Shown piece after piece: positions 1-64,000 of a stretch of DNA of 64,000 nt. Within the stretch, counting starts at the first letter, position 1. Each line of letters begins with the position of its first letter. The translations under genes and the position numbers were made by a program. The stretch is from Candidatus Sumerlaeaceae bacterium (GTDB taxonomy: Bacteria; Sumerlaeota; Sumerlaeia; Sumerlaeales; Sumerlaeaceae). The stretch lies in the NCBI GenBank assembly GCA_019695055.1, contig JAIBAT010000053.1:1-64000 (forward strand), written 5' to 3'. The notes under the pieces were generated by a model. It was not told where the DNA came from and did no database searches. It saw only the letters and a list, made by a program, of their open reading frames with translations.

Positions 1-1729
1 TCTGGTAGACGGTAACCCAGGCGGAATCCACGGCAAAGAAATCGTTGTCGTGCATTTTGACCCCGATAAAGTATGGCGCGACTGCCCCGGCGGTGGTGTG
101 GGCTGTGGTGAGACTGTCCTCGAACAGGGTACCAACGTTTTCGTCGATGTGCTCAAAGAGTTTGAGATCGTAGTGCTCGGGTTTGAGGTACAGGCCGTTT
201 CTTGTTGTTCCGACGTTCACAATGGTGCCGTGAATCAGGTTCATCCTGGAACCAAGTTGCTTGAAGACGGCATCGACGTTGGCCTGAATTCCGGCAGTGC
301 AGAGGGCCGCCGAGCAGTAGGGGGCATACCCGAGGAGCGAGGTGAGCTTCTGGTACCCTCCGGCCTGGGAAGTGGGGAGCCCCGTGACAAGGTCAAGTCC
401 GTGCGTCTCGTAGTTTGTGACGAGTGCCTGCTGCTGGGTTGCCGTCATGGAGGTCATTCCCGTCCAGTCGTAGTTCTGGTAATAGGGCTTGGGTGGGCGG
501 ATGTGGTAGGACACGGCGCAGACAGGCGAAGTCTTTAGACGGTTCAGCAGCGCCGGATAGCTGGTTTGATAAATATCCGTCATCGTGGAATCGAGAAAGA
601 CATCCACGGGGACGTTGCACCCCTCGTGGACCGTGAGGATGCGGTCCAGCGTGGCGGCGCTCTTTTCGGGGTAAGAGAAACCCTGGACATTGATGGAGAA
701 GGTGACCCGGTCCGTGACGGTGACGGCCGGCTGGTAGGCGACAGGGGCGCCGTCCCGAAGGGTTTTCCAGATTGTGCGGGCCTCGTCGTGCCGGATGAAC
801 TGGAGCTTGCCCGCGGTGCGCAGGGCCACGAGGGAATCCAGGAGGGGTACGATCGTGCTGGCCACAAACACCGAGGAGGTCATGTCGCTTTGGTTGAAGA
901 CCTTGCCCGCGGTCCACATCTTGCCGTAGGGAAGCTGGCCGGATTCCACAAGGTTGATCAGGGCCTGCACATCGGCGGGCTCGCCGGACCATTCGCCAAA
1001 GGCATCGATGGTTCCCGCGTTGGAATGGCCGAAGTAGTTTGTTGCGGATTGGGGAGTCCAAATGCCCGAAACCACGGGATCGTTGACGTGGTTGCTGGTG
1101 CCGCCGCCCATCAGGAGATTCGGGGAGTAGACATAGGCTCCGGGATACTTTTGGGACGGCAGTCCGCCAATGAATTTCGGCCAGTTCTGGTAGAGCGGGT
1201 CGGTCGTCGGGTAGATATGGCCACCAACGGTTTTCGACGGAGTTACACCGCACTGGGTGATCAGGTAGGCCACGTCGGCGAAATTGTAACCGTCGTTCTC
1301 GTGGGAGTGGGCATCGATCTCCACCCCAAGATTCTCGTGGAGGTATCTCACGACATTCTTGCCGCCGGTAACCGTCAGGAGTGCCGGGTCGGGGGTGGTG
1401 ATCTCGTACTTTATGCATCCAAGGAGGAAGTTGTAGTCGCTCTGCCAGTTCCAGGGGATGGAGCGCGATGTCATCTGGTCGGCAAACCCGAGGATGGCAT
1501 TGCGAAACGTGACGTAGCCGATCTTGCTGGCGACAAAATCCGGTGTTCCGGGGTGGTGCTTGTCCTCACAATGGGTGGCCACTGCAAAGTAAACAATGGG
1601 CAGGGTGGGAGATGTCCACGCGCTGCAATCGGCGACTGCGGAGCGATCCGGCCAAAGCACCATCAGGGCCAACAAAAGTCCCGTGAACTTCCTGCGTGCG
1701 AAGATAAAACAACTCCAATGGACGGTCAT
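1..1729 (-). CDS. Secreted protein with polysaccharide-deacetylase-like regions, 3' end outside the window
   Basis: An uninterrupted minus-strand frame runs from ATG at 1729 to the left edge (576 codons, no stop), so the C-terminus is missing. The N-terminus has a basic stretch (FARRKF), a hydrophobic run (GLLLALMVLW) and a plausible signal-peptidase site near SAVA-D. Residues around 130-145 read EIDAHSHEND, like the metal-binding His motif of carbohydrate esterase 4 / polysaccharide deacetylases. A second block (VTFSIN, then VPVDVFLDSTM) resembles the start of another such barrel. Several other frames here are open only because of base composition; this one has coherent protein composition and a signal peptide. 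The family call is tentative: catalytic residues are not all identifiable, and a related glycoside-hydrolase-like barrel is possible. That the protein is secreted is better supported than its function. Confidence 0.6.
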   Translation of the reverse strand, partial: MTVHWSCFIFARRKFTGLLLALMVLWPDRSAVADCSAWTSPTLPIVYFAVATHCEDKHHPGTPDFVASKIGYVTFRNAILGFADQMTSRSIPWNWQSDYNFLLGCIKYEITTPDPALLTVTGGKNVVRYLHENLGVEIDAHSHENDGYNFADVAYLITQCGVTPSKTVGGHIYPTTDPLYQNWPKFIGGLPSQKYPGAYVYSPNLLMGGGTSNHVNDPVVSGIWTPQSATNYFGHSNAGTIDAFGEWSGEPADVQALINLVESGQLPYGKMWTAGKVFNQSDMTSSVFVASTIVPLLDSLVALRTAGKLQFIRHDEARTIWKTLRDGAPVAYQPAVTVTDRVTFSINVQGFSYPEKSAATLDRILTVHEGCNVPVDVFLDSTMTDIYQTSYPALLNRLKTSPVCAVSYHIRPPKPYYQNYDWTGMTSMTATQQQALVTNYETHGLDLVTGLPTSQAGGYQKLTSLLGYAPYCSAALCTAGIQANVDAVFKQLGSRMNLIHGTIVNVGTTRNGLYLKPEHYDLKLFEHIDENVGTLFEDSLTTAHTTAGAVAPYFIGVKMHDNDFFAVDSAWVTVYQ

Positions 1730-2116
1730 TACTCCACCTCAACGGCGTTTGATTCTTAACGCGATTTCGCGGTGAAATGGATTTTACCCGTCAGGAGCGC
1801 CACCATCACCCGTGGGACTATGGCAAATTTTCCGCCACAGGAAGGCCGAGTTCCGAAGGCATTATCGCATGGATCACAACTCGTTTGTTTTCAGTTCTTC
1901 GCCGGGGCAATAGGCTGGGATATTTCGGCGCCTGAATTGGTTCGAAAAGTGTCAGAGGGAGAATTCCGGCTGTACGATTACGAACGTTACGCCGGGGGTC
2001 TCGTGGCAAATTGGAGCCGAATCCCGAGGGAGGCAGTTTGGGCGCGTTTTTTTCGTTGAACCCGGAACGACGCCACCCGCGACTTGGGTCAGCAACTTTA
2101 CAGGAACGGACTTTCG
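1730..2116. other. Divergent intergenic region, nothing firm
   Basis: This 387-base spacer separates the divergent deacetylase-like gene and the oxidoreductase gene, so it should hold promoters for both. I see no strong -35/-10 pair, stem-loop or RNA gene. A 95-codon open frame (1772-2059, plus) lacks a ribosome-binding site and a recognisable protein character, and I do not call it. Confidence 0.4.
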
Positions 2117-2968
2117 ATGAAAATTGGTTTTATTGATCACCACTTGAACAACTATCACGCGGACACGTTTTTGCGGATTTTGACGAAGGAACTGGAGCAA
2201 AAAGCAACGGTGGTCGCGGCGTATGAATCGAACCCCGTGGGGGACGACTGGTGCGCAAAGAATGGCGTGGCGCGGGTGCAATCGGCGGCGGAGGTTGTGG
2301 CGGCGAGCGATGCGGTCATTGTGCTGGCGCCGGACAATGTGGAGGCTCACCTGACGCTGGGACGAGTGGCGCTGGAATCGGGTAAGCCGTGCTTCGTGGA
2401 CAAGAACCTGTCGTCGTCGCTGGAGGACGCGCGGAAGATTGTGGAAATTGCGGCGGCGCACAAGACGCCGCTCATGAGTTCGTCGTCGCTGCGGTTTTCG
2501 GTGGAGCTTGAGGAGCTGATGGGGCGCATTGGCAATGCGCCGATTGAAACGATTTTCTCCCGCGGGTTTGGACGCTGGCATGGGTACGGCGTCCATACGA
2601 TTGCGCCGGCCTTGCGGCTGATCGGGGGGAACGTGAGCCGGCTTTGCGACACGGGCACGGCCGGAGCGAGCGTGGTGACCATTGAAGACGCAGCGGGACG
2701 GCGCGCGCTGATCGAGGTGCGCGAGGCGGATAACCAGCAGGAGGCGAGCCCGTGGCAGATTGGTGCGTTGGCCGCGGGACGATACGAGACGGCGACGATT
2801 ACGAAGTTTGCGGAGTTCTACAAGAACCTAATGGCGCAGGTGACAGCATTCTTTGCGACGGGCAAGTCGCCGATTTCGGTGGAGGAGCAACTGGCCACGG
2901 TGGCCATCGAGACGGCGGCGGATGAATCCCGGGCGGCGGGCGGGAAATGGGTGGACATCCGGCTGTAG
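2117..2968 (+). CDS. Gfo/Idh/MocA-family NAD(P)-binding oxidoreductase, short form
   Basis: A 283-residue protein. An N-terminal beta strand (KIGFID) and helix are followed by SDAVIVLAPDN and GKPCFVDKNLSSS, the Rossmann-fold landmarks of the Gfo/Idh/MocA family, which oxidises or reduces sugars and cyclitols with NAD(P). The usual EKP motif after the Rossmann fold is replaced by FVDKN, keeping the lysine. The family usually has 330-370 residues, so the C-terminal beta-sheet domain is reduced. ATG 2117 is preferred over an in-frame start at 2084 because AGGAACGGA lies just upstream and the Rossmann strand begins immediately. The gene sits 42 bases before the M42 peptidase on the same strand and is probably cotranscribed. 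The substrate cannot be read from the sequence. Confidence 0.75.
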   Translation: MKIGFIDHHLNNYHADTFLRILTKELEQKATVVAAYESNPVGDDWCAKNGVARVQSAAEVVAASDAVIVLAPDNVEAHLTLGRVALESGKPCFVDKNLSSSLEDARKIVEIAAAHKTPLMSSSSLRFSVELEELMGRIGNAPIETIFSRGFGRWHGYGVHTIAPALRLIGGNVSRLCDTGTAGASVVTIEDAAGRRALIEVREADNQQEASPWQIGALAAGRYETATITKFAEFYKNLMAQVTAFFATGKSPISVEEQLATVAIETAADESRAAGGKWVDIRL

Positions 2969-3010
2969 GCAGCCGAATCAACGGGATAATAGCCACAGGA
3001 GACTGATGCC

Positions 3011-4075
3011 ATGAAAGACGCCGCCATTTTGCTGGAGGAGCTGTGCAACGCGCACGGCGTGAGCGGGTACGAGGACGAGGTGCGCGCGATTGTGGAGCGG
3101 CACGTGCGGCCGCTGGCGGATGAGGTTCAGGTGGATCCGCTGGGGAACCTTATCGCGTGGCGACGGAGTGCCACGCCAAATGCGCCGACGCTGATGATTG
3201 ACGCGCACCTGGACGAAATCGGGATGGTGGTCAGCTATGTGGAGGCCTCGGGCTTCCTGCGGTTTGCACTTGTGGGCGGCTGGGATGAGCGGGTGCTGCC
3301 GGCGCACGCGGTGACGATTCGCACGCGCGAGGCGAAGAGGATTCGCGGGGTCATCGGCGTGGCGCCACCGCACATCCAGAAGGATGGCGAGCGGGGCAAA
3401 CCCTATGCTGCGGAGGCGCTGTTCATTGATGTGGGTGCGCGAAACCGCGACGAGGTGGCGGCGCTGGGCGTGCGGGTGGGCGACAGCGCGGTACCGGATT
3501 ATCCCTTTGCGCGGCTGGCGGGGGACGCTGTGGTGGGGAAGGCCCTCGACAATCGCGCGGGGTGCGCGGCGCTGATTGAGATTCTGCGGTACCTGGCGGG
3601 CACGGGTCCGCTGCCGGTGAATGTGGCGACGGTGTTCAGTACATTTGAGGAAACAGGCGCCCGCGGGGCGAAGGTGGCGGCGCACACGGTCAGTCCGCAG
3701 ATTGCGCTGGTGCTGGAGGGAACCGTGGCCGGGGACTTCCCCGGAGTGCCGGAGGGCCGCAGCCCAAGTACACAGGGGCGGGGGCCGGCCATCACCTTGA
3801 TGGACAAGACGACGCATTGCGCGCCGAAGGTGGTGCGGTTTCTGGAGGAGCTGGCGCTCCGAGACGGGATCCCGCATCAGTTTAAGACTCCGATTTCCGG
3901 AGGCACAGACGCGGCGCGGATTCACATTTCCCGGGGAGGGGTGCTGACGGGGGTGATTTCGGTGCCGTGCCGTTACATCCATTCGCCCCACGCCACGCTA
4001 CGATTGAGTGATTTTGAGAACACGGTGCTGCTGGGTGCGGCCTTTGCGCGCGAATGCCATCAACTGGAATTCTGA
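3011..4075 (+). CDS. M42 family metallo-aminopeptidase
   Basis: A 354-residue cytoplasmic dinuclear-metal aminopeptidase of the M42 family (FrvX/YsdC/TET-like, often misnamed endoglucanase). Visible metal and catalytic landmarks are IDAHLDEIGM near residue 60 (first His and Asp), KALDNRAGC near 180 (bridging Asp), FSTFEETGARGA near 215 (catalytic Glu pair), LEGT near 235 and YIHSPHATL near 325 (last His). GGTDAARIHISRGG is the typical strand before it. Length is normal for the family. AGGAGA at about 2998 precedes the ATG by about 8 bases. It follows the Gfo/Idh/MocA gene by 42 bases, suggesting a two-gene unit, though no common pathway is evident. M42 enzymes typically form self-compartmentalised dodecamers that trim peptides; the exact specificity is unknown. 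Confidence 0.92.
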   Translation: MKDAAILLEELCNAHGVSGYEDEVRAIVERHVRPLADEVQVDPLGNLIAWRRSATPNAPTLMIDAHLDEIGMVVSYVEASGFLRFALVGGWDERVLPAHAVTIRTREAKRIRGVIGVAPPHIQKDGERGKPYAAEALFIDVGARNRDEVAALGVRVGDSAVPDYPFARLAGDAVVGKALDNRAGCAALIEILRYLAGTGPLPVNVATVFSTFEETGARGAKVAAHTVSPQIALVLEGTVAGDFPGVPEGRSPSTQGRGPAITLMDKTTHCAPKVVRFLEELALRDGIPHQFKTPISGGTDAARIHISRGGVLTGVISVPCRYIHSPHATLRLSDFENTVLLGAAFARECHQLEF

Positions 4076-4113
4076 ATTCTCAATTCTAAATTCTGAATTT
4101 GAGGCACTGAGCG
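4076..4113. repeat. Short imperfect AATTCT-type tandem repeat
   Basis: Immediately after the M42 stop the sequence repeats an 8-9 base unit (aattctgaattctcaattct, then aaattctgaattt). It is AT-rich in an otherwise GC-rich neighbourhood. It could be a slippage product or a remnant element. No hairpin terminator is evident. Confidence 0.45.
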
Positions 4114-4283
4114 GGCGGATTGTCTGGTTATGGATGGGATTTGCGGGGTGTGGCCTGGGGGGGGTCCGGGGACCTTCGGGGGACAAGCAGGTCGTGGGAG
4201 GTAATGTCTTAGAATTCGGTTGGGGAGCGCCGTTTTTTCGTGTCATTCCGATATTCCGCCTGCCTGATGGGTCCCCGTAAACC

Positions 4284-5699
4284 ATGAGCACTGCCGCCAG
4301 CCAGAACGTTCCGCGTCCGCGCGCCACCATTGTGGTGGTGGACGACGAGGAGAACATGGGGAAGATCCTGACCAAGATTCTTGGGAATGAGGGCTTCCAT
4401 GTGACGGCGTTCCACCGGCCGGCGGAGGCCATGGCGCACATCACGAAACACCCGCCGGACCTGGTATTGACGGACATGAAGATGCCCGACCACACGGGCA
4501 TGGATGTGTTGAAAGCTGCGAAGGGGGCGAACCCGCATACGGGGGTGGTGGTCATGACAGCCTATGGCACCATCGAAGGCGGCGTGGAGGCGATGCGCGA
4601 GGGGGCCTACGACTATGTGACCAAGCCGTTCAAGACGGACGAACTGGTGATGACGCTGGTGAAGGCTTTGGAGCGGTCTCATATGGGGCGGGAGAACGAA
4701 TCCCTGGCGGAGACCCTGCGTCGGACGTCCGACGCCCCCCCCATTGTCGGCGAAAGTACGGCGATGAAAGCGGTGGCGGCCATGGTGGCGAAGATCGCCC
4801 CGACGGACGCCGCCGTGCTGATCCGCGGCGAGAGCGGGACCGGGAAGGAACTAGTGGCCAAGGCCATCCACAAGGCCAGCCCGCGGGCGGGAAAGCGATT
4901 CGTGGCTATCAATTGCGCGTCGATCCCCGAGACGCTGTTGGAAAGCGAGCTGTTCGGCCACGAACGGGGTTCCTTTACGGGCGCCGACCGGCAGAAGCTG
5001 GGGCTGGTGGAGCTGGCCCACGAGGGGACGCTGTTCCTGGACGAGATTGGCGACCTGCCGCTGAGCCTGCAGGCGAAGCTGTTGCGGGTGCTGCAGGAGC
5101 GGGAAATCCAGCGGGTGGGCGGGGTACAGACGATCCCGGTGGACATACGGCTGCTGGCGGCAACGCACCGCGACCTGCGTGCGGCGATGGAGGCGCGACA
5201 GTTTCGGCCGGATCTCTTCTTCCGGCTCGATGTGATTTCCGTGGCCCTGCCGCCGCTGAGGGAGCGGACGGGGGACGTCCCGCTGCTGGCGAGTTTTTTC
5301 CTGGATCAGGCCACGCGGCGCATGCGCAAGCCGGCCATGACCATCGCGCCGGAGGCCATGGCGGCGCTGGAGAAATATGGCTACCCGGGAAACGTGCGCG
5401 AGTTGGAGAACATCATCGAGCGGATGGCGGTGCTATGCGACGGGGCGGAAATCACCCTGGCGGACATCCCTGGCGATATCCGGGTCAAGAGCGGCGTCAA
5501 GTTCCCCGCCGTGGGCAGCCAGGGCGCCGAGTACAAAGGTGCCAAGGACAAGTTCGAGCGGGAGTACTTCCTGCGCCTGCTGGACGCGGCGAAGGGGAAC
5601 ATCAGCGAAGCGGCACGGATGAGCGGGGTGTCGCGGAGGCATTTGCATGAGAAGCTGGTGAAATTGGGGTTACGGGCGGATCGGGAGTCCAGCCTCTAG
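4284..5699 (+). CDS. Sigma-54-dependent response regulator (NtrC family)
   Basis: A 471-residue transcription activator with the classic three-part layout. Receiver domain (about 14-130): acidic pair D20-D21, phospho-acceptor D64 in LVLTDMKMPDHTG, T92 and K114 in YVTKPFK. AAA+ domain (about 152-390): Walker A GESGTGKE at 182-189, the sigma-54 contact loop GSFTGA at 229-234, Walker B TLFLDEIGD near 250, and the arginine-finger region RPDLFFRLDVI. The C-terminal Fis-type helix-turn-helix (about 435-465) includes NISEAARMSGVSRRHLHEKL. It should be phosphorylated by a histidine kinase and remodel RNA polymerase carrying RpoN. No histidine kinase is adjacent, so it is an orphan regulator here. ATG 4284 gives a complete receiver domain. 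Targets are unknown. Confidence 0.95.
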   Translation: MSTAASQNVPRPRATIVVVDDEENMGKILTKILGNEGFHVTAFHRPAEAMAHITKHPPDLVLTDMKMPDHTGMDVLKAAKGANPHTGVVVMTAYGTIEGGVEAMREGAYDYVTKPFKTDELVMTLVKALERSHMGRENESLAETLRRTSDAPPIVGESTAMKAVAAMVAKIAPTDAAVLIRGESGTGKELVAKAIHKASPRAGKRFVAINCASIPETLLESELFGHERGSFTGADRQKLGLVELAHEGTLFLDEIGDLPLSLQAKLLRVLQEREIQRVGGVQTIPVDIRLLAATHRDLRAAMEARQFRPDLFFRLDVISVALPPLRERTGDVPLLASFFLDQATRRMRKPAMTIAPEAMAALEKYGYPGNVRELENIIERMAVLCDGAEITLADIPGDIRVKSGVKFPAVGSQGAEYKGAKDKFEREYFLRLLDAAKGNISEAARMSGVSRRHLHEKLVKLGLRADRESSL

Positions 5700-6426
5700 C
5701 CCCCCATTCCCCCACCAACACCTCCGCCACCCGCTTCATAAACCGCCCCCCAGCGAGTTTTGACCATAATGTATATACGGTCCATAAGTAGACAAAATGC
5801 CTACCAAAGGTAGACCGTAAGCCGAACACCAGCCCACCCTCAGTATCAACGCACAAGGAAGAATCCGTAAGGTTGAAAATCGACTGGGGATCCATCCCCA
5901 AATTGCCACAATCTGGCGAGGCAGCCGAAAGAGCTGCATGGTAGAATTTCGGTTGGAAACTGGTAAAATCGGGTTTCCGGTCCGACCAAGAATCGGATAT
6001 TGGGTGTCCCACATTACTAAATACACTTCGCGGTAATTCTGAGCAACACATTTGAACAATGAAGCTTATACACCATCGCACATGTCTGCAAGAAAATGCC
6101 AAAAGGCGCACCGCACCTCTGGCAGGTGAACGATTAGACGCTTTAACGAAATCAAGAGTAACGCAACGATAGTAGGACTGAACATAGCCTTGAACACTTG
6201 AACGTCGCGCTTGGGGGATGCCAATCATCTTTGCAATTCGCAAACAACGCGGGTCGAGAAAATGCAAAATGCACAATCCGTCGGGAATGGAACTCTTTAA
6301 AAAGATTGCATTATTCTGGAAATTCGCGCATTTTTTTCTTGCAGTTGGGCATTCGCATTGTCGCTATGCCAAAACACTTTTAGCCTTAACTAACGGTTCC
6401 CCCTTAATTCCATATGGAGGCATTCT
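5700..6426. other. AT-richer intergenic region without a convincing gene
   Basis: This 727-base spacer is noticeably poorer in G+C than the flanking regulator gene; for example, line 6301-6360 is 38% G+C by count. A minus-strand open frame (5602-6276) overlaps the regulator antisense and has no recognisable protein character or ribosome-binding site. I see no tRNA, CRISPR or clear terminal inverted repeat. It may be the edge of the acquired segment that continues to about 7580. Confidence 0.4.
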
Positions 6427-7374
6427 ATGGCAAGAGTTAGCAATGGGCATTACTTATCTGGGATTATCATTTTTTTTCTCATATTTTTAACTGCTCCTTC
6501 TAGGCTGTCAGCACAGTACAAGGGACCCAAAGGAAAAGGTGTCTGGATCACAAATGTTGAGGATGCAATTCACGCTATTAATGATTATGCCGTCCGGCCG
6601 GGCCTCCCCATGACAACCGTGGAGGAATTGGCAACTTACCTCAATGAAAAGGGAATCACGTGGGTTGGTGTCAAATGCTCGGGCGGAGATGAAAAACGCC
6701 CACAATTTAATCAGAATTTAGTCAAAGCTTTTGCAGACAGCGGCATTTCCACCTATGGTTGGCATCTGTTTACTGGGGATAAGGATGCAAAAAAAAATTA
6801 CCCCGGCTCGCCGCCCGAATACCAAGCGGCGTTAGCGGCCAAGCAAATAAACGACGCCAGCGCCGCCGGCTTAATTGTCGCGCCTTATTACTCTGTGTAT
6901 TTTAGCGCCAATAAACAATATCCAGGCAGCGAACAAAAATACGCTGAACGATTTCTAGACGAGTTGAGGCGAATTGGATACTCTGGAGAATTGGGGTTTT
7001 CCGCCATCATTAGCCAAAGCGACGACATATTTGATCCATGGAATTATGGAACTCCGCCTGTGCCCAGCCACCGATTCAATTTTTGCTTTTTAAAGAAAGT
7101 GAATACAGACTTTGTCTGCCCGCGTTTCTTTTGGACCAAACGCGACAATCAAATGACTCACTACAACGAGGTTTCGAACAAGCATGACAACCTCTGGAAG
7201 CAACTGGGATCAAGACTTGTGCCACTCGGTCAGGCAAATTACGATGTGGCGGGGAAGGGTAACTATATTGAAAGTTTTGAGAACAAAGCCAAGGCAATCT
7301 CCCAAGTCAAGGGTTGGGCGTTGTGGGATTTGGACCATTTTCAATCGGAAGACTTTGCAAATTACTTGAAATGA
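6427..7374 (+). CDS. Secreted TIM-barrel-like protein, possibly glycoside-hydrolase-like (GH25-like)
   Basis: A 315-residue protein with a signal peptide: hydrophobic GIIIFFLIFLTAPS, then a cleavage region near LSAQ at about residue 30. The mature part alternates strands and helices in a TIM-barrel-like way: KGVWITNV at the start, GITWVGVKCSGGDEK, GISTYGWHLFTGD, GLIVAPYYSVYF, ELGFSAIISQ and a final KGWALWDLDHF. The layout recalls GH25-like or DUF1906-like barrels, but I cannot identify the catalytic acidic pair with confidence. GGAGG at 6415-6419 is well spaced from ATG 6427. Base composition is lower in G+C than the genes on both sides, suggesting transfer. A small lipoprotein gene follows after 77 bases. 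The function is unproven; extracellular location is the firmest statement. Confidence 0.7.
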   Translation: MARVSNGHYLSGIIIFFLIFLTAPSRLSAQYKGPKGKGVWITNVEDAIHAINDYAVRPGLPMTTVEELATYLNEKGITWVGVKCSGGDEKRPQFNQNLVKAFADSGISTYGWHLFTGDKDAKKNYPGSPPEYQAALAAKQINDASAAGLIVAPYYSVYFSANKQYPGSEQKYAERFLDELRRIGYSGELGFSAIISQSDDIFDPWNYGTPPVPSHRFNFCFLKKVNTDFVCPRFFWTKRDNQMTHYNEVSNKHDNLWKQLGSRLVPLGQANYDVAGKGNYIESFENKAKAISQVKGWALWDLDHFQSEDFANYLK

Positions 7375-7451
7375 CATTGCGATTTGCCCCCCTGCCTACT
7401 TGAAGTGTAAGAGAGTTGTAATTGCACCAAATTATACCGCAGGAGACACGA

Positions 7452-7580
7452 ATGTTTAAATATCTTTTCATGATTGCAATTATGGGATTTCTGCTCACAA
7501 TGGCCGGGTGCTCCAGTATATCCACTGCAAAAGGAATAAGTCCCTACTGTTACCCCCCACAAAGTAGCTGCGTCCCCTAG
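7452..7580 (+). CDS. Small lipoprotein, 42 residues
   Basis: ATG 7452 opens 42 codons ending at TAG 7578-7580, preceded by a good ribosome-binding site (AGGAG at 7441-7445). The product begins MFKYLFMIAIMGFLL and reaches a lipobox, LTMAGC, with Cys at residue 20. The mature lipoprotein would have only 23 residues, with two further cysteines in a Pro/Ser-rich tail (SPYCYPPQSSCVP). The layout resembles entericidin-type or other mini-lipoproteins, but there is no sequence match I can claim. It follows the secreted barrel protein on the same strand and shares its low G+C, so the two may be cotranscribed. Confidence 0.6.
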   Translation: MFKYLFMIAIMGFLLTMAGCSSISTAKGISPYCYPPQSSCVP

Positions 7581-7728
7581 GATCTATCCCCTTTACCAGT
7601 GGATTGAGTGTGGTGCCCAGGTGCGTGAACTCTGCCCATTGCCCCTTCAAGGCCATTGACTCCAGTAGGGTTATGTTCCTTGATTGGAAGCTGAATAGTC
7701 TCATAATTCTGACAGCGTGATCAGTGAT

Positions 7729-10700
7729 ATGCCAGATAGTTCACCGCTGAATGATTTTCCTTCTGACACCCACGCCTCCTGGCGCCCTGAACCGGGGCCG
7801 GAGATTTCGGAGGCATTTGAGCGCTATCTGAAGGAGACTTCGGCGTATCCTGAGCGGGGGACGGCACTGCCGGAGGGCGTTCCGGTGCCAGGCAGCGGTT
7901 CGGATTCCACCGCGTCGCCGCGGCATGCGGCCTACTTGCTGCGCCGAGTGGTGGCCGAGGGAGGTCACGGGGAGGTCTGGCAGGCGGTTCAGGTTTCGCT
8001 GAACCGGGTCGTGGCCGTCAAGAAGGTCCGCAAGAAGTGGTACGACGAGAAGGCCCAGAACGCGGCGCGGATGCTGGAGCTGGCGTTCCACCGGGAAGCG
8101 CTGGTCACGGGGCGGCTGGACCACCCGACGATCGTTCCGATCTACGACATGGGGGCGGACCAGCAGGGGCGGCCCCTGCTGGCGATGAAACTGGTGGAGG
8201 GGACGGAGTGGACGGACCTCATCGCCGAAGACCGCCACCTGGACCGGGCGGCGTTCTTTGCGCGGCATCTGCCAATCCTGATCTCCGTGGCCCAGGCGGT
8301 GGCGTTTGCCCATTCGAGGGGGGTCATCCATCGGGACCTGAAGCCTTCGCAGGTGATGGTGGGGAAGTATGGCGAAGTTTACCTGATGGACTGGGGTCTG
8401 GCGGCCATCTTCGAGGACCAGGCCGCGCCTCTTCCCGATTCCGCGACTCTCCCCTTCTCGGTGCATGTGAAGGACGCCATCAACCCGGCGGGCACGATGT
8501 GCTTCATGGCACCGGAGCAGACGGAGAACAGCGGGATCCGGCTGGGGCCGTGGACGGACGTTTTCCTATTGGGAGGCACGCTGTACGAGCTGCTGACGGA
8601 CACGCCACCACACAATGACGCGACGTCGCGGGAGGCGTTCGAGAGCGCGCGGCGATGCCAGATTCCCGCGCCGGAGGTTCGGGCGCCGGGGCTGGAGATT
8701 CCGGGGGAGTTGTCGCGGATCGCGATGACGGCGCTGCAGGCGGAGATCGGGGACCGATATGCGTCGGTGATGGAGTTTGTGCAGGCGCTGCAGGATTACC
8801 TGCACGGTACGGGCCGGCGGCGAGAGTCGGTGGAGTTGACGGAGCGGGTGCGGGGGATGCTGGGGGGTGGTGTGTCAGTCGGCGGGCAGAGCACCAGTGC
8901 TGATGCTAGCGGAAGTGTTTCAGCGGGCGAGCCGCCCGCGCTCCCAGCTGCGGCTTCTTCGGTGGACTATCAGGCGCTTTCGGAGTGTGACAATCTGCTG
9001 ACCTCGGCGCTCAATCTGTGGCCCGAGAATCCAGATGCGGGAGACCTTCAGCAAGATTTGCTGGATCGTTTTGCGGAGGCGTCCATCGCGAACAGCGATC
9101 TTGGCCTGGCGCGGTCACAGGTGGTTCGGCTTTCCAACGAATCCAGGCGGGCGGAGCTTGGCCAACAGATTGAAGCCAAAGCAGCGGAGATCCGTAAGTT
9201 GGCCCGACAGCGGCAGTTGGCGATTACCTCAAGTTTTGGTCTCATTATCGTTCTCGGCCTCTTTGCCGCCCTCCTGATATCGCTCTTGGCAAACTGGCGC
9301 ATCGAGAAGCAACAGGCGGAGCAGGCTCAAGCTGTGGCGGAAATTGACGCGAAAGACGCGGAGGAAGAATCCCGGAGAACCCAGGAGCGAACCGCCCGTA
9401 CTGACAAGACCAGCAGCCTGTACCGCGATGAAGCGCAATTGGCGCGGGAACTTGAGGAGGAGTGGCGCCCTCAACTCATCCTGCCCCCGACACTGTCCCT
9501 CGGGGCGTACGACGAGCAGGTCCTGGCCGGAAAGGATCCCGCCCGGCTGGACGAGTTGGATCGCCGGATCGACTCTGTGCGCGCGCAGCGTTCGATTCTC
9601 GATGACGGCACGCTGGCCCCACCTCCGTCCCGCCTGGCCCTGGCCGCCGGTTACATGGCTCTCTTCCGCTCGGCTCACGGGGGGGGCTTGAAGCGGGCCA
9701 GTCTCTTTCTGGGTGAAGCCGCCCGGTTCGGACTCGACAAGGATCTGGCATGGGTTGGCCTCAGCGCAGCGGCTACACAACTCGGGAATTTTGATGCCGC
9801 CGCCAAAGGGATTGAAGAGGCAGCGGACTTCGCCCAGCGTGTCCGGTCGGAGCGCGACTACAGGAAAACCCTGATGCTGGCCTACGAGATCCAGCTGGCC
9901 CGGTATGCCGATTTTCACTTTGGGCCCGAGGACATCCTAATTGAACCGCGTGATCCCAACCGTAAGCAGGGGAGATACTGGGATAATAAGGATGTTTGGA
10001 CAGACGCAGGTGCGCCGTGGGAGCATGCCAAGAGCGCGGCCCCCGGCACAGCACGGGTTCCCGGTTGGGGGGCACGGTTGGTGAGATTCTTCGCGGTATC
10101 CGGTGACGCGAACACGACCCTGCCAGCTTTGGCCAGATACGAGCCGATGCTAAATTCCCGCCGACACCTTTACGTTTATGCAACCTACCCCTTCTCGGCA
10201 AATGCCGCTCCGGTTATTTACACCATTTATCACGCTTCGGGGGAAACAAGCCGGTCGCTTGCCCAGGACGGCTGGGCCGGTGCATGGCGCGGAGGGGCCA
10301 ACCAATGGACCATGCTTGGCGACTACGACTTTGCGCCAGGGGAGAGGCAGGGCCTCGAGATTCGGGCCAATCCGGGAATTACTTTTGTCCGCCCCATCAA
10401 TAATGGCCAGGTGGTCGCAGATGCAGTCGTGTTTTCATCAAAACCATTGGCTGTTGCCACCACCCTTCCCCTCGAGTTTCGCCCACCGGAAGGACAGATC
10501 GTCTGGCAGGGAGAACCCGCCAAAGCCATTGCACAGGCTTTGCACCAGAACAAAAGGGTTCTCTGGTACATTTCGGCCTCCGACTCAAAACACCGGATTT
10601 ACTCGTTTCAGAAAGTCTTCCCTCGCAAGGACATCGTGGACGCAGTGAATTCAAACTTTGTACCGTTGATGTCCTCAATGGAACCACCGACCGCCAGGGA

Positions 10701-10842
10701 CCACGGCCTATCCCCGATGCCGGATGGAACGATTGTCCTTTGCAGTCCAACTGCGGACGGATCCGGGGTCATCATCCAGAAGCCGATCAAGCCCGAAAAG
10801 GGACTGATTCCTGAAGTGCTGTTTAAGGAGTTGGCTCAATGA
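7729..10842 (+). CDS. Transmembrane Ser/Thr kinase with golvesin-like and thioredoxin-like extracytoplasmic domains (paralogue 1)
   Basis: About 1,037 residues. Hanks-type kinase domain (about 70-360): Gly loop EGGHGEVW, VAVKK lysine, HREAL helix-C Glu, HRDLKPSQVMVG catalytic loop, MDWGLA in place of DFG, and FMAPEQ. The loop has Gln where HRDLKxxN has Asn. A single membrane span (FGLIIVLGLFAALLISLL, about 502-522) is followed by a charged coiled coil (about 525-580), a helical TPR-like stretch (about 635-730), a golvesin-like domain (about 735-905: YTIYHASGETS, WTMLGDYDF, VVADAVVF) and a C-terminal thioredoxin-like region (about 930-1035) with no CxxC. ATG 7729 is chosen over in-frame GTG 7717; neither has a strong ribosome-binding site. 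The paralogue follows after 72 bases. Expected role: inner-membrane sensor kinase with its sensing part outside the cytoplasm; ligand unknown. Confidence 0.85.
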   Translation: MPDSSPLNDFPSDTHASWRPEPGPEISEAFERYLKETSAYPERGTALPEGVPVPGSGSDSTASPRHAAYLLRRVVAEGGHGEVWQAVQVSLNRVVAVKKVRKKWYDEKAQNAARMLELAFHREALVTGRLDHPTIVPIYDMGADQQGRPLLAMKLVEGTEWTDLIAEDRHLDRAAFFARHLPILISVAQAVAFAHSRGVIHRDLKPSQVMVGKYGEVYLMDWGLAAIFEDQAAPLPDSATLPFSVHVKDAINPAGTMCFMAPEQTENSGIRLGPWTDVFLLGGTLYELLTDTPPHNDATSREAFESARRCQIPAPEVRAPGLEIPGELSRIAMTALQAEIGDRYASVMEFVQALQDYLHGTGRRRESVELTERVRGMLGGGVSVGGQSTSADASGSVSAGEPPALPAAASSVDYQALSECDNLLTSALNLWPENPDAGDLQQDLLDRFAEASIANSDLGLARSQVVRLSNESRRAELGQQIEAKAAEIRKLARQRQLAITSSFGLIIVLGLFAALLISLLANWRIEKQQAEQAQAVAEIDAKDAEEESRRTQERTARTDKTSSLYRDEAQLARELEEEWRPQLILPPTLSLGAYDEQVLAGKDPARLDELDRRIDSVRAQRSILDDGTLAPPPSRLALAAGYMALFRSAHGGGLKRASLFLGEAARFGLDKDLAWVGLSAAATQLGNFDAAAKGIEEAADFAQRVRSERDYRKTLMLAYEIQLARYADFHFGPEDILIEPRDPNRKQGRYWDNKDVWTDAGAPWEHAKSAAPGTARVPGWGARLVRFFAVSGDANTTLPALARYEPMLNSRRHLYVYATYPFSANAAPVIYTIYHASGETSRSLAQDGWAGAWRGGANQWTMLGDYDFAPGERQGLEIRANPGITFVRPINNGQVVADAVVFSSKPLAVATTLPLEFRPPEGQIVWQGEPAKAIAQALHQNKRVLWYISASDSKHRIYSFQKVFPRKDIVDAVNSNFVPLMSSMEPPTARDHGLSPMPDGTIVLCSPTADGSGVIIQKPIKPEKGLIPEVLFKELAQ

Positions 10843-10914
10843 GGGAACAGCTTGACACCTCTTCGATCGTGAACTGCGATTCAGTGGTAACTGCCCTTTG
10901 CACCAGAGGCGACA

Positions 10915-13900
10915 ATGGCTGAAAACGACGATCCCCTCGGCCCGGGCGCCCCACCGCCGGATCTGCCCAATGACCCTCATTCGTCGCTGCGGCCGCCGTC
11001 CGTGCAGACCTGGGCGCCGATGGATCCCGGGCTTTTCTCCACGGCTCTCCGCGATGCCGCAGTGGCCGGGGATATTAAAGTCGAACCCGGGGATCCCAAT
11101 GCCTTCCTCCTGAGAAAGGAAATTGGCAGCGGTACCTTTGGGGAAGTGTGGGAGGCGGTTCAGGTGGTACTGAACCGTGTCGTGGCGGTGAAGCGCCCCA
11201 AGCCGCCCGAGGGAACCACGGAAGCCGAGCGGGAGGATGCCTCCCGGCTGGCCCAGCTCATCTTTCGCCAGGAGGCACTGACCACCGGGCACCTGGACCA
11301 CCCCAATATTGTTCCTGTGTACGACCTCGGTGCCGGAGCCGATGGTCGCCCGCTGCTGGCCATGAAACTGGTGGAAGGGGTGCCGTGGGACCAGAAGCTC
11401 CGCGAAGATGAGAATGTCGCCCTTGCCGAGCGGCTGAACCGGCACCTTCCCATTCTGCAGCGGGTGGCGCGGGCCGTCGCCTTCAGCCACGCCCGGGGTA
11501 TCGTCCACCGAGACTTGAAGCCCGGGCAGGTGATGGTCGGTAATTACGGCGAAGTCTTCCTGATGGATTGGGGGCTGGCCATGTCCATGCCGGGCCTCGA
11601 GATCGCGGAGGGCCTGCCCGCCACGATGTTTGCAACGCCGCGCGATGTGGCACCGAACCCTGCGGGGACAGTGGCGTACATGGCCCCCGAGCAAACCCGG
11701 CGCTCATCGGACCGCCTCGGCCCCTGGACAGACGTTTATTTGCTGGGGGGCATGCTGTATCAAATCTTAACCGGCACTGCGCCCCACAATCAAGCACGCA
11801 GCGCAGACGCCTTCCAGCATGCGGCGCGGGGCGCAGTGGAGCCACCGGAGGCGCGCAGTCCGGGGCAGGCGATCCCGCGGGAACTCTCGGACCTGTGCAT
11901 GCGGGCACTGGCACCGGAAACCGCGCAGCGAACCCAGACGGCGGAGGACTTCCTGGAATCGGTGGAAGCGTGGCTGAGCGGCGCAACCCGCCGCGAGGAG
12001 TCCCGAGCTCTGGCCACCCAGGCACGAAAGGCACTGGAGACGGCCGCCACGGGCTATCACGAAATTGAGCAGGCGGACGCCCTCATCGTGCAGGCACTGC
12101 AGAATTGGGCTGATAACCCTGAAGCTCGCGAGCTCCAAGGGGAAATCCTATCGCGGTTTGTTTGGGCAGCTCTCGGTAATGGGGATCTCAAACTGGCACG
12201 GGTTCAGGCGGAACGCATCGCCCAGCCGGAGTTGCGGGAGAACATGCGCGCGCAGGTGGGCACGGCTGAGCGGCGAGCGCGGCGCCATGCCCGCCAGCGC
12301 AGAATTGCCCTCGTTGCCAGCCTCCTACTTCTGATTGCGGTAGCTGTGGCAGCCGTGATTTACAGATCCAACGCCGAGGCCATCCGTGTGCAACGGGAGC
12401 AGGCTCAACAGAAGAAAGAGTTGATCTGGGCGGACGTGGATACTCTCTACGCTCAACTCAATCAGGAATGGGAGCAGGAAACGCACTCCCGGATACTTCG
12501 GGATCTCAGGGATGCGACCACCTCCTTCATCAATCGGGTTGCCGCGGAATTGCCATACTCGACAGATCCCCGGCCCACCGACGACTGGCTCTTTGTATTA
12601 CTTTCGGCAAGGCCGGAACTCGCGCGTGATCTTGCCACTTCCCGGACTGAAATCGCCGAACTGCGCCGGCAGGCTCTGGCCGATGGTTCCACCATCGGTG
12701 AAGAACCCTATGAACTTAAGTTGACGGAAGGGCTTCTCAAAATGAGTGATCCCCGGACAACGGCCGGTCTTCTCATTGCGAGGGACAACTTTGAGGAGAT
12801 ATCCACACGATTCGCCAATCGTTTCGAGTTCTGGACCATGCTGGCAGTGGTATGCTCCCGCATTGGGGATTTCCCTGCTGCTAGAAACGCAGTGGATCGA
12901 GCGATGGATGCTGTGAAGCTTGCAAATGGTGAGTGGTTCACTAATATTGTCTTCCTTCGCGCCAACCTATACGGAATGGCGGACCATGCGGAGAAACTTC
13001 GCCCCGGGGACGTTCTGATTGATGTCAATTCCGAGATGGCAGAAACTTCTGGTCCGCGGAGATACAGGGAGATTGCAGGCGAATGGAGAACTGTCCGGGA
13101 CGGCGCCACGCGAAGTTTCGGGACTTTTCTCGATCCTTTTCGGAGCCGGGACGCCAGGGTTATGCGCTTCTATGGCCCTTTCGAAAAGAAGATTTTTGCG
13201 CCGTTACCTGCCCGGGCAAGATTTTATCCCAACTTGACTACGTCTGGCCATTATACGGTTTACACGATCTGGCCGTCCAATGGAAACGCATGGCCGGTCA
13301 ACTACCACATTCACCATGCGGGTGGGGAAACAAGTGTAAGCCTTGTTTACGACGGGTTTGGAATTGAAGGGCCGCCCAACAGCAACCTATGGACGCCACT
13401 TGGTGAGTACCAATTTCTCGCCGGATCCGAGAATTACGTGGAAGTTGAAGTTCCGGCCAATGTGAAGCCCCTAACCTGGGCGCGCCAGGGGGACGTTATT
13501 CCCGATGCCATGTTGTTTGCAGCCCGTCCGTTGACCGTGAAGACCGGCACACCGCGGCTTGCGCCCCCAAGCTTGCCATCCACTGTCACCGAGGACAATG
13601 GAACCGTGCCGGCCCAGTTGCTTTTTGAAAACTCACTGGAAGAGGCCATCCGCCGCGCTGGGACCGCAAAACTTGGCATTGTCGCGATGGTGTATCACCC
13701 CGCCAGCGCAATGTTTATCCATCCGCTGAATGAGAATCGCAATTACGTGGATAACCGGCTGTTCAATAATAACATTACCGTCCCAATTCTTCAAAAGGAT
13801 TACGTGGTGGCGAGGATCAGCCTGATGGAACATCCGGAGACGGTGAAGAAACTGGGGGCACCGGATGCCACAACCAGCCTGTTCATCCTTGGGCCCGATG

Positions 13901-13992
13901 GAAGTGTCCGAAAGATGCTGACGGGGAAGGAACTGCTGATATCGCCGCCGGAATTCCGGGAGATGCTGGAGTCGCTTAAGGCCGCGCCTTAG
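10915..13992 (+). CDS. Transmembrane Ser/Thr kinase with golvesin-like and thioredoxin-like extracytoplasmic domains (paralogue 2)
   Basis: 1,025 residues with the same architecture as the gene before it. Kinase landmarks: GSGTFGEVW near 71, VAVKR near 91, FRQEAL Glu near 120, HRDLKPGQVMV with H198-R199-D200 and Gln205 in place of Asn, MDWGLA near 217, YMAPEQT near 255. Membrane span about 464-483 (ALVASLLLLIAVAVAAVIY), then coiled coil, a helical repeat-like part (about 600-690), a golvesin-like domain (about 697-872: YHIHHAGGETSVSL, WTPLGEYQF, VIPDAMLF) and a thioredoxin-like C-terminus (about 905-1022: TTSLFILGPDGSVRK) lacking redox cysteines. It arose by tandem duplication with strong divergence outside the kinase domain. 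Its 3' end overlaps the convergent FGE-like gene by 17 bases. Confidence 0.87.
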   Translation: MAENDDPLGPGAPPPDLPNDPHSSLRPPSVQTWAPMDPGLFSTALRDAAVAGDIKVEPGDPNAFLLRKEIGSGTFGEVWEAVQVVLNRVVAVKRPKPPEGTTEAEREDASRLAQLIFRQEALTTGHLDHPNIVPVYDLGAGADGRPLLAMKLVEGVPWDQKLREDENVALAERLNRHLPILQRVARAVAFSHARGIVHRDLKPGQVMVGNYGEVFLMDWGLAMSMPGLEIAEGLPATMFATPRDVAPNPAGTVAYMAPEQTRRSSDRLGPWTDVYLLGGMLYQILTGTAPHNQARSADAFQHAARGAVEPPEARSPGQAIPRELSDLCMRALAPETAQRTQTAEDFLESVEAWLSGATRREESRALATQARKALETAATGYHEIEQADALIVQALQNWADNPEARELQGEILSRFVWAALGNGDLKLARVQAERIAQPELRENMRAQVGTAERRARRHARQRRIALVASLLLLIAVAVAAVIYRSNAEAIRVQREQAQQKKELIWADVDTLYAQLNQEWEQETHSRILRDLRDATTSFINRVAAELPYSTDPRPTDDWLFVLLSARPELARDLATSRTEIAELRRQALADGSTIGEEPYELKLTEGLLKMSDPRTTAGLLIARDNFEEISTRFANRFEFWTMLAVVCSRIGDFPAARNAVDRAMDAVKLANGEWFTNIVFLRANLYGMADHAEKLRPGDVLIDVNSEMAETSGPRRYREIAGEWRTVRDGATRSFGTFLDPFRSRDARVMRFYGPFEKKIFAPLPARARFYPNLTTSGHYTVYTIWPSNGNAWPVNYHIHHAGGETSVSLVYDGFGIEGPPNSNLWTPLGEYQFLAGSENYVEVEVPANVKPLTWARQGDVIPDAMLFAARPLTVKTGTPRLAPPSLPSTVTEDNGTVPAQLLFENSLEEAIRRAGTAKLGIVAMVYHPASAMFIHPLNENRNYVDNRLFNNNITVPILQKDYVVARISLMEHPETVKKLGAPDATTSLFILGPDGSVRKMLTGKELLISPPEFREMLESLKAAP

Positions 13993-14908
13993 ACGGGCGC
14001 AGTTCGCCATCAGTGGCATCGCGCGCAATTCTGAAGCCCATGTTGTTCAGGCCGGTGTCGGGGACGTGCATGCGGCGGGAGGAGACTCGGAAGCCGGTGC
14101 AGAAGTTCTCGGAGCAGAGGAAGCTGCCGCCCTTGAGGACGTGGCCCTCGCCGGAGGGGGGGCCGGTGGGATTGGCGCGGGGAGAATGGGCGTAGTAGTC
14201 GGCGCCGTACCAGTCGGAGCACCACTCCCAGACGTTGCCGGTCATATCGCACAGGCCGTAGCCATTGGGTGGGAACTTGCCGACGGGGGCGCGGCGCAGG
14301 TAGCCGTCCTCGAGGGTGTTGGTGTCGGGGAAGTGGCCCTGCCACCAGTTGGCGACGGGTTTGCCGCCGGGGCGCAGGTCGTTTCCCCAAGCGTACTCGG
14401 CGCCGTCGAGGCCGCCGCGGGAGGCGAATTCCCATTCGGCCTCGGTGGGAAGGCGGGCACCGGCCCATTGGGTGTAGGCGGTGGCGTCGTTCCATGAAAC
14501 CTGGGAAACTGGTTCATCGACAGCGGGTTGGGATTTGGGGCCGTCGGGGTGGCGCCAACTGACGCCTTTCATCACGACCCAGTCCCCTTTCTTCACATCA
14601 AACACTTTCGAGGATCCGGCCTTCTCGGTTTGGGTCATGTAGCCGGTCGCTTCGACGAACTTGCGATATTCGGCGACGGTGATCTCATGGCGGCCGATCC
14701 AGTAGGGTTTGAGCGTGACCTTGTGGACGGGTTTTTCGAATTCCTGGCCATGGTCGGAGCCCATGCGGAATGTCCCACCGGGAATCAGGACCATGTCCGG
14801 CTGTGTCGGCGGCGGCGGTGCCTTGCCGGTCTTTGCCGCGGGACATGGAGTGACCAGCGCGAGAAATGCAAGCAGGAGAGAAGTCTGAGTGTTTTTCCCC
14901 CATTTCAT
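13976..14908 (-). CDS. Secreted formylglycine-generating enzyme (FGE/SUMF1) family protein
   Basis: 310 residues. An N-terminal signal sequence (LLLAFLALVTPCPA) is followed by the FGE-sulfatase fold: FRMGSD near 47, HEITVAEYRKF near 74, PVSQVSWNDATAY near 133, RLPTEAEWEFASRGG near 152, CDMTGNVWEWCSDWY near 220 and a C-terminal GFR. GGSFLCSENFCTGFR places Cys265 and Cys270 with the C-x4-C spacing of true formylglycine-generating enzymes, where the pair binds copper and oxidises a sulfatase cysteine. Many bacterial family members lack these cysteines, so real FGE activity is plausible. No sulfatase gene is in the window. The gene converges on the second kinase with a 17-base overlap. ATG 14908 is preceded by GGTGG. 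Confidence 0.85.
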   Translation of the reverse strand: MKWGKNTQTSLLLAFLALVTPCPAAKTGKAPPPPTQPDMVLIPGGTFRMGSDHGQEFEKPVHKVTLKPYWIGRHEITVAEYRKFVEATGYMTQTEKAGSSKVFDVKKGDWVVMKGVSWRHPDGPKSQPAVDEPVSQVSWNDATAYTQWAGARLPTEAEWEFASRGGLDGAEYAWGNDLRPGGKPVANWWQGHFPDTNTLEDGYLRRAPVGKFPPNGYGLCDMTGNVWEWCSDWYGADYYAHSPRANPTGPPSGEGHVLKGGSFLCSENFCTGFRVSSRRMHVPDTGLNNMGFRIARDATDGELRPSKARP

Positions 14909-14958
14909 GCCACCGACTCAAACCCTTTCGCGGGTGATTTCAAGATTCATTTTGCGGA

Positions 14959-16332
14959 TTAGACAAGGCGCGAGAGCAACAGGGCCGCGAACTGCAGGAC
15001 GAAGAAGAAGCCGCACATGTCGGTGATGGTGGTCAGGATGGGCGTGCTCACCAGCGCGGGGTCCAGCTTCAAGGCTTTCAGTATGAGGGGCAGGGAACCG
15101 CCCATGACCACCGACACAATGGAATTTGCAGCCAGCGCGCCGCCGGCGACAACGCCGAGCCAGATGTTTCCCTTCCAGAAATAGGCAACAATTCCCAAAA
15201 TGATGCCGAGAAGCAGGCCGTTCATCACACCGATGGGGATCTCCTTGGCGAGGACGCGGAAGAGCTCCTTGGGGCGGATCAGGCCGAGGGTTAGCTCGCG
15301 AATGCTGACGGCGACGGCCTGGCTGCCGGCGCAGCCGCTCATGTCGGAGACAATGGCGGTGAAGACAGCGAGGGCGGCGACCTGGGAGATGATCTTTTCG
15401 TTGGCGGCAATCACGCTGGCGGCCATCATGTTCAGGAAAATATTGAGCGTGAGCCATGCGAGGCGGCGCGAGGAGCGGTTCCACAGGCCCATGCTGCGAA
15501 GTTCCTCGCCGCCGATGATACCGCTGAGACGAAGAAAAGCCCGGGATTCGCGCTGCTCCTCGGCGCGACGCACGGAGCTGCGCTGGACGACGCCGACGAG
15601 GCGGCCGTCGGCGTCCACGACGGGAGCACCGAAATAGCCGTGACGGTCAAAGAACTCGCTCATCTTCTCCAGCTTGTCCCCGACATGGATGACGTTGGGA
15701 TTGCGGTGCATCACATCTGCCAGACGAGCGGACTGGTCCTTGAAAAGGATGTCCCTCATGCGCAGGACGCCGGTCAGGCGCCGCCCCGGACCGGTGATAA
15801 AACCGTATTGCACGTCGTAATCCGCATAAACATTGGCGTTGCGGCGGAAATCCTCGATCACCTGGCGCACTGTGATCCCCTCGTCGTAGACGAGGTACTC
15901 GGTCACCATCATTCCGCCGGCGGTGTCCTCGGGATAGCTGATGAGCAGGCGTGCGTCGCGGGCTTCGTCGGGCTTCATCAGGCGAAGGATTTCCTCGGTC
16001 GTGGCCGGGGGCATGGCGCTGAGCAAATCCGCCTGACGGTCACTGCGGACGCAGTCAAGGATTGCGGCTGCCCTTTTTGCGGGGAGGGCACCCACTATAA
16101 GGGCGGCATCGGCGAAGAAGGCCTCTTCAAGGTCCTCGATGACGTCGGCGGCGTCCTTGGGGGGAACGATGGAGAGTGCCCGAAGCTGACTCTCGCGGTC
16201 CATGCGCGAGAACGCCAGCGCGATATCCGCCGGGGACAGGGTTTTCATGAAACCCGTCAGCGTTTCGCTCTTCTCGCCCTCAACGAGGTTTTCTATACGC
16301 TTCCAGGATCTCTCGTCGTCTTGTTCTGCCAT
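14959..16332 (-). CDS. mgtE: Magnesium transporter MgtE
   Basis: 457 residues with the full MgtE layout. A helical N domain (about 1-130; TLSPADIALAFSRM, PATTEEILRLM) senses Mg2+ together with a CBS pair (about 135-255; EDTAGGMMVTEYL, GYFGAPVVDADGRLVGVV). The membrane domain (about 285-457) has five hydrophobic segments, including the family hallmarks SDMSGCAGSQA and GGALAANSIVSVVMGG and the final TPILTTITDMCGFF. It is a Mg2+-selective channel in the inner membrane, gated by intracellular Mg2+. Length is normal. It lies 74 bases downstream of tmk on the same strand and may be cotranscribed with it. That gap is too short for an M-box riboswitch. Confidence 0.95.
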   Translation of the reverse strand: MAEQDDERSWKRIENLVEGEKSETLTGFMKTLSPADIALAFSRMDRESQLRALSIVPPKDAADVIEDLEEAFFADAALIVGALPAKRAAAILDCVRSDRQADLLSAMPPATTEEILRLMKPDEARDARLLISYPEDTAGGMMVTEYLVYDEGITVRQVIEDFRRNANVYADYDVQYGFITGPGRRLTGVLRMRDILFKDQSARLADVMHRNPNVIHVGDKLEKMSEFFDRHGYFGAPVVDADGRLVGVVQRSSVRRAEEQRESRAFLRLSGIIGGEELRSMGLWNRSSRRLAWLTLNIFLNMMAASVIAANEKIISQVAALAVFTAIVSDMSGCAGSQAVAVSIRELTLGLIRPKELFRVLAKEIPIGVMNGLLLGIILGIVAYFWKGNIWLGVVAGGALAANSIVSVVMGGSLPLILKALKLDPALVSTPILTTITDMCGFFFVLQFAALLLSRLV

Positions 16333-16406
16333 CCAACCACTCGCCCGTTTTGGAGTTTGTGCCGCCCTGTTCCATTGCCGGTGGCGGACTTAATTGTGTG
16401 AGGAAA

Positions 16407-17036
16407 TCACACGAGAGAATGGCTTGTCAGCAGTTTTTCAATCTCCGCCATGACTTGCTGTTGCACCGCGGCCGGGTCGCGCGCCGCATCGATTTTCACC
16501 ATCTGCGGGAAGTTCATGCCATCAAACACGGCGGCCACCCGCTCCTGGTAGGCCTGTTGCTCGAACAGGTTATAGCCACCCTCGCGGGTCGCGACGATGC
16601 GCGCGTGGCTTTCCTCGACCGGCAGGTGGAAATAGAGAATCAGGTCGGGAACGGGGGCGATCTTTTCATTTTCAACACGTATGAACTCGGGATCGAGCCC
16701 GAGGGCTCCCTGATAGGCCATGGACGATATATAGTACCGATCGATGCAAACGACGGCCCCGCGCGCCAGGGCAGGGGAAATGTTTTGCGCAACGTCTTCG
16801 CGGCGGTCTTCGAGGAAGAGCCGGAACTCTTCCATGGGATCTACTTTGTCACGGCCTGCAACCATCAGTTGGCGCAAGCGCGTGCCGTGGGGGCCGTTGG
16901 TAGGCTCTCGCAGGTACACGGCATCCACGCCACGTTCGGCGAGGGCCGCGCAGACCTCGCGGGCCTGGGTGGTCTTGCCTGCCCCATCCACCCCCTCAAA
17001 TGCGATGAGGAGCCCCTTCTTTTCACTTGATTCCAT
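16407..17036 (-). CDS. tmk: Thymidylate kinase
   Basis: 209 residues, normal length. It phosphorylates dTMP to dTDP with ATP in DNA precursor synthesis. The P-loop FEGVDGAGKTTQ is at residues 13-24. YLREPTNGPHGTRLR near 40 is the dTMP-binding segment, CIDRYYISSMAYQG near 95 carries the DRY/H motif, and VEESHARI near 143 lies in the lid region. It sits at the head of the minus-strand pair with mgtE and is divergent from rpsB across a 355-base spacer. Confidence 0.95.
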   Translation of the reverse strand: MESSEKKGLLIAFEGVDGAGKTTQAREVCAALAERGVDAVYLREPTNGPHGTRLRQLMVAGRDKVDPMEEFRLFLEDRREDVAQNISPALARGAVVCIDRYYISSMAYQGALGLDPEFIRVENEKIAPVPDLILYFHLPVEESHARIVATREGGYNLFEQQAYQERVAAVFDGMNFPQMVKIDAARDPAAVQQQVMAEIEKLLTSHSLV

Positions 17037-17391
17037 AAGCGGTCAATCAACGGGCGGGAATCGGGCAAGGAAAGTGGAAAATCACACTGGTGCGATATCA
17101 ATTTTCCCAAGACGGATATTGCGCCTTTGTCAGTGGGCAAAACCCACCATAACCCCATTAAATTCAATCGTTGATGCAAAGAAATCGTCCTTCATGACCT
17201 TCGCCAAATGAATAAGCCCGTCCACTATTCATACCTTGCCCCGTTGCCTGCCCCTCGGGGCTGGCGGCCAATACACACGCTGTCCGATTGCGGCCCCGCG
17301 GTTCCCTCGTCTCCGTGCTTTTACGTGCGGCAGGGTGCGGCGCAAAATGACGACAGCGGCGGTAAAAAACATAAAGGAGAAATCACGTCCC
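17037..17391. promoter_or_regulatory. Divergent tmk / rpsB regulatory region
   Basis: This 355-base spacer must contain the rpsB promoter and leader and probably the tmk promoter. The rpsB-proximal part holds a small hairpin (CCCC-t-c-GGGG near 17252) and a ribosome-binding site (AAGGAGA, about 17373). The rpsB frame stays open upstream to 17236, but that stretch has no S2 homology and I treat it as leader. Ribosomal protein S2 leaders are often autoregulated; I could not fold this one into a known S2 leader. Confidence 0.4.
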
Positions 17392-18273
17392 ATGAACGTG
17401 ACCATGAAGCAGTTGCTGGAAGCTGGCGTCCACTTCGGACACCAGAGCCGCCGTTGGAACCCCAAGATGAAGCCGTATATTTATACGGAGCGCAACGGCA
17501 TCTACATTATCGACCTGAAGAAAACCCTCAAGATGCTGCGCGATGCGTGCAAGTTTGTGCGCGATGCCGTGGCGGAGGGGCACACCGTTCTTTTTGTGGG
17601 CACGAAGAAGCAGGCCAAGGATTCGATCTTTGAGGCTGCCCGTGACTGCAATATGTACTATGTGAATAACCGCTGGCTGGGCGGCATGCTGACCAACTTC
17701 CGCACGATCCGTCGCAGCGTGCTGCGCCTGATGGAAATCGAGCGCATGGAAGCCGATGGCAGCATCCAGCACTATACGAAGAAAGAGCAGTCGATGCTGC
17801 TCAAGGAAAAGGCCAGCCTCGAGAAGAACCTCGCGGGCGTAAAAAAGATGGACAAGCTTCCGGGGCTCATCTTTATTGTCGATCCGCATAAGGAGCAGAT
17901 CGCCGTCGAGGAAGCCCGCAAGCTGAAGATTCCGATCGTTTCCATCGTGGACACCAATTGCAACCCCGACCAAATTGACTGGGTCATCCCGGGTAACGAC
18001 GACGCGATTCGGGCCGTCAAGCTGATCGCGCAGAAGGTGGCCGAAAGCGTGGCCGAGGGTCTCATGGCTCGCGCTGACACTGGCGCACCGCTCCAGGCCG
18101 AGCTGCCCGCCGGTCCGCTCAGCGTGGACATCGAGAGCATCGAGAAGAAGTATGGCGATGTGGCCGAGGAAGAGGAAAGCTCTATTGATTACTTTGGTGA
18201 GGGCGCGCCCGAACCAGTCGAGGTTGAGGAAGTGGCCGCCGAGCCGGCAGCCGCTGCCGAACCGACGGCTTAA
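17392..18273 (+). CDS. rpsB: 30S ribosomal protein S2
   Basis: 293 residues. The S2 signature is clear: [14 protein letters not shown] at the start, [26 protein letters not shown] near 95, [13 protein letters not shown] near 155 and the IVDTNCNPD motif near 185. The ATG at 17392 starts exactly where S2 homology begins and has AAGGAGA upstream; the frame is open 52 codons further but without homology. The C-terminus carries an extra acidic, Ala/Glu/Pro-rich tail of about 45 residues ([10 protein letters not shown] onward), making the protein longer than the usual 230-260. It is followed by a strong terminator, and the usual partner tsf is not downstream. Confidence 0.97.
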
Positions 18274-18302
18274 TCTCCCGCTTTAACGCGAATTGCTTTG
18301 CC

Positions 18303-18348
18303 ACCGCGGCGGCGAGCCCTCTTGGGGTTCCCGCCGCGGTTTTCTTTT
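18303..18348 (+). terminator. Rho-independent terminator of rpsB
   Basis: Perfect inverted repeat ACCGCGGCGG (18303-18312) / CCGCCGCGGT (18331-18340), followed by TTTCTTTT (18341-18348). It is placed 30 bases after the rpsB stop and separates rpsB from the convergent membrane-protein gene. Confidence 0.85.
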
Positions 18349-18355
18349 GCGGTGA

Positions 18356-18859
18356 CTATCGCACCTTGTGGAGTTCGGCGGCTTGCGGATGAAGCAACAT
18401 ATAGCTGATGGCACAAACATAGAGCAGCATGCCAAGTATCAGTACGGCCGACGCGAGAGTGAAGGCCCTTCCCTTACGGTCGCGCAGCCTGAGGGACAAT
18501 AGCACGTACTCCTGGACCGGCAGGTGAAGGTAGGAACTCATCCACTTGATAGGCATGACCCAGAGGATTGTTATTGCAGCCGCGATGCATACCAAAGCGA
18601 GTCCTCCGATTATCAGGAGCTGCGAAATCACGCTCGTATCCGCAATGATTCGCCCTGAAAAACCTGTAACAGTAATGACAACACCGGCCATTTGGATCAG
18701 GGACTGGGCGCGACCGTGGAGCACTGTCAGTTGTTTGTCGAGCAACTCATTAATCGCATGGCGCCCGGCCTCGTCGTCGGAGAAATTGTCTATGATCGCG
18801 CGTACTTCGCGTGTTTCTGTATCATTGGCAGTCGCCAATATGGAGGAGTTGTCAGTCAT
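18356..18859 (-). CDS. Small multi-span membrane protein, function unknown
   Basis: 167 residues. A polar N-terminal helix of about 50 residues ends in NELLDKQLTVLHGRAQSL. Three hydrophobic segments follow (about 56-78, 80-106 and 134-160), with a short basic tail between the second and third (SLRLRDRKGRAF). The pattern of a helix with a K/R-x-Q...L motif leading directly into paired membrane spans recalls the PycTM/SLATT-type effector membrane domains of bacterial defence systems. The resemblance is weak, and no cyclase or other defence gene is adjacent. It is convergent with rpsB and ends 8 bases after the rpsB terminator. It is called as a gene on its composition and clear membrane topology. 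Confidence 0.65.
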   Translation of the reverse strand: MTDNSSILATANDTETREVRAIIDNFSDDEAGRHAINELLDKQLTVLHGRAQSLIQMAGVVITVTGFSGRIIADTSVISQLLIIGGLALVCIAAAITILWVMPIKWMSSYLHLPVQEYVLLSLRLRDRKGRAFTLASAVLILGMLLYVCAISYMLLHPQAAELHKVR

Positions 18860-19012
18860 GGAAAGTCACCCTCAAGACGTGGCACCACGAAGGCAAGGAT
18901 TGTGTGAATCGGACATTCCAATTCTGAACCATTTGGAACAACCTTAAACGATCCAGGCACCAGATAATGGACTAGCGCCAGCCCCCCGGGTGGATTCTGG
19001 CCCATTTCGACG

Positions 19013-19027
19013 TGGCACCAATCTTGT
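19013..19027 (+). promoter_or_regulatory. Candidate sigma-54 (-24/-12) promoter
   Basis: TGGCACCAATCTTGT matches the -24 element TGGCAC and TTG of the -12 element, with ten bases between the GG and the G of -12; the final C of the -12 GC is T here. It lies 26 bases before ATG 19053. A second TGGCAC with correct GG-N10-GC spacing occurs at 18880-18895. This is motif reading only and is weak. Confidence 0.25.
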
Positions 19028-19052
19028 GTCCGAAGGAACTGACGAGGATCCC

Positions 19053-20066
19053 ATGAAACGATACGGCATCATAACCTTGCTTTTTGTCGCCTTGACGGCC
19101 ATTGCCCCGTCGGCACCTCCCAAGGGAGGTATTGACGGTAGAAACACAGATTTCGCAAATCCGGGACCTTTTCCTGCGAAAACTGTCTACGAGGACTGGC
19201 AGGATACAAAACGAAACCGCACGGTGCCAATTCGTATTACTTATGGGGAAGGAGTAACCTCGACACAGCCGGTTGTACTGTTTTCCCATGGCCTTGGCGG
19301 CAACCGGGACGCGGGGAGCCTTTGGGCTGAGCACTGGGCAAGTCATGGTTTCCTTGTTGTCCATCTGCAGCATCCAGGCAGCGATGAGTCGCTTTGGAAG
19401 GGACTTGATGCTGGGGAGCGGCTCGACGGATTGCGCTCCGGTATGACTCCGGCACAACTCATTGCGCGGGTGGAAGACGTGAATTTTGTACTCGCGGAGC
19501 TGGTCAGCAGACAGAGGGCGGGCGAAAAGGTTCTGGCCCGGGCCGAGCTCCGCCACATCGGGATGGCGGGCCACTCTTTTGGCGCCCAGACGACGCAGGC
19601 TGTGGCGGGCCAGAAATTTCCCATTCCACTTCCGGTGGGTCCACGTCCTGGTGAAACAAGGATCGTGGCGGCGATTGCATTTAGTCCCAACGCCCGCAGC
19701 AGCGCGAACCTTGACCGCCAGTTTGGGTCCATCACCATGCCTTTCCTTTCGCTTACAGGTACGAAGGACGAGGTTCCCTCGTTGACCAACCAACCGGCGT
19801 CAGACCGCCTGCTCCCCTACCAGCACATGCCTGCGGGAGGGAAGATTCTCGTAAACTTTGAGGGGGCAGACCATATGGTCCTCGGTGGGCACAATCTGCG
19901 GCGCGAGGCAACTCCACTGGACAAGACCATTCAGGAAGACGTGAAGGTGCTGACACTGGCCTTCTGGGAAGCGTATCTTAAGGACAACGCAATGGCGAAG
20001 AGCTACTTGTCGGACGGGAGTGCAAGCAAGAGGTTGAGGACGAAAGCGGAGTACTCCTCAAAATAG
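19053..20066 (+). CDS. Secreted alpha/beta hydrolase
   Basis: 337 residues from ATG 19053, with a signal peptide (YGIITLLFVALTAIAPSA). An in-frame GTG at 18990 would add 21 polar residues before it and is less likely. Alpha/beta-hydrolase landmarks: VVLFSHGLGGNRD (oxyanion region) near 70, GMAGHSFGAQ near 170 (nucleophile Ser in G-x-S-x-G), SLTGTKDEVP near 230 (acid region) and FEGADHMVLGG near 270 (His). The arrangement resembles dienelactone-hydrolase-like, PAF-acetylhydrolase-like or chlorophyllase-like enzymes of the DUF-type secreted hydrolases. The substrate is unknown; an ester is the default expectation. The next gene begins 70 bases later on the same strand. Confidence 0.85.
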   Translation: MKRYGIITLLFVALTAIAPSAPPKGGIDGRNTDFANPGPFPAKTVYEDWQDTKRNRTVPIRITYGEGVTSTQPVVLFSHGLGGNRDAGSLWAEHWASHGFLVVHLQHPGSDESLWKGLDAGERLDGLRSGMTPAQLIARVEDVNFVLAELVSRQRAGEKVLARAELRHIGMAGHSFGAQTTQAVAGQKFPIPLPVGPRPGETRIVAAIAFSPNARSSANLDRQFGSITMPFLSLTGTKDEVPSLTNQPASDRLLPYQHMPAGGKILVNFEGADHMVLGGHNLRREATPLDKTIQEDVKVLTLAFWEAYLKDNAMAKSYLSDGSASKRLRTKAEYSSK

Positions 20067-20136
20067 GGCGCATGGGGGCGCTTTCAGGCTGCGGGTTTTC
20101 TTGATTGCGGTTAATTCCCTAGCGACAACGCTCCTT

Positions 20137-22080
20137 ATGAACCTGAAATCCGTCTGTTTACTGATAGCATTACTCCACACTGCAGTGGCATTGCAGGCCC
20201 AACCGGTGGAGATTAGCGCAGAAGTTCCGTTTACTCCGGACCGAATTCCGCTTGAGGGGCTGGTCATCACACTGGACGCCGGTCACGGTGGAAGCGCGCA
20301 CCAGCCAGGATACGCTGAAAGCGCCCGGGGAACGAAAAGCAGGGTGGTGGAGGGCGACCTGAACATGCTGGTGGCAGGCGAACTGCGCCACCACCTGCTT
20401 GATGCCGGGGCTGAAGTCCACATGACCCGTTGGGATGACCGGCGGGTCACGACCGAGGGCGCGCTGAGCCGTGCCGAGGAACTGGGCGCACGAACGCGCG
20501 TGGCGGAGGAAACGAGGTCGCATCTCTTCATCTCCTGCCACCACAACTCCACGGAACGCACAACGGCAACGGGGGTGGTCATTCTCATTTGGCCCAAGGA
20601 CAAGGCCGGCCAGGAGCAGCCACTGGAACTTCGACTGGCGGAATGCCTGACCTCAGAGGTTGAGAAGATGGTTCCGCATCGCGATTGGTTCAAACCTTAT
20701 GTCGTGGATCACCCGCTCAGTTCGGGATTTGATGTGCCGGCCGCGGTGATTGAGTTTGGGTTCCTCACAAACCCGGAATTTGACGCATGGGTCAGCCAGC
20801 CGGGAAGTCACCGGGCCGAAGCACGCGGAGCGTACAATGGGATCGTCAAGTTCTGGACAGAGCATCGCGAGGAGCTTGAGGCTATTCGCAAGAAGAACTT
20901 CCCGGATACGTCACCTTACTGGATATCCAAAGGCACATTGGACGATAAAGCGGCTGTTAGCCTGAGACTCTACGATCGCCTGTTGCACCAGATTTGGCCA
21001 TTTTCGAGTTCAATAAGCACCACCACGGAAGCGCAGGCTCTGATTGCTTGCTACCGGAAGTCCGTGATTACGGATCCAACGTTTTTTTTGTTTCAAGTTT
21101 CAGTCGAGGAACGCGGCGGCGGATTTGCCCTGACGGGGCGAACGAACTACGAAAGACTGAGCACTTGCGCGGAGCAATTGCTTCGGTTGGCGGGAGCGCA
21201 GGTGGTGGCGAATGAAATTGAGCATTTGCCAAGCCCCCGGCTTGGCTCGAAGCGATTCGGAGTGATTCAGATACCCATGGCCCTAACGTGGGGCGAACCC
21301 ACCGAAGGCGAAAATGTTCAGACGCAGGTGTTACTGGGCGAGCGGGTCATGCTTCTCGACGAGAATCCTGAAAAAACCCACGTGCTGATTCACGGAGGCG
21401 ACGGTTATATCGGCTGGGTGCGCAATGAGGCGGTGCTTCGCCTTACGGAGCCGGAGTTCGCTGTGTGGGAAAACGCCGACTACGCAACCGTGACGAAGGA
21501 TTATCTGATAGACGACTTCCGCGTACCTGCCGGAGCATCATTACCCATTGTGTGGGGCGGATCGGGAAGCGACGGAATCAATGCGCTGACGGTGCGACTA
21601 CCGAAAGGGGTCAAGGCCACGGCGATGGAAACCACAGCAGCATTGCCGGCACGGAACCTCTCGTGGCGTCCCCGGGGAGCCCAAACACCTGGTAGAACCG
21701 TCGCTTTGGCAGCAGCGGAATTCCTGACCACCCCCTATGTCTTTGGCGGTCGGAGCAAACTGGGTCTGGATTGCTCGGGACTCACGGGAGTGGCTTACGC
21801 CGCCGCAGGACTGACGCTGCCACGGGATGCAAAGCAGCAGGTCATCGTTGGCAAACTGGTCGCCACACCATGGCATTTTGGCACCATGCAGCCCGGCGAT
21901 TTGTTGTTCTTCTGTGATGAGACAGGGAAAGTGATGCACACGGGAGTCTCGCTGGGCGGAAGCCGGTTCATCCACTCCTCACCGCCGGAAGTGCAGGTGA
22001 GCAGTCTGGATGAAAGTGACCCGTTGTATAGTGGGCCCTGGAAAAGGCAGTTTGTTTTTGCCCGGCGACCGTTGCAGTGA
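20137..22080 (+). CDS. Two-domain peptidoglycan hydrolase: N-acetylmuramoyl-L-alanine amidase plus NlpC/P60 endopeptidase
   Basis: 647 residues from ATG 20137 (an in-frame TTG 20101 is less likely), with a signal peptide ending near ALQA. Amidase_3 domain (about 40-245): zinc ligands in LDAGHGG, VVEGDLN and ISCHHNS, and the catalytic Glu in VIEFGFLTNPEF. A middle region (about 260-500) looks like SH3-type binding domains (VLLGERVMLLDENPEKTHV, GYIGWVRNEAV). C-terminal NlpC/P60 domain (about 525-645): catalytic Cys in GLDCSGLTGV, His in VMHTGVSLGG and a third polar residue in FIHSSPP. One chain would therefore cut both the muramoyl-alanine amide and a stem-peptide bond. The next gene starts 10 bases downstream, indicating an operon. 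Confidence 0.92.
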   Translation: MNLKSVCLLIALLHTAVALQAQPVEISAEVPFTPDRIPLEGLVITLDAGHGGSAHQPGYAESARGTKSRVVEGDLNMLVAGELRHHLLDAGAEVHMTRWDDRRVTTEGALSRAEELGARTRVAEETRSHLFISCHHNSTERTTATGVVILIWPKDKAGQEQPLELRLAECLTSEVEKMVPHRDWFKPYVVDHPLSSGFDVPAAVIEFGFLTNPEFDAWVSQPGSHRAEARGAYNGIVKFWTEHREELEAIRKKNFPDTSPYWISKGTLDDKAAVSLRLYDRLLHQIWPFSSSISTTTEAQALIACYRKSVITDPTFFLFQVSVEERGGGFALTGRTNYERLSTCAEQLLRLAGAQVVANEIEHLPSPRLGSKRFGVIQIPMALTWGEPTEGENVQTQVLLGERVMLLDENPEKTHVLIHGGDGYIGWVRNEAVLRLTEPEFAVWENADYATVTKDYLIDDFRVPAGASLPIVWGGSGSDGINALTVRLPKGVKATAMETTAALPARNLSWRPRGAQTPGRTVALAAAEFLTTPYVFGGRSKLGLDCSGLTGVAYAAAGLTLPRDAKQQVIVGKLVATPWHFGTMQPGDLLFFCDETGKVMHTGVSLGGSRFIHSSPPEVQVSSLDESDPLYSGPWKRQFVFARRPLQ

Positions 22081-22090
22081 TGGATAATAC

Positions 22091-23884
22091 ATGGGCCAAG
22101 CGCCCTTAGTTCTTCGAATGAAGAAGAAGACCAGGCCATTTCCCGCAGTTACGATGAAGGCCGATTTGCGTATCGTGCCACCGCAATGGATGGATTGGTG
22201 TATCGCCCACGGATTTTGGATAACCATCGGAATGGCCCTGGTAATCCACCTGAGTCACCTCATTTCCGTTCGGCAGACAGATCCGCTTTATGCGCAGCCA
22301 TTGAGCGGTGCGGATCCGGAAACCTATTGGAAATGGGCGCTGTCCCTTGCTGGTGGTGATTGGCTTTCAATGGAGGTTACGGGCGGGAAGGCGTTCTACT
22401 ACAATCCCTTGTACGCATATTTTCTAGCACCGTTTATCAAGATTTTTGGGGCGCGATTTGGGCCACCCCACCTTGCACAGGCTCTTCTGGGTGCTTGCAT
22501 TCCACTCGTGCAATGGCTGACGGCACGGCAAATGTTTGGCCGGGGCGCGGCGTTGGCAACGGGGCTCCTGACAGCCGCATGCGCACCGCTCCTGTTTTAT
22601 GAGCAAATGTTGCTGGGCGAAGTACTGGTGGTATTCTTCTTTTCCACGGCCATTTGGGCGTTGGTAATGGGGTGCGACAACGAACGGCTTTCCTCAGCCT
22701 GGTTTGCCGCGGCTGGCCTTGCCACGGGAATCGCCAGCGCGGGTCGCGGCAACGGTGTGATGTTGCTCCCGATTATCGCCGTGGCATTGGTCGCCTGGGT
22801 CCGGCTGAACCGCAGAGGGCCGATGTTGAACGGCATCAAGGCGGGAGCCATTTACCTGCTGGGTGCAGCCCCTCCGCTCCTGCTGATTGTCTGGAGAAAC
22901 CATCACGTGGCGGGTGCGTGGGCACTGACCACAAATGCCGGTCCCATGTTTTACATTGGCAACGCGCATGACTCCATGGGGGTCTTCTCGAACCCGGCTT
23001 CCTACGATGCGATTATGAAAAAGTATGCCGGCAGTGCGGTGCCGTGGTTGGGGGAACTGGCTCGGTCCATTGCCGGGCATCCGCTGGCCTTCCTGCAGTT
23101 ACTTTTCGTGAAGGTGTGGTTGTTCCTGAACAGCTACGACGTGGCGGACAACGTGAGTTACTATTTGTACGCGCGAATCCTGCCGGTGTTGCGATGGAGT
23201 CCGTTCACATGGGCAACCATTGTCGCGCTGGGAGTGTACGGTATATGGGTCACGCGAGGTGACTGGCGCAGACAACTTGTACTCTATGCATTTGCAGTGG
23301 GATTCATGGCGTCCATTGTGATTGTGTTGGTGGTGGGCCGATACCGCCTGGCATTCCTGCTGCCGATGCTTATCTGGGCGGGCGCGGGGGTTGCAGAAAT
23401 TGTGCGCGGGTGGCTGCGGCGGGATTCGCGGCAACTTGTGGTTGCGGCTACGGTGATTCTGGTTTGCGGCTTGCTTCTGCACCCATGGTTCTCCGCAAGT
23501 ATCCGGCGCAATGCTCCACGAAACGCGGGGATTCGGGAGATTCGAATGAATGATTACTCAATCCTCGCCAATGCGTATGCCAACGCCGGCCGGCGGGAGG
23601 AGGGAATCGAGCTGTTACGTATGGGAACCAACGAACATCCATGGGAAAGTTTGCTTGCGACACAAATGGCCACAGAACTTAACAAGGCCGGCCGTCACAC
23701 GGAAGCCCTGGGAACCCTGAGAGAATATCAGAAACGCTTCCCCGGCGAGGCGCGGACAGGTTACAAATTGGCGGCGTACCTGGTCAACGACAAGGAAACT
23801 ACCCAGGCAAAAGTGGTCCTGCAGGCGGTCCTGAAGGCTGCTCCTCAGAATAGTGAGGCTCAGCGCCTTATCAAAGGCCTATGA
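22091..23884 (+). CDS. Membrane glycosyltransferase-like protein (GT39/ArnT-like) with C-terminal TPR
   Basis: 597 residues. About ten membrane spans fill residues 35-455. The first periplasmic loop carries an acidic motif (SGADPETYWKWA), then KAFYYNPLYAYFLAPF, the layout of GT-C enzymes of the PMT/ArnT group, which transfer sugars from polyprenyl phosphates. A soluble tail (about 475-597) reads as TPR-like helices (SILANAYANAGRREEGIELL, LNKAGRHTEALGTL). It starts 10 bases after the dual peptidoglycan hydrolase, so the two are probably cotranscribed. ATG 22091 is used; ATG 22118 is also possible. The acceptor is unknown. Confidence 0.75.
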   Translation: MGQAPLVLRMKKKTRPFPAVTMKADLRIVPPQWMDWCIAHGFWITIGMALVIHLSHLISVRQTDPLYAQPLSGADPETYWKWALSLAGGDWLSMEVTGGKAFYYNPLYAYFLAPFIKIFGARFGPPHLAQALLGACIPLVQWLTARQMFGRGAALATGLLTAACAPLLFYEQMLLGEVLVVFFFSTAIWALVMGCDNERLSSAWFAAAGLATGIASAGRGNGVMLLPIIAVALVAWVRLNRRGPMLNGIKAGAIYLLGAAPPLLLIVWRNHHVAGAWALTTNAGPMFYIGNAHDSMGVFSNPASYDAIMKKYAGSAVPWLGELARSIAGHPLAFLQLLFVKVWLFLNSYDVADNVSYYLYARILPVLRWSPFTWATIVALGVYGIWVTRGDWRRQLVLYAFAVGFMASIVIVLVVGRYRLAFLLPMLIWAGAGVAEIVRGWLRRDSRQLVVAATVILVCGLLLHPWFSASIRRNAPRNAGIREIRMNDYSILANAYANAGRREEGIELLRMGTNEHPWESLLATQMATELNKAGRHTEALGTLREYQKRFPGEARTGYKLAAYLVNDKETTQAKVVLQAVLKAAPQNSEAQRLIKGL

Positions 23885-23936
23885 CAGGCAACTGCACCGC
23901 TGCTGTGCCCAGCGACCTGATCAGCCCGTTATCTCC

Positions 23937-26900
23937 TCAATCGCAGAACTCATCGTACTGGCGTATTTCGATGCGATCCACGGTCACGTTTCCCTTCTCC
24001 AATCCTGTTGGATCCCCCTGACTAAGGGTGTCTATCAGGTCCAGGGAGACAAGAAGATCCCGATTGGAAGTGGCATTAACGCCAGGGCCCGGTTGGCTGG
24101 AAAGCAAAGGCATGGAGGCGGACAGGGGCGTGCCTTGAGGAAACTCCGGGCGAACTGCCGGGTCGAGCGGAGAATGAATGAACAGCGTGTACCACCCACC
24201 GGTGGTGTCGGCCGTCTCCTTGTCGGGATTCTGGGTACCCACGCCCGGCAGGGCCTGCTGGGCAATTGCGTTTGTCAGGCCACCAGCTGCAAGCGCGCCG
24301 CCGACCTCAAACTTTGACGACCAACCAAACCGTGCGGTGCGGGCGCGAAGGCGAACCTGGGAATTGCGATTCGCCTGTTGGGTGGAGGTCAGATGGTAGC
24401 GGATTTTGTAGAGCTTCAGCGGTTCGATCCGGATGCGGGTAGTCAGTGAGCCGGTAGTTCCGTCAGGATTAAAGTCGCGCGAAATGATTCCCACGCGTGA
24501 TGCGCTGACCTGTGACGTGTCCAGTTGCGCTCCGGCAGCGGAATCGAAAAAAATAGGACCGGGTGGAGTGGGGTCAGAGGTGGGGAAAACACCCTCAACA
24601 TTCGAGAGGATGTAGCTGCGGGTTGTCACCTCAGCCTGCGCCATGAGTTTCAGGTCTCCGGCATCGCCGCCTGTTGTCTGGTAGACCTTTAGAGGAGCAA
24701 TGCCGTTGCCCGACTGTGACGCCGGATAGACACCGATAACGGACTGTACCATGTTGATGTAGCCAACCATTTGAGGTTCGAAGGCGTAGGCTTCGAATCC
24801 GCGCATTACTCCCTCAACGTTGGCATTCGACGTGAGGTAGGGAACATCCACCGGGTCAAAATCGAGGCGATAGACGGACGGTTTGGCAGGATCGGTGGAG
24901 GGGGCCAACTCGGAGTAAAGAAGTTCGTTGGGCGCGTCGAGGCCCACGCTGGGGAAGATCTCCTGAAGCCCAGAGACCGCGAAACGATTTGCCAAACGGA
25001 CCCTCACCCCGGGAATCTGGTTTTTCGCCGCGGGATTGGCCTGTCCACTGGCAAAGATGTAAAACTTGCCACGGACATAGTTGGCCGGCCCGATGGAGGA
25101 TTGCGGCAGCCAGTGATCGACGTTCCCAACAATGCCAGAGATGCGGTATCGTGGGTTGGGATTGCCGGATTCGGAGGCCACAAAATTGGTCAATGATCCT
25201 GACGTGGGGTCGAAAGAGGATACGGCAAAACCAGGCGTGTTCATGCCAAAGTAGCTCCACCCATTCAGTGTTCCCGGCGGGCTGATGACTTCCGATGTAA
25301 AGGTATCGTTGTAGACGAGTGCAAAGGTTGTGGGCGGATCGCAGCTATCCAGGACATCGTTGCCATTGCAGTCGAGGGAAGGATTGGAGGCAATCTCGCA
25401 GGTATCGAGCTGGCCGTTGCAGTCACAGTCCAACGAAGGCACGGCAGCAATTTCGCAGGTGTCAATCAGGCCATCGTTGTCGCAATCAAGGGACGGGGGC
25501 GTGGCGAGATCACACACATCGAGCTGGCCATTGTTGTTGCAGTCGTTGCCGGCGATCTCAGCTGAATCGGTAATGCCGTTATTATTGCAGTCCACCATCG
25601 GAGCTGAAACACCAAAGAAATTCATGGTGGCACACATGACCTCACTGCGGGTCGTGGCGTCGCCTATGCACTCGAAAGGAAAGGCTAAATAAACCACCTT
25701 TCCGGTGCCCGAATACTGAACTGCCGCCGTGGTGCCGGGGCCTGTGTACTGGAGCGCAGCGGTGGAACCATTCAGAGGGAGAATGACGTCGGGAGCGTCA
25801 GCGTCGTAGGGCGCACCAGCTGCTGTGGAGAAATTGATGTTTAGACCACTGAAAATACCGCCGCCTACGCCGCCAGCGGCGTAGGATCCGGCATCGTTGG
25901 CGGAGAAGTCGGCCCGCATGGCTGAATTGTAGAACACGGCGCCCTGGCCACCAAGGTCGAGGTCCGCGCCAAATTCGGTGCCAGTAATAAGCAGTTTTCC
26001 TCCGGCAGCGAGGTAGGTCTGAAGCAGTGATTGCTCTGTGGAACTCAGCGTCTTGTTGAAAGTCGATTCCTCGCCTCCAATCCAGACCACGGCGCCATAA
26101 TCGGAAAGAGAGATGGATCCGGAGCTGACAGCCTCGTTGCTGGCCGTGTCAAAGCTTCGGCCACAGGTTTGCAGGGCCTCACCGTGCTGAACGACGTAAT
26201 CGAAGGAATTCATCTGACGCGGCAGGATGACACCAAAGGTTGCCCCCGCGGTATTGGCGGTACTGAGCACGTTCGAGGTGATCACCTCGATGGGTGACAT
26301 CTGGAAATCGAAACGGTCGAAACCGTTGACGACGAGAACTCGCTGCTCCATCGCATTGGCAGGTATGCGCACGCCAATGGTTTCCGACGGAAGGGATTCG
26401 CCGCCTGCATTCGTCGCGGCGACCTGAAAATAATAGTTCTTTTCGCGTGCCAGACCGGAAATGATGGTGGACGTCGTGGAACCACCTGCGACGGCAATGG
26501 GGTTGCTGAATCCGTAGCCATTGGAAGACTGATAGATCACGTAGCCCGTGGCCGCATCGCCACGAGGATAACCGGTCGGTGGCGGTTGCCAGGAAATCGT
26601 CACATTCCCAGACGAGTCGCTCTTTGCCGCAACGTTAGTAGGCGGCTCCGGCAGGAAATTGAGGGGGATGGCTCCGCCGGAGCCATCATTGAGGAACTTC
26701 AGGATGGCGCGATAGGAAGCACGGGCGATGATACGGCGACAGCGGGGATCGCGAAGGAGTAGCGCGTCACGCGAGTCTTCGTGACTGGCCACCTCGCCGA
26801 TGGTGGCGGCCATCTCGTCGTTATTACCGATGTTGGGTGATGAACCAAAGGCGCGAATCTCACCGTAATTGCCGCCGAGGGCACCCTGGGATCGAGGACT

Positions 26901-28169
26901 GATCCAATCGTGCTCAAACGAAACGCCGGAGTCCTCGGCCTCCATGTTGTTTGGGATTTCGTTGCCGACATAGCTGGCGAGCTGGGACTGGCTGGTGGTT
27001 CCGGTGCTGCCGGTGTTGATGTAAAGCCCATAGGTGTTCACGGTGCCGGCATTTGTGTGAAAACTCAGCAGGATGCGCTCCCAAAAGGTGCCCTCTGCCT
27101 CGTTGTTCATGTCGGCGGATTTTCGCGGAGGCGTGCCCACATTGTCGTCACTATCCTTGGTAAAGCCCGGGAAATCGTAGATGTCGCTCGTTATTCCCTG
27201 ACCATTCCCGCGTTGAACCCAATAGCGCGACGCCTCGTACTCGCGAGGAAATCCGGAAACGCCATACCCGCGATCCACATCCCCCATGCCATTGCCGAAA
27301 CGAATGGCATCGGCGATGACCACGCCGGACTCGCCGGGGGCATAATTGGAGATTTCAACATAGCCCGAAGCACCTGCGTTAAAATGAAAATTGCCAAGCC
27401 ACACCCATCCCTGACCCACCCGGCGGTGGTTGACGCGGATATCGCTTTCGCCACCGCTGTGGCTAATGCGGTAGAGTTGTTTGACGCGGTCACCACCCCA
27501 GCGCACCCAGGTGTAGACTGGATAGAACCCACTGACGGGAATGTTTGGGGTATAGCGGGCTGCGGCGGTTTGTGTGGTCGTATCTGTGGAGGCGAAGCGA
27601 TAAGGTACGGGATCGCCGGGATTGCCGTAATAAATGGTCGAAGTCGTATCTGACCACGCGCCCGTATAGTTCACGCCCGGGGACCCATTGTCGAGAACCA
27701 CTTCCTTTAATTGGTGGCCAACGGGACGAAAGGGAACCACGGTCGCCCCTGCGTTTCGGCAGTACTCCACGAAGAAGTTCAACTGCTCAATATTGCCGTA
27801 GTCTTCGACCACGCTGTTGAAGTTTCCGCGTTGTGTGTACCATGTGCGGTCGCCATCAGTGGGCGCGGTGTCGTCCTGGTCTGAAGTCCATCCGTGCCCG
27901 GCGCTGCAATATACGACAACGCCCGATAGGGCACCGGTGGGTTGGGAGTTGGCTGTGGGGTTCAGTGGCGAGAGTTTGGCTGGGGGCTGCATAGTTTTCG
28001 ATGGCTTGGTGGGTGTGTCCCGCCAGTCGATATGCGGTGGTCGATAGATTACGACGGGGCCCGTGCTGGGATCGGTTTCGCCTTCGGCGTGGACAGCGGG
28101 CGGGTGCAGGAATACCATGGATGCCAGAAGTGGCAGACATACCCGCATAAGAGATCGGGGGGCACTCAT
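23937..28169 (-). CDS. Large secreted amidase-like protein with golvesin-like insertion, Fn3 and DCNxNG repeats
   Basis: 1,410 residues from ATG 28169, which has CGGAGAG upstream; an in-frame ATG at 28190 lacks a ribosome-binding site. Signal peptide VCLPLLASMVFLHPPAVHA. Amidase_3-like half 1 (VVYCSAGHGWTSD, then EDYGNIEQLN) is followed by a golvesin-like insertion (about 165-300: YRISHSGGESDI, WVWLGNFHF, VVIADAIRFGNG). Half 2 carries ILLSFHTNAG and GEVASHEDSRDALLL, plausible third and fourth zinc/catalytic positions. Then come an Fn3 domain (about 510-605), a GATase1-like alpha/beta region (about 610-860), DCNNNGITDSAE-type acidic repeats (about 860-960) likely to bind calcium, and a beta-rich C-terminus. 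Similar proteins are often labelled xanthan lyase. It would act outside the cell, on peptidoglycan or another polymer. Confidence 0.8.
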   Translation of the reverse strand: MSAPRSLMRVCLPLLASMVFLHPPAVHAEGETDPSTGPVVIYRPPHIDWRDTPTKPSKTMQPPAKLSPLNPTANSQPTGALSGVVVYCSAGHGWTSDQDDTAPTDGDRTWYTQRGNFNSVVEDYGNIEQLNFFVEYCRNAGATVVPFRPVGHQLKEVVLDNGSPGVNYTGAWSDTTSTIYYGNPGDPVPYRFASTDTTTQTAAARYTPNIPVSGFYPVYTWVRWGGDRVKQLYRISHSGGESDIRVNHRRVGQGWVWLGNFHFNAGASGYVEISNYAPGESGVVIADAIRFGNGMGDVDRGYGVSGFPREYEASRYWVQRGNGQGITSDIYDFPGFTKDSDDNVGTPPRKSADMNNEAEGTFWERILLSFHTNAGTVNTYGLYINTGSTGTTSQSQLASYVGNEIPNNMEAEDSGVSFEHDWISPRSQGALGGNYGEIRAFGSSPNIGNNDEMAATIGEVASHEDSRDALLLRDPRCRRIIARASYRAILKFLNDGSGGAIPLNFLPEPPTNVAAKSDSSGNVTISWQPPPTGYPRGDAATGYVIYQSSNGYGFSNPIAVAGGSTTSTIISGLAREKNYYFQVAATNAGGESLPSETIGVRIPANAMEQRVLVVNGFDRFDFQMSPIEVITSNVLSTANTAGATFGVILPRQMNSFDYVVQHGEALQTCGRSFDTASNEAVSSGSISLSDYGAVVWIGGEESTFNKTLSSTEQSLLQTYLAAGGKLLITGTEFGADLDLGGQGAVFYNSAMRADFSANDAGSYAAGGVGGGIFSGLNINFSTAAGAPYDADAPDVILPLNGSTAALQYTGPGTTAAVQYSGTGKVVYLAFPFECIGDATTRSEVMCATMNFFGVSAPMVDCNNNGITDSAEIAGNDCNNNGQLDVCDLATPPSLDCDNDGLIDTCEIAAVPSLDCDCNGQLDTCEIASNPSLDCNGNDVLDSCDPPTTFALVYNDTFTSEVISPPGTLNGWSYFGMNTPGFAVSSFDPTSGSLTNFVASESGNPNPRYRISGIVGNVDHWLPQSSIGPANYVRGKFYIFASGQANPAAKNQIPGVRVRLANRFAVSGLQEIFPSVGLDAPNELLYSELAPSTDPAKPSVYRLDFDPVDVPYLTSNANVEGVMRGFEAYAFEPQMVGYINMVQSVIGVYPASQSGNGIAPLKVYQTTGGDAGDLKLMAQAEVTTRSYILSNVEGVFPTSDPTPPGPIFFDSAAGAQLDTSQVSASRVGIISRDFNPDGTTGSLTTRIRIEPLKLYKIRYHLTSTQQANRNSQVRLRARTARFGWSSKFEVGGALAAGGLTNAIAQQALPGVGTQNPDKETADTTGGWYTLFIHSPLDPAVRPEFPQGTPLSASMPLLSSQPGPGVNATSNRDLLVSLDLIDTLSQGDPTGLEKGNVTVDRIEIRQYDEFCD

Positions 28170-28340
28170 AAGGCGGACTCTCCGATCCATTGATTAGTAT
28201 CCATGGCTGAATTCCATGTCTGAATTGGGGTGGCTACTGTCGCCGGGAGAGTCAAGGTTTTCCCCTCTCCTTTAGGGGTGAAATAGAGCCTGGGGGACAA
28301 CGAAAACAATCGTGAAAATGCCCTGTGGGGTTTCAATTTC

Positions 28341-29450
28341 TCAGCGGATTGTTTTGCCGTTTGAATTTAGCACATAGTCATATTTGCCAGGCGGCAATTG
28401 GCTTTCAGCACTCGCCCTTGGCAGGAAGTCGGTTTTGCCAAACTTGATAAATCGCAACCATGGAACATCGTTAAAATACTGGTATTTGCCGTCGGAATCT
28501 GTTTCAACATGTTCAAAGTCCTGGTAGTCTTCGTAGTCCCCTGGCCTGCGAGGATTTGAAACGCCGAAGGAAATGCGCAATCCCGTAACGGGTTTCCCTG
28601 CCTCATTCGAAACTCGGCCGTAGTACCGGTACTTCTTCCCTTCCGACAAACGCACAACTATCGACATGCTCTTTGCGTCGGTGGCGACAGGAATCCTCCC
28701 GACATTATCTTTGATCGATTTGCCATTAAGGATGGTTTCCACCCATGAGCCCCCCGCAGCCATCTCAAACTGCACAGGGTGAACGTTATGAAAGTGGAAT
28801 CGGCCCTTGCGGTCTGTTTCGGTGGATGTGGTCCAGAGTTCAGCGCCGTACCCAGTGTGGGTTCCTGCGTGAAGATCATGCTGGATCTGCACCGAATGGT
28901 TTGGGACCGGCTTCCCTTCCAGGGTCTCCACCACGCCCTCAACCTCAATTCCCTTCCGAAGACGCATAGTGACTCTGGATGGTTTAGAGCCCAATGGGAT
29001 TGCAGACCCCCACTCGTTCCTGAAGTAGTTATCCGGGTAAGGGCTATTGACAATACGGGGGCTTACCGCACCGGAGTGGGTAGTTGAGGGGTCAACGACA
29101 AGGTAACGACCACCCAGCTTGTCCCGTCCCGGCAAGGGGTTGGTAGAAGTCGTTTGCCTGTCCCAGAAGTCGTGCAGGTCGAATCGCACGGTGAACTTTC
29201 CGTCCCTGTTGGTCACGTAGGTGGTTTGGTAATCCATGCGGTGCGGCAGGCCGATCTCGGCTCGGTCTGCGGTTTTCAGTTCGGCCACTATGCCGGAGGC
29301 GGGTTTGCCCTTCGGATCAAGAATGTGAACGTGGAGAAGCCTCTCGGAAGGTTGGCTGTTTCCGGCTCCCTGAACGCTAAGTGTTCCCAAGAAAGCGATA
29401 AAGGTCAGCAGCCCTATTTGCCCCAGTAGTATTTTCACGAAACTCTGCAT
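28341..29450 (-). CDS. Secreted protein with carboxypeptidase-regulatory-like (prealbumin-type) domains
   Basis: 369 residues from ATG 29450, which has GGAGA upstream and directly opens a signal peptide (ILLGQIGLLTFIAFLGTLSVQG). A longer in-frame start at 29594 would bury it. Three beta-sandwich repeats can be read, each with the pattern V-x(n)-GKP then TDxxGKF/Y: LDPKGKPASGIVAEL with NRDGKFTVRF, LEGKPVPNHSVQI with DRKGRFHFHNV, and NEAGKPVTGLRISF with DSDGKYQYF. These are CarboxypepD_reg-like domains, usually found in secreted or cell-surface proteins, where they bind or space other domains. No catalytic domain is visible. Base composition is lower in G+C than neighbouring housekeeping genes. 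Confidence 0.75.
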   Translation of the reverse strand: MQSFVKILLGQIGLLTFIAFLGTLSVQGAGNSQPSERLLHVHILDPKGKPASGIVAELKTADRAEIGLPHRMDYQTTYVTNRDGKFTVRFDLHDFWDRQTTSTNPLPGRDKLGGRYLVVDPSTTHSGAVSPRIVNSPYPDNYFRNEWGSAIPLGSKPSRVTMRLRKGIEVEGVVETLEGKPVPNHSVQIQHDLHAGTHTGYGAELWTTSTETDRKGRFHFHNVHPVQFEMAAGGSWVETILNGKSIKDNVGRIPVATDAKSMSIVVRLSEGKKYRYYGRVSNEAGKPVTGLRISFGVSNPRRPGDYEDYQDFEHVETDSDGKYQYFNDVPWLRFIKFGKTDFLPRASAESQLPPGKYDYVLNSNGKTIR

Positions 29451-29674
29451 GAACTTGCCGTCTCCAGAAATCAACTGCACAATGAGCCACGGCCTCTGGA
29501 TTTTGCGCAACCGCGAATATACGATCCAAACTTTTGCCGCAATTCCGCAACTGATTGTGAAGATGGGACGGTTCGGGGGCATCTGCTTTCTCATTACCGC
29601 CTAACTTTTGTGGTTAAATGTGGCCCGCTCCTTGCCGCGCAGTCATCCGCAGCAAGAAAACAAGGGAGGGGCAG

Positions 29675-30109
29675 ATGAAGACCAAGAGATGTCGTAATCG
29701 CGGATTTACCTTTATCGAAATCATGATTGTTGTCGTCATCATAGGGATTATCATGTCGGCGGCGGTGCCGCGAATGCTGGGGCAGACCAATCACGCTCGC
29801 ACGGCGTCCACCCAGGCAACGCTGAGTTCCATCGTCACGGCATTGGGCCTGTTTGAGGCCAAGGCGGGGCGGCTGCCCACAACGGAAGAGGGATTGGGAG
29901 CTCTCGTGCGAAAGCCGACCGGCCTTTCGGAGGACGAATGGGCGGGAAAACTCTTTCCCGCAGTACCATGCGATGCCTGGAAGGAGGAGTTTGTCTACCG
30001 CGCTCCGGGCGACGCCGATATGGATTACGATCTGCTGTCAAAGGGACCGGACAAGGTGGAGAAGACGGGGGATGATATTTCGCTGAACCTGACAAAAGAC
30101 GCGGACTAG
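29675..30109 (+). CDS. Type II secretion/type IV pilus pseudopilin, GspG-like
   Basis: 144 residues from ATG 29675, with GGGAGGGG upstream. The class III prepilin signal is textbook: a short basic leader (KTKRCRNRG), then FTFIEIMIVVVIIGIIMSA with Glu at +5. The C-terminal part carries the GspG features GRLPTTEEGLGALV and a final YDLLSKGPDKVEKTGDDI, where acidic residues bind calcium in GspG. Processed by prepilin peptidase, it would assemble into a pseudopilus spanning the periplasm. No other secretion gene is adjacent, so it is isolated here. GspG is the best family guess; a type IV pilin-like role is possible. Confidence 0.85.
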   Translation: MKTKRCRNRGFTFIEIMIVVVIIGIIMSAAVPRMLGQTNHARTASTQATLSSIVTALGLFEAKAGRLPTTEEGLGALVRKPTGLSEDEWAGKLFPAVPCDAWKEEFVYRAPGDADMDYDLLSKGPDKVEKTGDDISLNLTKDAD

Positions 30110-30142
30110 GAGTGAAAAAGCGTTTCATTTAGTCCGCGGTTT

Positions 30143-30164
30143 GAACGGACAAAAGTGTCCGTTC
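30143..30164. repeat. Perfect 8-bp inverted repeat
   Basis: GAACGGAC (30143-30150), loop aaaagt, GTCCGTTC (30157-30164). It lies between the convergent gspG-like and pnp genes, next to a second, longer hairpin. It has no following T run. It may be a terminator partner or a dispersed palindromic element. Confidence 0.6.
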
Positions 30165-30168
30165 CACG

Positions 30169-30203
30169 AAAAACCCCGTCAGGGAAGTGAATCCCTGACG
30201 GGG
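30169..30203 (-). terminator. Rho-independent terminator of pnp
   Basis: Perfect 12-bp stem CCCCGTCAGGGA (30174-30185) / TCCCTGACGGGG (30192-30203) with a 6-base loop. On the minus strand it is followed by five T residues (A run 30169-30173 on the plus strand). It lies 30 bases after the pnp stop. Confidence 0.85.
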
Positions 30204-30232
30204 TGAACAATGCTTTATGGACTGCCCGGGGT

Positions 30233-32716
30233 TTAGCCGAGTTCGTTCTCGACCTCGCCGCTCCACTCGCGCTTGGCGGGGGGCTCGTTCAACGAGGACG
30301 GAGACTCGAAAATCGGGTCGTCGTGCTCGGGTGCTGGTGTGCTTTCGCGCGCTGGGGCTGGTCCATGGCTGGTGCGGTCGTGTCCGCCCCGATCCGGGCG
30401 CGGGCCACGGTCGCGGTCGCCGCCTCGGAATCCGCCACGGTCGCCACCGCGTCCACCGCGATCACCGCCGCGGCCTCCACGGTCACGATCACCACCGCGC
30501 CCACCACGATCGCCGCCGCGTCCACCGCGATCACGGTCACGGCCTCCACGGTCGCGATCACCGCCGCGACCGCCACGACCACCGCCTTCATCGCCCCCTT
30601 CACTGGCGAGGTCAGGATAGATGGCCTGTTTGCGGCTCAAGCGAATCTTGCCCTTTTCGTCGATACCGATGACCTTGACCACCAGCTCGTCGCCGAGACG
30701 ACAGATATCCTCGACACGCTCAACGCGCCGGGGCTCCAGCTCGCTGACGTGGCAGAGGCCGTCCTTGCCCGGAAGGATTTCGACGAAGGCCCCGAAATCC
30801 TCGATGCGGGTGACTTTGCCCGTATAAATCTTGCCAATTTCGGCCTCGGCTGTGAGGTCGCGAATCCACTTGATGGCCTTTGCCATGGCTTCACCGTCGG
30901 CGCTGGCGATAAAGACCTGGCCGTTGTCATTGATATCGATCTTGGCGCCAGTCGTGGCCACGATTTCCTTGATGACCTTGCCACCACTGCCGATGACGTC
31001 GCGGATCTTGTCGGGGTTAATGGTGATCATCTGGATGCGAGGAGCGAACGGATTAAGGTCGGCACGGGGCTCGGTCAGACACTCGGCCATCTTGCCAAGG
31101 ATGTGGATGCGCCCGGCCTTGGCCTGAGCCAGAGCCTTCTCCATTATCTCGAAGGTGATACCCTCGATCTTGATGTCCATCTGAAGCGCCGTGATGCCGT
31201 CCTTGGTGCCGGCAACCTTGAAGTCCATGTCGCCGAGGTGATCCTCGAGGCCCATGATGTCGCTGAGGACGGCAAAGCGATCGCCTTCCTTGATGAGACC
31301 CATGGCGATACCGGCAACGGGAGCCTTGATCGGCACGCCGCCGTCCATGAGCGCGAGCGTGCCACTGCAGACGCTGGCCATGGAGGAGGAACCGTTGGAT
31401 TCAAGGATTTCGCTGACGAGGCGAATGGTGTAGGGAAAGGTTTCGTGATCGGGAATGATGGGGGCGATGGAGCGCTCGGCGAGCGCACCGTGGCCGATTT
31501 CGCGGCGGCCGGGGCCGCTGATTCGGCGAACTTCGCCCACGCTAAAGGACGGGAAGTTGTAGTGCAGGTAGAAGGTACGTTCACCCTTTTCCTGAAGCTG
31601 GTCAATTTCCTGGGTGTCCTCGGCGGTGCCGAGGGTCAAGACGCCCAACGATTGGGTCTGCCCGCGGGTGAAGAGCGAGGAACCATGGGTACGGGGCAGG
31701 ACGTTCACGTCCACATTGATGGGGCGGATTTCGTCGAGCTTGCGACCGTCGGCACGGACGCCCGTGTCCAGAACGCCAAGGCGCATGGACTTTGAGTACT
31801 CGTCCTCGAAAACGGATTTCATGACTTCCTTGACGTCGGGGTACTCGTCGGCGAGTTCGTCGATGATGGAGTCGCGAGCCTCGTCGAGGGCCTCGGCGCG
31901 CTCCTGCTTCTCGTAAAGCTCGGCTATCTTGGCAAACTTCGGCTGGCTGAGTTGGCGGATGCGCTCAATCAGCGGCACGTTACCTTCCGGCTTCACATAA
32001 GCCAGCTTCTCCTTGCCCACTTGTGTGCGGAGGGCTTCCTGCGCCTGACAGATCTTGATGATGGCATCGTGGCCGAACCGCAGGGCTGCGAGCATCTGCT
32101 CCTCGGTCAGCATTTCAGCTCCACTCTCCACCATGGTGATGGCGTTCTTGGTGCCAGCCACCACGAGGTCGAGCTTGCTGGTCTTCTGCTCTTCGAGAGT
32201 CGGGTTCAGGATAAAGTTCGTGCCATCATAACCCACACGAACGCCGGCGACAGGGTTGCTGAAGGGAATGTCGGAAATGATGAGGGCCGCGGAGGCTGCC
32301 GTGAGAGCCAGCACATCGGAACCGTTCTTGCCGTCGAAGGAGAGGACGTTGATGTAGACCTGGACTTCCTGGGTGAAACCATCCGGGAACAGGGGCCGAA
32401 GCGGGCGATCAATGAGGCGAGCGCTAAGGATTTCCGACTGAGTGGGACGGCCTTCGCGCTTGAAGAATCCTCCCGGCATGCGACCGCCGGCATACATCTT
32501 TTCGCGGTAGTCCACGGTGAGGGGGAAGAAGTCCAGCGGCTCGGGCCGCGGACCCGCCATGACGACCGAGGCAAGAACCACGGTTTCACCGTGGCTGGCC
32601 ACGATGGTGCCATTGGCCTGGCGGGCAACCTTTCCAGTTCCAAAGACGATTTCGTCTTTTCCAAAGGGTGCGGATTGGGTGGTCCCCATGAGACCACAGG
32701 TGGCTTTATCGGCCAT
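30233..32716 (-). CDS. pnp: Polyribonucleotide nucleotidyltransferase with RGG-rich tail
   Basis: 827 residues from ATG 32716 (AAAGGAAG upstream); a longer in-frame start at 32746 is not needed. It is a 3'-5' phosphorolytic exoribonuclease of RNA turnover. Two RNase PH cores are seen: FPLTVDYREKMYAGGRMPGG near 75, and HGSSLFTRGQTQSLG near 370 with FPSFSVGEVRRISGPGRREIGHG near 415. A KH domain (NPDKIRDVIGSGGKVIKEI, near 580) and an S1 domain (GKIYTGKVTRIEDFGAFVE, near 640) follow. After the S1 domain an unusual tail of about 120 residues contains more than ten RGG/RDRGG units, then a Pro/Glu-rich end. Typical PNPase is about 700 residues. It is downstream of rpsO, the classical order. Confidence 0.97.
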   Translation of the reverse strand: MADKATCGLMGTTQSAPFGKDEIVFGTGKVARQANGTIVASHGETVVLASVVMAGPRPEPLDFFPLTVDYREKMYAGGRMPGGFFKREGRPTQSEILSARLIDRPLRPLFPDGFTQEVQVYINVLSFDGKNGSDVLALTAASAALIISDIPFSNPVAGVRVGYDGTNFILNPTLEEQKTSKLDLVVAGTKNAITMVESGAEMLTEEQMLAALRFGHDAIIKICQAQEALRTQVGKEKLAYVKPEGNVPLIERIRQLSQPKFAKIAELYEKQERAEALDEARDSIIDELADEYPDVKEVMKSVFEDEYSKSMRLGVLDTGVRADGRKLDEIRPINVDVNVLPRTHGSSLFTRGQTQSLGVLTLGTAEDTQEIDQLQEKGERTFYLHYNFPSFSVGEVRRISGPGRREIGHGALAERSIAPIIPDHETFPYTIRLVSEILESNGSSSMASVCSGTLALMDGGVPIKAPVAGIAMGLIKEGDRFAVLSDIMGLEDHLGDMDFKVAGTKDGITALQMDIKIEGITFEIMEKALAQAKAGRIHILGKMAECLTEPRADLNPFAPRIQMITINPDKIRDVIGSGGKVIKEIVATTGAKIDINDNGQVFIASADGEAMAKAIKWIRDLTAEAEIGKIYTGKVTRIEDFGAFVEILPGKDGLCHVSELEPRRVERVEDICRLGDELVVKVIGIDEKGKIRLSRKQAIYPDLASEGGDEGGGRGGRGGDRDRGGRDRDRGGRGGDRGGRGGDRDRGGRGGDRGGRGGDRGGFRGGDRDRGPRPDRGGHDRTSHGPAPARESTPAPEHDDPIFESPSSLNEPPAKREWSGEVENELG

Positions 32717-32850
32717 GTTAATACTTCCTTTCTTTGCGCGCCACATAGGGCGGGCGGTTACGGGGCCGAATTCCGGGGAAGGGTGCTGTCGGGATTTTAC
32801 ATTCCGGCGGCCGGGGCAACCCTGCTGCCGATATCTAAAAGCCCGAACCG

Positions 32851-32869
32851 GTTTCGCTCGCTGCGAAAC
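32851..32869 (-). other. Stem-loop in the pnp leader, possible RNase processing site
   Basis: Perfect 7-bp stem GTTTCGC (32851-32857) / GCGAAAC (32863-32869) with a 5-base loop, between rpsO and pnp and about 135 bases upstream of the pnp start. In enterobacteria a pnp leader hairpin is cut by RNase III for autoregulation; whether this one does the same is inference. Confidence 0.35.
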
Positions 32870-32935
32870 AGCTTCCGGCGGTCATGCCTCGTTAGTTTGT
32901 GCTCAATCTTTCACTGCAATTCTTGGGGGCAAGCC

Positions 32936-32981
32936 CAAAAACAAAAAGGGCCGCGGAAAGCTTTCTGGCTTTCCACGGCCC
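32936..32981 (-). terminator. Rho-independent terminator of rpsO
   Basis: 14-bp stem with one G-U wobble: arms 32948-32961 and 32968-32981 (GGGCCG-x-GGAAAGC type). On the minus strand it is followed by TTTTTGTTTTT (plus-strand 32937-32947). It lies 7 bases after the rpsO stop and separates rpsO from pnp. Confidence 0.88.
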
Positions 32982-32987
32982 CTAAAC

Positions 32988-33257
32988 TTACTTTCTCAAA
33001 CCGAGCTTGTCGATCAAAGCGCGGTAGCGGGTGATCTCCGTGTTGCGGAGGTAGGTCAGCAGGCGCTTGCGCTGGCCGACGAGCATAAGCAACCCGCGAC
33101 GGGAGTGATGGTCCTTGGGGTGGGTCTTGAAGTGCTCCGTCAGATTCTGGATCCGCTCAGTGAGGAGGGCGACCTGGACTTCGGGCGAGCCGGTGTCCTT
33201 GTCGTGGGTCTTGTTGGCTTCGATGACGGCCTTTTTGGCCGCAGTGGTAATGCTCAT
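32988..33257 (-). CDS. rpsO: 30S ribosomal protein S15
   Basis: 89 residues, the standard length. The S15 signature is complete: [15 protein letters not shown] near 22, [19 protein letters not shown] near 39, and [20 protein letters not shown] near 63. S15 binds 16S rRNA early in small-subunit assembly. It is upstream of pnp on the same strand, the conserved rpsO-pnp order, but a strong terminator lies between them, so part of pnp transcription probably starts independently. Confidence 0.98.
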
Positions 33258-33455
33258 GGGAAATGCACCCTTTTTCTATGTAATCGCCTCGGGCCCAGAA
33301 GCGCGCCGGGTGTGGTCGCAGCCCCGAGCGGGAGGTTCGGGAAGATGCTACCCGGCGGGGCGGGCAAAAATTCAGGGGCAGGCAACTTCTAAAGGGCTAA
33401 GCGCTGTAAATTGAGCACTCTACCAGCCAATGCGACCCTCGAAGGGCCGCTGTTT

Positions 33456-34385
33456 TCACGAATACCTGATCCTTGGGTCAAAGAACCCGTAAAGTAGGTC
33501 CACGACGAAGTTCATGATGATGAAGACAAAAGTCGTGAAAAGGACCGTGCCCATGATAACTGGCAGATCGCGAGTCAGGATTGCATTGCGCACCAGGGAA
33601 CCGATGCCGGGCCATTGGAAAAGGGATTCGGTCAGGATAGCACCGGTAAGATAGTCTGCGAGGCTTAAGCCAATAATGGTGATAATGGGAATCATCGCAT
33701 TCTTGAGCAGGTGCTTCAACACGACAGTCCGCTCGCTGAGGCCCTTGGCGCGTGCAGTTCGGAGAAAATCGGCCTGGCTTACCTCCAATACACTGGAACG
33801 CGTCATGCGGGCCAGATAGGCAATGGATCGCGATCCGAGGGTGACAGCAGGCAAAACCAGGAAGCGCAAGTCCACGGTGTCGCCGGGTCCTGTCCCACTG
33901 AGGTGTCGCCAGCCGATCGCTGTCGCCACGATAATAAGAAGCACGCCGGCCACGAAAACCGGCGTGGAGATTCCAACCAGCGCTCCGACCATGAGGGCCC
34001 GGTCAAACCACGTATCCTTCAGGAGAGCCGACACAATTCCAATGGACAGACCAAGGGTGACCGCCAAGAAAAACGCCGCCACGGCAAGATAGGCCGTGTT
34101 TTTAAAAGCCTCAAGAAGCAATTCTCGCACGGGGCGGTCCTTGCTCATGGAACTGCCGAAATCCAGGAACGGGATTCCCTTGGCGTAGTGGAAGAACTGC
34201 TTGTGAATGGGATCGTCAAGGTGCCACTCCGCGCGCAATTGGGCGCGCACATCCTCGCTGATTGTCTGCCCCAGCAGGGTTGTCGGATCGCCGGGAATGA
34301 ACCGCATAAGCAGGAACGTGAAGATCGCCACGCCGAGAAGCGTGGGAATCATCTGGAGGAAGCGGCGGCCTACAAAGGTTAGCAT
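33456..34385 (-). CDS. Peptide ABC transporter permease (DppB/OppB family)
   Basis: 309 residues with six membrane spans. The start is typical of DppB/OppB (RRFLQMIPTLLGVAIFTFLLMRFIPGDPT). The cytoplasmic EAA loop that docks the ATPase reads TARAKGLSERTVVLKHLLKNAMIPIITIIG near residues 210-240 (key residues A-x-G-x9-H-x-L-x-N). The sequence ends FVVDLLYGFFDPRIRYS, as in DppB. It is 6 bases downstream of the substrate-binding protein gene, so the two form an operon. The partner permease DppC and the ATPases DppD/DppF do not follow: the next gene downstream is rpsO. They must be elsewhere or have been lost. Confidence 0.93.
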   Translation of the reverse strand: MLTFVGRRFLQMIPTLLGVAIFTFLLMRFIPGDPTTLLGQTISEDVRAQLRAEWHLDDPIHKQFFHYAKGIPFLDFGSSMSKDRPVRELLLEAFKNTAYLAVAAFFLAVTLGLSIGIVSALLKDTWFDRALMVGALVGISTPVFVAGVLLIIVATAIGWRHLSGTGPGDTVDLRFLVLPAVTLGSRSIAYLARMTRSSVLEVSQADFLRTARAKGLSERTVVLKHLLKNAMIPIITIIGLSLADYLTGAILTESLFQWPGIGSLVRNAILTRDLPVIMGTVLFTTFVFIIMNFVVDLLYGFFDPRIRYS

Positions 34386-34391
34386 GGCGTA

Positions 34392-36038
34392 CTATCGAGG
34401 CTTCTTCGCAAGATCAATATCCACGTCAGTGTACCGGTCGGCATTGTACATGATTGCTGGTTTGTAGTTCTGCACCCAGGGCTGCGAGATGTTGTAGGTG
34501 CGGCGGTGGTAGCTAAACACCCAGGGGCAATCCTCGATGATCATGTCCTCGGCCTTCTGAAACATCTCGATGCGCTTCTTCGGGTCCGGCTCGTTCTGGG
34601 CAGCGTCCACCAGTTTGTCGAATTTCGGGTTCGAATAGCGGCAGCCGTTTCCGCCGTAGGGAATGTTGCGTGTATGGAAGCTCGGTATCAGTGCGTTTTC
34701 GATGTCCGGATAATCGAGCCACCAAGAGTAGGAATAGAGGTCCGGCTCGCCGCCGACAATGGCCTGGCGGAACGCGGCAGTATCGCGGCGGGCTAGATTG
34801 ACTTGAACACCAATCTTCTCCAAATCGCTCTTGATGGCGCTGGCAATTTCTCCTGTCAGGTTGTCGTCGGTAAACCAGTAATTGAGGGTCAGGTCTTTCA
34901 CTCCCGCCTCGGCGAGGAGCTTCCTGGCCTTTTCGGGATCATAGGCCCGCGGCGGGATATCGGGACGGTATCCCTCGATGCCGTAGGGCACCGAGCCGTG
35001 GGCCTGGATACCGCGACCCTGTTGCAGATTCTCGAAAATGGATTTGATGTTGATTCCGTGTGAGATCGCCTGGCGAACACGCTTGTCTTTCAGGTGCGGT
35101 TTGTTGTTCATCATGGCCACATAAAAGGTGACCAGCTCCTGAACCGGCATCATCCGGTCTCTTTTCGCCGGATCGCGGCTCCACTGGGGCCACACGGTGA
35201 AGCTCACGGCATAGGTATCCAGGTTTCCTACCTCGAACTGCTGTTGCTGGACACGGTCATTGACTGTCACCTGATAGATCAGTTTGTCGAGCTTGACGTT
35301 GTTTCCCCAGAAAAACTCATTACGCTTGAATTCCATGCGCTGGTCGTGAACCCATTTGTCCAGCACCCACGGTCCCGAACCGATGGGTTTGGCCTCGAAC
35401 TGCTTGTCGGGTTTTTCCACGCCGGCCGAGTTCTCCGGAATGATGACGGCGTTCGGCATTGCCAGCTTCGTGAGAAATGCCGGATAGGGGCGATCGAGCT
35501 TAAAAATGACAGTCTTGGGGTCGGGGGTCTCCAGGCCACTTAGTTCCTTCGCGGTTCCGCTGGTCACGGCCTCGACACCAGTGACGTTGTCGAACAGCCA
35601 TTTGCGATTGCTGTTGGTCTCGGGGCGCAGCAGGCGCGTAAACGAATAGCGCACATCCGCCGAGGTCACGGGCTTGCCGTTGGAGAATTTCGCGTCGCGT
35701 AGGTGGAACGTGTAGGTCTTGCCGTCAGACGCCACCTCCCACTTCTCGGCGAGGCCGGGAACTACCTTGTTCTCCGGGTCAAACAGCACCAGCCCGTCGT
35801 ACATATACCCGCTAACGATGCCCTCATACACGTCGTACATGAAGGCTGGATCAAGGCGCCGCGGTTCGGCGACGTTGGCGTAGGTGAAGACCTTTTGCGC
35901 ACTGGCGGCGGGCTTGGCCGAAGTTTGGCCAGTTGGGTTAGCCTTGTCGTTTCCCTGCGGACCGGAACCGCCGCATCCCGCCAGCAGCAAGCCGCAGGCC
36001 GCCGTCATGATGACCAAACCGGATTGAGTGTGCCGCAA
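34392..36038 (-). CDS. Peptide ABC transporter substrate-binding lipoprotein (SBP_bac_5 family)
   Basis: 548 residues. A TTG start at 36038 is supported by GGGAGG at about 36047-36052, eight bases upstream. The lipobox LLLAGC anchors the protein by Cys22. Family 5 solute-binding landmarks: EPRRLDPAFMYDVYEG near 58, GLVLFDPENKVVPGLAEKWEVASDGKTYTF near 85 (the conserved LAxxWxxxxDG pattern), RDAKFSNGKPVTSADVRYSF, and the IGSGPWVLDKW motif near 220. It delivers oligopeptides, dipeptides or other small ligands to the DppB-like permease encoded 6 bases downstream. The ligand cannot be told from the sequence. Confidence 0.93.
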   Translation of the reverse strand: MRHTQSGLVIMTAACGLLLAGCGGSGPQGNDKANPTGQTSAKPAASAQKVFTYANVAEPRRLDPAFMYDVYEGIVSGYMYDGLVLFDPENKVVPGLAEKWEVASDGKTYTFHLRDAKFSNGKPVTSADVRYSFTRLLRPETNSNRKWLFDNVTGVEAVTSGTAKELSGLETPDPKTVIFKLDRPYPAFLTKLAMPNAVIIPENSAGVEKPDKQFEAKPIGSGPWVLDKWVHDQRMEFKRNEFFWGNNVKLDKLIYQVTVNDRVQQQQFEVGNLDTYAVSFTVWPQWSRDPAKRDRMMPVQELVTFYVAMMNNKPHLKDKRVRQAISHGINIKSIFENLQQGRGIQAHGSVPYGIEGYRPDIPPRAYDPEKARKLLAEAGVKDLTLNYWFTDDNLTGEIASAIKSDLEKIGVQVNLARRDTAAFRQAIVGGEPDLYSYSWWLDYPDIENALIPSFHTRNIPYGGNGCRYSNPKFDKLVDAAQNEPDPKKRIEMFQKAEDMIIEDCPWVFSYHRRTYNISQPWVQNYKPAIMYNADRYTDVDIDLAKKPR

Positions 36039-36226
36039 GACGCCATCCTCCCGCCGCCCGGTGGGCGGCCGCTGGAAATTTCATTTCATGAAGTCTGGGA
36101 GGAGTAAGGTTTCAAGCGGAAAGGAGGTTTCCCGCCCTGACGTTATCAGTTGCGTTTTCGCCTCCCCTTTGCCTATGCGAATAGACATCCGTAAACCAGA
36201 TCATACACACAGGCAGGTTTCATCCG

Positions 36227-36616
36227 ATGGCTACGCGCAAGGAGTTGCAGCAGGAACTGGCGGATCTCGACCGCCAAATCAACGCTGAGGTGGCGAAAGC
36301 GCCGCTTCCCAAGATGCGGGACGTGCACCGCAGATTTCCGTTCGCGTATTTCATCCTGGGGGGCCTTGGGATTGGTTATTGGGCTGCGGGAGACAGCATT
36401 CCCGGAGTCAGCGGCAGCCTGCATACTTCCACGGCTGATTACGGGCTTTATGTGGGTGGCGTTATCATCGCGATTGGCGTCATTCGCCTCCTGCAATGGA
36501 TGTTCCTGAGCAACTTCAAGGCCGACGCGCAGTACAAGGAGGCCACCGTCACGGTGAAGGATCTCCAGCAAAAGCGCCGCGAGCTGCAGCAGGAACTGAA
36601 GAACGCGGAGGACTAA
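36227..36616 (+). CDS. Small membrane protein flanked by coiled coils
   Basis: 129 residues. A charged N-terminal helix (RKELQQELADLDRQINAEV) and a C-terminal one (KDLQQKRRELQQELKNAED) bracket two hydrophobic spans (about 41-57, YFILGGLGIGYWAAGD, and 74-94, YVGGVIIAIGVIRLLQWMFL). Both ends would face the cytoplasm if the loop is outside. The two coiled-coil ends share the KRRELQQEL pattern and could pair. I know no family for it. It is divergent from the peptide-binding lipoprotein gene across 188 bases and converges with the following membrane/TPR gene. Confidence 0.7.
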   Translation: MATRKELQQELADLDRQINAEVAKAPLPKMRDVHRRFPFAYFILGGLGIGYWAAGDSIPGVSGSLHTSTADYGLYVGGVIIAIGVIRLLQWMFLSNFKADAQYKEATVTVKDLQQKRRELQQELKNAED

Positions 36617-36631
36617 TCGCCGGCTGTCGCT

Positions 36632-38536
36632 TCATTGGATCGACTCCAGTTCCTTCCGTGCCTGAAGGGACAGTTCGCCAAGCCCTGCCGCATCCGCGAT
36701 TTTGCCGGCATTCTGGAAGCTGAGCTTTGCCAGTTCCGGTTTCCCCAGTACTGCGTAGGCGTTTCCAAGGCGCATGCCTGCGCGTGCAGCAAGAGCGCGA
36801 TCACCCTGGGCTTTAAGTCCGCCAGCTTGTATATCGCGAAGCAGGAGTTCCAACAGGTGGACGCTGTCAGTCGGCCGTTTTTGCTGGAGACGAACTTCGG
36901 CCAGGCTGGCCAGCGCCTCGCGATTCGAAGGATCAATACTCAGGGCTGCTTCAAGTTTCTGCGAGGCACTTTCCAGGTCTCCCGCTTGGGCGGCAAGCAC
37001 CCCTGTATTCACAAAAGTTGAAAGGTCGGGGCGTACCAGCTTCTCCTGCTGCCGATAATGCTCATAAGCCTGACTGACCAGCCCCCCCCGCAAAAGCAAG
37101 GTCCCAAGCAGGAACTGCGCGTCCCCCCGCGGATTAAGGTGAATCGCCTGCTCCGCGGCTGCGAGGGCCGCACTGGTGTCCCCGGCATCGGCAAGCAATT
37201 GGGCCTCACGCTTATACGCACGGCTGTCACTCGGGTTCGCCTCGATGGCTTTCCGGACCCCGGACCAATCCGTTGTGTCCAATGTGAGGAAGTACTGCCG
37301 CTGATCCACCAGAGCGACAAACACAAGGCCCAGCGTGCAGGCAATGCGCAAACTGCGAGCCCATGGCTCCGGGCCCATAAGACGACGGATTATCGTCGCG
37401 ATCATGGACTCCGGTTCATGGTCCGTGTTTGTATGGTCCGGGCTTCCTCCCCCCAGCAGCAGACGGGCAATGCGCCCATCTCGCAGTTTCCAAATGGCCC
37501 CATCGAGGATGAAATGATGGATGTTAACAAGCGCTGTAAATATCAGGAAACTTTGGACAAAGTCATACCTCAGCACGCGGCTCACAATCCACGGTCCCGG
37601 GACAAATAACACAATCCCCCCCACCACCATGGCCATGTAATAGGCAACAGGATGCCACGCCTTTTGGGCGCCATGCAATCCCTGCTCGGTCTCCCGGCGC
37701 GCATAGTAGGATGTGATCCACAAGTACTGCGCACAATGCATGAAAGCCAACACCCCGGTGCTGTAGAATCCCGGCGGCAAACGGGTGCCGGTTGCCAGCT
37801 CCAGCAATGTTGGGAAGACAAACCAGAGGAACTGGGTGGAATACATGACAAGCGCGGGGAACACACGGCGCAGCCCCCCCTCATCCGCCAGATTGACAAA
37901 CCCGTACAACCCCAATGACAGGAAAACAAACAACAACGTCACGCGCCCGGCAAGGGCCCATCCCTCCGGAATGCCCAGAGTCATCACGCGCGGATCGCTT
38001 GCGTAGACCGAGTGCATGGAGAGAAACCACATTCCATAGGAGGCTGTGAATGCCCATTTCAGCACCGCACGCAGCGAGCGGGAGGGGGAAACATTGTTGC
38101 GCCGGAGGAAAACCATCGCGACGCCAAAATTCTGGCCGGTGTAATGCCAGGGGCTATACGTCAGGTAAATCGTAAACAACAGCGGAAGGAGCACCGGCGC
38201 CCAATGGACCAGCAACGCCGCCAGGAGCATCATTGCTGTCACATAAACGGTGAAGACTCGGTATTTCGAGAAGTCCGTGGCCGTTCCATAAGCCCGATAG
38301 ATTGTCGCCATATAATGTGGATTGTTGCAAAATAGCGTGAGGAAATAGAACACAAACGACGTTGAAATGATGTTCCCATTGGACAGGAAATGATTTAGCA
38401 GGAGCAGCGGCAGCGTCCAGGCGCCACATCCAATCAGCAGGTCCGCCGCGGGACTGCGCAGCCATGCGATAGGTTCCGGAGACTGCTCTTGCGGACCTGC
38501 CACAGGCACCTGTGCCCTTTTCCTTTTTCCCGTCAT
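36632..38536 (-). CDS. Polytopic membrane protein with histidine motifs and TPR tail
   Basis: 634 residues. About ten membrane spans occupy residues 25-395. Three histidine-bearing motifs lie in or beside the spans: CNNPHYMATIYRAYG near 70, YSPWHYTGQNFGVAM near 127 and NIHHFILDGAIWKLRDGR near 345. The soluble C-terminus (about 430-634) is built of TPR-like helix pairs (YKREAQLLADAGDTSAALAA, FLLGTLLLRGGLVSQAYEHY, LASLAEVRLQQKRPTDSVHL). I recognise the general type from uncharacterised proteins of Acidobacteria and related phyla, with no assigned function. The histidines suggest metal or heme binding in the membrane. The 117-base spacer to the divergent VWA gene probably holds both promoters. 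Confidence 0.75.
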   Translation of the reverse strand: MTGKRKRAQVPVAGPQEQSPEPIAWLRSPAADLLIGCGAWTLPLLLLNHFLSNGNIISTSFVFYFLTLFCNNPHYMATIYRAYGTATDFSKYRVFTVYVTAMMLLAALLVHWAPVLLPLLFTIYLTYSPWHYTGQNFGVAMVFLRRNNVSPSRSLRAVLKWAFTASYGMWFLSMHSVYASDPRVMTLGIPEGWALAGRVTLLFVFLSLGLYGFVNLADEGGLRRVFPALVMYSTQFLWFVFPTLLELATGTRLPPGFYSTGVLAFMHCAQYLWITSYYARRETEQGLHGAQKAWHPVAYYMAMVVGGIVLFVPGPWIVSRVLRYDFVQSFLIFTALVNIHHFILDGAIWKLRDGRIARLLLGGGSPDHTNTDHEPESMIATIIRRLMGPEPWARSLRIACTLGLVFVALVDQRQYFLTLDTTDWSGVRKAIEANPSDSRAYKREAQLLADAGDTSAALAAAEQAIHLNPRGDAQFLLGTLLLRGGLVSQAYEHYRQQEKLVRPDLSTFVNTGVLAAQAGDLESASQKLEAALSIDPSNREALASLAEVRLQQKRPTDSVHLLELLLRDIQAGGLKAQGDRALAARAGMRLGNAYAVLGKPELAKLSFQNAGKIADAAGLGELSLQARKELESIQ

Positions 38537-38653
38537 ATCACCATTGTTCCTGAAACTAAGGCATATAAGCTATCCTGCACCTGCCTTGGCAAGGAATTGC
38601 CCACTGCAATTTTCCGCTTGGATAGGAAAAGGACTGCTGGCAGAAGAGAGTCC

Positions 38654-40510
38654 ATGCAATTTCTCGCCCCTTTTGGGTTTGCATTTGCCGCCGCGCTGCC
38701 GGTGATTGTGACGTTTTATTTGCTCAAGCTGCGCCGTTCGCGACAGGACGTTTCTTGCACCATGTTGTGGCGACGTGCCGCGGAGGACCTGCACGCGAAT
38801 GCGCCGTTCCAGAAGCTGCGCCGCAACCTTTTGCTTCTCCTTCAGTTGATCATCGCTGCGCTTATGGTCCTGGGGCTGGCGCGCCCGTACTTGAATCTGG
38901 CCACCGGTCGAGCCAAAGCCGCAGTGCTCCTCATCGACAAGTCCGCCAGCATGGACACCACTGACGAAAGCGCCAATCGCTCACGGCTGGAAGTGGCGCG
39001 CGAGCGGGCCATCAAGTACATCAACGACATGGCCCCGGGCGATCGCGCCATGATCGTGGAGTTCGCGGACAAGGCCAACGTCCTGGTGCAATTTTCGGCC
39101 GACAAATCGCGCCTCGAGCAGGCCGTCCGCGGCATCAGGCCAACGAACTTGCCGACCGTGGCGCAGGACGCGTTCTCGCTGGCCCAGTCCCTGGCAAAGC
39201 CAGAGAACGCGGCACTGGTTGTCTTCTCGGATGGCGCATTCCCGGCAGGAAACATTCGCCTGAACGGCGACGTTCGCTGCGAGTTTCAGGGTGTGGGCCA
39301 GCGCTGTCGCAACGCAGGAATAACGGCGCTGGACGTGCGACGACCGCCGGAGAACACGAAGGAGTATCAAGTGTTCGCCACAGTGCGCAACTTCTCCGCC
39401 GAGCCGATGGATGCGCGCCTTGAGGTCACCAATCGCGGGAGTCTCATTGATGCCAAACCGCTGCAGATAGCCCCGCAGGCCGAAGCCTCCCAGATTTTTA
39501 CCAGCGCCCAGCTCGCTGAAGGCGAGGTGGAGTTGCGCCTTGTCACAACGGACGACCTCGCCGCCGACAATACTGCCTGTGCCGTCATCAAGCCCCCTGC
39601 CGTGCGAAAGTTGCTTGTGGTCACCGGCGGGAACTACTTTCTCGACCGGGCACTGCGTCGCAACGCCGGGCAGTTGTACGATATCGCCACTGTCACGCCG
39701 GCGCTTTACTCCCCGACCACCAAAGCCGATGTCATCATATTCGACAACTTCGCACCACCAGGGCCGCTGGCCGCTGGGAGTTACTTCTTCATCAACGCCC
39801 GGCCGCCCGTGGATGGATTTACCGACTCGGGCTCGGAGGACACACCCCTCATTTTCGATTGGGATAATTCCCATCCCGTCATGCGCTACGTCGAGTTGGG
39901 AGAGGTTCTCATCCGTAGGGCCCGCAAATTTACGCTGCCGTCCGCAACGCAGATACTGGCGGAATCAAAGGATACTCCCTTGATCAGTGTCTACTCCTCG
40001 GGCAATCGGAACATCGTGCTGTGGAGTTTCGACGTCTTCGAGAGCAACCTGCCCCTACGAGTCGCGTTTCCAATCCTCGTGGCCAATTCCCTTGAATGGC
40101 TGATGCGCAACGCCGCCGCCACCGAGACGGCAGCCTCAAGCACAGGCCAGATCCTCCAAATGGATGCCCCCAACAACCTCCGCCGCGCGGCAATGAAGGA
40201 CCCAACAGGCCAGGACTGGATCCTAACCCCCAATTCCGCCGGGCGCCTACTTTTTGACCGGACCGGGCATGTCGGTTTCTACAAGGCCGAGATCGATGGC
40301 AAATCGGCAGGAGAATTTGGCGTGAGCCTCATCAATGCTGCGGAAAGCGACGTGACGCCACAGGAGACCCTCAACCTACAGAATGCCTCAGTCACCGCCC
40401 TCCGCGGCGAGGCACGGTCCAATCGGGAAATCTGGAAGTGGTTTGCGCTCGGTGCTCTGGCCATAGTGCTGTTGGAGTGGGTGGTTTATCATAAGAGGAT
40501 TTGGGTGTGA
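38654..40510 (+). CDS. BatA-like membrane protein with von Willebrand A domain
   Basis: 618 residues from ATG 38654; the frame is open further upstream but without homology. The N-terminus (MQFLAPFGFAFAAALPVIV, then FYLLKLRRSRQDVSCTMLW) is the BatA/aerotolerance N-terminal module with two membrane spans. The VWA domain (about 95-270) has the MIDAS motif DKSAS near 98 and a threonine/aspartate further on (VVFSDGAF). Further beta-rich regions and a glutamine-amidotransferase-like part (DVIIFDNFAPP, near 360) precede a final membrane span (WFALGALAIVLLEWVVY, near 600). Such proteins usually work with MoxR ATPases and other Bat proteins. None is adjacent here. The next gene starts 4 bases after the stop. 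Confidence 0.87.
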   Translation: MQFLAPFGFAFAAALPVIVTFYLLKLRRSRQDVSCTMLWRRAAEDLHANAPFQKLRRNLLLLLQLIIAALMVLGLARPYLNLATGRAKAAVLLIDKSASMDTTDESANRSRLEVARERAIKYINDMAPGDRAMIVEFADKANVLVQFSADKSRLEQAVRGIRPTNLPTVAQDAFSLAQSLAKPENAALVVFSDGAFPAGNIRLNGDVRCEFQGVGQRCRNAGITALDVRRPPENTKEYQVFATVRNFSAEPMDARLEVTNRGSLIDAKPLQIAPQAEASQIFTSAQLAEGEVELRLVTTDDLAADNTACAVIKPPAVRKLLVVTGGNYFLDRALRRNAGQLYDIATVTPALYSPTTKADVIIFDNFAPPGPLAAGSYFFINARPPVDGFTDSGSEDTPLIFDWDNSHPVMRYVELGEVLIRRARKFTLPSATQILAESKDTPLISVYSSGNRNIVLWSFDVFESNLPLRVAFPILVANSLEWLMRNAAATETAASSTGQILQMDAPNNLRRAAMKDPTGQDWILTPNSAGRLLFDRTGHVGFYKAEIDGKSAGEFGVSLINAAESDVTPQETLNLQNASVTALRGEARSNREIWKWFALGALAIVLLEWVVYHKRIWV

Positions 40511-40514
40511 CACG

Positions 40515-41867
40515 GTGAAACTTCTGCAGAGAAAATGGCTATTGTGGGCGGGAGGTGTGCTGCTAACCACCGTCTTGCTCGGTGCAGTTCTAATATCCAA
40601 TGCTCCCCGAGGCCAGACATGCCCGTTTTTGGTAATTAGCGACGGAAGTCCTGACTATCCCATCTATTCCAGTAACGGCTCGCTCACTTATGGAAACGGC
40701 ACGTGGATTGTCGTTTGGCCAGCCGGCAACTCTACAACTCATTCCCGTCATGGTGCCGTACTTTGCTGTCGGTCAACGGATCAGGGTAAGACATGGTCAA
40801 ACCCAAATCTAATCTGTAACAGTGGCCCCCTATGGAAAACAGAAACCGCTGTTTCGTTCGGTGGTGGTGAACATTTTGTGGCTACATGGGTCAGCACCGA
40901 TGACACCGCTGGATATCATGTCTTCGCGTCGACAAGCGCCGATGCTGGTATAACATGGTCACAGCCACAGGACGTAACCATCGTCCAGACAAAGATTCCA
41001 TCAAACTATTACGGAATCGAACTTCTCGGGGATAGGAACGGGCGATTTCTGTTGTTCATGCAAAACACGCCATACGGTCAGCTGTCCTGCCGATCTGTCG
41101 ATCATGGAAAGACATGGTCAAAACCAATGCTCTTGGACAGCCTTGTATTTCCACGAGGTTATTACTGGGAGTGGGCCGTAAGTGGAAACGGGACGATTCT
41201 AGCAGCCTCTACAAACTTAAAGTTTGTCGTGCAGTCAAACAACATGGGTAGCACTTGGACAACGACAAAACTACTTGCAGATCCGCCTGCGTATGACAAG
41301 GGCATGCCGCCCGTATTTTGCGGCAATGAATCATGGACAATACCAGTCAGGGTACCCACAAAATCCGGAAATACCGATGATACGGAACTGAATGTTACCG
41401 CTCTAAGCTCAAGCGACAATGGGACGACGTGGAAATTCAACCCCGCTTCAAGCACCTCGGGATACAAATTGAGTTCGCCAATTAGCAGCTGGTACAAAGT
41501 AAAATCAGACCTTAAAGGTACATTTGTGGCCTGCGGGATGATTGGCACTCCTGCAAATGGAAATCGAGGAGTTGTCGTGAGCGCCTGCACAAGCGACAGC
41601 GGAAGGTCGTGGAGTAAAGAAACACGACTGCGGGAAACCCCAATGCGAGACCGGACAGTAAACTTACTCGTGGATTTGGAAGAGCGGTACGCCACAAACA
41701 ACGGCAACACGCTACCCATTTTCGAGAGATCCACAAATGGGGACTCTCTTTTGGGGTTTGAAACCGACGGCACTGGCACATGGATAATGTTAGTCTCTAC
41801 CATCGAGGGAAAGCTGTGCATTGTCCGGTCCATTGATAACGGAAGAACTTGGGATTCTAAGTTGTGA
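40515..41867 (+). CDS. Membrane-anchored or secreted Asp-box (BNR) beta-propeller, sialidase-like
   Basis: 450 residues from GTG 40515. The N-terminal hydrophobic segment (WLLWAGGVLLTTVLLGAVLI) is a signal anchor or signal peptide. The rest is a propeller with repeated Asp-box motifs S-x-D-x-G-x-T-W: STDQGKTW near 90, SADAGITW near 137, SVDHGKTW near 195, SSDNGTTW near 297, TSDSGRSW near 356 and SIDNGRTW near 441. Asp boxes are structural, so they do not prove sialidase activity; an arginine triad is not identifiable. Only 4 bases separate it from the BatA-like gene, yet its base composition is visibly lower in G+C than that gene, which argues for a later insertion. Confidence 0.8.
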   Translation: MKLLQRKWLLWAGGVLLTTVLLGAVLISNAPRGQTCPFLVISDGSPDYPIYSSNGSLTYGNGTWIVVWPAGNSTTHSRHGAVLCCRSTDQGKTWSNPNLICNSGPLWKTETAVSFGGGEHFVATWVSTDDTAGYHVFASTSADAGITWSQPQDVTIVQTKIPSNYYGIELLGDRNGRFLLFMQNTPYGQLSCRSVDHGKTWSKPMLLDSLVFPRGYYWEWAVSGNGTILAASTNLKFVVQSNNMGSTWTTTKLLADPPAYDKGMPPVFCGNESWTIPVRVPTKSGNTDDTELNVTALSSSDNGTTWKFNPASSTSGYKLSSPISSWYKVKSDLKGTFVACGMIGTPANGNRGVVVSACTSDSGRSWSKETRLRETPMRDRTVNLLVDLEERYATNNGNTLPIFERSTNGDSLLGFETDGTGTWIMLVSTIEGKLCIVRSIDNGRTWDSKL

Positions 41868-42031
41868 TCAGAATAGTACTCTGCCCACACCCCTTGGAAG
41901 AATTGTAATCAATATCCGTGCGCGCCGCGGTATTTGACTGCCGGTGAAACTCTTTAAAAATTGCCAGGTTTTCCATCTGACGATTTTTATTGAACATTTG
42001 TTTTAATGCGGTTTGCTGGACCTATCTCACA

Positions 42032-43876
42032 ATGACTCCAGACTCCTCAACTAGTCTTCAGCCGGTCATGCGCCGCCTTTGGGGGTATGAATCATTTCGT
42101 TCGCACCAGCGCGAGGCAATGGAAGCGGTTTGCGGCGGGCGGGATTGTGTCGTCGTACTGCCAACCGGGGGTGGGAAGTCTCTTTGCTTCCAAGTGCCGG
42201 CCGTGGTGGCAGGCCCGGCCGTGGTGATTTCACCACTCATTTCCCTGATGCAGGATCAGGTGGCCGCGCTGCACCAGATTGGGGTGTCGGCAGCAGCGCT
42301 GACCAGCATGCAGTCCTCTGGCGAGGCGGGACAAACACTTGTGCGCTGGAGAAAGGGCGAACTGAAGCTGCTTTACGTTTCGCCGGAGCGAGCATTGACG
42401 CAGACTTTCATGGATTTGATCAAGGCCGCACCTCCGGCGTTTTTCGCGGTCGATGAGGCCCACTGCATCAGCCAGTGGGGGCATGATTTCCGGCCGGAGT
42501 ATCGGCTACTGAACCGATTGAGGACGGCCTTCCCAGAAAAGCCGTTTTGTGCGTTGACCGCCACTGCCACACAGCGGGTGCGGAGCGACATCGCGCAGCA
42601 GCTTCAGCTTCGCGAGGCGGAATTCTTCGTGGGGGACTTTGACCGTCCCAACCTGCACTACCGCGTGGAGCGGCGGCGCGACCGCGCCAGCCAGGTGGAG
42701 GAGATTATGCGCGGCCATGCCGGCAAGTCCGGAATAGTCTACTGCATCTCGCGAAATGACACGGAGAAGCTTTCGGAGGCGCTGAACGGACGCGGGTTTC
42801 GCACGCTCCCCTACCACGCGGGACTTGAGGAAAAGTACCGCCAAAGGGCACAGGAGGCCTTCTCGCGCGAGGAGGTGGACGCCATTGTGGCCACCGTGGC
42901 GTTTGGCATGGGGATTGACCGGTCGAATGTCCGATTCGTGATCCACGCCGGGATGCCGAAATCCGTGGAGCATTACCAGCAGGAGACAGGACGAGCTGGA
43001 CGCGACGGCCTTCCCGCGGAATGCGTCCTGCTGTACTCCCCCGCTGACGCGGTGAAATGGCGCGAAATCATGACCAAGAGCACCACCGATGGGCCAACCG
43101 AAATGCTGGAATCTCAAATGCAGAAGATCGACGAGATGAACCGGTTCGCCTCGGCAACGGCCTGTCGCCATAGGTATCTGGTGGAGTACTTCGGGCAGGG
43201 CTGGACCAAGGGAGCGTGTGGCAATTGCGATACCTGTTCATCGTCGGCGAAGTTCCACCCTGAGGGCACGCGGCTGGCCCAGATGATCCTCTCGTGCGTG
43301 GTCAGGCTGCAGGAGAAGCGCGGGGTAAACTACACGATCCAAGTGCTGCGCGGGGACAGGGACGGGCAGGTGCAGTTGGGCGATTTTGGTCTTTCAACAT
43401 TTGGGCTCATGAACACCTACTCTGAGCGTGATGTCCGGGTCTGGATTTATGATTGTCTCGCCCAAGGCCTCCTTGCGCGCAGCGAGGGAACCTACCCGAT
43501 CCTGCGCGTGACGGCGGAGGGTTGGAAGGTTCTGCGTAAAGAGGCAGAGGCACGACTGACCCTGCCCGAAGAGAAGCAGCGCGGCGGCGCGGCGCGCAAG
43601 ACCAAGGCCGAGCGCATCCAAGCCCACAAGGAACGTGCCTCCGTGGAACTGACACAGGACGGCGAAAAGGTTTTTGAAGCGCTAAAGGTCATGCGGTCCC
43701 AACTGGCTCGCGAGAAGAAGGTCCCAGCCTATGTGGTGTTCCACGACAGCACCTTGAAGACCATCGCCGAGGCCATGCCGCGAACCCGGGCGGAACTGGA
43801 AAGCATTTCCGGGTTGGGTGAGCGAAAAATTGCGAGCTATGGTCAAGTGATTTTAGAGACTGTGCGGGGGGCCTAA
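42032..43876 (+). CDS. recQ: ATP-dependent DNA helicase RecQ
   Basis: 614 residues from ATG 42032. A 3'-5' DNA helicase in recombination and replication-fork repair. Motif 0 is GYESFRSHQREAM. Walker A is LPTGGGKSLCFQVPA near 45. The DEAH-type box reads VDEAHCISQWGHDFRPEY near 135, including the RecQ aromatic loop. Motif VI is QETGRAGRDGLP near 325. The zinc-binding part has cysteines in TACRHRYLVEYFG and ACGNCDTC near 400. A winged-helix RQC domain and a C-terminal HRDC domain (EKVPAYVVFHDSTLKTIAE, then GLGERKIASYG) complete the protein. Length is normal. No SOS box was identified. Confidence 0.96.
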   Translation: MTPDSSTSLQPVMRRLWGYESFRSHQREAMEAVCGGRDCVVVLPTGGGKSLCFQVPAVVAGPAVVISPLISLMQDQVAALHQIGVSAAALTSMQSSGEAGQTLVRWRKGELKLLYVSPERALTQTFMDLIKAAPPAFFAVDEAHCISQWGHDFRPEYRLLNRLRTAFPEKPFCALTATATQRVRSDIAQQLQLREAEFFVGDFDRPNLHYRVERRRDRASQVEEIMRGHAGKSGIVYCISRNDTEKLSEALNGRGFRTLPYHAGLEEKYRQRAQEAFSREEVDAIVATVAFGMGIDRSNVRFVIHAGMPKSVEHYQQETGRAGRDGLPAECVLLYSPADAVKWREIMTKSTTDGPTEMLESQMQKIDEMNRFASATACRHRYLVEYFGQGWTKGACGNCDTCSSSAKFHPEGTRLAQMILSCVVRLQEKRGVNYTIQVLRGDRDGQVQLGDFGLSTFGLMNTYSERDVRVWIYDCLAQGLLARSEGTYPILRVTAEGWKVLRKEAEARLTLPEEKQRGGAARKTKAERIQAHKERASVELTQDGEKVFEALKVMRSQLAREKKVPAYVVFHDSTLKTIAEAMPRTRAELESISGLGERKIASYGQVILETVRGA

Positions 43877-43900
43877 TACCGAAGGGATTCCTTCGCGACC

Positions 43901-45340
43901 CTACTCCGCCCCGTGCCCGGATTTGTGCAAAGCATCGTCCTGTTCGGCTTTCGGCTCCAGAATCTTAGCGTGGATTTTGTGGACGCGAGTCTGGCGAACC
44001 TCGCGAACCGTCAGCTCCACGCCATCCACTGTGATCTGGTCTCCGGGTTTGGGCAGGCGGCCAAACTCGCCGAGTAACAGGCCACCGATGGTTTCGGCGT
44101 TCTCAGCCTCGAAGTTGGTACCCATGGCGTGGTTCACGTCGAAAAGCGCAGCGATTCCATCAAGGATATACTCGTTGTCGGTGACCTTGCGAATCTGCGG
44201 CGCCTCGTGGTCAAACTCGTCCTGCACCTCGCCGACGATTTCCTCGATGACGTTCTCGAAGGTTACCATGCCCGAGGTGCCACCGTACTCGTCCACCACC
44301 ATGGCGAGATGCACGCGCTTGCTCTGGAACTCGCGCAGCAGGTGGTCAATGCGCATATTCTCAGGCACAAAGGGCACTTCGCGGGCAATCTTGCGCAGGA
44401 AATCGGCCCCTGATGAAGGTGGCTGATGGGCGACATCGCCGCCGGCGATGGATGGGTTCATCGCAGCATGCTCCAGCGAACCTTCCATCTCTTTGAGCTG
44501 CCAAAAGAGGTCCTTCATGTGGATGACGCCAACGACGTGGTCAAGGTCGCCGTCCACCAGTGGGTAACGGCTGTGGGCCGTTTGCTCGGCGATGATAAGA
44601 TTCGCAGCGAGAGATTTCTGGAAGTTGAACGCTGCCACCTCGGTACGCGGCACCATGATCTGTCGCACCACTGTCTGCGACAGATCAAAGACATTTTCAA
44701 GGAGGCTGAGCTTGTCGGGGGTTAGCGTACCCGACTGGTGGGATGCAGTGACGAGCATGCGTAGTTCCTCCTCCGAGTGGCTCAATTCGCCAGCATCGTC
44801 GGGCTTTATGCCAACGGCGCGCAGCACAAAGGTGGACGAGGCATTGAGGAAACGGATGAAAGGATACAGGATTATATAGAACCAGTGGAGCGGATAGGCA
44901 CACCACAGCGCCACGGAAGCCGAGCGCTGGATGGCGAGCAGCTTGGGGGCCTGCTCCCCAATGACGACGTGGAGGAAGACGACCAGACCTGTACCCACAA
45001 CGAACGATGTAAACCTCAGCAAGACTTCACTTTTGATGGAGAGGATGGTAAAAATGGGCTGCACGACATGGGCCCGCATGGTATCTTCACCGATCCAGCC
45101 AAGAAGGATGGAGGCGATGGTGATGCCCAACTGGCAGGCGCTGAGGTAGGCATCAAGATGCTCGGTGATGTGGCGCGCGAGCCGTGCCCGACGTGAACCG
45201 GTGCGCACCAGCGAGTCGATTTTTGTGCCCCGCACACGCACAATCGCGAACTCCACCGCCACAAAGAATCCATTAAGCAGGATTAGCAGGACGATGGAAG
45301 CGAACTTGAGCGGTGCCGGAGTTAGTGCGGGATCAAACAT
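43901..45340 (-). CDS. CNNM/CorC (HlyC) family membrane protein with CBS domains
   Basis: 479 residues from ATG 45340 (a GTG at 45376 is also in frame). The DUF21/CNNM membrane domain (about 1-190) has an extracellular start, LNGFFVAVEFAIVRVRGT, and the motif VVIGEQAPKLLAIQ. Two CBS domains follow (about 205-330; IMVPRTEVAAF, HSRYPLVDGDLDHVVGVIHMKDL). A gap region leads to VDEYGGTSGMVTFENVIEEIVGEVQDE near 355 and a C-terminal CorC/HlyC transporter-associated domain. The old name hemolysin is misleading; relatives take part in Mg2+/Co2+ efflux or its control. Length is normal for the family. It converges with recQ across 24 bases. Confidence 0.93.
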   Translation of the reverse strand: MFDPALTPAPLKFASIVLLILLNGFFVAVEFAIVRVRGTKIDSLVRTGSRRARLARHITEHLDAYLSACQLGITIASILLGWIGEDTMRAHVVQPIFTILSIKSEVLLRFTSFVVGTGLVVFLHVVIGEQAPKLLAIQRSASVALWCAYPLHWFYIILYPFIRFLNASSTFVLRAVGIKPDDAGELSHSEEELRMLVTASHQSGTLTPDKLSLLENVFDLSQTVVRQIMVPRTEVAAFNFQKSLAANLIIAEQTAHSRYPLVDGDLDHVVGVIHMKDLFWQLKEMEGSLEHAAMNPSIAGGDVAHQPPSSGADFLRKIAREVPFVPENMRIDHLLREFQSKRVHLAMVVDEYGGTSGMVTFENVIEEIVGEVQDEFDHEAPQIRKVTDNEYILDGIAALFDVNHAMGTNFEAENAETIGGLLLGEFGRLPKPGDQITVDGVELTVREVRQTRVHKIHAKILEPKAEQDDALHKSGHGAE

Positions 45341-45588
45341 GAATTTGATGGGGTAACCTGCACCCCGGGAAATCACGGCGCAAGTGTTTTGAGCAGGTCA
45401 AGCGGGAGCGGAAAGCGTGAAGGTTTGATTTGGTAGGACTTGGGATCAATTATCAGGAGCTGCGCCATGGGATAAACGGGTGGCGGGACAGAAGCGTCCG
45501 GGCCACACCAAAGTTCGGTAATGCTTGAAGTCTGGGAAGTTTGGGGATAGCGACCTTACCAGCCAGTATCAAGAATCGAGAGCTTTCC

Positions 45589-46701
45589 ATGGAACGAGTA
45601 CGCAAGATTGAGGACCTGCTGCAAGAGATGGTGGAACGCGGTGCATCGGACTTGTTTCTCAAGGCCGGGCAGCGCCCGTGCTACCGCATCGACGGCGGGA
45701 TCGTGATTTCCGACTATGCGGAAATGACGATGGACGAGACCCACGCCATCGCGCTGCAGAACATGACGGCGGAGCAATCCGAGTACTTCGCACGCGTGCC
45801 GGAAATGGACCTCGCGATCGTGGCGCGTGGCGTGGGCCGCTTTCGTGTAAACGTATTCCGCCAGCGAGGCTCCACCGGTCTCGTATTCCGTTATATTTCA
45901 AACCCGTCCTTTTCGTTTGAAGACCTGAACCTCCCTCCGGTGGTACGAACGCTTTCAGAGAAGCGGCGCGGCATGATCCTGGTGACAGGAACCACGGGCA
46001 GCGGCAAGAGCACAACCCTTGCCGCCATGATTCACCACATCAACCAGATGCGCCGCTGCCACATCGTGACCATTGAGGACCCCATCGAGTTTCTTCACGC
46101 TGACGATCAGGCCATTATCAGCCAGCGTGAAATCGGATTTGATACCAAGAGTTTTGGCGACGCGCTGAAGCATGTGCTACGCCAGTCACCGGACGTGATC
46201 CTCATCGGCGAAATGCGCGACCTGGAGACCATTAATACCGCCATCGCCTCAGCGGAAACAGGGCACCTCGTGCTCAGCACCCTGCATACAATGGACGCCG
46301 TGCAGACCATCGAGCGCATCATCAACTATTTCCCCGCCTACCTGCATCCTCAAATTCGTATGGAACTGAGCCTCTGCCTGGAGGGCGTCATCTGCCAGCG
46401 CCTACTGCCCATGGCGGCCGGGAAGGGGCGCATCCCGGCAGTGGAGATTATGGTGGGAACGTCGTCCATTCGCAAGTTACTCCACGAAGGAAAGACCCTG
46501 GAACTGCCGCAATACATCGAGGGGGGCGGCCACGTTGGCATGCAGACGTTCAACCAAGCCCTGTTGGCCCTCTACCGGTCCAAGAAAATCAAGCTCGAGG
46601 ACGCGCTGGCCTACGCCACAAGCGCGGACGAATTCCGCCTCATGGCGGAAGGCATCGCCAGCGGCGTTAGGGCCAAGGAAATGGGAGGGATTTACAGATA
46701 A
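45589..46701 (+). CDS. Type IV pilus retraction ATPase, PilT/PilU family
   Basis: 370 residues from ATG 45589; an in-frame TTG at 45541 adds nothing recognisable. A hexameric cytoplasmic motor of the GspE/PilT superfamily. The N-domain starts LLQEMVERGASDLFLKAGQRPCYRIDG. Walker A is TGTTGSGKSTTLAAM near 135. The Asp box is HIVTIEDPIEFLH near 165. Walker B is VILIGEMRDLETI near 205, and the His box is GHLVLSTLHTMDA near 230. The C-terminal segment SSIRKLLHEGKTLELPQYIE followed by GMQTFNQALLALY resembles PilU at least as much as PilT. Pilus retraction powers twitching motility or DNA uptake. No other pilus gene adjoins it. Confidence 0.92.
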   Translation: MERVRKIEDLLQEMVERGASDLFLKAGQRPCYRIDGGIVISDYAEMTMDETHAIALQNMTAEQSEYFARVPEMDLAIVARGVGRFRVNVFRQRGSTGLVFRYISNPSFSFEDLNLPPVVRTLSEKRRGMILVTGTTGSGKSTTLAAMIHHINQMRRCHIVTIEDPIEFLHADDQAIISQREIGFDTKSFGDALKHVLRQSPDVILIGEMRDLETINTAIASAETGHLVLSTLHTMDAVQTIERIINYFPAYLHPQIRMELSLCLEGVICQRLLPMAAGKGRIPAVEIMVGTSSIRKLLHEGKTLELPQYIEGGGHVGMQTFNQALLALYRSKKIKLEDALAYATSADEFRLMAEGIASGVRAKEMGGIYR

Positions 46702-46710
46702 ATCCCGCGT

Positions 46711-49086
46711 CTACCTAAGCAGAACCTTCTCGACGGCGCTGTTGCCCTCGCGGTCGTATACGCGCAGGCTCAGGGTGTGCTCCGGGCTATCTTTCTCGGC
46801 TTTTACGCGGAAACGGAATGACTCCGACGTGAAGTCGAATATTCCATCCTCCGGAAACACGACCCGCGACTCCTTGCCTGCATCGAGATTGTAATCAGCG
46901 GCCGCAAGGATGGATGTCGCGTCACTTGCCTTGGCGGTGATCTCATACTCGTTCGGGCCGAGCTTCACCCCGCGCATATCCTTGATGACTGGCGGAGTGT
47001 TATCCACGTTGAAGATGCGGCTTGTAAGGAACGTCTGGGTGGCCGAGGTTTCCGGGTTCTGTGGCGCGTCGGTGGCTTCCACCTTGATGCGATAGGCACC
47101 ATCGGGGATTGCGTCGACGGCAAAGGTGTAGCGAGTGACTGTCAGGTCTTTCTCAATTTCTTTCCAGACGGTCTCATCCTCCCCCTTGAAGAAGAGTTTA
47201 TACCGCAGTTTGTCGCCGTTCGGATCGGTGGCATCCCAGCTGATGTTCACCTTCTGGGTGTTTTGGCCCATTCCCACCGATACGCCATCAGTGGGAGCAG
47301 GAGTAGCGCTGGGAGCGGGGCTGGTACTACCAGAGGGACGCCCACCCAGTCCACCGGCTAGTGTGGCAAACATCGAGGACAGGGGATCCACGGGCGACGA
47401 CCCGGGAGCCGAACCACCCGAAAGAGTCGAGGTCCGCGGGGAGCTGCCGCCGGTCGGTTGCGATGCGGCGCCTTGAGAGGAGACCTGGGCAGCACGGGCG
47501 GCAAAATCCCCACCAAACTTCTCAACCTTTACCTCGCGGATGATGGGTTCAACATTCTGCTGGATGTAATAAGCCTGAATGGAATCCAGCAGGGGGCCTC
47601 CGTCGCCTTTGGCAGTCTGAAGGGTCAACCGATATTGCAGGTACTGCGCAACAGGGCTTTCAATGTTAAGAATTTTCGGACCGACGCGACGGGCTTCTGT
47701 CCACGAACTCCATGTCTTGTCGTCAGGTTCAGGGGTGTTGCCACTGCGGGTTTCGACCTTAATCTGGCTGCCGGTGGATTCCTCAGACTCATATACGATG
47801 TTACCCCATTTGACAGTGACACCGGCATTGAGCGAGCGTGACGCGAAAAGCCCCTCGGGAATCTGTTTTGCTGCGAGTTCATAGAGCGCGGCTTTGTTTC
47901 CAGCTGTGAAAAAGACACGGCCCTTGGATTCGGCGAAGCTGAGAACCATGGGCTCCTCGGCCCGTCCCACTACAGAATAGTTTGTATCGTCCTCAAGCCG
48001 GTAGATCTTGCCTTTGTTGCCCGCGGCCACCAAGACGCCCGGCCCATTGGGATCCGCAAGGAGGGCCTGGATGGGGTTTTCGGGAGCCCGCCAGAAGACG
48101 GACACAAACCCGTTTGGTTGGATCTGGATGACCTGCGCATTGCCACTGGAACTGGCGCTGGCCGCCGATGCTGCCGCCGCAAGTGCGCTGGCAGCCAAAT
48201 CTGCTGCACCAGCAGCACCGGGGGTGGGGGACGGAGACGCCAGCGAGGAACTGGAGCCGGAGCCCAAGGCAAAGTTTTTGGCACTGTCCGCAAAGGACTG
48301 AAGAGTGGAGGTTCCGCGGGCACCATTGACCGCCGCATAAATATTTCCATGCTTGTCAACAGTCAGGGCTCGTATTTCGTCCTCCGGGCTGGCATAGAGT
48401 ATATAGCCGTCGCGGGGACCATCCAAGCGAAGGACCAACCCCTTGCCCTGGGTGGCCGCAATGAGCTTGCCCTCGCTGCTAAAGGTCAACGCGAGAACAT
48501 TAGTGGCCCCAGAGTCATAGTAAACTTCCCCATTGTTCGGTCCGCGGATCCGGAAGACCTTTCCCGTCACACCGGTGGCGGCGTATAGGAGACCGTTGCG
48601 GTCGAATATCATATCCCAGATATACTGCTCATGAGTATCGAAAAAAAGTTGGGGTTTGTTCTGGTCAACGATGCGGTATATCTTGCCGCCGGGTGACGCC
48701 CCAACAAGCACGCCGCCAGTGGAATCAATGGCAATGGCCGTGGCCTGGGCCTCGGTGAGGGTGGCCCAAAGTTCGGACTTCCCGCTGGGAAGCCAACGAT
48801 ATATCTTGCCGTTGTGGCCAGTGCAATAAAACACGCTGCCATCAGACCTGTCTACAGCGGCTCGCCAGGCAACCCCTTCGTCCGTCTTGTCCAGTCGCTT
48901 GGCTTCCGGGGCGATTCGGAGGCGCCCGCTGGCCAGGATTTCCGTGCCGGTGGATTCACCCCGGTTAAAGTCTGCGAACGTATCATCACGCGCGACCTTG
49001 GTTTCGACAGCCCCCGCAGGGGTGGCGAGTATGGTGCCAAATATCAGAGCAGCCCAAAAGCCGCCCCAAAGCCGTGAAATGGCCAC
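46711..49086 (-). CDS. Secreted beta-propeller protein with Fn3-like C-terminal domains
   Basis: 791 residues with a signal peptide (LWGGFWAALIFGTILATPAGA). Residues about 70-430 form repeated propeller-type blades with NHL/WD-like character: GSVFYCTGHNGKIYRWLPSG, GGVLVGASPGGKIYRIVD, GLLYAATGVTGKVFRIRG, GPGVLVAAGNKGKIYRLED. An Ala/Ser-rich low-complexity linker interrupts the blades near 285-325. A jelly-roll-like part (SRSLNAGVTVKWGNIVYE) and a second Ser/Gly/Pro linker (about 555-620) precede an Fn3-like domain (VNISWDATDPNGDKLRYKLFF) and a terminal Ig-like domain (NEYEITAKASDATS, HTLSLRVYDREGN). No catalytic motif is visible. It converges with the pilus ATPase with only 9 bases between. 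Confidence 0.75.
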   Translation of the reverse strand: MAISRLWGGFWAALIFGTILATPAGAVETKVARDDTFADFNRGESTGTEILASGRLRIAPEAKRLDKTDEGVAWRAAVDRSDGSVFYCTGHNGKIYRWLPSGKSELWATLTEAQATAIAIDSTGGVLVGASPGGKIYRIVDQNKPQLFFDTHEQYIWDMIFDRNGLLYAATGVTGKVFRIRGPNNGEVYYDSGATNVLALTFSSEGKLIAATQGKGLVLRLDGPRDGYILYASPEDEIRALTVDKHGNIYAAVNGARGTSTLQSFADSAKNFALGSGSSSSLASPSPTPGAAGAADLAASALAAAASAASASSSGNAQVIQIQPNGFVSVFWRAPENPIQALLADPNGPGVLVAAGNKGKIYRLEDDTNYSVVGRAEEPMVLSFAESKGRVFFTAGNKAALYELAAKQIPEGLFASRSLNAGVTVKWGNIVYESEESTGSQIKVETRSGNTPEPDDKTWSSWTEARRVGPKILNIESPVAQYLQYRLTLQTAKGDGGPLLDSIQAYYIQQNVEPIIREVKVEKFGGDFAARAAQVSSQGAASQPTGGSSPRTSTLSGGSAPGSSPVDPLSSMFATLAGGLGGRPSGSTSPAPSATPAPTDGVSVGMGQNTQKVNISWDATDPNGDKLRYKLFFKGEDETVWKEIEKDLTVTRYTFAVDAIPDGAYRIKVEATDAPQNPETSATQTFLTSRIFNVDNTPPVIKDMRGVKLGPNEYEITAKASDATSILAAADYNLDAGKESRVVFPEDGIFDFTSESFRFRVKAEKDSPEHTLSLRVYDREGNSAVEKVLLR

Positions 49087-49129
49087 GGAAATCCTCCAAT
49101 TGATGGGTTCAAACTCAAACTGCAGGGTG

Positions 49130-49138
49130 TGCTATAAT
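49130..49138 (+). promoter_or_regulatory. Extended -10 promoter element
   Basis: TGCTATAAT is a perfect extended -10 (TG-N-TATAAT). No good -35 sits at the usual distance; TTCAAA at 49108 is the nearest. It faces the flavoprotein gene starting at 49336, which would give a leader of about 190 bases. Confidence 0.5.
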
Positions 49139-49335
49139 CCGCACTCCCGAAACGGGCACTTACAATACCGTTCAAACAAGGGTTGAAATTGCCCGATAGT
49201 GAAAAACTAATGCAACCAAATGCCTTGCCTGCCACAAATCAAGCTCTGCCGATGCCCGACGCCCTTAATATTCGTGCGCCCGGGTGCATCGGACCGTAAC
49301 CAGCCGCGGCCTGCATATAAGCGAGGCGTGTGCCA

Positions 49336-50805
49336 ATGAAACGGGTTCTAATCCTTGGTGCTGGGGTGGCAGGTCTGGCTGCAGCCTTAAGAGTATTGGA
49401 GTTACGCCCCGACTGGGAAGTGGGCATTATAGAGAAGGACGATCATGCCGGAGGGCTGGCGTCTGGCTGGAACATTGAGGACTTCTCCGCGGACTTAGGG
49501 CCGCACCGCATTTATACTGAACTTCCGGAGATTGAGCGCCTCTTGCCAGAGCTTATTGGGCACGAGCAGTTGCTTACGGTCCAGCGCCAAAGCGAATTGC
49601 TGCTGGAGGGGCACTACTTTCAATACCCGGTAAAAGCGGGTGAGTTGCTAAGGGTACTGGGTCCTGTGCGAATGGCGAAGTTTGCGGTGTCCGCAGCGGC
49701 AGCAAAGCTTGGCGGTCTGATTGGCGGTGGACGCAATTTTGAAGAAGTCATGATCCACGCGTTCGGCGCGGCCACATACCGGCTGCTGGTGGGGCCGTAC
49801 GCGCGGAAAGTCTGGAAAACCGAACCCCTGCGATTGAGCGCCGAAGTGGCGCGTGTGCGCGTCAGCGCGGGAAACGTGAATCGTATTGTATCGAAAATTC
49901 TGGGCCGCAACGAACAGAAGGGGCGGCAGACCGCCCTTAAGGAATTCGGGTATATCCGGGGTGGCGTGAAGAATCTTGTGGAGAACCTGCGCCAAAAAGT
50001 GGAAGCGCGGGGTGGAACAATTGCCCTGCGCGCTGACGTGCGCGGATTCAAGGCCCACGGTGGAGAGCTGGCTGGTGTGCGAGTGACTGAGGTGCGGCGT
50101 GATGACAACGGACTGGCATTATCCGACAGCCACTCCGACACAAGCGCCGTAAACCTGGTGGAAGCAGACTATATCATCTCGACCATTCCACTGACGGAAT
50201 TATTGGATCACCTGCAACTCGTGACCCCGGACGCGCGTGCGAACGAGGCCGCCAGTGAGTTCACCTATCTTGGGCTCATCCTGGTGGGGCTGGTCATACG
50301 GAAGCCCCAGTGTACGCCAAACAGTTGGTTGTATTTCCCGGAGGAAAAGTACATCTTCAACCGGGCTTATGAACCGCGGAATTTCGATGCTGGGATGGCA
50401 CCTGGGGACAGAACACTGGTGGTATTTGAGGTGACTTCGCGCTGGGACGGACTCGAATGGCAGCAGGGAGATGAAACCATTGCCAGCCGGGTTCGGGAGG
50501 ATGCCATTAAGGCGGGAGTTGTAAAACCGGAGGAAATAGAATCGGTGCACGTGCGGCGAGTGCCGTTTGCCTATCCACTCTACACCACGGAGTTCCGCGA
50601 GCGCCTCCGAACCGTGACCTCTTATCTGCGGCAGTTCTCCAATCTGGTTAGCACGGGACGCCAGGGACTTTTTAATCACAATAACATGGACCACTCGATG
50701 CTGATGGGTATACGGGCGGCCGAGTTTGTAGCAGAGGAGGGGGAGGTTGCGGCCCGATGGTGCGACAAACTTGACCAATTCAGCCACTTCAGAATTGTGG
50801 ATTGA
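49336..50805 (+). CDS. FAD-dependent amine-oxidase / protoporphyrinogen-oxidase-like protein
   Basis: 489 residues from ATG 49336 (GCGAGG upstream; GTG 49330 is also possible). The N-terminus is the FAD-binding Rossmann motif VLILGAGVAGLAAAL, followed by the acidic ribose ligand and the second glycine pair EKDDHAGGLASGW near 35, typical of the amine-oxidase/phytoene-desaturase/PPO superfamily. DLGPHRIYTELPEIERLLPEL matches UDP-galactopyranose-mutase-like and PPO-like members. ADYIISTIPLTELLDHL near 280 and a C-terminal GLFNHNNMDHSMLMGIRAAEF near 445 (the motif that closes over FAD) complete it. Possible substrates include porphyrinogens, carotenoid precursors or nucleotide sugars. The neighbours do not decide, and no heme gene is nearby. 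Confidence 0.85.
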   Translation: MKRVLILGAGVAGLAAALRVLELRPDWEVGIIEKDDHAGGLASGWNIEDFSADLGPHRIYTELPEIERLLPELIGHEQLLTVQRQSELLLEGHYFQYPVKAGELLRVLGPVRMAKFAVSAAAAKLGGLIGGGRNFEEVMIHAFGAATYRLLVGPYARKVWKTEPLRLSAEVARVRVSAGNVNRIVSKILGRNEQKGRQTALKEFGYIRGGVKNLVENLRQKVEARGGTIALRADVRGFKAHGGELAGVRVTEVRRDDNGLALSDSHSDTSAVNLVEADYIISTIPLTELLDHLQLVTPDARANEAASEFTYLGLILVGLVIRKPQCTPNSWLYFPEEKYIFNRAYEPRNFDAGMAPGDRTLVVFEVTSRWDGLEWQQGDETIASRVREDAIKAGVVKPEEIESVHVRRVPFAYPLYTTEFRERLRTVTSYLRQFSNLVSTGRQGLFNHNNMDHSMLMGIRAAEFVAEEGEVAARWCDKLDQFSHFRIVD

Positions 50806-51340
50806 GCAGGGATTCCAGTACAGTAGTGGTCGTGGTAAACCACCCATGGAGTTCCGCCCAATTCGCGGGCGCATCGGCGTCCCATTCGAATTTGGCTTTC
50901 GCCTTTTCATCCGGAACAATCAGTCCACAAAGAGAAATCGGTCCATTGGATCGGGGGGATGAGGGGAATACAGGCACGCGCAGCAGAGCCAGTTCGTTTA
51001 TGACGGGCTGCACGGCGCCCGCCGAAACACGTGTAATACGGACCTGAATGGTTGGCTCCTCGCTTTGAGGGCCTGTTGTTTCATCGGCAGGCGTATCAAA
51101 TCTTCTGCGGTCCAGCGGGCGATCCCAGACAATACAGCGCACCGCTGCATCCAAAGAACGGCCGGGGCGTGGCAGGAAAAGGGTCCAGGATTTATAGGGG
51201 CCATCCACCGGATAAAAGTAAAGACGAAGGCGCGCGGAGAGGTCTTGAAACAACTTGATGGGCTGGCTTTCGGCGGGGTGATCCAGCGCCCAGAGTGCAG
51301 CCTTTGTCAGGCGGTTAAACTCCTCCCAGTTTTCGGACAT
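50789..51340 (-). CDS. Hypothetical protein
   Basis: 183 residues with ordinary soluble-protein composition, many tryptophans and no signal or membrane segment. I recognise no family. The N-terminal part (NWEEFNRLTKAALWALDH) looks helical, the middle beta-rich (RLRLYFYPVDGPYKSWTLFL). Its 3' end overlaps the convergent flavoprotein gene by 17 bases. It begins 15 bases after another unknown gene on the same strand, and the two lie downstream of the GH39-like gene, suggesting a small operon. Confidence 0.6.
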   Translation of the reverse strand: MSENWEEFNRLTKAALWALDHPAESQPIKLFQDLSARLRLYFYPVDGPYKSWTLFLPRPGRSLDAAVRCIVWDRPLDRRRFDTPADETTGPQSEEPTIQVRITRVSAGAVQPVINELALLRVPVFPSSPRSNGPISLCGLIVPDEKAKAKFEWDADAPANWAELHGWFTTTTTVLESLLNPQF

Positions 51341-51355
51341 TTCTTTGATGCAGGT

Positions 51356-51736
51356 TTACTGATTCAACATTGAGTCCATAAGGCGCACGTCCTCCACACT
51401 GAAACGGCGAAGGAACTGCATCAAACGAACCAACTGTCCAGAATCGGTTTCGAGATACCACATCTCGCGGAGATTTCCCGCTGAATCGCGTGCTTCAAGG
51501 TAAATGGCGGGTGGCGGGACAAGCGCCCCAGAGAAGACGTATTGTTCAATGAGGGATTGCGTACGGGCTCGGGCCCGCGAATCCGATCCTATTCGCACAA
51601 AACACTCAAACTCGCTACGAATGAAGCTGGCCTTTCCGGTCGATAGGTCCGTCGTCATAATGATTACCACTGCCTCCTGGGGGCTGAACTCTTGAAAGCC
51701 AGAATAGTAGTGCGCCAGCTTCCAAGTGCCCCACAC
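51356..51736 (-). CDS. Hypothetical protein, N-terminus uncertain
   Basis: 126 residues from GTG 51736, without a ribosome-binding site. Reading the same frame upstream gives LAIDTTAVIYLIVWGTW, a plausible membrane or signal segment, but a TGA stops it about 14 codons above and no ATG/GTG/TTG lies in between. The start may therefore be a rare codon, or the gene may be 5'-truncated by mutation. The mature part (EFSPQEAVVIIMTTDL, FECFVRIGSDSRARARTQSL, REMWYLETDSGQLVRLMQFL) looks like a small alpha/beta domain. No family is recognised. Confidence 0.5.
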   Translation of the reverse strand: MWGTWKLAHYYSGFQEFSPQEAVVIIMTTDLSTGKASFIRSEFECFVRIGSDSRARARTQSLIEQYVFSGALVPPPAIYLEARDSAGNLREMWYLETDSGQLVRLMQFLRRFSVEDVRLMDSMLNQ

Positions 51737-51798
51737 TATCAGGTATATGACGGCGGTCGTGTCAATGGCGAGTTGAGGAGTTCAAATCTTTGATTTCA

Positions 51799-53625
51799 CT
51801 ACGGCGGTAAGGAAGACAGCTCCACCAATTCAATCGAATCAAAAGCCGCGAGACCTTCATTTTTCCTGCTGACCAGATTAATTCGGATAACATCGCCGTT
51901 GTGCGGGACCTGCCCGGTGACAGTGAGAGTTTTCCATTCCGTTGTGCCAGATGTCGACTCCGACTCTGAGACGCCGACCGGTTGCCAACCAGGGCCGCCG
52001 AGATATCGCAAGGCTACGCGATTCTCTCCGGTTGCACTGGTTGTCTTGATCTTCACACTAAGCTGGAATCTCGTACCAGGCAAGGCCAGCACAGGCCATG
52101 ACTCCCAGACGGCGTCCTGGGTGCGGGAAAGACCGACAAACCTGTCACCATCCGGAGCCTCCCCTCCCAATACTTGAAATTCACCAGAGACGCCCCCCCC
52201 GCTGAAGTGTCCCTGATCCCATCCGTAGGGTTTGGTGGAGTCCATGTCTTCGAACGACGGATTCACAATGAGATTGGATTTGGGCGGTCGAACGGAAACC
52301 ATTTTACCATGGGGTTTCCCACGGTACTCTGCGTAGACAGGGTTCATGCCCACCACCACAGAATCCTGGGTTCTTGTGGTTTCAGATCCGAAAAGCGATG
52401 TGGTCCGAGCGGTGGGTGGCAGGCTGAGACAGAACTCCTGCTTGCTCAAGGCCCAGGCGATTTCAATGGTGGTGCCTCGGCGGGTAAAGACATAGGAAAT
52501 ACCATTTCCCAGCGGGCGGCACCCCAAGTATCGGGCACCGAGGAGCTTCGTTTTCATAGTTTGGTAGACGCTGGTCAAGGGGGTCCCGTCCGGAGTGCAT
52601 TTGGGAACCCGTTCCGGCGACAAGAATCCCCAGCCTTCGAGATGCCCGGTGATTTCGTCACGCCAATCCTCGAGGGAGAACCAGTACAAGCGCTCAATAA
52701 CCTCTGCAGCGGCAATGACATGGGACTGAACCATATAACGGGCGTGTTTCTCTACGGACTCGGGTTTGGAAATATCCGACATCCAGCCCATTTCTGTGAT
52801 CCACAGGGGAAGATCGGGTCTACCTAGACTTTTTGTCAACTCACGCAGGCAACGTATTTGCCGAGTGAGATCCATCTCCTCGGGCCCATCGGCCATGGAA
52901 TAGGGATGGAAACTAAGGACGTCCATGGATCGAAACCCACCGTGTTTCCCAATTCCAGTGATCCAGTTGAGATCCGTTTCGCTGGGACAGCCTCCAACTA
53001 CTGTGCAGTGGGGATCCGCCACATGGGCTGCGCGATAGGCGGCCTTCAGGAGTCGGGTGTAAATTTCCACATCGGGTTTGGGTTTCCAGAAAGTCGGGAT
53101 GTTGGGTTCGTTCCAAATTTCCCAGGCCTTAACCCGGTCGCGATAACGAGTAACTGCACGAGAAACATAACCAGCAAAGGCCTCAATCTCCTCGTCGGTG
53201 GACGGGGGCGTCTTTAGCCATCGTGCCGTGTAACTAAGTATGGGAAAAGGCTCCACACGGTTCTTCCTCATATAGTCGACAATGTGGTCGTGAATCGGCC
53301 ATTGCCATTGGCCTGGATCAGATTCGGCAAGCGACCACCAGAAGTCTGTACGATCGCCTGCACAGCCAGCTGTTTTCAATGCTTGCATCTTGATGGCGGC
53401 TCGCGTCCCGGAATTGGGTTGGTCCCGGTAGTGCAAAATCCCGGTGCCATTAATCCCAAAGAATGACTCGGCAACAGGGCGAGCAGGCGGCGCTGCTAAA
53501 ACCGCTTTAGCCACGCCAAGATTCGATAGGAAACAGAGCACAATCAGGAACCGACTTGTCCCACCCCCCACGACCGCCTCCCAGAATCCGTCGGCCGCCA
53601 ACGAATCTGGCAACACCGGCGACAT
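51799..53625 (-). CDS. Secreted glycoside hydrolase (GH39-like, clan GH-A) with C-terminal carbohydrate-binding-like domain
   Basis: 608 residues from ATG 53625. A GTG at 53571 with GGGAGG upstream would give a more compact signal peptide (FLIVLCFLSNLGVAKAVLAA) and is a serious alternative. TIM barrel (about 50-370): GCAGDRTDFWWSLAE, then the acid/base Glu in VKAWEIWNEPNIPTFW near 170 and the nucleophile Glu in LPLWITEMGWMSD near 270. This is the clan GH-A arrangement, closest in look to GH39. A C-terminal beta-sandwich (about 450-600; NLIVNPSFEDMDSTKPYGWD onward) resembles CBM4_9-type domains. It should cleave beta-linked glycans outside the cell. The two downstream unknown genes may be cotranscribed. 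Confidence 0.82.
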   Translation of the reverse strand: MSPVLPDSLAADGFWEAVVGGGTSRFLIVLCFLSNLGVAKAVLAAPPARPVAESFFGINGTGILHYRDQPNSGTRAAIKMQALKTAGCAGDRTDFWWSLAESDPGQWQWPIHDHIVDYMRKNRVEPFPILSYTARWLKTPPSTDEEIEAFAGYVSRAVTRYRDRVKAWEIWNEPNIPTFWKPKPDVEIYTRLLKAAYRAAHVADPHCTVVGGCPSETDLNWITGIGKHGGFRSMDVLSFHPYSMADGPEEMDLTRQIRCLRELTKSLGRPDLPLWITEMGWMSDISKPESVEKHARYMVQSHVIAAAEVIERLYWFSLEDWRDEITGHLEGWGFLSPERVPKCTPDGTPLTSVYQTMKTKLLGARYLGCRPLGNGISYVFTRRGTTIEIAWALSKQEFCLSLPPTARTTSLFGSETTRTQDSVVVGMNPVYAEYRGKPHGKMVSVRPPKSNLIVNPSFEDMDSTKPYGWDQGHFSGGGVSGEFQVLGGEAPDGDRFVGLSRTQDAVWESWPVLALPGTRFQLSVKIKTTSATGENRVALRYLGGPGWQPVGVSESESTSGTTEWKTLTVTGQVPHNGDVIRINLVSRKNEGLAAFDSIELVELSSLPP

Positions 53626-53776
53626 TTACTGGCAACTCTTCCTTCTGATTCCGGGAACAACAACCAAAATACGCACAGGAAGGGCACTGGCTTGAAAGAA
53701 GTGTCCCATGGTTTTCCTTGCGCGGTCCCTGTCGGTTTCGCACGCATACGGAAACTGGAAATTGTAGAAAGAACTC

Positions 53777-55549
53777 ATGACAGATACGATTGGTAAAATT
53801 TTCATCGGCGTGGCGTGGCCCTACGCCAACGGCGAACAGCACATTGGGCATATTGCAGGTGCCTACCTGCCGCCGGACATCTTTGCCCGATACCAGCGCA
53901 TGAGGGGACGAGAGGTCCTCATGGTCAGTGGCTCTGACACCCATGGCACCCCAATAACCGTGCGCGCCGACGACGAAGGCACCACGCCAGCAGAGGTCGT
54001 GAAGAAATTTCATCCAAGGTTCATCGAGAGCTACCTAAAGCTGGGGCTCACGTTTGACCTTTTTACACACACAGACACGAAAAACCACTGGGACTGCACA
54101 CACGACATGTTCCGCCACCATCTCGATGGCGGGTACATTTACAAGGATACCCAGAAGCAAGTCTATGACCCTCAAGCCGAGCGGTTTTTGCCGGACCGCT
54201 ATGTGGAGGGAACATGCCCCCGTTGTGGGTACGCCGATGCGCGAGGAGACCAGTGCGATAGCTGTGGGTCTACTTACGACGCGACGGAGCTACTGAACCC
54301 GCGTTCGAAGATTACGGGAAACACGAGTCTTGAAGCGCGCGACACGGAACACTTCTTCCTCGACCTGGGGAAGATGAATGAGCCGTTACTCGAATGGATC
54401 AACCAGCCACACGAGCACTGGCGAGCGAGCGTCCTGAATTACACCCGTACGCAGCTAGCCGAGCGCAAGCTGCGCGGACGAGCCATCACGCGCGATCTGA
54501 CTTGGGGCATCACTGTGCCGTTGGAGGGTTACGACACAAAACGCATCTATGTCTGGTATGACGCGGTAATCGGTTATCTCAGCGCCTCGCGCGAATGGGC
54601 GGCGATTTCGGGTGACGCTGAACGTTGGCGCGAGTGGTGGAGTGGGGCGCGAACCGATGTACGAAGCTACTATTTCATTGGCAAGGACAACATTCCCTTT
54701 CATACGGTTATATGGCCCGGTATGCTTCAGGCGTACGGCGGACTCCAACTCCCCTACGATGTACCCAGTAATGAGTACCTTAACATGTACGGTCGCAAGT
54801 TCAGCAAGAGCCGGGGAAACGTCATCGGTATTAACGACGTACTGGAGCGTTATCAAGCCGATGCGTGGCGATATGCCCTGACCGCCATGGCCCCTGAGGG
54901 GACTGATGTGGATTTCACCTGGGATGATTTCGTGGAACGTGTGAACAACGAACTGCTGGCCAACTGGGGAAATCTGACCAAGCGTGTCCTCGACTTCACC
55001 TTCAAACGGTTTGAGGGAAAGATCCCCGAACCGGGCCCTCTGACAGAAACGGACAATGCGCTGCTGACAGAGATTCGCGGAGGTTTTGAGTCCGTTTCGC
55101 ACTTATATGAATCCGTGAAGCTGAAGGCTGCATCTGTGGAGCTTCGCCGTTTGAGCCAGCGGGTAAACCAGTACCTGACGGAGCGGGCCCCATGGACACT
55201 TATCAAGACAGATACCGCTGCTGCCGGCACAGCCGTTTACGTTGCGCTTCAGGCCATTGACTGGCTGAAAGTACTCTGGTCGCCGATACTGCCCCACAGC
55301 AGCCAGCAACTTCACGAAATGCTGGGGTACGATGGGCCGTTGTATGGAAGGCAGTTTACGGAGAGCGTGAACGATGCGCGAGGGGAGCACCTTGTGCTCC
55401 GATATGATCACTCCCCCGCCACTGCGCGTTGGGAAGCGGAACCACTCAGAGCTGGGCAGGCTCTCCGCGAACCTGCGGCACTGTTTATCAAGCTGGATGA
55501 GAAGCTGGTGGAGGCTGAAGGTGGACCACAATCGGCGGATAAGACCTGA
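53777..55549 (+). CDS. metG: Methionyl-tRNA synthetase
   Basis: 590 residues. It charges tRNA-Met with methionine. Class I landmarks: the HIGH motif in [16 protein letters not shown] near 20, and the KMSKS equivalent [10 protein letters not shown] near 330. The connective-peptide zinc knuckles are [18 protein letters not shown] near 145 (four cysteines), so this is the zinc-containing MetG type. The substrate segment [22 protein letters not shown] near 245 is typical. The anticodon-binding helical domain (about 390-540) is present. The C-terminal EMAP-II-like tRNA-binding domain found in many bacteria is absent. Start ATG 53777 has AGAAAGAA upstream. Confidence 0.96.
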
Positions 55550-55573
55550 GGCAGCGACGCAACCTGTGAGTCG

Positions 55574-56044
55574 CTATAAGCCCGCGAGCTTCAAAACGAT
55601 TTTCCATTCACCTTCGCTAACAGGTTGTACGGAGAGGCGGCTGTTGTTTAGCAATGGCATTTTTTCGAGACCCTTGGTAGCCTTGAGTTCGGCCAACGAG
55701 AGGAAACGGGGCAACGCCTTCACCGCCTTGATGTCCACCATGTACCATGTCGGGCTGTCTGGTTTGCTTTTCGGATCGAAATGGGGATTCTTCGAGTCAA
55801 ACGCAGTGTGATCCGGATAGCCGGCGCGCACAACCTCCGCGAGACCAGCCACGCCAGCGGGATCACCATTGGAATGATAAAATAGGACCCCATCACCGGG
55901 CTGCAACCTGTCGCGGAGGAAGTTCCTCGCCTGATAGTTGCGGACCCCGTCCCAGAAGGTGGTCTGCTTCGGGGCTTTAAGAAGGTCGTTGAAGGAAAAG
56001 CATTCGGCTTCCGATTTCAGCAGCCAATACTGTTTCGAAGTCAT
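55574..56044 (-). CDS. EVE domain protein
   Basis: 156 residues, the usual length of single-domain EVE proteins (thymocyte nuclear protein 1 type; PUA/YTH-like fold that binds modified bases in nucleic acids). Family landmarks: YWLLKSEAECFSFNDL at the start, TTFWDGVRNYQARNFLRD near 28, GDGVLFYHSNGDPAGVAGLAEVV near 50 (key residues G-D-x3-FYHSN), and the conserved DPKSKPDSPTWYMVDIK near 90. The biological role of single EVE proteins is not settled; related domains occur next to modification-dependent restriction systems, but no such gene is here. It converges with metG across 24 bases. Confidence 0.93.
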   Translation of the reverse strand: MTSKQYWLLKSEAECFSFNDLLKAPKQTTFWDGVRNYQARNFLRDRLQPGDGVLFYHSNGDPAGVAGLAEVVRAGYPDHTAFDSKNPHFDPKSKPDSPTWYMVDIKAVKALPRFLSLAELKATKGLEKMPLLNNSRLSVQPVSEGEWKIVLKLAGL

Positions 56045-56172
56045 GGGAGACCACTATTGGTTATGGCGCGCGGAATTCAAAGCAGAGGAAACCGCCAGCG
56101 ACAAATCAGGGATTGCATTTCCGGGACACTGCGTAAGCGTTTACTAATCACGGCTTAGGGGAGAACATTCGT

Positions 56173-57222
56173 ATGCGCAAGAGAATCAAGAATTCCATTG
56201 GTATTTGGGCCTTTGGTCCAAATGCCACGCGGTTTGTACCCAACGGTTATCACTTTGAAGCCCGCGGCGAGGACATGGTAACCCGGACGCGGCGCGCGGT
56301 GGACGCCTGCGGCGATTACTTTGACAGCTATGAGTACCACTACCCGGGCGAGGTAAACGAGGACAATCTGGACGCGATCCTGAAGGCCCTCGGGGGCAAG
56401 GAAATGTACTGCGTACCCGTGGGATTCCACTGCATGGACGAATTCACGAATGGCTCTTTCATCAATCCGGACAAGAAGAAGCAGAAACTCGCCATCAAAC
56501 TGGCCAAAAATGCGATCGATATCGCAAAGAAAGTGAAGGGACACCTGATCATCTGGCCCGGCGGGGAAGGATACAACTATCCATTCCAAATCGATTTTGC
56601 GAAGACATGGAACACCTTCATTGCAAACATGGCTGAGGTGGTGGAATATGCGGCCCAGAAAAAAGTGAAGGTTTTCCTGGAGCATAAGAACAGTGAGCCG
56701 GCGATGAAGATCCTCATGCGTAACATCGGCATGAAACTGTTCCTGATGCAGCGCATCAGGGATCTGGGCGTGGATACATCGCGACTGCTGGTGAACATGG
56801 ATTTCCAGCACCTTATCATGAACGGCGAGCCCCTCGCGGAGTATGCCGCGCTGCTGATGAGCATGGGCAAGCTGGGCCATCTGCATGCGAATAGCGGCTG
56901 GGGCACTTTTGACGATGACAACATGACAGGTGCGTTGAACTTTATGGAGACCATTGCCATCGCGGTGGAACTGCAACGCGGCGGATATGGCAATAAGGGC
57001 GAACGCGTGGGGTTTGATCTCTATCCCTACACCGAAGACACGGCCGCAGCTGCGATTAGAAGCGTCAAGCAATGGGAATTCATCATGGATGTCGCAGCAG
57101 CCATTAACCAAAAGGAGCTTGATGCAGCGCGAGCGAGCCGGGATGCTGTGGAATGCTATCGGATCGTCTATTCGGCCTTGGGAATGAACGACAGGAAAAT
57201 CGAAGGTTACTTCCGCAAATAG
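56173..57222 (+). CDS. Sugar phosphate isomerase/epimerase-like TIM-barrel protein
   Basis: 349 residues, cytoplasmic (no signal peptide). It has the layout of the xylose-isomerase-like/AP-endonuclease-2 TIM barrel: SIGIWAFGPNATRF, YEYHYPGEV, HLIIWPGGEGYNYPFQ near 125, KVFLEHKNSEPA near 170 (metal-ligand Glu), LLVNMDFQHLIMNGEPL near 215 (Asp and His ligands), KLGHLHANSGWG near 238 (His), and VGFDLYPYTED near 285 (last Asp). The metal ligands therefore look intact, and a divalent-metal sugar isomerase or epimerase is expected. GGGGAG lies 9 bases before ATG 56173. The substrate is unknown. Confidence 0.87.
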   Translation: MRKRIKNSIGIWAFGPNATRFVPNGYHFEARGEDMVTRTRRAVDACGDYFDSYEYHYPGEVNEDNLDAILKALGGKEMYCVPVGFHCMDEFTNGSFINPDKKKQKLAIKLAKNAIDIAKKVKGHLIIWPGGEGYNYPFQIDFAKTWNTFIANMAEVVEYAAQKKVKVFLEHKNSEPAMKILMRNIGMKLFLMQRIRDLGVDTSRLLVNMDFQHLIMNGEPLAEYAALLMSMGKLGHLHANSGWGTFDDDNMTGALNFMETIAIAVELQRGGYGNKGERVGFDLYPYTEDTAAAAIRSVKQWEFIMDVAAAINQKELDAARASRDAVECYRIVYSALGMNDRKIEGYFRK

Positions 57223-57451
57223 GAAATTCACCAAGGGATTATGCTCCAATTCTATCCGCTGGAATCTGTTCATTCTGGAACGAAATCCGATTGTCCCGAA
57301 ACACATTTGGAACCAACTTCCCGGAGGCCTACCGATTGACATCCCATGAATAGAGGGTGCCCCGCCTTCGGCACGGATGGCACAGGAAACGCTACGCACT
57401 AATCTCTCTCGTCTGCTCTCGCATTTATGTTGTCAGGGGTTGGGTTGTAAA

Positions 57452-59335
57452 ATGATGTATTCTGTGGTTGTGTCTCGCGGGCGGTTGAGACTCGCGTTGA
57501 AGTTTGTTTTATCGATGTTTTTTTCGGCAGCATTGCCCGACGGGCTTCCAGCTCAGGATGCACCCCACGAGGATTTGGTCAAGAATGCCTCGGTCATCGG
57601 TTTGGATTGGTATCGGGAGCACGGACTGATCCCGGACGCCCATGGAAACCGGGGAATTGGGCAGCAATCGATCCGGGAAACCGACCCCACCGCGGACTGG
57701 ACGGCAACCAGCTACACAGCCGTGCTGAATTCCAGTTCCACCTACACCATCAATCTCTTTTCCCAAACACGCTGCGTCAATGAACGCATTGTCATGACAA
57801 ATGTCGGCACCTCCGACATCGTAAATCCGTGGGTCGTGGCGAACAGTACACGCAATTGGTATAACTGCAACAGCATCTTGAATGAGGCCATTGGCAATGA
57901 ACAAAACATGGAACAAAAGGCCTTTCGCATTTGGGATTTCGTGCGCCGCAATCGTTACCACTGGGCTCCGGCGGAAACCGGAATGGAGATTCACTCACCG
58001 GTAAAGCTGTTGAACGTGTACGGTTACGGGCTATGCGACGACACCGCAAACACGATGGAGTGTCTGTTTCGAATGGCTGGCTTCCCGGATGAACGCTGCT
58101 GGGACATCAATGGCCACGTCATCAGCGAAGTCTTTTATGATGGCGCCTACCACATGCTGGACGCCGATCTCGAGTATTTCTATCCCAAATGGGACAATAA
58201 GACCCTGGCATCGGTCACAGAGTGCGCCGCAGACCCAGCCTATGTGGCACGCGTATCTGGTGATGGCATCGCGAGCCTTTATTCCACGACCGAGGACAAC
58301 TATTGGTACTGGCGATGGTATGAGACCAGCACCGAAATGGCCATGACTCTCAGGCCGGGTGAGAGTCTCGAGAGATGCTTCTACAATTGGGGAAGGTTTC
58401 ATGACATCTACACCCAGTCGATACCGGTTCTGTTTGGCAATGGACGCGACGTCTACGCACCAGATCTCTCCGAGGCGAGTGGTATGGAAAAACTAACAGC
58501 CACGGCCAATTGGGTCTGGAGCGCCGATGCGCCGCACCTGCGTCCCGAAGATCCCACAGCCCCGGGGCAAGCTGTCATCCGAATGAAAATGCCCTACGTT
58601 TTTGTGGGAGGAAGAGTGGCCTTAAATCTGGATCTAGGCCCGGAGGACCACGCCGAGCTCCAATACTCGCGTGACGGCGCAAGCTGGTCCACAGTCGCGC
58701 CCATCTCGGGGCCGGTTCATGGCGACATGGAGGTATCGCTCGATGATGCCATTAACACCCACGGTTGGTGGGCCTGCTACGACTTTCAGGTCAGGGTACT
58801 CGTTTATCCATCTCCGTCGGGAGAAACCTGCGGATTGTCCGGTTTTGGCGTAGTCGGGGAGATCCAATGCGCCCCATGGTCGCTGCCCACAGTCGTCTTT
58901 GGATCAACCAATCAATTGAGTGGGACATTTAGTGGACAACCTGGCGCAAAGCTCAAGGTCGACCATTACTGGAGACAGACGGATGAGGAGCCTCGAATTG
59001 TGGCACCAAACTCACCGATTTACCCTCCCGACAGATCATCCATTGGATCCACCTCCCCGGATTTGCGCTGGAACAGCCCGGTTGGAAGCGACCCGGATGT
59101 CTGGCGATTTGTAAAACTGACATGGGATCGGGACGGGTACCACCCGGTTTCGCCGACACACTCCATTGCCAGATACATTCCGAATGAATGGCAATCCCCA
59201 GAAGGTTGGTTAACTCGGGGCAATACCTATTACTGGCGAGTGAAGGAGCAGGACAACCTTGCCCGATGGTCACGCATCTGGACCTTTAATGTGTCGGAGC
59301 CCACCGCCGCGCAGAATTGGCAAAGTTACGAGTAA
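57452..59335 (+). CDS. Secreted transglutaminase-like protein with beta-rich C-terminus
   Basis: 627 residues from ATG 57452. The N-terminal region (RLRLALKFVLSMFFSAALPDGLPAQ) is a signal peptide. A transglutaminase-like core lies at about 165-240: helix AFRIWDFVRRNRYHW, Cys in YGYGLCDDTANTMECLF, His in DINGHVISEVFYDG and Asp in HMLDADLEYFY, the Cys-His-Asp order and spacing of the family. The C-terminal half is beta-rich, with Fn3-like features near the end (SIGSTSPDLRW, NTYYWRVKEQDNLARWSRIWTF). Bacterial members are often proteases or peptide-modifying enzymes rather than cross-linkers. A hairpin follows the stop. Confidence 0.82.
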   Translation: MMYSVVVSRGRLRLALKFVLSMFFSAALPDGLPAQDAPHEDLVKNASVIGLDWYREHGLIPDAHGNRGIGQQSIRETDPTADWTATSYTAVLNSSSTYTINLFSQTRCVNERIVMTNVGTSDIVNPWVVANSTRNWYNCNSILNEAIGNEQNMEQKAFRIWDFVRRNRYHWAPAETGMEIHSPVKLLNVYGYGLCDDTANTMECLFRMAGFPDERCWDINGHVISEVFYDGAYHMLDADLEYFYPKWDNKTLASVTECAADPAYVARVSGDGIASLYSTTEDNYWYWRWYETSTEMAMTLRPGESLERCFYNWGRFHDIYTQSIPVLFGNGRDVYAPDLSEASGMEKLTATANWVWSADAPHLRPEDPTAPGQAVIRMKMPYVFVGGRVALNLDLGPEDHAELQYSRDGASWSTVAPISGPVHGDMEVSLDDAINTHGWWACYDFQVRVLVYPSPSGETCGLSGFGVVGEIQCAPWSLPTVVFGSTNQLSGTFSGQPGAKLKVDHYWRQTDEEPRIVAPNSPIYPPDRSSIGSTSPDLRWNSPVGSDPDVWRFVKLTWDRDGYHPVSPTHSIARYIPNEWQSPEGWLTRGNTYYWRVKEQDNLARWSRIWTFNVSEPTAAQNWQSYE

Positions 59336-59342
59336 CTAGTCA

Positions 59343-59370
59343 GTCCCGACGGCTTTAACGCCGTCGGGAC
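59343..59370. terminator. Perfect 11-bp hairpin between convergent genes
   Basis: GTCCCGACGGC (59343-59353), loop tttaac, GCCGTCGGGAC (59360-59370). It sits between the stops of the transglutaminase-like gene and the aminotransferase gene. There is no T run on either side, so it is either a factor-assisted bidirectional terminator or a dispersed palindromic element. Confidence 0.6.
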
Positions 59371-59379
59371 CGGCCACAT

Positions 59380-60681
59380 TTAGATTTCGCGGCAGATCGT
59401 AGCGAGGGTATCTACAAAGAAGTCGGCCTGCTCACGGGATATGACAAGCGGCGGGCACACACGGATTGCATGGGCCCCGCATCCGAGAATCAGGATTCCA
59501 TGCTCGTAGGCCTTCAGGACGATCTTGTTGCGGATCTCCGGGGACGGTTTGCCACTGGCGTCTACCACGTCGAAGGCGAGCATGAGGCCAAGGCCTCGAG
59601 CGCCCGAGATGCATTTAACCTTCTTCTGGAGCTCTTCCAGGCGCCCCTTGAGATGCCCGCCAACCTGGGTGGCATTTTCCATGAGCGATTCTTCAAGCAG
59701 GTCCACCGTGGCGTGGGCGGCGGCGCAGGCAACCGGGTTGCCACCGAATGTCGTACCGTGCTGGCCCGGCTTCCAGTCCATGATGTCAGCGCGGGCGATG
59801 AAAGCCCCGAGGGGCATGCCAGAAGCGATGCCCTTGGCGATACAGATGATATCAGGCTGAAGCCCAAAGTGATCGCAGGCAAACATTTTGCCGGTGCGCC
59901 CCATACCCGACTGCACCTCATCTGCCACCAGCAAGATACCGTATTTATCGCAAAGCCCACGGAGATCGTGCAGCCATTCGCGTGAAGGAACGATATATCC
60001 ACCCTCGCCTTGAATCGGCTCAACGAACAGGGCCGCAAAGCCGGCTTCGTCCACCACGCGCTTGATCACGTTGTTCTCGATGTTGGCCACACTCTCCCCG
60101 TAGTTCACATGGAAGATGCCACCGAGGAAAGGCGAGAAGCCCTTGCGCTGGGTACTCTTGCTGGCGGTCAGGGACAGGGAGCCCATTGTACGACCATGGA
60201 AGGACCCGTAGAAGGCAATCATCTGGGTACCGTGCTTGTGGTGGCGGGCCAGTTTAAGTGCGCCTTCAATGGCCTCGGTGCCCGAATTTGTGAAGAAGAT
60301 CTTCTTGTCCCCTTTTATTGGAGCATATTTGCAGATGCGCTCGGCGAGGCGCACCTGCACATCGTAATAGAAGTCCGTGCCACTCATATGGAGGAACTTG
60401 GCCGCCTGATCCTGAATTGCGGCAACGACGCGCGGATGACTGTGTCCAGTCGAGTTAACGGCAATTCCAGCGGCCATGTCGAGGAAGCTGTTACCGTCCA
60501 CGTCCCACACAATGCAGCCTTCGCCCCGTTCCATGACAAAAGGATAGTCACGCGTATAGGACGGCGACATAATGGTATGATCGCGATCCACAACAGCCTT
60601 GGCCTTAGGACCCGGCAATGGCGTCTTGATCTCCGGCAGCATGGCCTTATTCTCGGGCGCAAGTGTTGTGGTCATGGTCAT
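59380..60681 (-). CDS. Class III PLP-dependent aminotransferase (acetylornithine/4-aminobutyrate type)
   Basis: 433 residues from ATG 60681; the frame is open to 60783 but the extra part has no homology. Fold-type I class III landmarks: VWDVDGNSFLDMAAGIAVNSTGHSHP near 55, TNSGTEAIEGALKLARHH near 120, YGSFHGRTMGSLSLTASK near 150, EPIQGEGGYIVP near 220, LLVADEVQSGMGRTGK near 255 (Asp that pairs with the PLP nitrogen), and the lysine in ICIAKGIASGMPLGAF near 285 that forms the Schiff base. GTTFGGNPVACAAA follows. The overall look is closest to archaeal-type 4-aminobutyrate aminotransferases. The donor is not determined. The class is certain, the substrate is not. Confidence 0.92.
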   Translation of the reverse strand: MTMTTTLAPENKAMLPEIKTPLPGPKAKAVVDRDHTIMSPSYTRDYPFVMERGEGCIVWDVDGNSFLDMAAGIAVNSTGHSHPRVVAAIQDQAAKFLHMSGTDFYYDVQVRLAERICKYAPIKGDKKIFFTNSGTEAIEGALKLARHHKHGTQMIAFYGSFHGRTMGSLSLTASKSTQRKGFSPFLGGIFHVNYGESVANIENNVIKRVVDEAGFAALFVEPIQGEGGYIVPSREWLHDLRGLCDKYGILLVADEVQSGMGRTGKMFACDHFGLQPDIICIAKGIASGMPLGAFIARADIMDWKPGQHGTTFGGNPVACAAAHATVDLLEESLMENATQVGGHLKGRLEELQKKVKCISGARGLGLMLAFDVVDASGKPSPEIRNKIVLKAYEHGILILGCGAHAIRVCPPLVISREQADFFVDTLATICREI

Positions 60682-60824
60682 CTCACTTTCTGTTTGTTTG
60701 TGACTGGATGATGCGGGCGGAGCAGGGGGCGTGCTACCCAAGTAACAGGATATTGGAAGCTCCGCAGAAAATTTGCCCGGCATTCAATCTATCGGGGAGC
60801 ACTTTGGGGCAACTCCAAAGGCGG

Positions 60825-61898
60825 TTACAAGTACTTTTCGACCTTTGCGCTCTTCAACGCCTTGGCCATCCATTGATCAAATGCCCGGCGCGCTTCTTCT
60901 TGTCGGTAGGCTTCCTGCGCATTGTCCGGGCGGCGGTCGGTTACTTTGATGATATGAAACCCGATGGGAGTCTTGATGACACGGGTGAAATTCCCCGGTT
61001 GCAGGGCAAATGCTGCTGCGTCGAAATTGGCATACATCTTCCCACGCGTAAAGTAGCCGAGGTCGCCCCCTCTAGCGGCCGTCAGGTAGTCCTGCGAGTA
61101 CTTGCGGGCTGCTTCCGCGAAATCCAACCCTGATTCCAGTTCTGCATGGACTGCTTCCGACTTGTTTCGAATTGTCTCGAGCAACTGCGTGGAAACTCCG
61201 TCCTTTGCCACCAGCAGGATATGGCTTGCCCGGATTTCCTCGGATCGCGTTGTTACCACGGGATTGTTTTGTACAAACTTCATGAGGGTGTCCGTGGTTG
61301 CCGGCTGGACTCCGGTGCCAATGTGCTCCCTGACCAGGCGCAACAACTCCCGAGACCGGATGGTATAACGAAGGTCATCTTGGGACTGGCCGTTGTGTAT
61401 GGCATCGTCCTCCAGCTTTCGGCCGGGGGGTAGCTGCGCATTTTCCTTTCGAATGAGCGCGTCAACCATCGCATTGCTGACAACAATCTGATGCTGGTCA
61501 GCATACTCCTCGATGAGGGAACGTTGGATCAGCGAATCGAGGACAGGTTGGGAAAGAGCACCCTCCCAACCGGCCTTCTGCGCCGCCCCACTGGCATTCT
61601 GCCGGGCACCCGCAACCCGGACCTCTGCAACAAGGCGCTCTGCAGTAATCTCACGACCGTTGACTCGGGCCACAATTTTTTTGCCGCCTGCCCCGGTGGG
61701 GCATTTTGATAAATTCAATCCCGGCACCTGCGAAAAATCGAAATTAGGCATTCCCTTTAGCGTCGGAGCCCTCTTCTGAGAAACCGTGGGGCTTGAATTC
61801 CTCTCACCCGTCGAGAACGGCCAAATCGCCGGCACATCGCGGGGCACGGCCACAAGCGCCAGCACCGTCGCCAACAATCTATTCAGCCCCGTAACCAC
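60825..61898 (-). CDS. Periplasmic parvulin-type peptidyl-prolyl isomerase (SurA/PpiC-like)
   Basis: 357 residues from GTG 61898, which opens a signal-peptide-like VVTGLNRLLATVLALV. A GTG at 61994 is also in frame but would leave only 35 bases to the divergent exporter gene. The N-terminal SurA-like helical chaperone part (about 55-200; IVARVNGREITAERLVAEV, VLDSLIQRSLIEEYADQH) precedes a parvulin domain (about 220-340): RASHILLVAKDG, FAEAARKYSQDYLTAARGGDLGYFTRG, FHIIKVTDRRP. The isomerase would assist folding of exported proteins at proline bonds. A rotamase hit by name is certain in type; the precise partner set is unknown. Confidence 0.88.
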   Translation of the reverse strand: MVTGLNRLLATVLALVAVPRDVPAIWPFSTGERNSSPTVSQKRAPTLKGMPNFDFSQVPGLNLSKCPTGAGGKKIVARVNGREITAERLVAEVRVAGARQNASGAAQKAGWEGALSQPVLDSLIQRSLIEEYADQHQIVVSNAMVDALIRKENAQLPPGRKLEDDAIHNGQSQDDLRYTIRSRELLRLVREHIGTGVQPATTDTLMKFVQNNPVVTTRSEEIRASHILLVAKDGVSTQLLETIRNKSEAVHAELESGLDFAEAARKYSQDYLTAARGGDLGYFTRGKMYANFDAAAFALQPGNFTRVIKTPIGFHIIKVTDRRPDNAQEAYRQEEARRAFDQWMAKALKSAKVEKYL

Positions 61899-62028
61899 TC
61901 TCGTGTCCCCATTCCTGACGGCCCAAATGGCGGCCGCATAAATCGCAACGCAACCAGTAACTCGGAAATGTTTGAATGATTGAACTGCCCCCACATCAAG
62001 AGCAATCCGCGCGCCAAGACAACGTGAA

Positions 62029-63849
62029 ATGACGCCTGACTCCTATATTGAGGAAGATCGCGTCATCCAGGGCGCCGATTACCGCCTTGCCGCGCGTTTG
62101 CTTGTATACGTCAGGCCCTATTGGAAACTGGTGCTGCTTTCGAGCGTCTTGTCGCTGGTAACTGCGGCTCTCCAACTTGCAGGGCCCTACATTGTCAAGA
62201 TTGCCATAGATGACCACATCATGTTAGGCAATGCCGACAATGTTCCTGAATTGTGCGGACTTTACGCCCTGACTCTCGCGTTGCTGTTTGGCTTTGAGTA
62301 TGCCCAAACCTACATGATTGCCCATGTGGGCCAGAGGGCCATGCACGACCTGCGAAACGGCATCTTTACTCACTTTCAGAAATTGCACATCGGCTACTTT
62401 GACAGAAATCCAGTAGGCCGCTTGATGACACGCATCACAAGCGACGTCGCGGCACTGAACGAGCTTTTTTCTCAGGGTGTAATGACAGTCGCGGGGGATA
62501 TTTTCCTGTTGGCGGCCATCGCGGGACTCATGCTGGCCACGGATTGGAAGCTGGCGTTGCTGGTAATGACCACAGGGCCATTATTGCTTCTGGCTGGCAA
62601 TATTTTCCGGGTAAATATCCGAGTGGCCTACCGCGACGTGCGGGCGCGCCTGTCGCGCATGAACACCTACCTTCAGGAAAACCTCAGCGGGATGCGGACC
62701 GTGCAGGCCTACAATCGGGAGCCTCGCAATTTCGAGGAGTTTTCCGAGCTCAACGCCGCTCATCGCGATGCCAACGGGATGGCCATTTTCTGCATGTCGG
62801 TCTTCTTCCCGGTTGTGGAAATGGTGGCCGCCATCGCGCTGGCTTTGATCGTCTGGTATGGCGGCGTGCAAACCTTGAAGGGAACCCTGACACTCGGAAC
62901 CGTTTACCTGTTTATCCAGTACGCACAACGCTTGTTTCAGCCAATCAAGGACCTTACTGAAAAGTTCAACGTTTTCCAAACTGCCATGGCTTCCTCAGAG
63001 CGGATTTTTCGCCTGTTGGATACACCCGCGGAAATCCTGCCCCCTGCGACACCCGAGCCATTTCATGGCCTGCAGGATGAGGTTACATTTGAGAATGTCT
63101 GGTTCGCCTACAAGGGAGAGGATTGGGTGCTGCGCGACGTCTCCTTCAAGATTCGCAAAGGACAGACAGTGGCCCTGGTAGGCGCCACCGGCAGTGGAAA
63201 GACGACCATTACAAGCCTGCTGGCAAGATTCTATGATGTGAATCGCGGGACCATTCGAATCGACGGTATCGATATCCGCAACCTGTCCCTCAACGATTTG
63301 CGGCGCCCCATGGCCGTTGTCCTACAGGACTCCTTTCTCTTCTCGGGAACAATGGAAGGAAATATCCGGCTTGGGAACCAGGAGATCGACGACGAGCGGA
63401 TTCGCCGGGCCGCAGGCCACGTAAATGCCCTTCCGTTCATTGACAGGTTGAAAGGCGGAATGAAGCACGAAGTCCTCGAGCGCGGAGCTACGCTTTCTGT
63501 CGGGCAGAAACAGCTTCTTTCCTTTGCTCGGGCACTCGCTTTTGATCCGCAAATCATGATTCTGGACGAGGCGACGGCCAACATTGACACAGCGACCGAA
63601 CTGTTGATTCAGGATGCTCTTGAGAAACTGCTTCGGGGCCGGACGTCGCTGGTCATCGCCCACAGGCTTTCAACTATTCAGAATGCTGACTTGATCATCG
63701 TGCTCCATCACGGCCGAATCCGGGAGACTGGCACACACGCCGAATTGTTGCAGCGGGACGGGCTCTACCGAAAACTCTATGAGCTCCAGTTTAAGCACGC
63801 AGCTGCTCCGATTGCACAGGGAAACCGCGAGACCGTTCCAAGCATTTAG
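62029..63849 (+). CDS. ABC exporter, fused permease-ATPase (MsbA-like)
   Basis: 606 residues. Six membrane spans occupy about 20-320, with the coupling-helix region IGYFDRNPVGRLMTRITSDV near 120. The nucleotide-binding domain (about 345-590) has a complete set of motifs: Walker A VGATGSGKTTITSLL near 385, Q-loop VVLQDSFLFSGTMEGNIRLG near 430, signature ATLSVGQKQLLSFARAL near 485 (LSVGQ rather than LSGGQ), Walker B IMILDEATANID near 515, and the switch His in VIAHRLSTIQ near 545. It acts as a homodimer or half of a heterodimer exporting lipids, peptides or drugs. A partner half is not in the window. It is divergent from the isomerase gene. Confidence 0.94.
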   Translation: MTPDSYIEEDRVIQGADYRLAARLLVYVRPYWKLVLLSSVLSLVTAALQLAGPYIVKIAIDDHIMLGNADNVPELCGLYALTLALLFGFEYAQTYMIAHVGQRAMHDLRNGIFTHFQKLHIGYFDRNPVGRLMTRITSDVAALNELFSQGVMTVAGDIFLLAAIAGLMLATDWKLALLVMTTGPLLLLAGNIFRVNIRVAYRDVRARLSRMNTYLQENLSGMRTVQAYNREPRNFEEFSELNAAHRDANGMAIFCMSVFFPVVEMVAAIALALIVWYGGVQTLKGTLTLGTVYLFIQYAQRLFQPIKDLTEKFNVFQTAMASSERIFRLLDTPAEILPPATPEPFHGLQDEVTFENVWFAYKGEDWVLRDVSFKIRKGQTVALVGATGSGKTTITSLLARFYDVNRGTIRIDGIDIRNLSLNDLRRPMAVVLQDSFLFSGTMEGNIRLGNQEIDDERIRRAAGHVNALPFIDRLKGGMKHEVLERGATLSVGQKQLLSFARALAFDPQIMILDEATANIDTATELLIQDALEKLLRGRTSLVIAHRLSTIQNADLIIVLHHGRIRETGTHAELLQRDGLYRKLYELQFKHAAAPIAQGNRETVPSI

Positions 63850-63875
63850 CCTCGAACGGTCGGGACTAAATGCTT
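63840..63875. repeat. Inverted repeat spanning the two convergent stop codons
   Basis: AAGCATTTAG (63840-63849) and CTAAATGCTT (63866-63875) are perfect complements. The left arm contains the exporter's stop codon and the right arm the ClpS-like gene's. ACCGTTC (63832-63838) / GAACGGT (63854-63860) forms an overlapping, mutually exclusive stem. There is no T run. It is probably a shared terminator. Confidence 0.6.
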
Positions 63876-64000
63876 TCGACTGTCACCTGAAGGCCGATTT
63901 CACGCAAGACACCGGCCACACGGTCAGCTTCTGCTTTGTCGGTAATGATTACAACCGCCCGGCCGGAGCTATGAGCTTTCAACATGATCTGGACCGCGTC
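63866..64000 (-). CDS. clpS: ClpS-like adaptor, C-terminal fragment at the window edge
   Basis: The minus strand is open from the right edge to TAG at 63866-63868 (44 residues visible). DAVQIMLKAHSSGRAVVIIT fits the ClpS core motif A-x2-IM-x3-H-x2-GRAV, and the end (ADRVAGVLREIGLQVTVES) fits its last helix and strand. ClpS delivers N-degron proteins to the ClpAP protease. The N-terminal part lies outside the window, so the N-degron-binding residues cannot be checked. ClpA would be expected upstream or elsewhere. Confidence 0.72.
   Translation of the reverse strand, partial: DAVQIMLKAHSSGRAVVIITDKAEADRVAGVLREIGLQVTVESI

Follow-up and report, generated by a model that had tools for sequence, protein, structure and literature searches.

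Two adjacent genes in a 64,000-nucleotide stretch of a contig from a Candidatus Sumerlaeaceae bacterium (GenBank JAIBAT010000053.1; the whole stretch is called the window here) encode transmembrane Ser/Thr kinases that end in a golvesin-type, carbohydrate-binding-module-like domain followed by a thioredoxin-like domain. Among the genomes and loci searched, this tip is a new combination on a known transmembrane-kinase design. The reading favored here, with a probability of roughly 0.55, is that the pair are tandem receptor kinases regulated by a glycan bound at the golvesin domain, their tip having been swapped in from a secreted module. The inputs of bacterial receptor Ser/Thr kinases are mostly unknown. 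The tip described here points to a concrete ligand class, glycans, because it has a secreted single-module counterpart and because its domain family includes members with demonstrated glycan binding.

Both genes lie on the forward strand, as do all features given below. Copy 1 (P0001; 7729..10842) is an open frame of 1037 residues plus stop when read from its ATG; an alternative GTG at 7717 would give 1041. Copy 2 (P0002; 10915..13992) has 1025 residues plus stop and starts after a gap of 72 bases. A sequence-only reading of this DNA had described two adjacent paralogues of about 1,030 residues with the order kinase, single membrane span, coiled coil and helical repeat-like region, golvesin-like domain and thioredoxin-like end. 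The frames are open as described, and this order, with a TPR-like stalk as the helical region, is present in both copies. An assembly chimera or artefact was considered as the source of the architecture and rejected, since two diverged and intact copies have the identical order.

The kinase domain spans residues 69-360 in copy 1 (7933..8808) and 66-350 in copy 2 (11110..11964). The two domains score 106.3 and 104.7 bits against the Pfam Pkinase family (PF00069; E 2.3e-30 and 7.2e-30), for which the curated cut-off is 31.7. The catalytic lysine was found within a VAVK motif (residues 95-98 in copy 1 and 90-93 in copy 2), and both copies have the HRDLKP, DWG and APEQ motifs. All catalytic motifs are present in copy 2; the glycine loop of copy 1 is atypical and reads A-E-G-G-H-G in place of G-S-G-T-F-G. 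The kinase is followed by a predicted cytoplasmic, helical juxtamembrane region (8956..9228 and 11935..12315) that is conserved in a Sumerlaeota kinase family and scores 85.5 bits in copy 1 and 160.5 bits in copy 2 with the A2 profile. Hydropathy and flanking charge place a single span at about residues 495-517 in copy 1 (9211..9279), where the N-terminal side is the more basic one, and at residues 460-480 in copy 2 (12292..12354), where RRARRHARQRR stands just before the span. By Pkinase score, catalytic motifs and predicted span, both copies are Hanks-type transmembrane Ser/Thr kinases. The basic N-terminal flank of the span, together with secreted homologues of the tip that start right after a signal-peptide-like segment, supports a position of the C-terminal parts outside the cytoplasm, in which the tip is predicted to be periplasmic.

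One of the closest known receptor plans is that of the PASTA kinases (PknB/PrkC/Stk1), whose PASTA domains have peptidoglycan fragments or lipid II as ligands (PMC5786024, PMC6428115). The window kinases have the kinase-span-ectodomain plan in common with them and are without PASTA repeats. Identity as PASTA kinases was rejected: the NF033483 model, with a cut-off of 450 bits, gives 168-175, and the match is limited to the first 500 residues.

Beyond the span, a coiled-coil and TPR-like helical stalk is predicted at residues 525-733 of copy 1 (9301..9927) and 487-698 of copy 2 (12373..13008). A profile built from the two stalks only was shown to match five other kinases of the family (E 1.4e-8 to 4.7e-6), all of which run on into TPR arrays. 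Control profiles made from shuffled stalks matched no family kinase.

The golvesin-type beta-sandwich occupies residues 734-905 of copy 1 (9928..10443) and 699-870 of copy 2 (13009..13524). Copy 2 passes the curated cut-off of Pfam Golvesin_C (PF25275; 33.6 bits against 31.6), and copy 1 stays below it (23.2 bits, E 7.8e-5). The Foldseek top match of both ectodomain models is 6f2p, the C-terminal module of a xanthan lyase (E 1.2e-5 for copy 1 and 1.9e-7 for copy 2), followed by CBM6/CBM35 structures and many thioredoxins. The core strands of the copy 2 domain have pLDDT values mostly of about 80-96. The domain thus belongs with the golvesin/xanthan-lyase CBD-like family (PF25275; IPR033803, CBM6-CBM35-CBM36_like_2) by Pfam for copy 2 and by fold for both copies. 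A chance weak Pfam hit was ruled out by the homologues, the fold and the profile matches to PDB sequences.

The thioredoxin-like domain forms the end of each protein (residues 920-1037, 10486..10839, in copy 1; residues 903-1025, 13621..13989, in copy 2). In the models, copy 1 matches 2lst and DsbD-gamma, and copy 2 matches 2lst, 2l6c and 3d21, with a TM-score to target of 0.70 and pLDDT values mostly of 90-96 except in one loop. Neither kinase matched a Pfam thioredoxin family directly at E values up to 1, Thioredoxin_7 (PF13899) included. The fold is held in common with thioredoxin, DsbD-gamma and DsbH, and the kinases are without CxxC: the motif is absent from both full proteins, as the sequence-only reading had noted for this end. 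That the closest structures include DsbD-gamma and DsbH would suit a redox or disulfide sensor. Each copy has a single cysteine after the span, however (residue 1005 in copy 1 and residue 647 in copy 2, the latter in the stalk). In the domain alignment, the active-site columns go from WCxxC in distant redox relatives to a lone second cysteine in intermediates and to SxxC/SxxS or no such residues in most golvesin-linked proteins; neither kinase copy has a cysteine or any other such residue there. The missing CxxC argues that the kinase tips are not oxidoreductases, and redox sensing, to which we give hardly any chance, was discarded on the missing active-site cysteines.

The sequence-only reading had named two outcomes that would count against its fold calls: a C-terminus of about 300 residues that models as a single known sensor fold, and a lack of any confident golvesin-like or thioredoxin-like fold. 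Structure prediction and a profile search against PDB sequences returned neither. AlphaFold2 gave helices, a beta-sandwich and a domain of thioredoxin order for both ectodomains, with mean pLDDT of 77 and 74 and pTM of about 0.5. Local confidence is good for both C-terminal domains and highest in copy 2; their relative arrangement in the models is uncertain. A profile of ten tips matched xanthan lyase residues 947-1029 (E 3.8e-11), thioredoxin 2lst (1.6e-6) and then DsbD-gamma. Profile, predicted fold and PDB matches agree in supporting two known folds rather than one. The golvesin-like and thioredoxin-like calls are thus backed by Golvesin_C in copy 2, the homologues, the models and the PDB profile.

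Where does such a tip come from? In at least eight Sumerlaeota genomes, the present one included (at C92), the golvesin-thioredoxin pair was found as a stand-alone protein of about 315-370 residues. All six full-length homologues tested pass Golvesin_C. Three of them also pass Thioredoxin_7 (up to 37.2 bits, cut-off 27), and the other three fall below it. These proteins (e.g., L086:9291-10322 and L084:12339-13313) are homologous to the tip over its full length at 26-34% identity; they differ from the kinases in having a signal peptide, no kinase and shorter branches than the kinase tips. Their genes adjoin an ABC transporter in several genomes. The golvesin-thioredoxin pair is thus not confined to kinases but is a recurrent, pre-existing secreted module in Sumerlaeota. 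In two genomes, a neighboring gene joins the thioredoxin-like domain to an AMPK1_CBM/CBM48-type domain. Judged by these architectures, the thioredoxin-like domain seems to accompany carbohydrate-binding-type domains in a non-redox role.

With the juxtamembrane-region profile, about 95 kinases were found; they come from 16 of the 40 Sumerlaeota genomes, one of which has as many as 22. At a threshold of E 0.1, the golvesin-thioredoxin module was detected in only two of 81 family members examined, which are the two kinases of the window. Among 73 other ectodomains of the family, 35 match TPR and 24 match WD40 families. A search with the whole tip found no other frame of more than 1000 residues with both halves, and hence no second genome with the fusion, among the 40 Sumerlaeota genomes. 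In another kinase-rich phylum (195 genomes), Golvesin_C was linked to a kinase in none of the 30 loci examined, and among ten papers that mention golvesin no listed title is about bacterial kinases. The earlier statement that no other kinase with this domain pair was known holds within that scope (40 Sumerlaeota genomes and 30 loci elsewhere). A domain swap onto a TPR-type receptor is the simplest reading of the family, stalk and module distributions, and the match of the stalk to five family members of TPR type makes it probable. In this reading, the ectodomain of the ancestor would have been a TPR array; kinase, span and stalk would have been kept, and the distal array would have been exchanged for the secreted golvesin-thioredoxin protein. 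The pair illustrates how receptor kinases may gain sensors, by exchange of the tip while kinase, span and stalk are conserved.

The two copies have diverged most outside the kinase, as had been claimed: identity is highest in the kinase (53%), followed by the juxtamembrane region (35%), the golvesin domain (34%), the thioredoxin-like domain (24%) and the stalk (21%). In the module tree, the kinase tips sit on branches of 2.8-2.9 changes per site, about four times the median of 0.73, and join each other weakly. In the kinase tree, the partner of copy 2 is a sister-genome kinase with a short ectodomain (99/91), and copy 1 branches beside these two (91/83); copies 1 and 2 as sisters were not rejected (p-AU 0.066). 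A simple tandem duplication is not proven as the origin of the pair. The claim that the copies sense different ligands stood in part. The divergence is compatible with it, and each copy may have a ligand of its own, but the length of the module branches fits relaxed constraint or decay equally well. Tips that are decaying and have lost their binding function are a poor bet overall, the least probable reading after redox sensing. The long branches would suit decay, as would the sub-cut-off Golvesin_C score of copy 1 and altered motif residues (QDGWG to YDGFG in copy 2). On the other side, both frames are intact with coding-like GC3, and the models of both tips show folded domains at good local confidence.

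How might a glycan-binding tip act on the kinase? Lectins with this domain type (IPR033803), Cbeg4 and Cbeg5, were shown to bind glycans on an array (PMC9166713), and it is this binding, taken with the predicted periplasmic tip, that leads us to propose glycan regulation. The ligand of the golvesin domain would be a polysaccharide of the envelope, the capsule or the environment. The thioredoxin-like domain, without active-site cysteines, would be a structural or protein-binding part. Binding of the ligand would alter stalk packing or dimerization across the single span and thereby change kinase activity. A more specific version can be put forward only tentatively: a lectin-type bacterial receptor kinase, in which a captured secreted golvesin-pseudothioredoxin sensor would report on extracellular or envelope polysaccharide, the two copies reading two glycans. 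The glycan reading is weakened by the sub-cut-off golvesin domain and atypical glycine loop of copy 1 and by long module branches that possibly reflect decay of binding.

Two other roles for the tip can be set beside glycan regulation. The tip may hold the kinase in place as an anchor, structural or adhesive, with peptidoglycan, glycans or the outer membrane as its attachment site and with input through the stalk or from the cell interior. The genome holds 22 golvesin-type domain matches, so that such domains are common in it, and some family kinases (e.g., L145, L156 and L167) have only about 50 residues past the span, which suggests that the family can do without a tip. The strong divergence of the two tips is easier to reconcile with diversified inputs than with one anchor in common, and we regard the anchor as unlikely, less so than the remaining alternatives. 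The thioredoxin-like domain could instead sense a peptide or misfolded protein, in the way that AGR2 binds the luminal domain of IRE1-beta. Structures of AGR2/AGR3, one of them complexed with IRE1-beta, are among the fold and profile matches, and the domain recurs with its CBM48-like partner in genes beside the secreted homologues. This proposal argues by analogy, and it is the golvesin part that is better conserved, between the copies (34% against 24%) as well as among the homologues. A protein-sensing role is rated as quite improbable, slightly ahead of decay.

Glycan regulation would place the pair within a known design. In Planctomycetota, transmembrane Ser/Thr kinases with periplasmic TPR, WD40, SUMF1 and DUF1080 domains have been described, and about half of 105 accessory domain groups were confined to a single protein from a single species (PMC11032199). 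The window kinases share with these the cytoplasmic Hanks-type kinase, usually one span and an exchangeable C-terminal periplasmic domain, as well as family expansion with many single-occurrence accessory domains (PMC11032199). They differ in their Sumerlaeota host and in the golvesin and thioredoxin-like tip, which the parts of that study drawn on here do not name (PMC11032199). Known golvesin-type proteins, Cbeg4 and Cbeg5 included, are secreted enzymes or lectins, whereas the window proteins are kinases. The term "undescribed system" used earlier was too strong: as far as that study reaches, the design with exchangeable periplasmic domains is known (PMC11032199) and the tip is novel, and the pair is not a system of a new kind. 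No pathway is named by the genes flanking the kinases; those near the pair encode an NtrC-type regulator, a weakly GH25-like secreted protein and an FGE-domain protein.

The gene of kinase copy 2 (10915-13992, + strand) is overlapped by the 3' end of a convergent gene (13976-14908, - strand) encoding a secreted protein with an FGE-sulfatase domain. This domain type is a known periplasmic component of other bacterial kinases (PMC11032199). Upstream of kinase copy 1 (7729-10842, + strand), at a distance of 342 bases, lies a gene for a secreted protein with only a sub-threshold match to GH25 (6427-7374, + strand). Golvesin_C (PF25275) has 22 matches in the whole window genome, including a strong one (96 bits) in a 1417-residue protein that also carries fn3 (23937-28190, - strand).

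In three genomes (loci L085, L086 and L089), the gene for the secreted golvesin-thioredoxin protein, the kinase-free homologue of the kinase tip, adjoins and is divergent to one gene group. This group looks like a conserved ABC-transporter-type group: one of its three proteins is soluble (330 residues), another crosses the membrane five times, and the third, of 434 residues, is membrane-anchored.

Near the same golvesin-thioredoxin gene, L085:6814-7605 and L086:8231-9040 encode secreted proteins that pair an AMPK1_CBM/CBM48-type domain with a cysteine-poor Thioredoxin_7 domain (PF13899) of the type found in the golvesin-thioredoxin protein. In the window genome, this thioredoxin-like domain occurs in two short frames (C130 and C136) that are comparable in length. 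Another secreted protein (L092:1244-2794) carries two golvesin domains followed by a thioredoxin-like end, which retains one cysteine along with a cis-Pro-like VPTF motif.
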